Shown piece after piece: positions 1 through 38,975 of a DNA stretch of 38,975 nt. Below the pieces are notes generated by a model that had not been told where the DNA came from, did not search any database, and was given only the letters and a program-made list of their open reading frames with translations. The number at the start of each line of letters is the position of its first letter. Position 1 is the first letter of the stretch. A program made the translations under genes and the position numbers. The stretch is from Nostoc sp. 106C (GTDB lineage: Bacteria; Cyanobacteriota; Cyanobacteriia; Cyanobacteriales; Nostocaceae). The stretch is taken from the NCBI RefSeq assembly GCF_002154725.1, contig NZ_MTAW01000068.1, positions 1-38,975 on the forward strand, in the 5' to 3' direction.

Positions 1-345
1 AGAAAGACGCATATAGAGCCTTTGACTTTTAAAACTTGGGTCTATCTGACTTTGACCATCAACTAACTTTTTGATATCTGATAAAAGATTTGGTAGATGT
101 GATTCTGCTTTATAACGTCCTCGACCTCGATAGTTATCTATACAAGTGATACCACTATTTAATTCTTTGATTGCTTTACTAATAGTTACCCGATTCCATC
201 CCAACTCTCGCTGTGCTAGAGAGTGTCCTCCGTATCCTAATGCCACAACTGTTTGTGCAATAAATTTACGTTTGGCTGCTCCTGTTAATTGCTGTGCCGT
301 TTCCTTCAACAAGTGTTTTAGTGAATCCGTTAATTGTATAGACAC
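1..345 (-). CDS. ISAzo13-like transposase, N-terminal part (gene runs off the window)
   Basis: An open frame starts at a GTG (345-343) and stays open to the window edge, giving about 115 residues. The product begins VSIQLTDSLKHLL and contains GAAKRKFIAQTVVALGYGG, then AQRELGWNRVTISKAIKEL, then YRGRGRYKAESHLPNL. This is the helix-turn-helix and linker layout I associate with the N-terminus of ISAzo13-family DDE transposases, which are common in cyanobacteria. The DDE catalytic core would lie beyond position 1, so activity cannot be judged. The truncated Uma2 gene next to it suggests that the element inserted into, or deleted part of, that gene. The family name is from recognition of the sequence, not from a search. 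Confidence 0.7.
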   Translation of the reverse strand, partial: MSIQLTDSLKHLLKETAQQLTGAAKRKFIAQTVVALGYGGHSLAQRELGWNRVTISKAIKELNSGITCIDNYRGRGRYKAESHLPNLLSDIKKLVDGQSQIDPSFKSQRLYMRLS

Positions 346-390
346 CTTTTTCTACCGAAAAATCGAATCATCCTTGAATTTACTACAAAA

Positions 391-433
391 AGGGGAAGGG
401 AGAGGCTGCCTGCGGCAGCCTCTCCCTTCCCCT
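391..433. repeat. Perfect 20-bp-arm hairpin
   Basis: Arms at 391-410 and 414-433 are exact reverse complements around a TGC loop; each arm has a purine-rich half (AGGGGAAGGG) and a GC-rich half ending GGCTGCC. It lies between the transposase start and the Uma2 remnant. It lacks a T-tract on either side, so it is not a standard terminator. It may be an end of the insertion element or an independent palindromic repeat. Confidence 0.75.
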
Positions 434-437
434 CGGA

Positions 438-818
438 ATGATTATCATTCTTATAAACTGTATATTTTATTTTCTGGAAGTCCCTAGTAATGTGCTAGCT
501 TATGGTGCGCTAATTGAGCCTATTCAACTGGCTGTAGAAGTAACTTCAACTAATTGGGATGATGATTATATTGATAAATTAGATGAGTATCAGCGGCTTG
601 GTATTGCTGAGTATTGGATTGTAGATTATTTAGCGATCGCTTCTCGTGCTTATCTGGGTAATCCCAAACTGCCTACGGTTTTTGTTTATCAATTAATTGA
701 TGGTCAATATCAAGTGCAAAAATTTACAGGGAATGACCGCATTATATCTGCTACTTTCCCAGAATTAAATATTACTGTTAAACAAATTGTAGCTGCAAGT
801 CAAATTCAAAAACTTTAA
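438..818 (+). pseudogene. Uma2-family (DUF820) nuclease, 5'-truncated remnant
   Basis: From about residue 20 the product matches the C-terminal half of cyanobacterial Uma2 family endonucleases: IQLAVEVTSTNWDDDYIDKL, then DEYQRLGIAEYWIVDY, then a tail that describes a cargo-less beta region. The glutamate of AVEV and the lysine of DKLDEY correspond to the E...K part of the PD-(D/E)XK nuclease core. Full members are about 180-200 residues and begin with an N-terminal helix and a strand carrying the catalytic aspartate; both are missing here. The first about 15 residues (MIIILINCIFYF) look like read-through from unrelated DNA. I infer that the 5' half was lost when the neighbouring insertion element arrived. 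It is probably non-functional. Confidence 0.65.
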
Positions 819-904
819 TTACAGTTTATTTATAAAGTACATATACAGCGTTTTTCAGGTAAATGAGGTACAGGTAAGGGTACAAGAATGTGTTTTATTT
901 TTAC

Positions 905-1320
905 TTAAGTTTGTAGCATAAAATCTTCTGGGTCTATACCCCAATTTACCCAACTAATAGCCTCTCTTGCGGATGCTATATTTGAAGGTACGCGCAATAT
1001 TATGAATATTTCCTGTACTGAGACAAATCATTTTTAATAAACACATGAATTCTAGAGATGTAGAACCACGTCGATTTATTTCTTGGTAATTATCAATTCT
1101 TAATAAACTGTATTCTTGCCAACTATCTAACTCAATTGCACCCAATTCTTCACAAATGCGTTTGTAGCCAATACCTTGAATCAAAACTCTTCTGAGTTCT
1201 GCGTTACGTTCTTCAAGTAACCATGTTGCTTGCCATTGATTTGCAAATACTTTACCGTATTTTTCAGGTAGTCTAACACCTTCATAAGCATATACTTTAA
1301 AACCATCAGCATACTCTATT
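905..1320 (-). pseudogene. DUF6745-like protein, truncated and frameshifted remnant
   Basis: Reading from about 1320 downward gives EYADGFKVYAYEGVRLP, NQWQATWLLEERNAELRRVL, IQGIGYKRICEELG and onward until about position 990, where that frame runs into KYSIRKRGY and a stop. In the next frame the sequence continues VPSNIASAREAISWVNWG and ends PEDFMLQT with a stop at 905-907. That ending is typical of the C-terminus of DUF6745 proteins. An in-frame TAA lies directly upstream of the first recognisable codon, so the N-terminal part is gone. One frameshift plus the 5' loss make this a dead gene. The family function is not known. Confidence 0.6.
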
Positions 1321-1429
1321 TAATATTATTTATATGCGATCGCTGCAATAACAATTTTAGTATCCGAAATCGCTCTAAAGCGCAGCTACAAGCATTTTAT
1401 AGTTTTTATCAATGCATTAAAACACAACT

Positions 1430-1702
1430 TTACCATTTCAAATAAGCAGCTTCAATTCCCTGTTCGCGCTTAATTTTGCTATCTTTTTCAAACCAGGCAA
1501 TTACCTGTGCTGTGGTTAAATCTTCTATAGCAACACCATATTCTTGGGCAATATGTGTTAATAGCTTCAGAGATGAAATTGTCAATCTTGTTAAAAATTT
1601 CTCTGAAGAAGATAATAAAGCTGCGTCTACTTTTGCTGACTCTTCCAAACTTAAAAACTGTTCTGATGGCGAATTTGTCATTTGTCCTTTGTCATTAGTC
1701 AT
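1430..1702 (-). CDS. Small conserved-looking hypothetical protein
   Basis: The product has 90 residues, or 83 if it starts at the second ATG (1681). The body, LTISSLKLLTHIAQEYGVAI followed by EDLTTAQVIAWFEKDSKI, looks like two or three amphipathic helices and has no catalytic motif I recognise. The first residues (MTNDKGQMTN) are encoded by a heptamer-repeat tract, so the true start may be the internal ATG. It lies downstream of sufR on the same strand, 76 nt away, and could be co-transcribed with it. Codon use resembles the neighbours. Function unknown. Confidence 0.55.
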   Translation of the reverse strand: MTNDKGQMTNSPSEQFLSLEESAKVDAALLSSSEKFLTRLTISSLKLLTHIAQEYGVAIEDLTTAQVIAWFEKDSKIKREQGIEAAYLKW

Positions 1703-1760
1703 TGGTCATTTGTTATTTCTCTGTGTCACCGCGTCTTGTGTCTCCGTGTCCCCCTTGTCC
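1677..1760. repeat. Heptamer-type and CGCGTC-type short repeats
   Basis: 1677-1716 is a run of GTCATTTGTC / TTTGTCATTAGTCATTGGTC variants. It is followed by a CTCTGTGTCACCGCGTC-like tract to about 1760. The same two repeat types stand side by side again near 10010-10093 and 32034-32184. The first tract supplies the ATG of the small upstream-facing gene. Confidence 0.7.
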
Positions 1761-1778
1761 TTTTTGTCTGCCTGATCC

Positions 1779-2456
1779 CTATTCCCGCGCTTGGACTAAA
1801 TACCCACAACGATGTTCGCCATTGATAATCCAGTGGGTGCGCTCTACTGTACAATCTGGGAGAACAGCGGCAAACATTTCTAATTCATGACCGCAAATGC
1901 TGGGGAATGATTCGGCAACATTAGAAATAGCGCATTTATGTTCCATTAAAATAAAGCGATCGCATTCTGAGGAGTCATGGGAATCTACAGGATGATACTC
2001 AGCCATGAAGCCTTCAGCTTTTCTAAATTCCACTAGATTGGCTACACGCTCTTTTAAGGAACCTTTACCTAAGCGATCGCGGTATTCTTGCGCCTTGCGT
2101 TCCCACTGTTTTTGTAAAATTGTTTTAACTTGGTCTCGCCCTACCGTTTCTGCTAAAGTATCAAGCAGGGAAACCGCAAAATTTCCGTAACTATCACCAA
2201 AGTGATCGCTCTGACGATGCAGGCGATCGCGTCCTAGGGAACTGAGTTGATAAACGTGCTGCGGACGCCCCATCCCCGCCTGCACTGTGGTTGAATACAA
2301 AATTAGCTCTTCCGCCTCCAAATCCTTGAGATGGCGACGGATCGCTTGGGCACTAATATCTAAGACTTCAGCTAGCTCAAAAGCGGTTGCTTGTGAGTGT
2401 TCGAGGAGATATTCCAGAATATCTTGCTTCGTTGAGGACTGGTGGGTAGTCGCCAT
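1779..2456 (-). CDS. sufR: SufR, iron-sulfur-sensing repressor of the suf operon
   Basis: The product has 225 residues. The N-terminus is a winged helix-turn-helix: ILEYLLEHSQATAFELAEVL, then DISAQAIRRHLKDLEAEELI. The C-terminal half carries five cysteines at about 165, 175, 188, 202 and 217. The last four have the spacing C-X12-C-X13-C-X14-C, which is the cluster-binding signature of cyanobacterial SufR. Family knowledge: SufR binds an Fe-S cluster and represses sufBCDS and itself. The gene is divergent from sufB and two matching operators lie between them, so autoregulation is expected. The ATG at 2456 has a GAGAAG ribosome site just upstream. Very secure call. Confidence 0.95.
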   Translation of the reverse strand: MATTHQSSTKQDILEYLLEHSQATAFELAEVLDISAQAIRRHLKDLEAEELILYSTTVQAGMGRPQHVYQLSSLGRDRLHRQSDHFGDSYGNFAVSLLDTLAETVGRDQVKTILQKQWERKAQEYRDRLGKGSLKERVANLVEFRKAEGFMAEYHPVDSHDSSECDRFILMEHKCAISNVAESFPSICGHELEMFAAVLPDCTVERTHWIINGEHRCGYLVQARE

Positions 2457-2460
2457 CTTC

Positions 2461-2486
2461 TCTGCCAGACGCTGCGCGAACGTCCC
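2461..2486. repeat. Dispersed-repeat-like sequence in the sufR leader
   Basis: The stretch containing GCCAGACGCTGCGCGAACG resembles a short GC-rich motif (AGACGCTGCGCGAACG) that I know to be widespread between genes of Nostoc-type genomes. It lies immediately upstream of the sufR start codon and would be transcribed in the sufR leader. The assignment rests on recognition only. Confidence 0.4.
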
Positions 2487-2512
2487 AAAAATTTCTTTGA
2501 AAATTTGACTTT

Positions 2513-2527
2513 AACAACATTGTTGTT
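2513..2527. promoter_or_regulatory. SufR operator 1
   Basis: Perfect inverted repeat AACAAC-ATT-GTTGTT between sufR and sufB. SufR is known to recognise inverted CAAC/GTTG sites in the sufR-sufB intergenic region. It is the sufR-proximal one of two identical-architecture sites whose centres are 45 bp apart. Confidence 0.85.
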
Positions 2528-2557
2528 GTTAATCTAGCGTAAAATGAAGATAAGTTA

Positions 2558-2572
2558 AACAACATAGTTGTT
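2558..2572. promoter_or_regulatory. SufR operator 2
   Basis: Perfect inverted repeat AACAAC-ATA-GTTGTT, sufB-proximal. The AT-rich stretch between the two operators probably holds the promoter elements for both directions, so both genes would be silenced together. Transcript starts cannot be fixed by eye. Confidence 0.85.
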
Positions 2573-2667
2573 GTTTTAGTCTCCATCCCTATTTTAACAG
2601 CCGTGTAACCACTCTGTAACCGTAGATGGGAATTGTTTAAAACCAAGCCCGTCTCCCATTCTGAAGG

Positions 2668-2711
2668 GCAGCGCGTTGCGGGATTCCCCCCGTTGTAGCG
2701 ACTGCAATAGA
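2668..2711. repeat. Hairpin-forming dispersed repeat in the sufB leader
   Basis: GCAGCGCGTTGCGGG is followed by CCCCCCGTTGTAGCGACTGC, which can fold into an imperfect hairpin. The motif resembles a repeat seen between genes of many Nostocales. It lies 30 nt before the sufB start, inside the expected leader and downstream of the operators, so it could affect mRNA stability. That role is inference. Confidence 0.45.
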
Positions 2712-2741
2712 GATTTAAACGAACACGAGAGATTATTACTG

Positions 2742-4181
2742 ATGAGCGCCACTGTCAAAACCTTAGTCAACCAACCATACAAGTACGGCTTCGTAACCGA
2801 CATTGAGGCCGACACTATTCCGCGTGGACTAAACGAGGACGTTATTCGCTTGATCTCCGCCAAGAAGAACGAGCCGGAATTCATGCTGGAGTTTCGCCTC
2901 AGAGCGTATCGCCAGTGGCAGAAAATGACAGAACCAACTTGGCCTAGTGTCAAGTATCCACCGATAGATTATCAGGATATCATCTACTATTCAGCTCCTA
3001 AACAGAAAAAACAAAAGCTGGAAAGTTTGGATGAGGTTGATCCTACTCTGCTAGAAACCTTTGAAAAGCTAGGCATTCCCCTGTCTGAACAAAAGCGTCT
3101 GACAAATGTCGCTGTTGATGCTATTTTCGATAGTGTATCCGTCGCCACAACTTTTAAGGAAAAGCTAGCTAAAGACGGCGTAATTTTCTGCTCGATTTCC
3201 GAAGCATTGCAGGAACATCCAGAACTGGTAAAAAAATATCTGGGTAGCGTCGTTCCCGTAGCTGACAATTACTTTGCAGCGCTGAACGCTGCTGTATTCA
3301 GTGATGGTTCTTTCGTCTATATTCCTAAAGGCGTTAAATGCCCAATGGAACTGTCTACCTATTTCCGCATCAACTCTGGTGATACTGGACAATTTGAGCG
3401 GACATTAATTGTGGCTGAAGAAGGTAGCTATGTTTCCTACCTAGAAGGTTGTACAGCACCAATGTACGACAGCAATCAACTACACGCAGCTGTTGTAGAA
3501 CTTGTTGCTTTGGACAATGCTGAAATTAAATACTCCACAGTACAGAATTGGTACGCTGGAGATGCTAACGGCAAAGGTGGTATTTACAACTTTGTCACTA
3601 AGCGTGGTTTGTGTCAGGGTGTCAATTCCAAAATTTCCTGGACTCAAGTAGAAACAGGTTCAGCAATTACTTGGAAGTATCCCAGCTGCGTATTGGTGGG
3701 TGATAACTCTGTAGGTGAATTTTACTCGGTGGCGCTGACAAATCATATGCAGCAGGCAGACACCGGCACGAAGATGATTCATATTGGTAAAAACACACGC
3801 AGCACCATTATTTCTAAAGGAATCTCCGCAGGTAACTCCAGCAACAGCTATCGGGGTTTGGTAAAAGTGAATCCGAAAGCGCAAGGGGCGAGAAACTATT
3901 CTCAGTGCGACTCAATGCTGATTGGAGATAATGCCCATGCGAACACTTTCCCTTATATTCAGGTACAAAATAATACTGCCAAGGTAGAGCATGAAGCTTC
4001 TACTTCTAAGATTGGGGAAGATCAGCTATTCTATTTCGCCCAAAGGGGCATTTCGGCAGAAGATGCAATTTCGATGATGATTAGCGGCTTCTGCAAGGAT
4101 GTATTCAATCAACTGCCGATGGAATTTGCTGTGGAAGCTGATAAGTTATTGAGCCTGAAGTTGGAAGGTAGTGTTGGTTAA
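2742..4181 (+). CDS. sufB: SufB, Fe-S cluster scaffold subunit
   Basis: The product has 479 residues, the usual cyanobacterial SufB length. SufB forms the SufBC2D scaffold on which new Fe-S clusters are built in the cytoplasm, receiving sulfur from SufS. Family stretches are clear: [40 protein letters not shown], and [20 protein letters not shown], whose Cys (about residue 389) corresponds to the essential cysteine of E. coli SufB (C405). The tail [19 protein letters not shown] is also typical. I chose ATG 2742 over an upstream TTG at 2676 because [17 protein letters not shown] is the conserved N-terminus and a CGAGAG ribosome site precedes it. First gene of the operon, under the two SufR operators. 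Confidence 0.97.
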
Positions 4182-4258
4182 TGCTTGTAGTCAGCACTTG
4201 AGAAATCTTAAGAAGCGCTGAAGCGCAACTACGAACTGAGAGAGATAAGAGAGAGAAC

Positions 4259-5047
4259 ATGATTATTGAAAATAGCGAAGTTGTGCTGTCAGTCAGGGAT
4301 CTGACGGCTACAGTTGATGGGACACCGATTCTCAAGGGTGTAAATCTGGAAGTTCGTGCGGGTGAAATCCATGCGATTATGGGGCCGAATGGTTCTGGTA
4401 AGAGTACTTTTTCTAAGGTATTAGCAGGACATCCAGCATATCAAGTGACTGGTGGTGAAGTAATTTTCCAAGGGCAAAATCTGCTGGAATTAGAACCAGA
4501 GGAACGAGCGAGATCTGGTGTATTTTTAGCGTTTCAATATCCCCTAGAAATTCCCGGTGTCAGCAATTTAGATTTCTTGCGGGTAGCATACAATTCTCGC
4601 CGCAAAGCACAGGGTTTAGAAGAATTGGATGCGTTTGATTTTGACGACTTGGTAGAGCAAAAGCTGGAAGTTGTGAAGATGAATTCGGCTTTCCTCAACC
4701 GCAGTGTGAATGAAGGATTTTCTGGTGGTGAGAAAAAGCGGAATGAAATTCTGCAAATGGCACTGCTGGAACCGAAGTTAGCAATTTTGGACGAAACCGA
4801 TTCAGGTTTAGATATTGATGCGCTGAAGATTGTGGCGAACGGGGTTAACCAACTGGCAAGCCCGGAGAATGCCACGATTATGATTACCCACTACCAACGG
4901 TTACTCAATTATATTGTGCCCGACTATGTGCATGTGATGGCACGGGGACAAATTCTGATGTCTGGCGGTAAGGATTTGGCGCTGGAATTGGAATCTCGTG
5001 GTTATGACTGGGTAGTAGAAGAAAACGTTGTTGAGGTGGGTGTCTGA
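4259..5047 (+). CDS. sufC: SufC, ABC-type ATPase of the SufBCD complex
   Basis: The product has 262 residues. SufC is the soluble ABC ATPase that dimerises within SufBC2D and drives conformational change during cluster assembly. The Walker A GPNGSGKS is at residues 42-49, followed by the Q-loop [13 protein letters not shown], the signature SGGEKKRNE, the Walker [13 protein letters not shown] and a late histidine in [11 protein letters not shown]. The DETDSGLD form is the SufC-specific Walker B. The AGAGAGAG ribosome site ends 2-3 nt before the ATG. The 77-nt gap after sufB carries a short GCGCTGAAGCGCAACTACGA motif that looks like another dispersed repeat. The TGA overlaps the sufD ATG by one base. 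Confidence 0.97.
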
Positions 5048-6411
5048 TGACTATTCAAGTATCCCCCAGCCCAATTGCTAACTCAGATGCTATGAGTTTG
5101 AGATCTGCTGTCTTAGATAGAGATGAATATCTAACTGGTTTGTTAAATCAGCTAACAGCACAAAAAGCAGAAGGTTGGTTGCAGGAATTACGCCAACATG
5201 CTGTTAAATGGGTACGTCACTCGACTATCCCTACCACCCGTGAGGAAGAATGGCGATTTACTGATTTGTCAGCGTTGCGCAAGGTGCAATTTCAGGCAGC
5301 AACGCAATTTATACCATCAGAAATTTCGTCACTGACTCTACCAGAAGCCGCTAACAGTCGGTTGGTGTTTGTTAACGGAGTGTACACGCCAGACTTATCT
5401 GCAATTACAGATTTACCTGCGGGTGTTATTGTCAGTAATTTGACAGCATTACCCCAAGCTGAACAGGAACACATCAGCCAGTATTTAGCTCAAGCTGAAG
5501 GGGCAGAAGAAGTATTTACTGCACTCAATACTGCCGGGTTAACTGATGTCGCAGTGGTAGTGGTGAGAAAGAATGTAGTCATTGAAACGCCAATTCACTT
5601 ATTATTTATTGCCGTCGGCGGTGACAAGCCGACGATTTCGCAGCCACGTTGTTTGGTAGTGGCGGAAAGTGGCTCGCAAGTAACTTTTATTGAAGAATAT
5701 ACGAACCACAAAGACACAGAGGGAAAGGTTTACCTTACCAATGCGGTTACGGAAATTTGGTTAGCTGAGAATGCCCAAGTGAGTCATACTAGGGTTGAGC
5801 GGGAAGGTGCAGAGGCTTTCCATATTGGAAAAACTGCGATCGCTCAGGCTCGTGATAGTCGCTATACCTGTAATGCAATTACCTTTGGGGGAAAGCTGTC
5901 ACGGCATAATTTAGAGGTTTTGCAAACTGGTGAGCAAACCGAAACAACACTCAACGGTTTGACAATTATTTATGGCAATCAGTTAGCTGATACTCACAGT
6001 GCGATCGCGCTGAATCATCCCTATGGTAAAAGTGAACAATTGCATAAGTGTATCGTAGGCGATCGCGCCCATGCAGTATTCAATGGCAAAGTTTTTGTTC
6101 CCAAACCAGCACAGCTAACAAATGCAGCCCAATTGAATCGGAATTTGCTGCTTTCATCGAAAGCTAGAGTTGATACAAAACCCCAACTAGAAATTACAGC
6201 AGATAACGTGAAATGCGCTCACGGTGCTACTGTTAGCCAGTTGGAGGATGATGAAATATTTTATCTACAAAGTCGGGGAATTGATGAAAATGCTGCCCGG
6301 AATTTGTTGATTAACGCTTTTGCAGCCGAAATTATCAATCAAATACCAGTTGCTTCCCTGCGCGAAACTCTTTTAACCACAGTCAATAGTCTCAAGTCAT
6401 CTCATGACTAA
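5047..6411 (+). CDS. sufD: SufD, Fe-S cluster assembly subunit
   Basis: The product has 454 residues. SufD is the SufB paralogue in SufBC2D. The N-terminal helical part has TIPTTREEEWRFTDLSALRK, typical of SufD. The beta-helix core follows, with HSAIALNHPYGKSEQLHKCI and VDTKPQLEITADNVKCAHGA; the histidine of CAHGAT (about residue 392) matches the conserved SufD histidine (E. coli H360). The tail QSRGIDENAARNLLINAFAA is shared with SufB. Translation is coupled to sufC: the ATG overlaps the sufC stop by one base. The stop codon lies inside the first copy boundary of an ATGACTA heptamer array. Confidence 0.95.
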   Translation: MTIQVSPSPIANSDAMSLRSAVLDRDEYLTGLLNQLTAQKAEGWLQELRQHAVKWVRHSTIPTTREEEWRFTDLSALRKVQFQAATQFIPSEISSLTLPEAANSRLVFVNGVYTPDLSAITDLPAGVIVSNLTALPQAEQEHISQYLAQAEGAEEVFTALNTAGLTDVAVVVVRKNVVIETPIHLLFIAVGGDKPTISQPRCLVVAESGSQVTFIEEYTNHKDTEGKVYLTNAVTEIWLAENAQVSHTRVEREGAEAFHIGKTAIAQARDSRYTCNAITFGGKLSRHNLEVLQTGEQTETTLNGLTIIYGNQLADTHSAIALNHPYGKSEQLHKCIVGDRAHAVFNGKVFVPKPAQLTNAAQLNRNLLLSSKARVDTKPQLEITADNVKCAHGATVSQLEDDEIFYLQSRGIDENAARNLLINAFAAEIINQIPVASLRETLLTTVNSLKSSHD

Positions 6412-6438
6412 TGACTAATGACTAATGACTAATGACTA
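6404..6438 (+). repeat. Heptamer array (ATGACTA)5
   Basis: Five perfect tandem copies of ATGACTA fill 6404-6438. The array overlaps the last two sense codons and the stop of sufD and occupies almost all of the 34-nt gap before sufS. Such heptanucleotide tandem repeats are a known hallmark of heterocystous cyanobacteria. Confidence 0.95.
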
Positions 6439-6445
6439 ATTACCA

Positions 6446-7708
6446 ATGACTTTTACTTCTACCAAAACCCTAGCCGATTTAGTTCGTGGTGATTTCCCGA
6501 TTTTGCATCAGGAAGTCAATGGTAAACCCTTAGTTTACCTAGATAATGCTGCTACTTCCCAAAAACCTCTGCTGGTACTCAATACCCTAAGAGATTATTA
6601 CGAGCAGTATAATGCTAACGTGCATCGGGGTGCCCATATTCTCAGCGCTCAAGCTACTGACGCTTATGAAGGTGCTAGAGATAAAGTTACCAAATTTATC
6701 AATGCTGCATCGCGTCAAGAAATTGTCTACACCCGCAATGCGAGTGAGGCGATTAACTTGGTGGCTTATAGCTGGGGAATGAATAATTTGCAGCCGGGAG
6801 ATGAAATTATTTTGTCGGTGATGGAACACCACAGTAATATAGTCCCTTGGCAATTTGTGGCACAAAAAACGGGTGCGGTACTCAAATTTGTGGAACTGAC
6901 ACCAGAACAAACTTTTGATTTGGAGCAGTTCAAAAGACTGATTTCTGATAAAACTAAATTAGTGTCAGTAGTTCATGTTTCTAATACTTTGGGTTGCATA
7001 AATCCAGTACAAGAAATAGCTGCGATCGCTCACAGATACGGTGCGAAATTCTTAATGGATGCTTGTCAAAGTGTTCCTCATATGCCCATTGATGTGCAAC
7101 AAATAGACTGTGATTGGTTAGTCGCCTCCGGTCATAAAATGTGTGCCCCGACTGGGATAGGCTTTTTATATGGCAAGTTAGAATTGCTAGAATCAATGCC
7201 ACCATTTTTCGGTGGTGGTGAGATGATTGCGGAGGTATATTTAGACCATTCTACCTATGCAGAATTACCCCATAAATTTGAAGCGGGTACACCTGCAATT
7301 GGCGAAGCGATCGCTTTGGGTGCAGCAATCGATTATCTTACTAATATTGGTATGGATAAAATCCATGCTTATGAAGCCGAATTAACAGCTTATTTGTTCC
7401 AACAATTAGAGCAAATTCCCCAAATTCAAATTTACGGGCCGAAGCCAGATAATAAAGGTGAGGGTAGAGCAGCTTTAGCATCGTTTACAACACCAGATGT
7501 TCACGCCAACGACCTATCTACATTATTAGATCAAGAAGGCGTTGCCATCCGTTCTGGACATCACTGCACTCAACCATTACACCGTTACTTAAATGTTGCG
7601 GGAACAGCACGGGCAAGTTTATATTTCTACAACACCCGTGAGGAAATAGATATTTTTATCAAAGCCTTGAAGGACACTCTTGACTTTTTTGCTGGAATAT
7701 TTGCTTAA
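6446..7708 (+). CDS. sufS: SufS, group II cysteine desulfurase
   Basis: The product has 420 residues. It is a PLP enzyme that removes sulfur from cysteine and delivers it to SufBC2D. The PLP lysine is K231 in [18 protein letters not shown], and the catalytic cysteine is C374 in [13 protein letters not shown], the short-loop context of group II (SufS/NifS-like) enzymes. Substrate/PLP residues are visible in [11 protein letters not shown] and [10 protein letters not shown]. The length is normal. There is no clear Shine-Dalgarno sequence; the upstream 34 nt are mostly heptamer repeats, so translation may depend on coupling to sufD or on a leader-weak start. Last gene of the operon; a hairpin terminator follows directly. 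Confidence 0.96.
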
Positions 7709-7713
7709 TTTTG

Positions 7714-7736
7714 GGTGGGCAATGCCCACCTTTTTT
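7714..7736 (+). terminator. Rho-independent terminator of the suf operon
   Basis: GGTGGG-CAATG-CCCACC stem-loop followed by six T residues, starting 6 nt after the sufS stop. Confidence 0.9.
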
Positions 7737-7844
7737 AATTTTAAAATATTAAACTTTCTCCAACTGCTCTATCTCTGAATTGGCAATTAAATTCTTAAGA
7801 TAGTCACGAGTTTCTGAGAAAGTTAAATACAAAAAATTGTTGTG

Positions 7845-8045
7845 TTAAACCAGTATTTCATATTGATTGAGAACGACTTCATTGGCATCTTCACGCCAAC
7901 TCAAACCGTAAATTAGTCCTAAATTACAAGCCTTGCTTCCAAGTTCACCAATTTCTAAGAGTATATCTTTATATTCGGGTTTTAGCTTTTCTTTCCTAAT
8001 CATCTCATCAAGTAAGGCTTGATATTCAGTATTAGCTTCACTCAT
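7845..8045 (-). CDS. Small hypothetical protein
   Basis: The product has 66 residues from an ATG at 8045 (MSEANTEYQALLDEMIRKE). A longer reading from a GTG at 8138 adds 31 residues of unlikely composition. It is predicted mostly helical and has the segment EIGELGSKACNLGLIYGL near the C-terminus. I do not recognise the family. It stands alone, convergent with the suf operon. The fragment of tenA just upstream shows that this region has been rearranged. Confidence 0.45.
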   Translation of the reverse strand: MSEANTEYQALLDEMIRKEKLKPEYKDILLEIGELGSKACNLGLIYGLSWREDANEVVLNQYEILV

Positions 8046-8101
8046 AAGTCGTATAAAATTTAGCAACGAGCACCTGTAATTATAACCGCTAAAAATTAAA
8101 A

Positions 8102-8203
8102 TTATTGAAATTGAGATACAGCCCATTCGCGCACGCACTCATGCGCTAGACAAGCCTGGGCTAAATTTTGATTTGCTGTCCACAACTCAATGGATAGAGT
8201 CAT
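8102..8203 (-). pseudogene. Duplicated 5' fragment of tenA
   Basis: 8141-8203 matches 9944-10006, the first 21 codons of the tenA gene in this window including its ATG, at 59 of 63 bases. The reading MTLSIELWTANQNLAQACL is shared apart from one residue, then diverges and stops after 33 codons. Homology does not extend upstream of the ATG. It is therefore a remnant of a duplicated or replaced tenA. Expression as a 33-residue peptide is possible but not supported. Confidence 0.75.
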
Positions 8204-8281
8204 ACGAAGTTGCCATTATCTGCTCTGGTACTTAGAACTCAGATCATGATACCCTAGAGCAACAGTACTTGCATAACTTAA

Positions 8282-8462
8282 TTGAATGTCAGAATCGAAA
8301 AAGCATGGCAAGATAAAGTATTGAGTCACCTAGAGAAACTTACAGACGATGCAGTGGAAGCAGAACAAATAGCTGTTGGTTAATGATGATGGCTATAGTT
8401 GGCGTGCGCTCAAGGACAACCCAGCTATAGTCATCACTACCACTACAACCTACCAGTTGTAA
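8282..8462 (+). pseudogene. Possible small gene broken by a frameshift
   Basis: From a TTG at 8282 the frame reads NVRIEKAWQDKVLSHLEKL and on to EAEQIAVG, then stops at 8381. One base over, the sequence continues as NDDGYSWRALKDNPAIVIT and ends at a TAA (8460-8462) facing the end of the DUF5615 gene. Both halves have protein-like composition, which suggests one ancestral gene of about 58 codons with a single frameshift. I do not recognise the family; a small antitoxin would fit the setting. Confidence 0.35.
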
Positions 8463-8809
8463 TGATTCAAAACTATAAACTGCCCTACCAAAGATAAATT
8501 TGTATTTTCTAAATTTGCAATAGCCTTAACTATCGCAGCGTAACTCATACTTTTTGCGGTATCAGCGTCCTGGTATATTGCTAGAATTCCTAAATGGTCT
8601 GAATTTGCTTGATGTAATTCTAAAAAGTCGTTACAGTTGCGAGTTAGCAAGACACGCTGTTGAGTTCGAGCCATTTCCATTACTAAGCTATCTGGGATAC
8701 CAGTTATCCCAGCCTCGCCGATTGTTAATAGATCGTGCTTATCTGCTCGTAACATCTCAACAAGACGACGTGCTTGTGTATCCTCGTCAACTAGCAGCCT
8801 GAGACTCAA
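8450..8809 (-). CDS. DUF5615 PIN-like protein (putative toxin)
   Basis: The product has 119 residues. It begins MSLRLLVDEDTQARRLVEML and has the family pattern of an early acidic pair (VDED), then VLLTRNCNDFLELH with a second conserved aspartate in a PIN-like nuclease fold, then DHLGILAIYQ. DUF5615 proteins are predicted nucleases and often form the toxin half of a module with DUF433 proteins. The start is a TTG at 8809: a strong AGGAG lies 8 nt upstream and a stop codon stands just before it in frame. The first 23 bases overlap the end of the DUF433 gene, so the pair is translationally coupled. Length is normal for the family. Confidence 0.8.
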   Translation of the reverse strand: MSLRLLVDEDTQARRLVEMLRADKHDLLTIGEAGITGIPDSLVMEMARTQQRVLLTRNCNDFLELHQANSDHLGILAIYQDADTAKSMSYAAIVKAIANLENTNLSLVGQFIVLNHYNW

Positions 8810-9302
8810 CTCTCACTCCTTGCTGTTCTAGACGATAACGTTCTTCCTCAGCTTCCATCTTGATGAGTTCGTGGTTAGCTTCACAGTAGCGAATGATTTC
8901 ATTAACAGCAGCGATAGGCAAAGAAAAGTTTTCGGCTGCTTCTTCAGGAGAAAGAGTATTCAACTGCATATCTTGCCAAACAGTAGAAGCTAACAGCCGT
9001 CGCCCTTTTACGTATAATTGTTTTCGCCAAGGATGGGGACGTGATACCAAATATTGCCAAATAGACTGTGGGGTTGGCTCTAATTCTGGAATTACCAGAT
9101 GAATTTGTTCGCCTGATGTCACAAGTCGGATTTGATAGCCTTGTTGCAGATAATTGTGGAGAACAGCCATCACAGAAATTGAGCGCAGAATAGTTTCTTT
9201 AGTAGTTGCTGCACCCATTGCTACTCGCAGCCACTCAATCTGTGCTTCTTGTTCAGGTAAAACGTTGAAGTTTTGCCGTTTTGTTTCACCCGCTTGACTC
9301 AT
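8787..9302 (-). CDS. DUF433 protein (putative antitoxin partner)
   Basis: The product has 171 residues. The middle, PTPQSIWQYLVSRPHPWRKQ, is followed by YVKGRRLLASTVWQDMQLN and the SPEEAAENFSLPIAAVNEII helix-turn-helix, which is the DUF433 pattern. The first 70 residues are a separate N-terminal region (EAQIEWLRVAMGAATTKETI) resembling a small DNA-binding or dimerisation domain. DUF433 proteins partner DUF5615 toxins; here the toxin gene overlaps its 3' end by 23 bases. I infer an autoregulated module expressed from upstream of 9302. Confidence 0.8.
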   Translation of the reverse strand: MSQAGETKRQNFNVLPEQEAQIEWLRVAMGAATTKETILRSISVMAVLHNYLQQGYQIRLVTSGEQIHLVIPELEPTPQSIWQYLVSRPHPWRKQLYVKGRRLLASTVWQDMQLNTLSPEEAAENFSLPIAAVNEIIRYCEANHELIKMEAEEERYRLEQQGVRVESQAAS

Positions 9303-9385
9303 AAAACTTGGTCAGATGTATAAGTATATTATGAGTATAGTTGACTTATAAAGGGCGATGCCTGCTTATAGCTCAATCAAGACTA

Positions 9386-10006
9386 CTACAACGTCCATGC
9401 AGCTTGGAAAAAGTCACGTTCACAGAACATGGCATAACGATAGGTAGAGTGTACCAACGGTGTAGCGCTAGCGTAATTGTCAACTAAACTTTCTAAATTT
9501 TGTGCCAACGGTTGAAAATCTGCACTGCTGTAAGTCCGAATCCAGTTTGCATATAGATGATCGGGAATGCCATCATTAGCTAACTGTTCTCCCAAAAAAG
9601 CATACAGACGCATACATGGGGACATAGCAGCAGCAGTTAAACCCACATCCCCACCCCAAGCGGTAGCTAATAAAAAGTCAGTATAGCGACGGGTAGCTAC
9701 TCCTGGCTCTACAGAATGTAAATTGACTCCCCACTGAGCAGCGTAGCCTTGATGTAGCCGCAGTTCGTGCAAAACTCCGTCAGCTAGGGCGTGAAATGTA
9801 GTGAATCCTAGCCAGTCTGGTGCTTTAGCGGCGGCGATGCTGTAAGCACGGGCAAAAGCTTCTAAGAAAAAAGCATCTTGTCCTACATAGTAAGCAAATT
9901 TTTCTGGCGCAAGAATACCGTTAGCAATGCCTTGAACAAAAGGATGCTCTAGACAAGCTTGGGCTAAATCTTGATTTGCTGTCCACAATTCAATGGATAG
10001 AGTCAT
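9386..10006 (-). CDS. tenA: TenA-family thiamin-related hydrolase (aminopyrimidine aminohydrolase)
   Basis: The product has 206 residues. The family residues are in place: D44 in YVGQDAFFLEAFARAYS, C131 in AAAMSPCMRLYAFLGE, and E196 in MFCERDFFQAAW. The active-site cysteine puts it in the TenA_C class, whose members hydrolyse aminopyrimidine breakdown products of thiamin for salvage. I see no TPP riboswitch upstream; instead the 100 nt before the start are filled by short repeats. The first 63 bases exist as a degraded second copy at 8141-8203. The gene is the only copy that looks intact. The TenA call is secure; the exact substrate is inferred from class. Confidence 0.88.
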   Translation of the reverse strand: MTLSIELWTANQDLAQACLEHPFVQGIANGILAPEKFAYYVGQDAFFLEAFARAYSIAAAKAPDWLGFTTFHALADGVLHELRLHQGYAAQWGVNLHSVEPGVATRRYTDFLLATAWGGDVGLTAAAMSPCMRLYAFLGEQLANDGIPDHLYANWIRTYSSADFQPLAQNLESLVDNYASATPLVHSTYRYAMFCERDFFQAAWTL

Positions 10007-10093
10007 TAGTCAAGAGTCAATAGTCCTTTGTCATTCGTCATTAGTCATTTCCACGCGTCACCTTGTCTCCGCGTCTTTGCGTCAGTTCCTCCC
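10007..10093. repeat. Heptamer-type and CGCGTC-type short repeats
   Basis: TAGTCAAGAGTCAATAGTCC, TTTGTCATTCGTCATTAGTC and then CGCGTCACCTTGTCTCCGCG. The same composite arrangement as at 1677-1760 and 32034-32184. It fills the gap between tenA and the pentapeptide-repeat gene. Confidence 0.75.
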
Positions 10094-10107
10094 CATCCCT
10101 TTCTCTC

Positions 10108-10878
10108 CTAAAAGGGTAGGAACTGAAACAAGACTGAGCCAAGACTACCTAAAAAGTCAAAAAAGCTGGGTTTGCCAACATTAACTTTACCATCTGGAGG
10201 TGTTTGTAATTCTTTAATAAAAGCTTGTGCTGTTTGGATACCAGGAGCATTTTTTTGCTCTGTAAAAATTTTTGTGGCAATCTGAGCATCTTGGAACGCG
10301 CCTTGTCGATCCAATACTTGGTAACGGGCAACACCACGAGCCAAGTAAGCTCCTGCATAGTCGGTTTTTGCTGCGATCGCTTGATTAAAATACTCAATTG
10401 CTTGCGGTGTATTGCCTTTTTGCGCTTCTGCTACACCCCAAGCATAAAATTCTTCTGCTGTGGCAATTTGCGATGGTATACCTACTGCACCTTGAAGATA
10501 AGTACTGTTAAGGTTTACTCCATTTAATTCTGCATTGACTAGGTAGGAATTTCTTAAGTCTGCATTTGCCAAATTTGCCCCAGCGAGTTTAGCAGCACTC
10601 AGGTTCACGCCGAATAAACTAGCACCAGTCAAGTTTGCACCCCTCAAATCAGCACCAGTCAAGTTTGCACGGCTAAGATTAGCACCTGCGAGATTGGCTC
10701 CGCTTAAATTGGCTCCAGATAAATCAGCCAATACCAAACCTGCATTTATCAAGTCACAATTTTGACATTGTTTAGTTGCCAATAACTGTCTAATGTGTTC
10801 AGAATTTGCTGCTTGAGCGCTAGTAGTCAAGCTGATTGTGGTTAAAAATACAGTTGTGGCTAGAATTTGGCTTTTCAT
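10108..10878 (-). CDS. Secreted pentapeptide-repeat and TPR protein
   Basis: The product has 256 residues. A signal peptide (MKSQILATTVFLTTISLTTS, cleavage near AQA-AN) is followed by a short CQNCDLINAGLVLADL lead. About 16 pentapeptide repeats of the A(D/N)LXX type run from about residue 45 to 130 (SGANLSGANLAGANLSRANL and so on). Residues 140-215 look like two TPR motifs (EEFYAWGVAEAQKGNTPQAI). The tail is hydrophobic (FFDFLGSLGSVLFQFLPF). Pentapeptide proteins fold as right-handed beta-helices; secreted ones are numerous in cyanobacteria and mostly of unknown role. The paired cysteines of CQNC are the usual cap of this group. Transcribed toward tenA, possibly in one unit with it. Confidence 0.8.
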   Translation of the reverse strand: MKSQILATTVFLTTISLTTSAQAANSEHIRQLLATKQCQNCDLINAGLVLADLSGANLSGANLAGANLSRANLTGADLRGANLTGASLFGVNLSAAKLAGANLANADLRNSYLVNAELNGVNLNSTYLQGAVGIPSQIATAEEFYAWGVAEAQKGNTPQAIEYFNQAIAAKTDYAGAYLARGVARYQVLDRQGAFQDAQIATKIFTEQKNAPGIQTAQAFIKELQTPPDGKVNVGKPSFFDFLGSLGSVLFQFLPF

Positions 10879-10986
10879 ATTCTCTATAGCAATATTTGTT
10901 ACTCAGTTCTCAACTTTCGCTGAGATATATTTATACTTCAGCCTATGATATGAATAATCTCAGCCATTCGCCATATTTAGTATTAA

Positions 10987-11133
10987 TCAATACATAGTAA
11001 GTTGGGTAACGGTGAAAACTTGATGATTAAAGTTGATGCTACCAGTTGTTTGACTGGGAGCAGACCAATTCATTCCTGTAAATAAACTAAGACTAAACGT
11101 AAGGCCAACAGCCAATAAGAATTTTTCGATCAT
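10987..11133 (-). CDS. Small secreted peptide ORF (48 residues)
   Basis: An ATG at 11133 opens a 48-codon frame: MIEKFLLAVGLTFSLSLFTG, then MNWSAPSQTTGSINFNHQ, then a short tail ending TQLTMY and a TGA. The first 25 residues look like a signal peptide with cleavage near WSA. A GGAG ribosome site (in TATGGAGAGTAACT) lies at good distance before the ATG. The size is below the cut-off of most gene callers. It lies upstream of the pentapeptide gene in the same direction, 108 nt apart. I do not recognise a family; confidence rests on start site and composition. Confidence 0.5.
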   Translation of the reverse strand: MIEKFLLAVGLTFSLSLFTGMNWSAPSQTTGSINFNHQVFTVTQLTMY

Positions 11134-11509
11134 AATAGTTACTCTCCATAATCGCCAAGTAATAACCGAGGCGAATTCGCATTTAAAGTATTATTTATTT
11201 TTCCCAAAAGCTAAGTGATAACCAATAAGATTTACTGTGATTTGAATCCTATCGTTTAGTGATGGCGATCGCACACAAAAAGATTGGGTTTTTTAACTAC
11301 ATGAGCTACAAGACTTGTAGGATAAGGAAAAAGCCTCCAAAGTGAAAGAGCAAGAGATTGATAGCTAGCTCTTGTATCTGTTCCAAAAGTACCCATATGC
11401 CAACCAGATAACTGTCACAATTAAGTTATCGCGATTTAGAATTATGTAATTTTTTATACTTAATTTGATTAAAAATTATTGCGATCGCCAATCCCTAATT
11501 TTCCAAATA
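11134..11509. other. Intergenic region, nothing clear
   Basis: 376 nt between the end of the 514-residue kinase gene and the start of the 48-residue peptide ORF. It holds one HIP1-like site, a GCGAATTCGC palindrome at 11171-11180 and a CTACAAGACTTGTAG palindrome near 11310. I find no coding frame, and no convincing terminator for the kinase gene. Confidence 0.5.
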
Positions 11510-13054
11510 TTACTCAGAACGACTGCTATTTAAACTACTTGGGAGTAAACAGGCAAATTCTGAAGAATGCTGTCGTACAGGAATGGTAATAATAAATTCT
11601 GCTCCTTCACCAGGTGCGGACATACACTGCAACCATCCCCCATGCTTAGAGATAATTTGGTAACTAATACTCAATCCCAAACCTGTTCCCTTACCAACAG
11701 GTTTTGTAGTAAAAAAGGGATTGAAAAGGTGTTGCCAGATATATTCAGACATCCCAACCCCATTATCGGCAATTTGAATAGAAACAAAATTATTGTCAAC
11801 TATTCTAGTACGAATAATAATCTGGCTTGGATTAGCCTGAGCATCTTGTGAAATTTGCTGTTTTTCATACTCTTCTAAAGAATCGATCGCATTAGCAATC
11901 AGATTCATAAATACTTGGTTGAGTTGTCCAGCATAACATTCTACTGCGGGCAAATTGCCATATTCTTTGATAACTTTAATACCTGAGTGATTTGTATTAG
12001 CTTTGAGGCGATTATGCAAAATCAGCAATGTACTATCTAAGCCATCATGAATATTTACCGGCTTCATTTCTGCTTCATCGATCCGAGAAAAGTTCTTTAA
12101 TGATTGAATAATCTCACGGATGCGTTCAGCACCAATTTTCATTGAAGATAGCAGTTTCGGTAAGTCTGTAATTAAAAATTCTAGATCTATTACCTCTAGC
12201 TGTTCTCTAATTTCTAACGGCGGCTCAGGGTTGTATTTGGCGTACAAATGCAACAGATGAAGTAAATCTTGAGTGTATTGGCTCGCATGAGTTAAGTTTC
12301 CATAGACGAAGTTAACGGGATTATTAATTTCATGAGCAACCCCTGCTACCAGTTGTCCCAGACTGGACATTTTCTCGCTTTGTACTAATTGACTTTGAGT
12401 TTCTTGCAGTTGGCGAAAAGCAACTTCTAACTGATTGGCTTGTATTCGATAACGAGTTTCTGACTGTTGTAAGGCTTGCTCTGTGAGAATCCGCTCACGA
12501 ACTTCTTGTTGTAGTTGCTGATTTGCTTGTTGAAGTTCAGCCGTTCTTGCTTCTACTCGTTGTTCCAATTCAGTAGTTAATAGTACAAGCTCTTGCTCTA
12601 CTTTGAAACGCTCTTGAATCTCCTGTTCTAAACGTAGAGAATGCTCTTGTAATTCTTTAGTTAAATTTCGCAGACTCAAATGAATTTTAACGCGAGCTAA
12701 AACTTCTTCATGCTGCAACGGCTTAGTGATATAGTCTACAGCCCCAAGACTCAATCCTTTGACTTTATCTACTGTTTCTGATAATGCCGTCATGAAAATT
12801 ATCGGAATATCTTGTGTAATTGCTTTGGCTTTTAAACGACGACAGGTTTCAAAACCATCCATGCCTGGCATAATTACATCTAATAATATTAGATCGGGCA
12901 AAGCATATTCCATTTGCTCAATTGCGTCTTCACCATCTTCGGCAACTAGAACTTGAAAACCAGAATCAGCTAGAAACTCAAATAGTACGCCTAAATTAGT
13001 CGGAGTATCATCAACAATTAAAATAGTATTGTTTACAGTATTTTTTTGATTCAT
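11510..13054 (-). CDS. Receiver-histidine kinase hybrid
   Basis: The product has 514 residues. An N-terminal receiver domain (1-125) has D15/D16, phosphoacceptor D59 in LLDVIMPGMDG, T89 and K111. A coiled coil with a charged ARTAELQQANQQLQQEVRER-type helix follows (about 130-225). The HisKA phospho-site is H241 in VAGVAHEINNPVNFVYGNL, and the HATPase domain has N (NLIANAIDSLEEY), G1 (IADNGVGMSEYIW) and G2 (KPVGKGTGLGLSISYQIISK) boxes. This order (receiver first, kinase last) is common in cyanobacteria. It starts 2 nt after the stop of the 2002-residue kinase, so the two form an operon; I infer phosphotransfer from the large protein. No sensor or membrane domain is present. Confidence 0.92.
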   Translation of the reverse strand: MNQKNTVNNTILIVDDTPTNLGVLFEFLADSGFQVLVAEDGEDAIEQMEYALPDLILLDVIMPGMDGFETCRRLKAKAITQDIPIIFMTALSETVDKVKGLSLGAVDYITKPLQHEEVLARVKIHLSLRNLTKELQEHSLRLEQEIQERFKVEQELVLLTTELEQRVEARTAELQQANQQLQQEVRERILTEQALQQSETRYRIQANQLEVAFRQLQETQSQLVQSEKMSSLGQLVAGVAHEINNPVNFVYGNLTHASQYTQDLLHLLHLYAKYNPEPPLEIREQLEVIDLEFLITDLPKLLSSMKIGAERIREIIQSLKNFSRIDEAEMKPVNIHDGLDSTLLILHNRLKANTNHSGIKVIKEYGNLPAVECYAGQLNQVFMNLIANAIDSLEEYEKQQISQDAQANPSQIIIRTRIVDNNFVSIQIADNGVGMSEYIWQHLFNPFFTTKPVGKGTGLGLSISYQIISKHGGWLQCMSAPGEGAEFIITIPVRQHSSEFACLLPSSLNSSRSE

Positions 13055-13056
13055 GA

Positions 13057-16000
13057 TTAATTGCCTGCACTTTTAAGAAATTCGCGGATTTTTTTAATTT
13101 GAAAGCCTTTGGCTAATTGCTGTAACTCTTGAAAGAAAGGAAGATATTGAACATTTAATTGTTGTAAGCGAGATGCTTCTTCAATAATTCCTTTTAAATC
13201 GCCTTGCCAGGCTAATTTTAATAGAGCAGCTATTTCTTCATTTGGGGGAAATATCAAATTTTGTTCCTCAGAATTAGATTGAGAATGAGTAACTGCTGTT
13301 GACTCTTCATAAATCCATTCTAAATCTAAATAAATTTGCAACTTTGTAAAAAGTTCTGATATCCGAATTGGTTTAGGAAGAAAGTCGTTACAGCCAATTT
13401 CTTTGCTTTTTTGTTGATCAAAATCAAAAACACTAGCAGAAGTTCCCAGAACTATAATATTCTTAAGTTCAGGCGATCGCCTAATTCTGCGGGTTGCTTC
13501 TAAGCCGCTTAATATTGGCATCATCAAATCCATTAATATACAATCTATCGGTAATTCTGCCGCTTTATTTAAGCAATCTTGCCCATCAACAGCTTCCACA
13601 ATTTCAAATCCGATTGCAGCTAGCATCTTCACTAAAATTGACCGATTTTCTAACTTATCATCAGCAACAATAATTGTGCGTTTTTTACCCTGATAACCGA
13701 TAATATTTTGGTTTATTGCTTTTACTGAATCTGGAGATTGTTCAACTTCTGGCAATTCTAAATCAAAGAAGAAATTACTACCTTTACCTAAAGTACTTTG
13801 AACCTGAATTTCTCCTCCCATCATTTGCACTAATCTGCGACTAATAGATAACCCTAAGCCTGTGCCTTCTACTTTGCGATTGTTTTCACCTACTTGGTGA
13901 AAAGGTAAAAATATATCTTGTAATTGTTCAGGAGCCATACCGACTCCTGTATCTTTTACCTGAAACCGAATCTTGTTATTGTGATAGCCAACTTTTAAAG
14001 TCACTTCACCAGATTCTGTAAACTTCACAGCATTACCGAGTAAATTAATTAAAACTTGTCGCAACCGTTTTTCATCAGCTTTCACTCCTTGAGGTAAGTT
14101 AGTTATTGGCTGATAAATTAAACCAATGCCTTTTTGTTGAGCGCGAATCCGACAAATTTCTGCAATTCCTTCCAAAAATTGGGTAAAATGAAATTCTGTA
14201 GGATACAATTCCATTTTCCGCGCTTCAATTTTGGATAGATCCAACACTTCATTAATTAGGTTTAAGAGATGATCGCCACACTGATAAATAATATTCAACC
14301 CATCTTTTTGAGAATTAGTTATATCTTTATCTCGTTGCAGGATTTGAGTGTAACCTAAAATCCCATTCAACGGTGTGCGGAGTTCATGGCTCATATTAGC
14401 TAAAAACTCACTTTTGGCATGATTAGCAGATTGCGCTGCTGCTTCGGCTTTTTGCAAATGCACATTTTTTTCTTGTAATTCCTGAGTTCGCTCTTGAACT
14501 TTTGCTTCTAAAGTGGCGTTAGCTGTCGCTAAATCACTGTAGAGGCGAGCATTTTCAATGGCAATTGCTGCTTGCGAAGATAAAAGTTTTAAAATTTCTA
14601 ATCTATCTGGAGTAAATGCTTCTGGTGTGAGATTATTTTCTAGGTAAACAATGCCACTCAGTTTTCCTTGATGGAGAAGTGGCGTACATAATACTGATTT
14701 AGGTTTTTGATTAATAATATAAGGATCTGTTGCAAAAATTCCTTCACAAATTGTATTGCTGCATAAAACATTTTCCAGGGTTCTGGCTACATAATTAATT
14801 ATTGATACAGGTAATTCATCACTAGTAGCTATTGGTTGTGATTGCATAACAATCACATCTTGTTGCTCAACTGTTGCTTTTGCTTCTATTAGCAAACTGC
14901 CATCTATCTCTAAGATCAGGTGTCCAGTTTGAGCGCCAGCGTTTTCTAGCACAATTTTCATTAATTTATCCAGCAATTTACTCAAAACAATTTCGCCAGA
15001 AAGAGCTTGAGCAGCTTTCATGACTGTTGCTAAATCGAGAACTTGAGAATTACTGCCAGTCGTGGCTGTTTTTGTAAAAGTATTTTCTGTATTGATGTTT
15101 GCGATGTTCTGCGATGTCTCACGACAAGCCACTTCGTGTCTACGCATAATCAATTGGGGATAGCGTGCTTCTAAATCTTTGACTTTAGCGATCGCTCCCC
15201 AATGACTATAGGCGTGGTAAGCATTAGTCATGTATGTACGGGCAATGGTTTGTTTACCCCATGACAGATAAAATTTAGCAGCAAGTTCGTGAGCGAGAGC
15301 TTCTTCGTTGATGTACTCGTTTTCTTTAGCAAGTGCGATCGCTTTGTCGTAATTTTCTATTGCCTCTACTTTTTCATCTAAAACTCGATGTCGTTCTGCC
15401 TCCACTAGATAGAATTTGTGCAGATGATTCATTGGGGCATGATGCGCCCATTTTTGCATTTTTTCTTGATTAGCTTGGACGCGATCGAGAATGGTCTGCT
15501 GCTCAGACTCTAGATTATCGTCATACACTGCCAGCCGAATTAAAGAATCGTATAAATGGAAGATAGGAATAACGGGTAATCCTACCGATGCACCTAAATA
15601 CTTCTCTGCTATAGCAGTATTCTCAATCGCTTGAGAGTAGTTTTCAAACAAATAACAAAGTAAAATTTTGTTCAAATACAAGTAGAAAATCCCCGCATTA
15701 TCATTTGCTTGCTGGTGCAGAGGCAACCTGATTTCTTCATCGTAGACTTCACCCTGGAGACAACAGGAATTTTCACTTCTTCCGAGTAGATTTAAGACAG
15801 CTTGCAAATAAATTTCTTGAAAATTAAGTGCTGTTTCTTGCTTAATTTTATAAATAGCATCTCTGTAAGTTACCATCTCTTTTTCCAGTCCAGTCAATTC
15901 TTTGCCGCTAAAGTAAGCGCAATAGGAGTATACTATTAGACCAAAAGTAGCCCATTCTAAATCTCCCGTCTCCATTCCGCTAGCGTAAGCTGACATGAAA

Positions 16001-19000
16001 GGCTCCAATGTTTCTTTGAGATGCTCTTTCCAATGTCGGGTAAATATATTTACTATGACTACTGTCTTGGCTTTAATTTCTTTAGCATTCAACTTTGACA
16101 CTAGATTTAAAGCCAATTGACCAAACTGATGACCTGAATCAATATCTCCCACAACTCCACAAAGCAGAAGACCATAATTGGCATAACCAAAGGGAGACAC
16201 CGAAGCATTACCATATTGGACAGATAATTGTACTTGTTTGCACACTGTCAAGGGCAATAGTTGTGGGGCCGCAACGTATACAGCAGCAAAGATACTTGAT
16301 AAAAGTCTGATAGCTGCTAATTTATAGCGATCGGTCATTTGAGGCAGGTCAATTAAATCCTCAATTTGCTTCCCATTTAACATTGCCGAAGTTTCCCCTA
16401 GCGCCTGCCCAATATCTGATGGGTTGGGCTGTTGGGGAAACTCTATCCCTAACAGCTTTAAAACTTCTAACGCTATATTAACTGCTTCTAGAAGCTTGTT
16501 CTGCGATACGTAAGCTTGAATCTGGACTTCATAGACTTTAACTTTGTCCAGCAGCGTTTTAGCATGGTTTTGTACTATCTCAACAAACCTGTGCATTCCG
16601 ACAAAATCACCACTCAAAAAAGCTGCCTCTGTTGCTTCTGAGTACAGTGCCAATGTCAGTTCATATTCACACTTCCAGCTTTCTTCTGCTAGCAGTCCTA
16701 AACCAACTTGTAAATATTTGATGGCAGAATCGTGCGCTGTTGCTGCTTTAGCTTTTTGCCCGGCTATGAGGTTTAGTTGAGCTAGTTCATATTTTTCTGA
16801 CTCAGATGTGAGTAGTTCCGTACCGTAATTGAGTTGATTAACTAGTGCAAATATGTTTTCTTTGCGTTCTTCTGGCGTTGCACTTTGCAGCAGTAATTGA
16901 CCTATTCTCAGGCGCGTTTTTTTCTTCTGCTCATCAGGAATCATAGAATACGCTGCTTGCTGCACGCGATCGTGCAAGAATCTGTATGTGATTGTTTGAG
17001 ATGTATGAATTAATTTTACTACTTTATCTACCCTATTTTCTATTTCCTCTCGATCAATTAATAGGGGTATTTTGTATGAATCATTTAAAGTAAAAATTAA
17101 ACCTTCTTGCAGAGCTTCCCATAAATCTGCTGCTGTTTGGGACTGACTTGTTTGATTAACAGTTGCCAAAACTTCTAAAGTAAATTTATCTCCAATACAA
17201 GCTGCTATTTTTAAAACATTAATTGTCCGTGATGATAGCTTTTGGATTTGGCTAACCATCAAGTCAACAACATTATCTGTATTATGAATATCTTTTAGCC
17301 GCTCAATATCCCATTGCCATCTACCTTCAAAAAAATTAAAGTTTATTAAATTTTCCTGGTACAGATATTTGAGTAATTGAGTTAAGAAAAAGGGATTACC
17401 TTGGGTTTTGTTAAATACTAACTCAGCTAGCGATTTTACTGCTACATTGCTGCTACGTAGAGTATCTGCAACTAACTGATTAACACAATCAATATTCAAA
17501 GTTGTGAGAACAATATTATTGATGGTATTCCTAATTAACCGAATTTGCTCAAGGGTATGAACTAAAGGATGAGTTGCATTGACTTCATTATCACGATAAG
17601 CTCCAATTAATAATAAATATTCGCTATCTGCGTCGGTAATAATTAGCTCGATTAACTTCAAAGAAGCTGAATCTGCCCATTGTAAATCATCTAAAAATAA
17701 AACTAGAGGATGTTCTCGTTTAGTAAAGACATGAATAAACTGTTGAAATACCCGATTGAAACGATTTTGCGATTCTGATGCGCCTAATTGTAATACCGCA
17801 GGCTGAGAACCAATAATCCGTTCTACTTCTGGTATCACATCTATAATTATCTGTCCATTTTGACCGAGTGATGCTAATAGTTTAGATTTCCAAACTACTA
17901 AAGATTCAGCACTTTCTGTTAACAGTTGCCGCATTAATTCTTGAAAAGCTTGAATTAATGAAGCATAAGGAATATTCCGTTTAAACTGATCAAATTTACC
18001 TGAAATAAAATATCCCCTCTGGCGGACAATTGGTTTATGAATTTCGTTTACTAATGAAGATTTACCAATTCCAGAGTATCCTGAAACCAGCATTATCTCG
18101 GATTGACCATTGCTGACACGCTCAAAGGCATTTAATAATGTATTGACTTCTGCTTCCCTACCATACAGTTTTTGGGGAATGATAAATTGGCTAGATAAAT
18201 CTAATTGTCCAATCGTAAATTCATCAATTTGACCATTGTTTTCTAACTGCTGTAGACATAATTGTAAATCTGCTTTTAACCCCAAGGCGCTTTGATATCT
18301 ATCTTCAGCCGTCTTAGCTAAAAGTTTCATGATGATCTCTGAAAGTACTGAAGAAATTTCTGAATTAATCTTGTGAGGTGAAGCAGGAGTTTTTGCAATG
18401 TGGGAGTGAATGATTTCTAGCGGATCATTGCTATCAAAAGGTAACAAACCAGTAAGAATTTGATAAAAGGTGACTCCTAAAGAATAAAAATCGGTACGAT
18501 AATCAAGTGACCGATTCATTCTGCCAGTTTGCTCAGGAGACATATAGGCAAGTGTGCCTTCGATTAAGTTGGGGTTGCTGATAGTTGGATTTTCTCTAGA
18601 TAATTGTGATGCAATACTAAAGTCGATGAGTTTAACAGTGAGATTTTCTGGATTAATAATAATATTTTGTGGCTTGATATCTTTATGAATAACTTGCTTA
18701 TTATGAATATTTGCTAAAGCAGATGCTAATTGAGTAGCTATAAGTAGGAAATTTTTTAATGATAATTGATGTGTATCGATAAAATGCTTGAGTGATATCG
18801 CGCTTAAATCCTCTAAAACTAGTGCAAATCCGTTTTGATGCTTTTCTAAACTTAACGGCTGAATAACTCCGGCAATACCTTTTAAGCTGTTAAGCACTTG
18901 ATATTCAAGTCTCAGTCCGGTTAACTCTTTTAAGGTGGGATATTCAGCTTTAAGTGCTTTAATGATGACTGCGGTTTGATCTACCTGTTTGATGGCGCGA

Positions 19001-19065
19001 TAAACAACGCTATCAATGCCTTCATTTAAAGTTTCTACGAAAATATAGCCAGGAAGTATTAGCAT
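13057..19065 (-). CDS. Giant Ser/Thr kinase - ATPase - TPR - GAF - histidine kinase - receiver protein
   Basis: The product has 2002 residues. The N-terminal protein kinase (1-270) has HKDIKPQN, DFS for DFG, and SPEQ; its glycine loop (LNEGIDSVVYRA) is weak. The AAA/STAND-type ATPase (about 295-560) has SGYSGIGKSSLVNEI and VLFLDDLQWADSAS. A long TPR-like helical region (about 700-1300) is followed by a GAF domain (about 1350-1520), HisKA with H near 1561 in ANMSHELRTPLNGILGYTQI, HATPase with VGMAPEQ and GTGLGLSISRRLV, a receiver with D1846 in ILMDLMMPILSG, and a helical tail. This 'trifunctional' layout is typical of filamentous cyanobacteria; the extra C-terminal receiver makes it a hybrid. 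A 27-bp repeat insertion lies in the TPR-GAF linker (see 15111-15145). Cytoplasmic, signal unknown. Confidence 0.93.
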   Translation of the reverse strand: MLILPGYIFVETLNEGIDSVVYRAIKQVDQTAVIIKALKAEYPTLKELTGLRLEYQVLNSLKGIAGVIQPLSLEKHQNGFALVLEDLSAISLKHFIDTHQLSLKNFLLIATQLASALANIHNKQVIHKDIKPQNIIINPENLTVKLIDFSIASQLSRENPTISNPNLIEGTLAYMSPEQTGRMNRSLDYRTDFYSLGVTFYQILTGLLPFDSNDPLEIIHSHIAKTPASPHKINSEISSVLSEIIMKLLAKTAEDRYQSALGLKADLQLCLQQLENNGQIDEFTIGQLDLSSQFIIPQKLYGREAEVNTLLNAFERVSNGQSEIMLVSGYSGIGKSSLVNEIHKPIVRQRGYFISGKFDQFKRNIPYASLIQAFQELMRQLLTESAESLVVWKSKLLASLGQNGQIIIDVIPEVERIIGSQPAVLQLGASESQNRFNRVFQQFIHVFTKREHPLVLFLDDLQWADSASLKLIELIITDADSEYLLLIGAYRDNEVNATHPLVHTLEQIRLIRNTINNIVLTTLNIDCVNQLVADTLRSSNVAVKSLAELVFNKTQGNPFFLTQLLKYLYQENLINFNFFEGRWQWDIERLKDIHNTDNVVDLMVSQIQKLSSRTINVLKIAACIGDKFTLEVLATVNQTSQSQTAADLWEALQEGLIFTLNDSYKIPLLIDREEIENRVDKVVKLIHTSQTITYRFLHDRVQQAAYSMIPDEQKKKTRLRIGQLLLQSATPEERKENIFALVNQLNYGTELLTSESEKYELAQLNLIAGQKAKAATAHDSAIKYLQVGLGLLAEESWKCEYELTLALYSEATEAAFLSGDFVGMHRFVEIVQNHAKTLLDKVKVYEVQIQAYVSQNKLLEAVNIALEVLKLLGIEFPQQPNPSDIGQALGETSAMLNGKQIEDLIDLPQMTDRYKLAAIRLLSSIFAAVYVAAPQLLPLTVCKQVQLSVQYGNASVSPFGYANYGLLLCGVVGDIDSGHQFGQLALNLVSKLNAKEIKAKTVVIVNIFTRHWKEHLKETLEPFMSAYASGMETGDLEWATFGLIVYSYCAYFSGKELTGLEKEMVTYRDAIYKIKQETALNFQEIYLQAVLNLLGRSENSCCLQGEVYDEEIRLPLHQQANDNAGIFYLYLNKILLCYLFENYSQAIENTAIAEKYLGASVGLPVIPIFHLYDSLIRLAVYDDNLESEQQTILDRVQANQEKMQKWAHHAPMNHLHKFYLVEAERHRVLDEKVEAIENYDKAIALAKENEYINEEALAHELAAKFYLSWGKQTIARTYMTNAYHAYSHWGAIAKVKDLEARYPQLIMRRHEVACRETSQNIANINTENTFTKTATTGSNSQVLDLATVMKAAQALSGEIVLSKLLDKLMKIVLENAGAQTGHLILEIDGSLLIEAKATVEQQDVIVMQSQPIATSDELPVSIINYVARTLENVLCSNTICEGIFATDPYIINQKPKSVLCTPLLHQGKLSGIVYLENNLTPEAFTPDRLEILKLLSSQAAIAIENARLYSDLATANATLEAKVQERTQELQEKNVHLQKAEAAAQSANHAKSEFLANMSHELRTPLNGILGYTQILQRDKDITNSQKDGLNIIYQCGDHLLNLINEVLDLSKIEARKMELYPTEFHFTQFLEGIAEICRIRAQQKGIGLIYQPITNLPQGVKADEKRLRQVLINLLGNAVKFTESGEVTLKVGYHNNKIRFQVKDTGVGMAPEQLQDIFLPFHQVGENNRKVEGTGLGLSISRRLVQMMGGEIQVQSTLGKGSNFFFDLELPEVEQSPDSVKAINQNIIGYQGKKRTIIVADDKLENRSILVKMLAAIGFEIVEAVDGQDCLNKAAELPIDCILMDLMMPILSGLEATRRIRRSPELKNIIVLGTSASVFDFDQQKSKEIGCNDFLPKPIRISELFTKLQIYLDLEWIYEESTAVTHSQSNSEEQNLIFPPNEEIAALLKLAWQGDLKGIIEEASRLQQLNVQYLPFFQELQQLAKGFQIKKIREFLKSAGN
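15111..15145. repeat. 27-bp dispersed element between GCGAT and CGC, inside the giant kinase gene
   Basis: GCGAT (15111-15115), a 27-bp body (15116-15142, containing CACGACAAGCCACTTCGTGT) and CGC (15143-15145). The body matches those at 20633-20659 and, inverted and one base shorter, 38401-38426. It is in frame and encodes roughly residues 1307-1319 (RRHEVACRETSQ), in a linker between the TPR region and the GAF domain. Confidence 0.75.
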
Positions 19066-19427
19066 CGTTTTTGTTAGATATAAATATAATTAAGTTGAAC
19101 TGGATATGAGTTTAAGAGTTTGGGATGGAACAATTTAAGTTCTATCAAGGCTTTGATGAACCCATATAATGATTCCCAGACCAATCGATTAACTTTTGAT
19201 AGCTAAATAAAACTAAATCTTTAGAAAAAAATAAGCCTGCGCACAACCTGGAATGTATGTGAAGCAGGCTTATTTTGTGTTTTATGAATTCCGCAGACTT
19301 AGGCAACGGAATTACATATTTATAGATATAGCAGGAGGCAGAAGGCAGGAGGTAAAACTATTGCTATTCCTAGCATTCACGCTTTCAAAATGTCCTAACC
19401 TATGTGACTACGGCTATATCTCAACGT
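19066..19427. other. Intergenic region with a terminator and a purine-rich repeat
   Basis: 362 nt between two minus-strand genes. It contains the terminator of the 1058-residue gene (19224-19274) and a GCAGGAGGCAGAAGGCAGGA repeat at 19331-19352 of a kind often seen between cyanobacterial genes. The AT-rich part near 19066-19200 should hold the promoter of the giant kinase operon. No credible gene. Confidence 0.6.
19224..19274 (-). terminator. Rho-independent terminator of the 1058-residue membrane protein gene
   Basis: On the minus strand, AATAAGCCTGC (19274-19264) pairs with GCAGGCTTATT (19240-19230), an 11-bp perfect stem, followed by a run of T (19230-19224 on the plus strand are A). It is about 150 nt after the stop codon. 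Confidence 0.85.
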
Positions 19428-22400
19428 TTAGCTGATGAAGTTTAAACCACCTGTGGCGGCTATAACTCCAGCGATCGCACTAGCTACAAGAGAAGTCAAA
19501 GCTGTACCAAATAGCCACCAAGCAGCAGTTGCAACGGATTTTTTGGTTTCTTCAACTTGCTTTTTAGCTTGATGTTGAATTGCTTTGATGCGTTTTTGCG
19601 CTTCTTGTTGAATGCGTTCGGCGCGATGTAGTACGCTATCTCGCGCTGCTTCTACTTGATCGATAATCCGGTTAGCATCCTCTTGGGAAATATCGCGGCG
19701 CGAACTGAGAATTGCAACTAGGCTGTCACGATCAAAGTGGCTGAGGCGATCGCGCAAAGCTTCAAATCCGGCTTGCGGATCGTCAAACAATTTAGCAACG
19801 TCTTGCTTAATGTTCTCGTAGTTCAGTTCGGGACGATCTAAGGAGTTGAGATAGTCGCGAATTCTATTAAAGGAGCTATCAATTACCGATTGTACCCTTT
19901 GCTGAATCTGCTGATATTGCTTACTCAAGGAGTCACGCACAGATTCGATTTGATCGACAATTCGGTTGGCTTCTTCTTCTGAGATATCTTCCCGTTGCGA
20001 TAGCAAACTCACAATTGTCGAACGGTCAAATCTGGCGAGGCGATCGCTTAAATTACCAATTCCCAATCGTGGATCTTGCAGCAGCAATTGCAAATCGCGC
20101 TTGATACCTTCAGGGTTGAGTTCTTCTTTATTGGTGTGACGTAGGTAATTTTCTAAACTCTTGCCAAAATCTACAACTCTTTGCGTGGTGCGGTTTGCCA
20201 AGCGTTGTGGTGCTTTGACAATACTACTAATCGCTTCTTGGACTTGATCGATTGTCTGATTAACTTGCTCTTCGCTCAAGTCTCCGCGTTGGCTAAGGAG
20301 TTGTACCAAAGTATCGCGGTCAAATTGCGATAAGCGATCGCGTAATGCTACAGCACCTTGTTTTGGATCTGCTAGTAAGGTTTCTAAATCTTGGCGAATA
20401 CCTTCTGGGTTGAGTTCTTCCAGATTAGTATTACGCAGATATTCTCCAATTGCTTGGCTAGTTTGCTCGTATTGTTCTTTAGCTTTACCTGCTAATGCTT
20501 GGGGTGCTTGCAAGATGTTATCCCGTACACCTTCTAGCTGATCGATAATTTGGTTAATCTGCTCTTCGTTCAAATCTTGACGCTGAGAGAGCAATTGTAC
20601 CAAAGTATCGCGGTCAAATTGCGATAGGCGATGTCTATCGACAAGCCGCTTCGCGTCTACGCGTAACGCCGAAATCCCAGCTTGTGGGTCTTCGAGTAAA
20701 GTTCTGAAATCGCGTTTGATACCTTCAGGATTAAGTTCTTCCTTATTAGTATTGTGCAGATACTCTTCTACTCTTTGCCGCAGTTCAACGGTTTTTGCTT
20801 GTGCTTGGTCTTGCAATTCTCTAGCAGCATTCAATACAGAGTCGCGAGTGCTTTCGAGTTGGCTAACAATATTATTAGCTTCCTCCTCGCTGAGATCTTG
20901 ACGTTGCTGGAGCACTTGGACAAATGTCTCACGGTCAAATTGCGAAAAGCGATCGCTTAGTTCTGCAAACCCAGCTTCCGGATCTTCTAACAAGTCTACA
21001 AAATTATGCTGAATATTTTCCGGGGTGAGTTCCTCTTTTCCTGTGGAACGCAGATAATTTTCGATCTGAGTACGCACATCTTGCCATTGTTTTTTAGCTG
21101 TACTTTGTTGCACAGTTTCTAAAACTTCTTGGCGAATGCTTTCTAGCTGCTGAACAATTTCTTTCACTCTTGCTTCACTGAGATCGCTTCGCCGGATTAG
21201 CAATTCGGTTAGGTACTCTTGATTGATTTCCTCCAACTCTCTGCGCATAGTTGCAGGATCTGCTTGTGGATCGGAAATCAGTTCTTGGAATTCATCTTTG
21301 ATTGTCAGGCGGTTAAAATGCCAAGGAAAAGAATTCGAGATATAGTCTTCTACATCTGCTTTAATAGAGTTGCGGTTTGATGTTGGTAATTTCTCAGTTA
21401 TTTGCTCAGTAGTTTTATCTGTGAACTTTTGTAGTTCGTGAGTAATCTTTTCTACGTCTATATCTTGAACTTTTTCTTTCAGCTTTTGCAACTGATTTGT
21501 AATTTTCCCCACATCTATATTAGAGAGGTTAGTTCTATCTAATACTAATGGGACAGCTGCACTCACACCATATTGAACAGCTTGCTTGATTACGCCATTG
21601 CTACCGTTGCCATTTCCTCCTCCAACTCCAACTAATTGCTGAAGTCGCTCGCCTAAATTCTCAGAATTTAATTCTTCAGGAGTAGCAGATTTGAGCAAAT
21701 TAATTACTTGCTCAGTGGGATTTCTGCGTGATGAAGCTTGTTGCCAAGCAGCTTCTAATTGCTCGGCAATTTTATTAATGTCGCCTGGAGATAAATTTGA
21801 GCGATCGCTAATTAAATCGACAAATGTCTGCCGATTTATATTGCGGAGTGCATCACTATTAGCAATTCCTTGCAAATCAACATCGCCGAGTATCCGATCA
21901 AATTGAGAGCGAATTTGTTTTAAATCTAGGTTTGGTATTTCCAGAGAATTTAAGGAACTTTGTAGTGTATTCCTAATACTGTCAGGGTCAAAACCTGAAG
22001 TTAATTCTCGTCGGACAGCAGCGGTGATTTCCTCAGCAGTGGAAACCATCTGTCTTTGCGCCACATTTGCGCCGATACCAGCAGTGGCTGTCCCCGTCAA
22101 GGTTTGCAAACCAGAACTAAAGGTGTTGGCGAGAGAACCAATTAAAGAACCTACTGTTGATGAACCTAACCAAACTACTAAAAAGAAAAAGGTAGACCAG
22201 ATGACTACACCGATAATAGCTCCAAACAGGGCACTTTGAATTAAACTAAGCTTCACTGCTAAAAAACTAGCAGCAAATAAAGAAATGGTAGCAGTAATTA
22301 ATGCCCAAATACCAATTTTAGCTTCTACTTCGCGAATTTTGTGTCCCAAACTTTCTGAGCGATCGCCATCATCATCTGCACCAATCTCCCATGATGAAAT

Positions 22401-22604
22401 GCCTGCCGCTACAGACAAATTTGTTAACAGTAATTGAAAGGCTAATGCCATCAAAGTACCAGCCAAGAATGCCACAAAAAATTTCGGGCTGGAAAAGATA
22501 ACAGACACTCTTTCTGGACTGATAATTTCTGGTATTCCGCTGGTGGATGTTACTCCCAACGGTAGCCAGTCCCATCTCACCATAGTTTCAAAAGTTTGAA
22601 ACAT
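19428..22604 (-). CDS. Large membrane-anchored protein with about seven helical repeats
   Basis: The product has 1058 residues. The N-terminus has about four hydrophobic segments (FFVAFLAGTLMALAFQLLL; IWALITATISLFAASFLAV; ALFGAIIGVVIWSTFFFLVV; plus a glycine-rich GSLIGSLANTFSSGLQTLTG), and one more lies at the C-terminus (WWLFGTALTSLVASAIAGVI). Between them, about residues 200-1000 hold roughly seven copies of an 85-95-residue unit: (D/E)LNPEGI, then LLxDPxxGxxALRDR, then LSQFDRDTLVQLLSQRxDLS, then EExxNxIxxQLE and a charged helix. No enzyme motif is visible. I do not recognise a named family; I infer a long amphipathic helical rod tethered to the membrane at both ends. Repeat 4 carries a 27-bp insertion. 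Divergent from the triple stress-domain gene. Confidence 0.85.
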   Translation of the reverse strand: MFQTFETMVRWDWLPLGVTSTSGIPEIISPERVSVIFSSPKFFVAFLAGTLMALAFQLLLTNLSVAAGISSWEIGADDDGDRSESLGHKIREVEAKIGIWALITATISLFAASFLAVKLSLIQSALFGAIIGVVIWSTFFFLVVWLGSSTVGSLIGSLANTFSSGLQTLTGTATAGIGANVAQRQMVSTAEEITAAVRRELTSGFDPDSIRNTLQSSLNSLEIPNLDLKQIRSQFDRILGDVDLQGIANSDALRNINRQTFVDLISDRSNLSPGDINKIAEQLEAAWQQASSRRNPTEQVINLLKSATPEELNSENLGERLQQLVGVGGGNGNGSNGVIKQAVQYGVSAAVPLVLDRTNLSNIDVGKITNQLQKLKEKVQDIDVEKITHELQKFTDKTTEQITEKLPTSNRNSIKADVEDYISNSFPWHFNRLTIKDEFQELISDPQADPATMRRELEEINQEYLTELLIRRSDLSEARVKEIVQQLESIRQEVLETVQQSTAKKQWQDVRTQIENYLRSTGKEELTPENIQHNFVDLLEDPEAGFAELSDRFSQFDRETFVQVLQQRQDLSEEEANNIVSQLESTRDSVLNAARELQDQAQAKTVELRQRVEEYLHNTNKEELNPEGIKRDFRTLLEDPQAGISALRVDAKRLVDRHRLSQFDRDTLVQLLSQRQDLNEEQINQIIDQLEGVRDNILQAPQALAGKAKEQYEQTSQAIGEYLRNTNLEELNPEGIRQDLETLLADPKQGAVALRDRLSQFDRDTLVQLLSQRGDLSEEQVNQTIDQVQEAISSIVKAPQRLANRTTQRVVDFGKSLENYLRHTNKEELNPEGIKRDLQLLLQDPRLGIGNLSDRLARFDRSTIVSLLSQREDISEEEANRIVDQIESVRDSLSKQYQQIQQRVQSVIDSSFNRIRDYLNSLDRPELNYENIKQDVAKLFDDPQAGFEALRDRLSHFDRDSLVAILSSRRDISQEDANRIIDQVEAARDSVLHRAERIQQEAQKRIKAIQHQAKKQVEETKKSVATAAWWLFGTALTSLVASAIAGVIAATGGLNFIS
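20628..20662. repeat. 27-bp dispersed element splitting a HIP1 site, inside a repeat of the 1058-residue gene
   Basis: GCGAT (20628-20632), a 27-bp body (20633-20659) and CGC (20660-20662). The neighbouring paralogous repeat at 20334-20346 reads AGCGATCGCGTAA without interruption at the same place, so the filled and the empty site can be compared within one gene. The insert adds nine residues (VDAKRLVDRH replaces D) and keeps the frame. Confidence 0.85.
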
Positions 22605-23163
22605 AGAATTATCTCTCTTACGTTCGATGGTTGAAATTCCATTTCTTGAGGAAATGGCTTATTTATCAGTCTAGGAAGCAATGATAGGTACATACACTTT
22701 CCTAAGTAATAAATCTATCAACCAAAAGTTATAGTTCTTAATGATTAAGTAGATATACTACTTTTTATTTTGTTAACTTGAGCAATGCAGCTACTATACA
22801 AAAAAACCTTTATCTAGAACAAAATCTTAATTCAATACAAAAGTTTGCTTTGAATTCATAGAATACATAAATAAAAATTGTTTTATTTATTTGAAAACAT
22901 AAAAAAATCTTTCTCTAGGCGCGGAAAACCTTAAATTTAGCAAAAAAGCTGCATTAAATGTCCAAAGAAAAAACATAGAAATACATTTTTAAACCAATAG
23001 ATTTGAACAGTATTTAAGAGATTGATTACCTTATCTATATCCAATGATAGATAAAAAATTTCTGCCGAATGATTGATGAAAAATAATAAAAAAAAAGCAT
23101 AAATAGGCTTAGTGAGCTTAATAAATTAGCTGTTTAAGTGATTTTCTTATTTAGGAGACAAAA
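22605..23163. other. Divergent intergenic region, AT-rich, probably bidirectional promoters
   Basis: 559 nt without a credible gene, with a strongly AT-rich core. It separates two divergent envelope/stress genes. Short inverted repeats are AAGTAG-ATATA-CTACTT (22747-22763) and the better one at 23031-23054. Exact promoters cannot be fixed by eye. Confidence 0.6.
23031..23054. promoter_or_regulatory. Inverted repeat upstream of the triple stress-domain gene
   Basis: TTATCTAT (23031-23038) and ATAGATAA (23047-23054), perfect 8-bp arms around an 8-nt spacer, 110 nt before the start codon. It has the look of an operator; the protein that binds is unknown. Confidence 0.4.
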
Positions 23164-25101
23164 ATGGCTGTAGTAACTAGACGTGCTATAGGCGTATTTC
23201 ATAATCGTAGTGATGCTGAACATGCACTGCGCGAGTTGGGCAATGCTGGCATCGTAATGGATAGAGTATCTGTAATTGCAAGAGATGGAAACAATAACGG
23301 TGAAATTGCTGGCACTCCGGTAGAAGAGAGAGTTGGCGATAAATCTGATGAAGGTGCGAAAGTTGGAGCAGTTTCTGGTGGTGCTTTGGGTGGATTGACT
23401 GGCTTATTGGTAGGTCTTGGTACTTTAGCAATACCTGGAATTGGGCCGATCATGCTAGCTGGCGCAGCAGCCACAGCCTTGGCTACAACTATAGCTGGTG
23501 GTGCTATAGGTGCAGCAGCTGGTAGTTTACTTGGCGGATTAGTTGGTTTAGGAATTCCTGAAGAGCGAGCCAGATATTACAACGAACGAGTAGAGCGAGG
23601 CGGCTATCTTGTAATAGTAGATGGAACAGACGAAGAAATTGCTAGAGCCGAACCAATTCTCAGACGCTGGAATATCGAAGAGTTCAATGTTTATGACCGA
23701 CCACGCAGTGAATATGATGTTCCGGCAGCGGCTGTTGGCACTCATGTAGTCGGTGATGTTCCTGGTACTCCCATTGGTACTCGTGGTGATGTTCACAGAA
23801 ATAGACGAGCGATTGGTGTTTTTGCTCACCGCCGCGATGCAGAAGCAGCACTAACTGAACTGCGAGATGCTGGTTTTCCCATGAGTCGAGTCTCGATCAT
23901 TGCAAAACATAATGAAGGCGATCGCATTGCTGGGGTGAACACTACCGACGTAAACACTGGTGTAGATCGAAACGTCGGCAGAGGCAATAAAGCTGATGAA
24001 GGTGCAAAAGCTGGCGCAGCTACAGGTGCAGCTGTTGGTGGTTTGGGTGGTCTATTGGTAGGTCTTGGTGCTTTAGCAATACCTGGAGTCGGCCCTGTAA
24101 TTGCAGGTGGCGCAGCAGCTACCGCTTTGGCAACAGCCGTGACTGGTGGTGCTGTGGGTGCAGCCGCAGGTGGGATTACAGGCGGCCTTGTGGGCTTGGG
24201 AATTCCGGAAAACCGGGCACGAGTTTATAGCGATCGCTTCCAAAGAGGTGACTATATAGTCATCGTCGATGGTACGGAATCGGAAATCCACCAAGCTGAA
24301 GCTATTCTCAAACGTCGGGGAATCGAAGAATTCGCAGTTTATGACGGCACTGATATAGATACGGCGCATCACCACGACAGAGCAGTTGTTAGCCATGATA
24401 GACCAGTTGGCGATGTTCGCTTAAATAAACGGGCAATTGGTGTCTTTGCTCACCGCCGTGATGCAGAAGCAGCACTAACTGAACTGCGAGATGCTGGTTT
24501 CCCCATGAGTCGAGTCTCGATCATTGCAAAACATACTGACGGCGATCGCATTGCTGGTGTGAACACTGGTGGCGTGAATACTGGTGTAGATAGAAATGTC
24601 GGCACAGGCAATAAAGCTGACGAAGGTGCAAAAGCTGGGGCAGCTACAGGTGCAGCTCTTGGCGGTTTGGGTGGTTTGTTGGTAGGTCTTGGTGCTTTAG
24701 CAATTCCCGGAATCGGCCCTGTAATTGCAGGCGGTGCAGTAGCTACCGCTTTGGCAACAACAGTCGCTGGTGGTGCAGTGGGTGCAGCAGCTGGCGGGAT
24801 TGCAGGTGGACTCGTGGGCTTAGGAATTCCTGAAAATCGGGCGCGAGTTTATAGCGATCGCTTCCAAAGAGGCGACTACGTAGTCATCGTCGATGGTACA
24901 GAATCGGAAATCCACCAAGCTGAAACTATTCTCAAACGACGGGGAATTGAAGAATTCGCAGTTTATGACGCTTCTGATTTAGATAAGGTGCATCACCACG
25001 ACAGAGCAGTTGTTGATACATCTCGCACCAATCATCCAGGTACTTTCGATAGAGAAGAGCCTGCTGTCGTCATTGTTGACCACCGAGATGAAAATCTCTA
25101 A
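23164..25101 (+). CDS. Triple-unit general stress protein (YflT/GSP17M-like domains with glycine zippers)
   Basis: The product has 645 residues made of three tandem units with an exact 208-codon period. Each unit begins RRAIGVFxxRxDAExALxEL and continues with a VSIIAK strand, the ferredoxin-like fold of the YflT / general stress protein 17M group. A long glycine/alanine segment follows (GGLGGLLVGLGALAIPGIGP, then ATALATxVxGGAVGAAAGG), able to form a membrane-inserting glycine zipper. The unit closes with LGIPENRARVYSDRFQRGDY and VIVDGTESEI. Units 2 and 3 are nearly identical; unit 1 is more diverged. His-rich linkers (HHHDRAVV) follow units 2 and 3. Start ATG has an AGGAGA ribosome site. Likely membrane-associated; role in stress is inferred from family. 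Confidence 0.85.
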   Translation: MAVVTRRAIGVFHNRSDAEHALRELGNAGIVMDRVSVIARDGNNNGEIAGTPVEERVGDKSDEGAKVGAVSGGALGGLTGLLVGLGTLAIPGIGPIMLAGAAATALATTIAGGAIGAAAGSLLGGLVGLGIPEERARYYNERVERGGYLVIVDGTDEEIARAEPILRRWNIEEFNVYDRPRSEYDVPAAAVGTHVVGDVPGTPIGTRGDVHRNRRAIGVFAHRRDAEAALTELRDAGFPMSRVSIIAKHNEGDRIAGVNTTDVNTGVDRNVGRGNKADEGAKAGAATGAAVGGLGGLLVGLGALAIPGVGPVIAGGAAATALATAVTGGAVGAAAGGITGGLVGLGIPENRARVYSDRFQRGDYIVIVDGTESEIHQAEAILKRRGIEEFAVYDGTDIDTAHHHDRAVVSHDRPVGDVRLNKRAIGVFAHRRDAEAALTELRDAGFPMSRVSIIAKHTDGDRIAGVNTGGVNTGVDRNVGTGNKADEGAKAGAATGAALGGLGGLLVGLGALAIPGIGPVIAGGAVATALATTVAGGAVGAAAGGIAGGLVGLGIPENRARVYSDRFQRGDYVVIVDGTESEIHQAETILKRRGIEEFAVYDASDLDKVHHHDRAVVDTSRTNHPGTFDREEPAVVIVDHRDENL

Positions 25102-25122
25102 GGCGTAAAAATTTCAGCAATA

Positions 25123-25149
25123 GGAGCAAGCTCCCAAAGAATTTGCTCC
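25123..25149 (+). terminator. Possible weak terminator hairpin
   Basis: GGAGCAA (25123-25129) pairs with TTGCTCC (25143-25149) after the triple stress-domain gene. The sequence that follows is C/T-rich, not a T-tract, so read-through into the lipoprotein gene is possible. Confidence 0.35.
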
Positions 25150-25204
25150 CTCCTCCTCCCACACATCAGCACAATTTACCTTTTTTTATACCAAGAGCAA
25201 AGAA

Positions 25205-25672
25205 ATGAAAAAGCTAACACCGTTCTTAATTGGCAGTCTTCTAATGTTTAGTGCTGTTGCTTGTGATAATGGTGCCAAAACAAGTGAATCCGCACCCAAT
25301 AATCCTAACGAAGCTGTGCAAACACCTAGCGCCAAAGCCACAGAAGCGGCTCAACAAGATGCACAGAGTGAGACTCGCCGCAGACAATTAAATTCTGACA
25401 TTCGCGCTCGTGAACAACGGAATAACACCACTGGTGGTGATGCCGATAGAGCTACAGGCGACCTTGCTAGTGAAGTTCGCTCTAAATTAGAAGCTAACAT
25501 CCCTAATGGCGCTCTAACAATTGACGCTGCAAAAGATGGCACAGTTACTGTTGGTGGAACTGTAAATAATCAGCAACAGTTAGCTAAGATTGAACCTTTA
25601 GCAAAGCAAATTAAAGGTGTCAAAAAAGTAGTTGTCAAAGCAGCAATTGCTCCACCAAAGAAGCCACAATAA
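25205..25672 (+). CDS. BON-domain lipoprotein
   Basis: The product has 155 residues. The lipoprotein signal is MKKLTPFLIGSLLMFSAVAC, with the lipobox cysteine at residue 20. A low-complexity, Ala/Gln/Asn-rich linker runs to about residue 85. The C-terminal BON domain is LASEVRSKLEANIPNGALTI, then AAKDGTVTVGGTVNNQQQLA, then KGVKKVVVKA. BON domains bind phospholipid or envelope components and occur in osmotic-stress proteins such as OsmY. It sits 103 nt after the triple stress-domain gene and ends before a very strong hairpin terminator, so the two may form one unit. Confidence 0.88.
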   Translation: MKKLTPFLIGSLLMFSAVACDNGAKTSESAPNNPNEAVQTPSAKATEAAQQDAQSETRRRQLNSDIRAREQRNNTTGGDADRATGDLASEVRSKLEANIPNGALTIDAAKDGTVTVGGTVNNQQQLAKIEPLAKQIKGVKKVVVKAAIAPPKKPQ

Positions 25673-25738
25673 ACTAGATAACAAACAATCTAAGCCAATG
25701 TTATTGGGCTGCATCACTAAAAATTAATATAGTCAGAG

Positions 25739-25780
25739 GTCTATAATCAATAATCATTGTATTATTGATTATAGACTTTT
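25739..25780 (+). terminator. Strong AT-rich hairpin terminator after the lipoprotein gene
   Basis: Perfect 16-bp arms (25739-25754 and 25761-25776, GTCTATAATCAATAAT and its complement) around CATTGT, followed by TTTT. Confidence 0.8.
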
Positions 25781-25823
25781 CACACAAGAGTAAATTATTT
25801 CTGACTCCAATCGAGACCATTAT

Positions 25824-25844
25824 ATTGATTGACACCCAATCAAT
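25824..25844. promoter_or_regulatory. Inverted repeat upstream of the CAAD gene
   Basis: ATTGATTG-ACACC-CAATCAAT, perfect 8-bp arms, centred 47 nt before the start codon. Candidate operator; no known binder recognised. Confidence 0.4.
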
Positions 25845-25880
25845 TATCAAAACTGTTGTCACTACCAAAATTCAAAAAAT

Positions 25881-26330
25881 ATGGAAACCGAACAACAGCA
25901 AATTGAATTAACCAACTCTACCTCAGCAGAAGCTACCGTAGCTCTTCCAGGAGCAGACAATCAAAACTTGCCAATGCTACCTCCAGCTACTCAATCTAAT
26001 GAGCAATGGCGACAAATTGGTCGCCAAGTTTCCGATTTTTTGGAACAGCTTCCTGTTTATTTGGGCAGCTTCTTTAACCAATACAAACAGCCTTTGCTCA
26101 CCCTAGCTGGAATTTTGTCTGCGATTGTTACACTGAAAGTAGTGTTAGCAATCTTGGGTGCAATCAACGGAATTCCCTTACTTTCACCAACTTTTGAGTT
26201 AATTGGAATTGGTTACACAACCTGGTTTGTTTCCCGTTATTTACTCAAAGCTTCGACTCGGCAAGAATTAACCTATGAAATTCGAGATTTACAAAGGCAA
26301 ATTCTAGGGGAAGAATATACTGAAACTTGA
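25881..26330 (+). CDS. CAAD-domain membrane protein (CURT1-related)
   Basis: The product has 149 residues. A disordered N-terminus (1-50) is followed by an amphipathic helix (VSDFLEQLPVYLGSFFNQY) and two membrane helices (LLTLAGILSAIVTLKVVLAI and PTFELIGIGYTTWFVSRYLL). The ending KASTRQELTYEIRDLQRQIL is characteristic of the CAAD domain. CAAD is a cyanobacterial domain first known as an appendage of aminoacyl-tRNA synthetases that anchors them to membranes; stand-alone forms are related to thylakoid-curving CURT1 proteins. This is a stand-alone form, so a membrane-shaping or anchoring role is likely. Single-gene unit: inverted repeat upstream, hairpin downstream. Confidence 0.88.
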   Translation: METEQQQIELTNSTSAEATVALPGADNQNLPMLPPATQSNEQWRQIGRQVSDFLEQLPVYLGSFFNQYKQPLLTLAGILSAIVTLKVVLAILGAINGIPLLSPTFELIGIGYTTWFVSRYLLKASTRQELTYEIRDLQRQILGEEYTET

Positions 26331-26426
26331 AACTAGTGCAATAAAACTGTTCAATACAGTCTTAATCGCAGAATAGACAAGTTTTGCTAACTTTATTCAA
26401 CTGTACTAGTAGAATGTGTGAATTTG

Positions 26427-26461
26427 TTGTAGGACGAGCAACACTCGTCCTACAATTTATT
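26427..26461 (+). terminator. Hairpin terminator after the CAAD gene
   Basis: TTGTAGGACGAG (26427-26438) pairs perfectly with CTCGTCCTACAA (26444-26455), followed by TTTATT. It lies about 100 nt after the stop. The GTAGGACGAG...CTCGTCCTAC type also occurs as a mobile palindromic repeat in cyanobacteria, so it may be both. Confidence 0.65.
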
Positions 26462-26571
26462 AATTAGGATTACTTATTAAATTACCTAAAATAATATTAA
26501 TTACTTTACTATTAATCGAAGAAGTTAATATTGCCCCCAATATTTAAGCATTTTGCCCTTCATCAGAAATT

Positions 26572-26640
26572 AAGATATATCTTCGGATAGAGTAAATAGT
26601 TGCTTAACCTAATTAATTCACTTCTAAAGATAGTATCTTT
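26572..26640. promoter_or_regulatory. Pair of AAGATA/TATCTT inverted repeats
   Basis: AAGATATATCTT (26572-26583) and AAAGATA-G-TATCTTT (26626-26640) share the half-site AAGATA. Their centres are about 55 bp apart, and the second is centred 76 nt before the start of the acidic protein gene. The 378-nt gap holds no credible gene. A paired operator is a reasonable inference. Confidence 0.45.
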
Positions 26641-26708
26641 ATCTAGGACTGAAAGCCTAATCTAGTTCAAGAAGTTATTCAACAAAATCTTTAATGAGGA
26701 CTTGATTT

Positions 26709-27116
26709 ATGGCTAATAAAGAAGTTAAGAAAGCAATAGATTCATCAGATCGCGTTGAATCAGATGTATATGACAGAGGTATAATCCCCGCAGAAACTGC
26801 TGCGCGTAAAGAAAGAGAAGGAGACTTGTACAAAACAGTCCCCACAGAAGAAAGAGAAGCAGGCGCTCCCACTGATGATCAAACCGACTCTGAAAGCATA
26901 CGCACCACAGACGGCTACACAGTTGATAAAGAAGGTTTATTAAACAATTACGCAGTTGAACCAGAAATGTACTATGAAGTACCTGGTGATGCACAGCAAT
27001 CAGCAGAACAGGACACTGCTAACCGTGTTGAGGAAATCATCGAAGCAAATGAAGACAAAGAAGGTGAGTTAACAGACAAGGGTGACACACGGGGTAGAGG
27101 TCCAGGACTCGTTTAG
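26709..27116 (+). CDS. Very hydrophilic acidic small protein, unknown function
   Basis: The product has 135 residues, dominated by Glu, Asp, Lys and Thr with almost no hydrophobic stretch. Landmarks are VKKAIDSSDRVESDVYDRGI, ERREAGAP-like segments, TTDGYTVDKEGLLNNYAVEP and the end DTRGRGPGLV. The composition suggests an intrinsically disordered, hydrophilin-like protein. I do not recognise a named family. It has a GAGGAC ribosome site, a paired inverted repeat upstream and its own terminator, so it is a monocistronic gene. Its placement among envelope/stress genes suggests a role in desiccation or osmotic stress, by context only. Confidence 0.75.
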   Translation: MANKEVKKAIDSSDRVESDVYDRGIIPAETAARKEREGDLYKTVPTEEREAGAPTDDQTDSESIRTTDGYTVDKEGLLNNYAVEPEMYYEVPGDAQQSAEQDTANRVEEIIEANEDKEGELTDKGDTRGRGPGLV

Positions 27117-27165
27117 CTTGTTACTGCAACAATGGTCGAAGGTTTATAGAGGTACTGTAAATGTG

Positions 27166-27196
27166 ATGATGAGGAAAAATCCTCATCATTATTTTT
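27166..27196 (+). terminator. Rho-independent terminator
   Basis: ATGATGAGGA (27166-27175), loop AAAA, TCCTCATCAT (27180-27189), then TATTTTTG. It follows the acidic protein gene by 50 nt. Confidence 0.88.
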
Positions 27197-27264
27197 GTTT
27201 TTATATAAATGCTTGTATTGTCAAAACTCTAATCTAGCTGCATTAATCAAACACTACTGAACAG

Positions 27265-29511
27265 ATGAATTTACTGCTTAACCCTTTACTCGCGTCTGGC
27301 ACATTACCACAAAAAGGTCTAATTAAACCCCTTGGTCACCATGAGTTGCTGCTGGTATTGCTGGAATTAGCTTTACTGCTTTTGGTTGCTAGAGGCTTGG
27401 GCGAATTTATGCGTCGAATCAAGCTACCACCAGTGGTGGGTGAACTACTCGCAGGGGTGCTGCTGGGTCCATCAGTGTTCGGCTGGATTTTGCCAAATTT
27501 ACAGCATCATATTTTTCCTCAAAGTCAGGCGCAGTCTGATTTGCTTTCAGTTGTCTCTTGGTTAGGCGTGTTGTTCTTACTAATTGTGACTGGATTAGAA
27601 ACCGACTTGAATTTGATTGTCCGTAAGGGCAAAACAGCATTACTAATTTCCTTAGGTGGTATTATTATTCCCTTTGCAACAGGACTAGGGCTGGGTTGGT
27701 TCCTCCCAGACAGTTTTTTGGCAAACCCTGAGCAAAGGTTAATCTTCAGTCTGTTTATTGCCACTGCCATGAGTATCTCAGCAGTACCAGTGATTGCTAA
27801 GGTGTTAATGGACTTAAAGCTGATTCGGCGTGACATTGGCCAGGTAACTCTCGCAGCTGGGATGACCGATGATACTCTAGGCTGGATTCTGCTTTCAGTG
27901 GTGTCTGGGTTAGCAACCAGTGGTAAATTTGATTTCCCGACGGTATTTAGGTCAATTGGAGGCGCAGTACTGTTTTTAGGAATCGCCTTTACCTTAGGGC
28001 GATCGCTCATGACTAGAGTGTTGCGCTGGGTAGACGATTATATTGGTGGGCCGACAGCTAGTTTATCGGCTTTGTTAGTACTAGCCCTAAGTGCAGCTGC
28101 TTTTACTCACACCTTAGGAATTGAAGCCGCACTAGGAGCATTTGTGACCGGGATTTTGGCAGGACAATCACCCCGTTTTAGCCGAGAGGCTGGTCTAACC
28201 CTGGAACTCATCACGGCTGGGTTTCTCGCGCCGATTTTCTTTGCCACAGCAGGATTGAAGGTAGACTTGCTGCAACTGCTCAGTCCCCAAACATTTGTGG
28301 TTGGCTTAATAGTGCTGGCGATCGCCTGTTTTGGCAAATTCACTGGCGCTTATCTAGGTTCGCGTGTGGGTGGCTTAAGCCACTGGGAAGCGATCGCAAT
28401 GGGATCGGGGATGAACGCCAGGGGTGCGATGGAGATTATCGTTGCCACCATTGGGGTTTCCTTGGGTGTACTGAATCCACAGATGTATTCAATTATTGTG
28501 ATGGTGGCGATCGTCACCTCACTTATGGCCCCGCCTTTGTTACGCTGGTCGCTTTCTAAAGTCTCAATCGGTGAAGAAGAAGCCCAACGCTTAGAGCAAG
28601 AAGAACTAGCTAGCCGCAGCTTTATCAAGCGCATTCGCCGCGTACTCGTACCCACTCAAGGTGGGCCGAACGTCAGGTTAGCTGCCCAGTTAGTTAACCA
28701 TTTGGCACAGCAAAATTCTCTGGAAGTAACTGCTCTATATGCCAAAAGCGATCAACAACCTACACGTAAATCAGTAAAAGCTATAGCAACTGCTGTTAAG
28801 GAGAATACAGCAGAAACCGCTATTGCTGCCGTAGTCAATGAAATGAATCTTCCCGCTGATTCGCTGCTGCATACTAAAGTTGAATCAGGACAAAACAAGG
28901 CTGACATAATTTTAAAAGAAGCTAACAAAGGCTATGACCTGATTGTTTTGGGTGCTACAGGAAATCAGCGTTCTCGTGGTTCCCTGTTCAATTTGTTAGT
29001 CGATCGAGTGGTTCAGGAAGCTCCTTGCGCCACAATGGTGGTGAAATCAAACTTATCTACAACTGAGCCAAGTGGCTATCACAAACTTGGCCATATTTTA
29101 GTACCCACTAGTGGCAACGAGTACAGCCTACACGCAGTTGAGGTTGCAAGTACAATTGCTGCTCAAACTGGAGCAACTGTCACTTTAGTTAATGTCGTCA
29201 ACCGAACTCAGCGTGAATATGTTCTGTTTGAGGAGCAGACAATTCATTCTGTAACAGACATTGCCAAACAGATTGTGCAGCAGCAAGCTGAGGTGGGGCG
29301 AGGATTTGGAGCAGAGGTTAAAACTGCGATTCTGGCAGGCATTCCAGAGTTTGAAATTATCAAATATGCCCATACTATGCAAGTAGATTTGATTGTTTTG
29401 GGCAGCAGTATTCAGACAATAACAGGTCGAGTATTCTTTGGGCATCGTGCTGATGCTATTCTCAATAAAGCACGCTGCCCGGTGGCTGTAATTACTGTGC
29501 GTAGCAACTGA
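27265..29511 (+). CDS. Cation/proton antiporter with two C-terminal universal-stress domains
   Basis: The product has 748 residues. Residues 30-430 are a CPA2-type Na+(K+)/H+ antiporter with about 12 membrane helices. Typical stretches are LPPVVGELLAGVLLGPSVFG, LFLLIVTGLETDLNLI, MSISAVPVIAKVLMDL, AAGMTDDTLGWILLS (the ion-binding TDD region) and MGSGMNARGAMEIIVATIGV. Two UspA domains follow (about 455-600 and 610-748). Their ATP-loop signatures are GATGNQRSRGSLFNLLVDRV and GSSIQTITGRVFFGHRAD. This fusion is common in cyanobacteria; the Usp tail is thought to sense nucleotide and tune transport. Role: ion and pH homeostasis in the plasma membrane. No terminator is seen after it. Confidence 0.93.
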   Translation: MNLLLNPLLASGTLPQKGLIKPLGHHELLLVLLELALLLLVARGLGEFMRRIKLPPVVGELLAGVLLGPSVFGWILPNLQHHIFPQSQAQSDLLSVVSWLGVLFLLIVTGLETDLNLIVRKGKTALLISLGGIIIPFATGLGLGWFLPDSFLANPEQRLIFSLFIATAMSISAVPVIAKVLMDLKLIRRDIGQVTLAAGMTDDTLGWILLSVVSGLATSGKFDFPTVFRSIGGAVLFLGIAFTLGRSLMTRVLRWVDDYIGGPTASLSALLVLALSAAAFTHTLGIEAALGAFVTGILAGQSPRFSREAGLTLELITAGFLAPIFFATAGLKVDLLQLLSPQTFVVGLIVLAIACFGKFTGAYLGSRVGGLSHWEAIAMGSGMNARGAMEIIVATIGVSLGVLNPQMYSIIVMVAIVTSLMAPPLLRWSLSKVSIGEEEAQRLEQEELASRSFIKRIRRVLVPTQGGPNVRLAAQLVNHLAQQNSLEVTALYAKSDQQPTRKSVKAIATAVKENTAETAIAAVVNEMNLPADSLLHTKVESGQNKADIILKEANKGYDLIVLGATGNQRSRGSLFNLLVDRVVQEAPCATMVVKSNLSTTEPSGYHKLGHILVPTSGNEYSLHAVEVASTIAAQTGATVTLVNVVNRTQREYVLFEEQTIHSVTDIAKQIVQQQAEVGRGFGAEVKTAILAGIPEFEIIKYAHTMQVDLIVLGSSIQTITGRVFFGHRADAILNKARCPVAVITVRSN

Positions 29512-29601
29512 TAAATGGCTAGATATCAAGCTGTTTTGTTTGGATACTGCATCCGATGAAAAGGTGCGATCGCACTTTCATAGTTCTAGATTTTCCCTCT
29601 G

Positions 29602-30411
29602 ATGCAAATCATCTCAATTTCTAACTTACCGATTCATCAGATACAGTATCTCACGGCAGCTGCTGGTGGTGTTGGTGCGATCGCAAGAAGTCTACCTATT
29701 TTATTAGCAGAAGTTGATTATCTACCTAATAATTTAGAGGCAATTATTGTTACCAGCGATTTACAAGGAGTTGACCCCAAAAATCAACAACTTCTCTCTT
29801 ATCTTGCGATCGAAGAATTAGAGAAATTGGCAGAAATCGGCAAAATTCCCTCATTAAAAAATACAGGCATGATCTTAGCAGGGGATTTATATGCAGAGGT
29901 CAATAGGCGTGGTGGCGTAGTTGGTGATGTCAGAGAGATTTGGTTAGCTTTTAATCGCAGATTTCGGTGGGTAGCTGGCGTTGCCGGAAATCACGATAGT
30001 CTAGGTAATACACCATTACAAGTTCAAAGTTTTCAGCAGCATAGAAATATTTACTATCTCGACGGTGAGATTAAAAGCAATGGTGAGCTTAGTCTAGCGG
30101 GAATTTCTGGGATTATTGGCAAAAAAGGCAAACCATTCAGGCGTCCTGAAAAAGAATTTCTGAAAATAATTCGGTTGCTATTGAAGCAATCGCCAGACAT
30201 TTTGATATTACACGAAGGGCCGAATGACCCACAGGGCAATTTGGTTGGGCAAGAATCTATTAGACGGGAGTTAGAAAAAATCAATCTTACAAATGATTTA
30301 TTAGTGATCTGCGGTCATTCTTATTGGAAAGTTCCAATGATTGTTTTAGAAAATGGTATTCAAGTCATCAAAGTAGATGGACGTGCAATTGTAATTCAGG
30401 CGAAGAAATAA
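29602..30411 (+). CDS. Metallophosphoesterase (calcineurin-like)
   Basis: The product has 269 residues. Calcineurin-type motifs are SDLQGVD at about residue 52, MILAGDLYAE, VAGVAGNHDSLGN, DILILHEGPNDPQG and VICGHSYWKVP. The first metal motif has SDLQ instead of the usual D-x-H, and the last has GHS for GHxH, so metal binding may be altered. The N-terminal stretch before it (QYLTAAAGGVGAIARSLPIL) is not typical. Substrate unknown. It starts 90 nt after the antiporter and ends 34 nt from the convergent second phosphoesterase. Confidence 0.82.
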   Translation: MQIISISNLPIHQIQYLTAAAGGVGAIARSLPILLAEVDYLPNNLEAIIVTSDLQGVDPKNQQLLSYLAIEELEKLAEIGKIPSLKNTGMILAGDLYAEVNRRGGVVGDVREIWLAFNRRFRWVAGVAGNHDSLGNTPLQVQSFQQHRNIYYLDGEIKSNGELSLAGISGIIGKKGKPFRRPEKEFLKIIRLLLKQSPDILILHEGPNDPQGNLVGQESIRRELEKINLTNDLLVICGHSYWKVPMIVLENGIQVIKVDGRAIVIQAKK

Positions 30412-30445
30412 TCTCACGCCTGCTTGAAGATTGATCATGTTTAAG

Positions 30446-32008
30446 CTAGATCTCAAACGGTTCAATTTTGCGATCGCGCCACTCCCGTTGATACCATTCA
30501 GCAACTAAGGGACGGACAATAAATTTAGGCTGACCATCGCCTTTGACATCAATACGAAGACAGGAGTAAGGTCTGTGTTTGTTAGAACCCTGTCCACTGC
30601 GTCCGATAAAAAGATGCGATCGCGCGACTAATTTCTCTCCATCTCTCCTAATTTCTCGCAAATCTGACCCTTCAGTTCGCTGGCGGCGTAAACTAAAACC
30701 ACTACCACCACAAACAATCCAAGGGATATGAGAATCAGCGTGTCCTGTGTCTGCTGTTTGGAGATATTCTAAGCAATGGGCGTGGCCATTAATCACCAAA
30801 TCAACTAAAGGACGCCCCTGAGTCAGTGAACCTAATTTTTCAGCTACCGCATCTAAAACTCCACGCAGGCGGCTACGGATTGCTAAAGTTTGGGCTTGTT
30901 GCCATTTTGTGGCTTCAGTTACATAAGGAGGATGATGAAAGTAAATCACTCTACCTCGAACCTCTTTGGTGTTCCAAGATTCAATTAATTTCTGCCTTAG
31001 CCAGTCTAGCTGTTCAATATCAGTCAATGTTGTTTTGTCACTGGCTAATTGCTTGTCAATATCAACAATAATTTCTTCAATTTGGGTAAGTTTGACTTGC
31101 AAATCATCTAGTTGTTCAGCATCCTTGGGGTTGTTAGGATTGAGAATTGCTGAATCTGCCATAATTTGCTGCTTTTCTTGCTCTAAATCAGCGCGGCGTT
31201 TCTCTAAAATTCGGCGATCGCTATCACCTTCTTGAGTTTTTGGCAGTGGTGGTGGATCGTTAAATGTATTAGAATCCAGTGCGAAGAAATCAATACCACC
31301 GTAACGAAAGGTGTAATAGCGATTTGGCAGCCGGGTAAAGCTTCCTGGTTGATAGGAAAGGCAGCGACCAGTGTCTGTTTTGCTCGTATAATGCTGGTCT
31401 AAGTGACGGGCTAAATCTCCGGGGAACTGAAAAGCGCAGAGATAGTCTAGAAACGCCCGTGCATAAGCATCACCCGTTCCTGAGCCATATAAACCGACAT
31501 CCAAATCTAACCGCGATTGCAATAGGCGGCGGATGGGTAATGTTGTTACAGAAACTAAGCCAAATAAAAGCGGCAAGTCATAGTAATCATGATTTCCTGG
31601 TACAGGCAGAATCGGCAGATTGAAAACCATTTTGTCATAGGCAATCTTTTTAGGCTGTTCACCACCTAGGAGAAACTCTCGGTAAGGCTGGATAAAGTTC
31701 TGTTGGTAGTACTCTCTCGACCCCACAAGATAGATCACATCGCCTGTATGCAACATGAAACGGCATTCATCATGATGGGGTAACATCAGTTCAGCAACCC
31801 GTCTTTGGGGATCGTGTCCCTTGTGCGTTCCGGCACCACTATCGCCTACAACCAAAAACGAGAACTCAGAATCTTCTGCCTGATTATCTTTCAGTACTAG
31901 CTTAGTTTGGTCAATGCTGCGTTCCAAAATTAACGGGTCTTGCCATTTTACCCGTTGCTGCATCTTGCGAATTTTTTTAGCGATCGCCGGATCGGAAACA
32001 AGTTTCAA
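30446..32008 (-). CDS. Metallophosphoesterase (purple-acid-phosphatase-like)
   Basis: The product has 520 residues. The motifs in order are FLVVGDSGAG, FMLHTGDVIYLVG, LPVPGNHDYYD, VIYFHHPPYV and VINGHAHCLEYL: all five calcineurin-like metal blocks. A coiled-coil insert (ILEKRRADLEQEKQQIMADS) lies at about 270-340 between blocks three and four. No signal peptide, so probably cytoplasmic. The start is a TTG at 32008: a stop lies four codons upstream in frame, and AGGAG stands 9 nt before it. Unrelated in sequence to the convergent 269-residue phosphoesterase outside the metal motifs. Confidence 0.85.
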   Translation of the reverse strand: MKLVSDPAIAKKIRKMQQRVKWQDPLILERSIDQTKLVLKDNQAEDSEFSFLVVGDSGAGTHKGHDPQRRVAELMLPHHDECRFMLHTGDVIYLVGSREYYQQNFIQPYREFLLGGEQPKKIAYDKMVFNLPILPVPGNHDYYDLPLLFGLVSVTTLPIRRLLQSRLDLDVGLYGSGTGDAYARAFLDYLCAFQFPGDLARHLDQHYTSKTDTGRCLSYQPGSFTRLPNRYYTFRYGGIDFFALDSNTFNDPPPLPKTQEGDSDRRILEKRRADLEQEKQQIMADSAILNPNNPKDAEQLDDLQVKLTQIEEIIVDIDKQLASDKTTLTDIEQLDWLRQKLIESWNTKEVRGRVIYFHHPPYVTEATKWQQAQTLAIRSRLRGVLDAVAEKLGSLTQGRPLVDLVINGHAHCLEYLQTADTGHADSHIPWIVCGGSGFSLRRQRTEGSDLREIRRDGEKLVARSHLFIGRSGQGSNKHRPYSCLRIDVKGDGQPKFIVRPLVAEWYQREWRDRKIEPFEI

Positions 32009-32033
32009 TGCACTTTACTCCTGAATTTGGCAT

Positions 32034-32184
32034 TAGTCAGTTGTCATTGGTCATTTGTTAAGCTAATAACCATTAAAATTGCATCTCCGCGTCGCCGCGT
32101 CTTTCTGAGGCTAAGGATTATGTAACTTAAAGGCTGGTTAGCTTATTTATTATTTCTCTGCGTCCCTGCGTCCCTCTGTTCCCC
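32034..32184. repeat. Heptamer-type and CGCGTC-type short repeats
   Basis: TTAGTCAGTTGTCATTGGTC at the left, then CTCCGCGTCGCCGCGTC and, after about 50 nt, CTCTGCGTCCCTGCGTCCCT. Third place in the window with both repeat types together; it fills the gap between the phosphoesterase and the lipid kinase. Confidence 0.7.
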
Positions 32185-32188
32185 TTCT

Positions 32189-33160
32189 TCACTCCTCAAC
32201 TGCATCTTTGAACTCAATTGTTAAGTTGGGCAGCCCCTCTAACTTTTCTGTAGGTACTTCCTCTTCTACTGAAGGTACAAAAACCTTCAAGCCAGCTGGT
32301 ACGCACTTGACTTCTATCGGTGTGTTACCGATGATTTCACCATCTAGAACTACTTTTTGTGGTGGTTCTGTCGTGATTTTGAATTGTTTAGCTCGTAGGT
32401 AGCCAATGTCATCCCTCTCTGCTGGATTACCTGAAGAAGCAGTTTGAAATAGGTGATATGTAGCTGCGATCGCTCCAGCTTTATTAACTGGAGCGACAAT
32501 TGTTAAATCCAACAACCCATCATCATAAATCAGGCCTGCGGGCCCTTGAGCTAAAACTGAAGTGGGAGGTGCGGCATTTGCCACTGTTACAGCCACAGCG
32601 CTGGTTTTAATTATCCTATCTTCAGTTTCAATTTCTACATCAAAACTTTCTAACTCCCGCAACTGTTGGAGTCCTGCCAAGACGTATGCCATAATTCCAA
32701 AGCGTTTTTTAGCTTCTCTGTCTGCTTTTTCTACAGTTTCAGCCTCAAAACCCACCCCAACCAGTAGTACCATTGGCAGATCGTTGCAATAGGCTACATC
32801 TACATTTTTAGTTGCTCTTTGCAAGATAGTCTCGCAGGCGGCGTCAATGGTATCAGGAATACCCAAAGCTGTGGCAAAAGCGTTTGCTGTGCCTCGAGAA
32901 ATAATGCCTAAGGGAATCTCAGTATTGATTACAGCTGCCGCAGCGGCTGAGAGAGTACCATCTCCACCCGAAGCAATAATTTCATCTACCCCACGCTCAA
33001 CTGCTGCATAAGCCAGTTTGTCAGCACCGATTTCTTCAGTAGTTATGTAAATATCTAAGTCAATTTCTGGCTCTAGTATTGCTCGAATCTGCTCCAGATC
33101 TTGTTCTGAATCACCTTGACCTGCAACCGGATTAAAAATAAGGCAGGCGGAACGCTTCAT
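32189..33160 (-). CDS. Diacylglycerol-kinase-like lipid kinase (YegS/BmrU type)
   Basis: The product has 323 residues. It begins MKRSACLIFNPVAGQGDSEQ; the nucleotide-binding GGDGT is at residues 65-69 in EIIASGGDGTLSAAAAAVI, followed by LGIISRGTANAFATALGIP. The C-terminal beta domain has the family's VLDGEIIGNTPIEVKCVPAG. These soluble kinases phosphorylate diacylglycerol or related lipids, or act in related lipid turnover; the exact substrate cannot be read from sequence. The C-terminus is extended by an acidic tail (VEEEVPTEKLEGLPN). A single gene, convergent with nothing and divergent from the CHAT module. Confidence 0.87.
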   Translation of the reverse strand: MKRSACLIFNPVAGQGDSEQDLEQIRAILEPEIDLDIYITTEEIGADKLAYAAVERGVDEIIASGGDGTLSAAAAAVINTEIPLGIISRGTANAFATALGIPDTIDAACETILQRATKNVDVAYCNDLPMVLLVGVGFEAETVEKADREAKKRFGIMAYVLAGLQQLRELESFDVEIETEDRIIKTSAVAVTVANAAPPTSVLAQGPAGLIYDDGLLDLTIVAPVNKAGAIAATYHLFQTASSGNPAERDDIGYLRAKQFKITTEPPQKVVLDGEIIGNTPIEVKCVPAGLKVFVPSVEEEVPTEKLEGLPNLTIEFKDAVEE

Positions 33161-33281
33161 AAGGATAAAAACTTAAGATACAAGATCATAAAAATATCAA
33201 ATTATTCATAGCATACCTATAAAATTTTTACTTCCTCCTGATGGCTGGGCTGTTTAGCACACTGCCAAAATTATACTGATG

Positions 33282-33302
33282 TTTGCCCTAAAGTCCGAAA
33301 AA
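33282..33302 (+). repeat. 21-bp direct repeat, left copy
   Basis: TTTGCCCTAAAGTCCGAAAA plus one A. The right copy at 37879-37899 differs only by A for G at the twelfth base. The two copies bracket the CHAT-AAA / AAA-GUN4 gene pair. Confidence 0.8.
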
Positions 33303-33369
33303 TCGCATACTCAAAATGTAGATATCTGCCAGTTTAGCCTTCCTGTTGGACTTCTCCGGTTCAAATCTC

Positions 33370-34971
33370 ATGATGAGTAACCAAAATCAAACTCGGAAAA
33401 TCCTACTTTTATCCGCAAATCCCAAAGGTAGCAGCCAACTTCGTCTGGGTGAGGAAATGCGCGAAATTAAGGAGGGGTTGAAAAGGTCAAGGAATCGTGA
33501 CCAATATTCTATTACTACAGCAGAAGCAGTACGCTACAGGGATATACACAGAGCTATTTTAGAATACGAACCCCACATTATTCATTTTTCTGGACATGGG
33601 ATAGGAGAAGAAGGCTTAGTATTTGAAGATGAATCGGGTCAAATTAAGTTAGTTGATGCTGAGGCTTTAGCTGGGCTATTTCAACTATTTGCTGACCAAG
33701 TACAATGTGTGGTTCTCAATGCCTGTTACTCTAAATACCAAGCTTTGGAAATAGCGCGACATATTAATTATGTTGTTGGCATGAGTCAGCAAATTGGCGA
33801 TCAAGCAGCAATTGAATTTGCAGTGGGTTTTTATGATGCACTTGGCGCAGATAAAGGTTATGAGTTTGCTTATAAGTTAGGTTGCAGCTTGATTCGTGTA
33901 GCTGGGATACCAGAGAACCTGACACCTAAATTAATGACTACAAGAGATACAGCATTCTTAAATTCTTCAGCAGCGAAGACAATATATATAGAAAGACCGC
34001 CAATTGAGGAAAAATGTTGTGCGGCAATTTTACAACCGGGAGCGCTAATTCGCATTAGATCGCCGCAGAAAATGGGGAAAACATTGCTATTGGAGAAAGT
34101 ACTAACTCATGCTAGAGAGCAAGGTTATCAAACAGCAAAACTAGATTTACAACTTGCTGATATTAATATCCTGGCTGATACCAAAACATTTTTACAATGG
34201 TTATGTGTTGATGTTTCCGACAGCCTAGAAGTAGAACCCCAATTAGATAAATACTGGCAAGAAGTTTTTGGGCTTAATAAAAACTGCACTCGTTATTTTC
34301 AAAAATATTTATTAGCAATTACTGATAATCCTCTAGTTTTAGCTATAGATAACTTTGAGCGACTCTTTGCATATCCAGATATTTTTCCCCAATTCTGTTT
34401 ATTACTGCGGGGATGGTATGAAGCAGCTAAACAAGGAGACAAAATTGGTAATCTTTGGAAGAAACTGCGATTAGTTGTAGTTCATTCCACTGAAGCTTAT
34501 CCTACTTTAGATACCAATCACTCACCATTTAATGTGGGAATCGCAATTGAGTTACTCGAATTTAACGTGCAACAAGTAGAATCTTTAGCCAAGCAGTATG
34601 AATTAGCAGATAAGTTGGGAAAACAAGATTTAAGTGAGTTGATGGGGTTAGTAGGCGGACATCCCGATTTAATCCAGCAAGCTGTTGCTTATCTCAAAAA
34701 TCCCCAAGCTAGTATAGAAGAACTTTTGCAACTTGCACCAACAGAACAGGGAATTTTTAGCGACCATTTGCGACAACAATTGTGGCATTTACAACATAAT
34801 TTTCTGCTTGAGTTGGGGTATAAAAATGTAGTAATGGCCAATGTGCCTGTCCGGTTAGATACTGAGGTAGCATTCAAGTTACATAGTTTAGGATTGGTAA
34901 AACTTTCAGGTAATGATTGTGTTCCGAGTTGTGAATTATATCGTCAGTATTTCTCAGTGCGTTTAGGGTAA
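33370..34971 (+). CDS. CHAT peptidase fused to an AAA-like ATPase
   Basis: The product has 533 residues from ATG 33370 (a second ATG follows at once; a TTG at 33346 is less likely). The N-terminal CHAT domain (1-185), a caspase-clan peptidase, has RKILLLSANPKG, the catalytic His H76 in IIHFSGHGIGEEGL and the catalytic Cys C119 in VVLNACYSKYQ, both in canonical positions. The C-terminal part (205-533) is an AAA-like domain of the AAA_35 type: PPIEEKCCAAILQPGALIRI, a Walker-A-like SPQKMGKT (231-238) lacking the first glycine, and a Walker B in LVLAIDNFERLF. No membrane helix. A strong hairpin and 66 nt separate it from the second AAA-like gene on the same strand. I infer a signal-activated protease with an ATPase switch. 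Confidence 0.85.
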   Translation: MMSNQNQTRKILLLSANPKGSSQLRLGEEMREIKEGLKRSRNRDQYSITTAEAVRYRDIHRAILEYEPHIIHFSGHGIGEEGLVFEDESGQIKLVDAEALAGLFQLFADQVQCVVLNACYSKYQALEIARHINYVVGMSQQIGDQAAIEFAVGFYDALGADKGYEFAYKLGCSLIRVAGIPENLTPKLMTTRDTAFLNSSAAKTIYIERPPIEEKCCAAILQPGALIRIRSPQKMGKTLLLEKVLTHAREQGYQTAKLDLQLADINILADTKTFLQWLCVDVSDSLEVEPQLDKYWQEVFGLNKNCTRYFQKYLLAITDNPLVLAIDNFERLFAYPDIFPQFCLLLRGWYEAAKQGDKIGNLWKKLRLVVVHSTEAYPTLDTNHSPFNVGIAIELLEFNVQQVESLAKQYELADKLGKQDLSELMGLVGGHPDLIQQAVAYLKNPQASIEELLQLAPTEQGIFSDHLRQQLWHLQHNFLLELGYKNVVMANVPVRLDTEVAFKLHSLGLVKLSGNDCVPSCELYRQYFSVRLG

Positions 34972-34976
34972 TACCC

Positions 34977-35009
34977 AGATCCCCGACTTCTTCAAGAAGT
35001 CGGGGATCT
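34977..35009 (+). terminator. Strong palindromic hairpin between the CHAT and GUN4 genes
   Basis: AGATCCCCGACTTCTT (34977-34992) and its perfect complement (34994-35009). The GATCCCCGACTTCTT palindrome is a widespread cyanobacterial intergenic repeat. No T-tract follows, so it may slow rather than stop transcription into the next gene. Confidence 0.6.
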
Positions 35010-35037
35010 AAATCCAATGACAAATAATCAATGACAA

Positions 35038-37614
35038 ATGACAAATGACCACTATCAATTCTCTGGAAGTCTACCGGAAAATGCCAGCACCTACGTCACA
35101 CGCCAAGCTGACAGTGATTTGTATGCAGGACTAAAAGCAGGAAAGTTTTGTTATGTCTTGAACTCCCGACAAAGCGGAAAGTCTAGCTTGCGTGTGCGAA
35201 CCATGCAAAGACTCAGAGAAGAAGGTGTACAATGTGCAGCAATTGACCTTTCCGCTGGCGGTATTCAAAATGTCCCTCCCGAACAATGGTATGCAGATTT
35301 AATTGATAATTTAATTGAAAGTTTTGGCTTAGATGTAGATTTTGGTGATTGGTGGGAGGCGAATCAGTTAAATTCCTTGGTGACAAGATTTCGTAAATTT
35401 TTAGAAGATATATTACTTGCTGAAGTTAAAGAAAATATTGTTATTTTTATTGATGAAATTGATAGTGTACTCAGCCTCAAATTTCCCACCGATGACTTTT
35501 TTGCCTTGATTCGTGCCTGTTATAACAAGCGTGTTGATAATCCTGAATATAATCGTCTCACCTTTTGTTTGTTGGGAGTCGCATCACCTAGCAATTTGAT
35601 TGAGGATAAACAACGCACTCCGTTTAATATTGGTCAGGCCATCTCGTTGACTGGTTTTCAATTGCATGAAATTGAGCCGTTAGCAAAGGGGATATCAGGG
35701 AGATTTTCTAACCCTGAAGTAGTAATGAAAGAAATTTTATATTGGACAGGAGGACAACCATTTCTGACGCAAAAGCTGTGTCAGTTTATGATTGAAGAAT
35801 CTTTTGCAGACAATCCTCGCACTGTTGAGCAGGTGGTGAAGTCGCGGATTATTGAAAATTGGGAATCTCAAGATGAGCCTGAGCATTTACGAACGATTCA
35901 AGCCAGAATTTTGCGAGATGAACAACGGGCTGGATATTTACTAGAACTGTATCAGCAAATTCGCTTGAGGAATGAGCAATCTGAGATTACAGCCGATGAT
36001 ACTTTAGAGCAAAGTGAGTTACAGCTTTCAGGATTGGTTATTAGGCAGCAGAATAATTTAAGAGTTTATAATCCCATATATCAAGAAGTTTTTAATCAAA
36101 ATTGGATAGATAATCAATTAAAAAATCTGCGCCCATATTCAGAGAATTTCCGCTTTTGGGTGGCTTCACAAGGAAATGATACATCACGATTATTGCGGGG
36201 AAAGGCTTTACAAGAAGCTGAAGTATGGGCAAGAGATAAGAGTTTAAGTTATCAAGATAGGCAGTTTTTAGCAGCTAGTAAAGAGCAAGAAATTCAGGAA
36301 GATATTGCTGCGAAGGAACAAGAAGCTGCTTTAGAGAGAGAGAGAAAAGATAAGGAAGCAGCGGAGAAAATAAATCTGACACTGACTGAAGCTAATCAAA
36401 AACTAGCTGAAGCAAATCAGAAAGCTCAAAAACGTATTCGCATTGGTTCGGTTGTTTTAGTGCTGACTTTATTGGGAGCAGTAATTTCTATAATTTGGGC
36501 AGGTAAGGATATTCAAGATATACGAGAAAATACTAAATATGTCTCACAATTATCCAAACTGAGCGAAGAACTTTATAAGAAAGACAAATCATCTTCAGCG
36601 AGCCAGGCGAGGGAACAAATAGGTTTATCTTACGAAATTAAAAATCATGAATTAAAAAAAGCAATGCTATTTACTTCCATGTCTCAAGCATATCAGCAAC
36701 TTGAACAATGGGAACAAGCTGAAAAAGAGATTAGAGCAAGTCAAAAAATTTTAGAGGCAGATAAAAATTTTATTACTTCTAGTGAAGCGTTACAAATTCA
36801 AGTTTTTGCTGATAAGGTTAAAGGTGATTTACTATCGCATAAAAAAGAAATAAACCAAGCTGTAGAATCTTATAAATCAGCATTTGAAATTCTTAATAAG
36901 AATCCAGAGCAAACTAGTCCATTTACAAAAAGTAACCAATTGCTTGCTGCCGAAGATGTTGAAGCTGTTCATCGAAATTTACTTAATTTACTTTCAACGA
37001 ACACTCAAGCAGCAGAGTTGAGAAAGCAGGTAAAAAAATCTCTAACCCAACATTTATATGCTCAACTTGAGTATTCTTTGAAAGCTAAAAATTGGCGAAA
37101 AGCTGACGAAATAACTTTGCAGATGCTCCTCTATATTGCTAATAGAGAAAAAGAAGGTTTCCTTGATTATCCACAAATAGAAAACTTTTCCTGTCCTGTT
37201 CTTAAACAAATTGATGATTATTGGTTGCAAAACTCAGAAGGACATTTTGGTTTCAGCGTGCAAAAGAAAATTTGGTTAGATACAGGAAATAGACTGGGTG
37301 TTAAACTAAAAGATTGGAACGATAATGATAAACGAAATTATATTCGCTTCGCAAGTACAGTCGGGTGGTACAATGACAACAAATACGATCAAGTGTCTGG
37401 CTGGATGCCATACGACGAGTATATAAAGCGTATAATGGAAAACCCTATGAATCCTTCTGTGAGGGGTGGGATGCCAACTAGTGTTGAGCGTTATAGGGGT
37501 ACCGACATCTTAGAGATTAAATATCGTGATAGTAGTACTGTTGAAAATCCCACTTATACAGCAACGCGTGCAGATGTCTCGAGAGTTCTTCTCTCGTTGC
37601 GTTGCGGTCTATAA
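35038..37614 (+). CDS. AAA-like ATPase - transmembrane - TPR-like - GUN4 protein
   Basis: The product has 858 residues. The AAA_35-type ATPase (1-365) has Walker A NSRQSGKS (42-49) and Walker B IVIFIDEID (134-142), with WTGGQPFLTQKLCQFM in the helical lid. The NLRPYSENFRFWVASQGNDT linker that usually precedes repeats in these proteins follows. A charged coiled coil (410-465) is followed by one membrane helix (468-487), a helical TPR-like segment (about 530-690), and a GUN4 domain (about 670-800) with VLKQIDDYWLQNSEGHFGFS and VQKKIWLD; the tail RVLLSLRCGL fits the end of GUN4 domains. GUN4 domains bind porphyrins and activate Mg chelatase; fused forms are thought to act in signalling. The ATG lies in a TGACAAA repeat tract and could be misplaced by a few codons. 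Confidence 0.88.
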   Translation: MTNDHYQFSGSLPENASTYVTRQADSDLYAGLKAGKFCYVLNSRQSGKSSLRVRTMQRLREEGVQCAAIDLSAGGIQNVPPEQWYADLIDNLIESFGLDVDFGDWWEANQLNSLVTRFRKFLEDILLAEVKENIVIFIDEIDSVLSLKFPTDDFFALIRACYNKRVDNPEYNRLTFCLLGVASPSNLIEDKQRTPFNIGQAISLTGFQLHEIEPLAKGISGRFSNPEVVMKEILYWTGGQPFLTQKLCQFMIEESFADNPRTVEQVVKSRIIENWESQDEPEHLRTIQARILRDEQRAGYLLELYQQIRLRNEQSEITADDTLEQSELQLSGLVIRQQNNLRVYNPIYQEVFNQNWIDNQLKNLRPYSENFRFWVASQGNDTSRLLRGKALQEAEVWARDKSLSYQDRQFLAASKEQEIQEDIAAKEQEAALERERKDKEAAEKINLTLTEANQKLAEANQKAQKRIRIGSVVLVLTLLGAVISIIWAGKDIQDIRENTKYVSQLSKLSEELYKKDKSSSASQAREQIGLSYEIKNHELKKAMLFTSMSQAYQQLEQWEQAEKEIRASQKILEADKNFITSSEALQIQVFADKVKGDLLSHKKEINQAVESYKSAFEILNKNPEQTSPFTKSNQLLAAEDVEAVHRNLLNLLSTNTQAAELRKQVKKSLTQHLYAQLEYSLKAKNWRKADEITLQMLLYIANREKEGFLDYPQIENFSCPVLKQIDDYWLQNSEGHFGFSVQKKIWLDTGNRLGVKLKDWNDNDKRNYIRFASTVGWYNDNKYDQVSGWMPYDEYIKRIMENPMNPSVRGGMPTSVERYRGTDILEIKYRDSSTVENPTYTATRADVSRVLLSLRCGL

Positions 37615-37772
37615 AATGTAACATTTAGTTCGATTCGTTGGTTAGAAACCTTCCCCCTAAGTCGTATTTTTATTGCAAATTGGGATTACTAGATTTCAGA
37701 TTCTACCCTGTGAGTTCTTTTTTGGAGTACGCTGCGATCACAATACTTCAGGATTTTGGAATGTGATCGCAT

Positions 37773-37856
37773 CGACTCAGATTGCAATCAGATCGACTTT
37801 GACGACGATCAAAACGACTTTGATTGCGATTGTATCGGGTGATAATACGATCGCCC
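37773..37856 (+). repeat. Array of four degenerate 21-bp units, left of hicBA
   Basis: Units at 37773-37793, 37794-37814, 37815-37835 and 37836-37856. Each begins CG(A/G), most with CGACT, and shares the pattern CGACTTTGATTGCGATTGTA. The array is preceded by GATCGCAT. A second, shorter array with the same start lies right of hicBA. Confidence 0.65.
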
Positions 37857-37878
37857 TGTGGTTGATTACGTTTTTTTA

Positions 37879-37899
37879 TTTGCCCTAAAATCCGAAAAA
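37879..37899 (+). repeat. 21-bp direct repeat, right copy
   Basis: TTTGCCCTAAAATCCGAAAA plus one A, 20 of 21 bases identical to 33282-33302. The bases outside the repeat are unrelated. Confidence 0.8.
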
Positions 37900-37936
37900 C
37901 TGGATAATTGAATATAAGCCAAGAAAAGCAAAGCCG

Positions 37937-38140
37937 ATGAAAATAAAAGCAATTATTCATCCAGCAGAAGAAGGTGGCTATTGGGCTGAAGTTCCAGCAC
38001 TTCCTGGTTGTATTACTGAAGGTGAGACAATGGAGGAGGTATTAATAAATTTAAAAGATGCAATAGAAGGCTGGTTAGAAGTCGCAAATAGTAGTCACAA
38101 ACTGGAATCAAATGCTCAAATTGTCGAGATTGCAGTATGA
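37937..38140 (+). CDS. hicB: HicB-type antitoxin
   Basis: The product has 67 residues, the short form. It begins MKIKAIIHPAEEGGYWAEVP, then ALPGCITEGETMEEVLINLK, then DAIEGWLEVAN, the degenerate RNase H fold of HicB. A C-terminal DNA-binding helix is not present, so DNA binding would need the complex or another protein. The stop TGA overlaps the hicA ATG by four bases (ATGA). HicB precedes hicA here, the reverse of E. coli order but common in cyanobacteria. No clear Shine-Dalgarno. Confidence 0.88.
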   Translation: MKIKAIIHPAEEGGYWAEVPALPGCITEGETMEEVLINLKDAIEGWLEVANSSHKLESNAQIVEIAV

Positions 38141-38346
38141 AATCAATCTCTGGTAAAAACCTATGTAAAATTGTCGAACAGCGCGGTTGGGTTTTACAGA
38201 GAATTACAGGTAGTCATCACATTTACCAAAATTCTGATTTTAATAAAATACTTTCTATTCCTGTTCATCGAAATCAAGACTTGAAAATCGGGACTTTAAG
38301 AGCATTAATGAAAATCGCCGATCTAACGGAAGAAGATTTGATGTAA
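38137..38346 (+). CDS. hicA: HicA-type mRNA interferase toxin
   Basis: The product has 69 residues. It begins MKSISGKNLCKIVEQRGWVL and has the key QRITGSHHIYQ, whose histidine (H27 or H28) is the catalytic residue of this dsRBD-like ribonuclease. VHRNQDLKIGTLRALMKIAD closes the fold. It cleaves mRNA and arrests growth when HicB is lost. Length is normal and the gene looks intact, overlapping hicB by four bases. The pair is bracketed by 21-bp repeat units, suggesting that it travelled as a unit. Confidence 0.9.
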   Translation: MKSISGKNLCKIVEQRGWVLQRITGSHHIYQNSDFNKILSIPVHRNQDLKIGTLRALMKIADLTEEDLM

Positions 38347-38365
38347 ATTAATTATGCGATCGCAT

Positions 38366-38407
38366 AGACTCAGATTGCGATTGTATCGACTGACAATGCG
38401 TAGACGC
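38366..38407 (+). repeat. Degenerate 21-bp units, right of hicBA
   Basis: Units at 38366-38386 and 38387-38407, the first reading (A)GACTCAGATTGCGATTGTA. Preceded by CGATCGCAT like the left array. The second unit runs into the 26-bp dispersed element. Confidence 0.55.
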
Positions 38408-38431
38408 GGAGCGGCTTGTCGTAGACATCGC
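38398..38431 (-). repeat. Dispersed element (26-bp form) between CGC and GCGAT
   Basis: Inverted relative to the copies at 15111 and 20628: GCG, 26 bp (containing GGAGCGGCTTGTCGTAGAC), ATCGC. It matches them with one deleted base. Located between the hicBA module and the PIN toxin remnant. Confidence 0.7.
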
Positions 38432-38440
38432 ATCTACTTG

Positions 38441-38844
38441 CTACCAAATAGTCACAATTGTAGTTAAAGCTTGAATTCGCAAACCACGAGTCACCAAGGG
38501 AATACCTAAAGAAAAAGCGGTAGCTGCAATAATCCTATCAGGCATATCAGGAACCGTTGCCCTGTCAATTTGTCTAATAATTCCTGAAATATTGCGAGCC
38601 AGAGGTACAAGTACAATGCCAACATTGGATCATCCAACGCATTTAAAATTCGTGTAAGCACTTCTTGGGCAAATCTTCCTCTCTCAACTAAATAAGAAAT
38701 CTCTATGATTGTGATAGCTGATATGTAAATAGGATTACCCACATTAACTGCTTGTTCCAATGCTGTTAATGCTGTTTCGGATAGTCTATCTACGTCAAAA
38801 ATGTACCAAATTAAAGCGTGTGTATCTGCTACTACTGATGTCAT
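38441..38844 (-). pseudogene. PIN-domain toxin (VapC-like), frameshifted
   Basis: The N-terminal frame reads MTSVVADTHALIWYIFDVD, then ISAITIIEISYLVERGR, up to about position 38635. The C-terminal part lies in another frame: LVPLARNISGIIRQIDRATV, then PDMPDRIIAATAFSLGIPL, ending TIVTIW with a TAG at 38441-38443. Together they make a full PIN protein of about 133 residues, with the acidic residues of VADT, IEIS and MPDR. One single-base indel near 38600-38635 breaks it. The ATG overlaps the stop of an antitoxin tail by one base, so this was a toxin-antitoxin pair. Inactive unless the frameshift is programmed or a sequencing error. Confidence 0.75.
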
Positions 38845-38960
38845 TAAACAATATCTCTAGGAAAATTACCCCACATTTCTTGACGCGCATGAGCAATATC
38901 TTCTTCTGTAATATCTACCTTTAGAGGATGTTTTAAAAGTGGGGGGTGTGGTAAGAAAGC
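38844..38960 (-). pseudogene. Antitoxin tail of the PIN module
   Basis: In the frame ending at a TAA (38846-38844) the product reads LLKHPLKVDITEEDIAHARQ then EMWGNFPRDIV. This is the usual short acidic C-terminus of antitoxins that sit before cyanobacterial PIN toxins. Upstream the frame is closed by a TGA at 38963-38961, so only about 39 codons remain and no proper start or DNA-binding part is visible in the window. Either the N-terminal part was replaced by other DNA near 38950 or a frameshift lies there. Confidence 0.5.
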
Positions 38961-38975
38961 TCACAAGGCGTATGC

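Follow-up and report, generated by a model that had tools for sequence, protein, structure and literature searches.

STAND receptors are mostly known as single chains that combine effector, ATPase, and sensor, and Avs3, Avs5, and the plant NLR RPP1 are built in this way. A two-gene arrangement is described for the nSTAND2 system, in which adjacent genes each encode a STAND NTPase and one NTPase, in eroded form, is joined to an effector that varies (Kaur et al., 2021; PMC8195603). The EACC1-caspase system likewise consists of two genes, encoding a transmembrane (TM) component and a caspase-fold peptidase, with many interchangeable domains (Kaur et al., 2020; PMC7159879). Fusions of GUN4 to caspases and to kinases have also been described (PMC3501461; PMC7159879), and in SAVED-CHAT (PDB 8tl0) a CHAT peptidase is joined to a SAVED domain.

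We analyzed a contig of Nostoc sp. 106C (NZ_MTAW01000068.1; 38,975 nucleotides, hereafter the window), in which two adjacent genes on the + strand, 66 bp apart, both encode an AAA_35 ATPase domain. ORF1 (33370..34971, +; 533 residues from the ATG, or 8 more from an alternative in-frame TTG at 33346) is assigned by Pfam and the ORF call as CHAT followed by a type A AAA_35 domain. ORF2 (35038..37614, +; 858 residues) comprises a type B AAA_35 domain, a coiled coil, a TM helix, a helical TPR-like region, and GUN4. The gap holds a palindromic hairpin, a dispersed repeat (34979..35007), which is not among the sites of a terminator scan; the promoter and terminator scans were themselves uninformative (9 and 3 sites, with 15.2 and 3.5 expected). 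HicBA and PIN genes adjoin the pair. An initial annotation had described same-strand neighbors sharing an AAA-like ATPase, the second with a membrane helix and GUN4, and this arrangement was borne out by the ORFs, by Pfam, and by a single hydrophobic segment in ORF2; as a whole, its observation was partly confirmed and its interpretation partly supported. We propose that ORF1 and ORF2 probably constitute one split transmembrane signaling unit, a membrane receptor with a matched CHAT output.

The locus resembles nSTAND2 in having two adjoining genes with a STAND NTPase in each. However, nSTAND2 is placed by its authors in another NTPase family, nearer to the CR-ATPases/Dap3, whereas the ATPase regions of ORF1 and ORF2 reach the cut-off only for AAA_35, and no nSTAND model is among their Pfam matches (E up to 1), although Pfam may not include nSTAND2. 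The nSTAND2 effectors are given as GT4 or HEPN, in contrast to CHAT and TIR here; the scanned A proteins with a further Pfam domain have CHAT, TIR, kinase, cyclase, or HTH, with no GT4 or HEPN among them. A membrane receptor with exchangeable sensors, predicted here, is not a feature of nSTAND2 as far as its account in PMC8195603 goes. The EACC1-caspase system shares with our locus the two genes, the TM component, the caspase-fold peptidase, and the interchangeable domains, but EACC1 is described as a small TM domain without an ATPase, whereas both genes here carry AAA_35 and the TM protein is, by Pfam and hydropathy, an AAA_35-GUN4 protein rather than EACC1. The GUN4-caspase fusions similarly couple GUN4 to a caspase-fold peptidase, but the caspase and kinase fusions are single TM-less polypeptides in the cases examined, rather than two genes with a TM segment before GUN4. 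SAVED-CHAT has the CHAT fold in common with ORF1 (about 25% identity over the peptidase), where CHAT is joined instead to a STAND-like ATPase, another ATPase being encoded by the adjoining gene. Avs3, Avs5, and RPP1 are similar with respect to the STAND-like ATPase fold (Foldseek), but are single-chain proteins, whereas here the effector and the sensor belong to separate chains. No PADLOC anti-phage system was matched by the pair, a literature search for the CHAT domain, GUN4, and cyanobacteria together returned nothing, and for AAA_35/PF14516 nothing relevant was among the matches listed.

The CHAT module of ORF1 (33370..33954, +; Pfam, alignment, and Foldseek) scores 44 bits against PF12770 (cut-off 24) and carries His76 (codon 33595-33597, +) and Cys119 (codon 33724-33726, +) at the positions first assigned to them. 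The dyad is invariant across 50 aligned CHAT-AAA_35 proteins, and in a motif search of 83 CHAT plus type A frames, cut or broken ones included, 65 had both motifs, 16 had one, and 2 had neither. By its Pfam score and its His/Cys dyad, ORF1 is a predicted CHAT peptidase. PADLOC matched its chat and SAVED_CHAT models to ORF1 as single proteins, and the Foldseek matches of ORF1 comprise SAVED-CHAT, the archaeal AAA+ protein 2fna, RPP1, Avs3, and Dark.

The type A domain of ORF1 (33970..34956, +) and the type B domain of ORF2 (35062..36096, +) score 411 and 110 bits, respectively, against AAA_35 (PF14516), above cut-off in both cases, and each has the P-loop lysine, the GGxP motif, and a STAND-like fold; an NCBIfam search gave no match above cut-off. 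Types A and B are homologous at only about 24% identity and form separate types across the host's order. The Foldseek matches of ORF2 include a STAND-TPR protein, ORC proteins, Avs3, Avs5, and GUN4, those to the ATPases of both proteins having low query TM-scores (0.41 at best). Neither the ORF1 Walker A motif (SPQKMGKT, 34060-34083, +) nor that of ORF2 (NSRQSGKS, 35161-35184, +) has the leading glycine. Of the rows with a letter at that position (130 for type A and 120 for type B, 3 being gapped in each), glycine is present in 4 type A rows and in no type B row. The contrast between an incomplete first and a complete second Walker A, on which a pairing of one regulatory with one active ATPase had been based, was therefore dropped, and that idea now rests on Walker B, which is Asp-Asn in ORF1 (34348-34353, +) and Asp-Glu in ORF2 (35452-35457, +). 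The asparagine replaces glutamate in ORF1 and its eight nearest GUN4-partnered orthologues, whereas the glutamate is invariant in type B (123/123). An inactive output ATPase is ruled out as a general rule for type A, because 87 of 133 type A rows keep the glutamate and Glu or Asp also occupies this site in six GUN4-partnered CHAT proteins.

Across the family, in what appears to be a mix-and-match system present in many cyanobacteria, the outer domains are exchanged around the ATPase pair, with CHAT, TIR, kinase, or cyclase outputs on type A and GUN4, WD40, CHASE2, or periplasmic-binding sensors on type B, which fits the sensor and effector roles put forward earlier. Extracytoplasmic-type domains on B proteins are CHASE2, Peripla_BP_6/ANF_receptor, and, after GUN4 in one protein (L251), PG_binding_1. 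Four plasmid A proteins are 75-79% identical to the ORF1 ATPase and have no CHAT, and in Nostoc HK-01 a CHAT domain 70% identical to that of ORF1 sits on an ATPase only 41% identical. In L248, CHAT and GUN4 are each encoded by a gene of their own, both directly upstream of an A-B pair. Plasmid copies of the system also exist. The neighborhood labels GUN4, CHAT, TIR, HTH, CHASE2, and type A/B derive from small purpose-built HMMs, some of them single-sequence. The “HTH” label on the N terminus of host-genome A proteins is a guess, Pfam finding no HTH there, and among the sampled A proteins HTH exceeds the Pfam cut-off only in L085. The Pfam sample covered 9 of 12 complete type A frames without a labelled N-terminal domain plus L183, and, for type B, 9 of 38 complete frames shorter than 1000 residues with neither GUN4 nor CHASE2, plus L164; Pfam shows no further domain in L073 and L231 (type A) or in L140 and L107 (type B).

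It is possible, if somewhat doubtful, that the pair serves anti-phage defense or abortive infection, detecting invasion and responding, through CHAT, with cell death or arrest. Outputs such as CHAT and TIR are characteristic of the conflict systems treated in PMC7159879 and PMC10907252, and the PADLOC chat match, the Avs3/Avs5-like folds, the plasmid copies, and the adjoining HicBA and PIN genes point the same way; the kinase, cyclase, and HTH outputs and the CHASE2 and periplasmic-binding sensors, however, fit general environmental signaling, and PADLOC returned single-protein matches but no two-gene system.

The location of GUN4 bears on what the split unit would sense. In ORF2, the single predicted membrane helix (36442..36498, +; about residues 469-487) is followed by the helical TPR-like linker (36505..37002, +; model helices, with Pfam TPR_8 below cut-off only) and GUN4 (37018..37488, +), which scores 90 bits against PF05419 (cut-off 29.2), matches the GUN4 structure 7e2r (Foldseek rank 44, E 3.3e-3, TMt 0.61), and overlaps a single-protein PADLOC match to PD-T4-6. 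Helix and positive-inside calls come from our own hydropathy script and the coiled coil from a structure model that is weak overall (pTM 0.47; TM region pLDDT <50). Five basic residues on the N-side of the helix and three on the C-side suggest an N-in, C-out orientation. A TM segment precedes GUN4 in 18/18 type B-GUN4 proteins, among which there is a modest positive-inside signal (the N-side is the more basic in 12, the two sides are equal in 5, and the C-side is the more basic in 1); a TM-like segment is missing in 16 of 95 type B proteins. If the ORF2 helix spans the membrane, its GUN4 domain probably lies outside the cytoplasm.

The ORF2 GUN4 domain retains the core FGFSVQKKIW, but the alignment shows no bilin motif LxNxLR (Asn211 in Synechocystis) at its site, where among the aligned domains it occurs only in the genome's stand-alone GUN4 (L213). 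At the porphyrin-binding positions reported for Synechocystis GUN4, Phe196 and Arg214 (PMC8967248), ORF2 has a tyrosine in place of Phe196, and the alignment places the nearest arginine out of register. The loss of pocket residues, named in the initial annotation as counting against its proposal, is partly borne out. Loss of LxNxLR is compatible with porphyrin binding, since Chlamydomonas GUN4 N219G is reported to lose bilin binding and to keep porphyrin binding (PMC10156173). The tetrapyrrole sensor proposed in the initial annotation nevertheless appears doubtful, with the motif gone and GUN4 placed across the membrane if the helix spans it. A sensor inside the cell, in which the helix only anchors or hairpins and GUN4 reads porphyrin or bilin to control CHAT, is unlikely. 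TM-less GUN4 fusions exist (four caspases in the host genome, a kinase, and CHAT in two other genomes; 10/10 other GUN4 proteins examined lack a TM), intracellular tetrapyrrole sensing has been proposed for GUN4 fusions (Kaur et al., 2020; PMC7159879), and the Chlamydomonas variant leaves room for porphyrin, but the consistent TM segment before type B GUN4, the PG_binding domains after GUN4 in L251, the CHASE2 or periplasmic-binding domains at the place of GUN4 in relatives, and the lost LxNxLR argue against it.

Among intact CHAT-AAA_35 genes, 51 of 56 have a type B partner adjoining or fused (47 downstream, 3 upstream, and 1 fused, L183); three of the others are at contig ends and two have no partner. 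The rarity of adjacency that would have refuted the initial annotation is not seen. Adjacency is weaker when the output domain is unrestricted: a same-strand partner lies within 1.5 kb of 18 of the 30 best matches for type A and of 22 of the 29 for type B. Partner distance matrices correlate at r=0.750 over 22 genomes with several pairs, compared with 0.337 when partners are shuffled within genomes (sd 0.076, max 0.564; 0/2000 reach the observed value); genome labels were hand-entered, any genome present under two names counts twice, and repeated sequences were removed. With adjacency conserved, the partners naturally fused in one case, and the pairs co-evolving, the predicted coupling of ORF1 and ORF2, as first suggested, is well supported. 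Adjacency and co-evolution demonstrate co-inheritance rather than contact, and contact between the ATPases is putative. That the genes are a tandem duplication still linked but without joint function, as the homologous A and B domains and the repeat between the genes in the window might suggest and as adjacency by itself does not disprove, is very improbable given the low A-B identity and separate types across the order, the swapping of outer domains while pairs persist, the tight spacing in L134 and L144, the L183 fusion, and the co-evolution of partners.

The split-unit reading draws on the architecture and catalytic residues, on the conserved pairing and co-evolution of the genes, on the exchange of modules, and on the asymmetry in Walker B. 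ORF2 would be the receptor, with a cytoplasmic type B STAND-like ATPase, one spanning helix, and an extracytoplasmic helical/GUN4 sensor, and ORF1 the matched cytoplasmic output, a type A STAND-like ATPase bearing the CHAT peptidase. A change at GUN4, whether a ligand or the state of the wall or membrane, would shift the ORF2 ATPase to another nucleotide state, whereupon ORF2 would engage the ORF1 ATPase; the latter may retain ATP with poor turnover because its Walker B glutamate is replaced by asparagine. The CHAT peptidase would be assembled or released and a target cleaved. More tentatively, with the chances a little short of even, the locus may represent a cyanobacterial modular split transmembrane NLR-like system, in which a constant STAND pair (A cytoplasmic, B in the membrane) links interchangeable outputs (CHAT protease, TIR, kinase, cyclase, DNA-binding) to interchangeable extracytoplasmic sensors (GUN4, WD40, CHASE2, periplasmic-binding), sometimes with several receptor genes per output; the window would hold the CHAT/GUN4 version, with GUN4 now extracytoplasmic and an output ATPase without the catalytic glutamate.

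If this is correct, a two-chain form of STAND with its sensor across the membrane would couple outside cues to caspase-like proteases, one output could be served by several sensors, and GUN4, a chlorophyll-pathway protein, would be found in an unexpected place. The ATPase family is common, with AAA_35 present in 109 of the 120 genomes sampled from the host's order.

The two genes adjoin on the plus strand, with Pfam matches to CHAT and AAA_35 in ORF1 (33370–34971) and to AAA_35 and GUN4 in ORF2 (35038–37614), all above cut-off. ORF2 has a single hydrophobic segment (about residues 469–487), preceded by a long helix and followed by a helical stretch. Open reading frames, Pfam and hydropathy therefore uphold the initial annotation of adjacent ATPase genes, one with a CHAT peptidase and the other with a membrane helix and GUN4; the catalytic residues it named, His76 and Cys119, are correctly positioned and invariant across 50 aligned ORF1 homologues. 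A motif search of a set that includes broken frames located both catalytic motifs in 65 of 83 frames combining CHAT with the ORF1 kind of AAA_35 (type A, borne by the putative output genes; type B is the kind borne by putative sensor genes such as ORF2). AlphaFold2 modeled ORF1 with a mean pLDDT of 88.2 (pTM 0.64) and ORF2 with 79.3 (pTM 0.47; <50 in the transmembrane region). In Foldseek searches the ORF1 peptidase part matched SAVED-CHAT (8tl0), followed by archaeal AAA+ 2fna, the plant NLR RPP1, Avs3, and Dark (query TM-scores 0.31–0.41), while ORF2 matched a STAND-TPR protein (6mfv), ORC proteins, Avs3, and Avs5, with GUN4 (7e2r) at rank 44 (TMt 0.61). Directly downstream of ORF2 are HicB-like antitoxin and HicA toxin genes (37937–38346), then a PIN-domain gene on the other strand (38506–38844). 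Elsewhere in the window, a 2002-residue protein kinase-AAA_16-GAF-histidine kinase-receiver protein (13057–19065) adjoins a receiver/histidine kinase gene.

Scanning a CHAT-AAA_35 alignment against a genome collection of 84,980 species gave at least 571 pattern matches, of which 546 were confirmed among the matches listed; the best 80 loci, a sample chosen for CHAT, were kept, and all are cyanobacterial by title. CHAT and type A AAA_35 share one open frame at 62 of these 80, with the type A part intact at 56. A type B gene lies within 2 kb downstream on the same strand at 47 of the 56 intact loci from this best-80 sample (three of these partners, L156, L165, and L166, are fragments or broken); in the remainder it is upstream (three) or fused (one), the contig ends (three), or there is none (two). 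Homologues of ORF1 and ORF2 are thus frequent neighbours, 51 of the 56 intact CHAT-type A genes among the best 80 loci having type B adjacent or fused. The six loci with a partial type A comprise two fusions, two contig ends, and two without a partner. L183 is a natural A-B fusion (1118 residues), L141 combines CHAT, portions of A and B, a transmembrane segment, and GUN4 in a single shortened frame, and at L140 the CHAT part is split between frames. GUN4 occurs on 14 of 50 separate type B partners in the best-80 sample. At L113/L054 (G105) an inverted 569-residue frame, perhaps an insertion element, splits the type B gene beside CHAT-type A.

With any output allowed, the top-scoring type A gene was taken from each of 30 genomes: 18 were followed by a type B gene within 1.5 kb, two had one in opposite orientation, and ten had none. 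Of the top-scoring type B genes from 29 genomes, 22 had a type A gene upstream and seven did not. These ten and seven misses may include contig ends; the link is looser for outputs in general than for CHAT-selected loci. Among 109 adjacent pairs (136 less 27 with repeated sequence), A and B domain distances correlate with r = 0.827. Within 22 multi-pair genomes (57 pairs) r = 0.750, a value reached by none of 2000 shuffles of partners within each genome (mean 0.337, SD 0.076, maximum 0.564). This co-evolution shows that A and B have been inherited together as a unit over a long time; it is no proof of contact. The intergenic gap holds a hairpin repeat with 55 forward and 54 reverse genome-wide matches at two or fewer mismatches, largely the same sites because the repeat is palindromic. 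Heptamer-like repeats occupy the gap of the close relative L133, and only a few bases separate the genes at L134 and L144; the gap insertions look secondary.

The proposal that the first Walker A is incomplete and the second complete was an error: neither SPQKMGKT (ORF1) nor NSRQSGKS (ORF2) starts with glycine, which is rare family-wide (4/130 type A and 0/120 type B rows with a letter there). The Walker B glutamate is present in 123/123 type B rows versus 87/133 type A rows, the others having Asn (25), Asp (10), Lys (9), Gly (1), or Ser (1). This residue is Asn in all nine of the window and the eight L133–L144 orthologues whose type A is intact and paired with GUN4. Another six CHAT proteins paired with GUN4 carry Glu (three) or Asp (three). 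An output ATPase poor in hydrolysis is plausible for ORF1's subfamily but is not a general rule for type A.

By our own hydropathy script, which also made the charge calls, a transmembrane segment precedes GUN4 in 18/18 type B-GUN4 proteins (L141 included) versus 0/10 other GUN4 proteins, its N-side being more basic in 12, equal in five, and less basic in one. Among complete distinct type B proteins, 79 of 95 have such a segment after the ATPase (N-side more basic in 64, equal in eight, less in seven). Since the ATPase requires cytoplasmic ATP, a spanning helix would place the C-terminal domain on the outer side of the membrane. Other type B proteins have CHASE2 or periplasmic-binding domains in the same C-terminal place, and at L251 (6812–10204), alone in the searched set, three PG_binding_1 stretches follow GUN4, with a CHAT-TIR-AAA_35 partner gene; these domains agree with the predicted outside location.

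Tetrapyrrole sensing by ORF2, as initially proposed, is unsupported. The LxNxLR motif, whose loss Rockwell and Lagarias (2023; PMC10156173) link to lost bilin binding, is kept by the genome's own stand-alone GUN4 (L213, as LSNQLR); at the equivalent site it is missing from ORF2 and from every other GUN4 copy in the alignment (L141 and L181 match elsewhere). Their N219G variant nevertheless retained porphyrin binding. GUN4 in this setting may sense something other than a tetrapyrrole. The same genome encodes four caspase(C14)-GUN4 proteins without a transmembrane segment (L214–L217) and has 45 CHAT matches in all.

The nearest concept to the A-B pair is the nSTAND2 two-gene system, in which two STAND NTPases likewise occur and one of them is eroded and joined to effectors; by the authors' account the NTPase family and effectors differ (Kaur 2021; PMC8195603). 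Other papers describe EACC1, a transmembrane two-gene caspase system, and GUN4 fusions predicted to sense tetrapyrroles (Kaur 2020; PMC7159879), three cyanobacterial metacaspases with GUN4 (Asplund-Samuelsson 2012; PMC3501461), and a Nostoc row of two WD40 proteins, a hypothetical protein, and a CHASE2 sensor (WD40 survey; PMC5587647), which could be an A-B type locus. No description of the AAA_35 pair was found in the literature searched, the main texts of mostly open-access papers, and one may be in print elsewhere.

The system is modular. In Pfam samples, type A outputs include CHAT, CHAT with TIR, protein kinase, guanylate cyclase, and an HTH (our own HMM detected TIR without CHAT), and type B outer domains include WD40, CHASE2, Peripla_BP_6/ANF_receptor, MORN, kinase with COP23, and GUN4. 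Four Nostoc plasmid A proteins have ATPases 75–79% identical to that of ORF1 and a different N-terminus; at L246–L249 the place of CHAT is taken by an unassigned N-terminal region of ~130 residues that begins rich in Gly/Asn and probably forms a coiled coil, and in the one scanned (L246) this region matched no Pfam family at cut-off. Conversely, Nostoc HK-01 has a CHAT 70% identical to that of ORF1, joined to TIR and to an ATPase of 41% identity, and on Nostoc plasmid p057_H (L248, 2146–8170) separate CHAT and GUN4 genes lie directly upstream of an A-B pair. The plasmid relatives thus show domain exchange around the pair. At six loci picked for that trait (L226–L229, L232, and L241), one A gene heads a run of two or three B genes, an arrangement that looks like a single output common to several receptors. 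ORF1 and ORF2 form a real, conserved two-gene unit; of the initial sensor/protease reading, pairing, a natural fusion, and co-evolution sustain a likely coupling of the two proteins, with the signal probably running from the receptor (ORF2) to the protease (ORF1).
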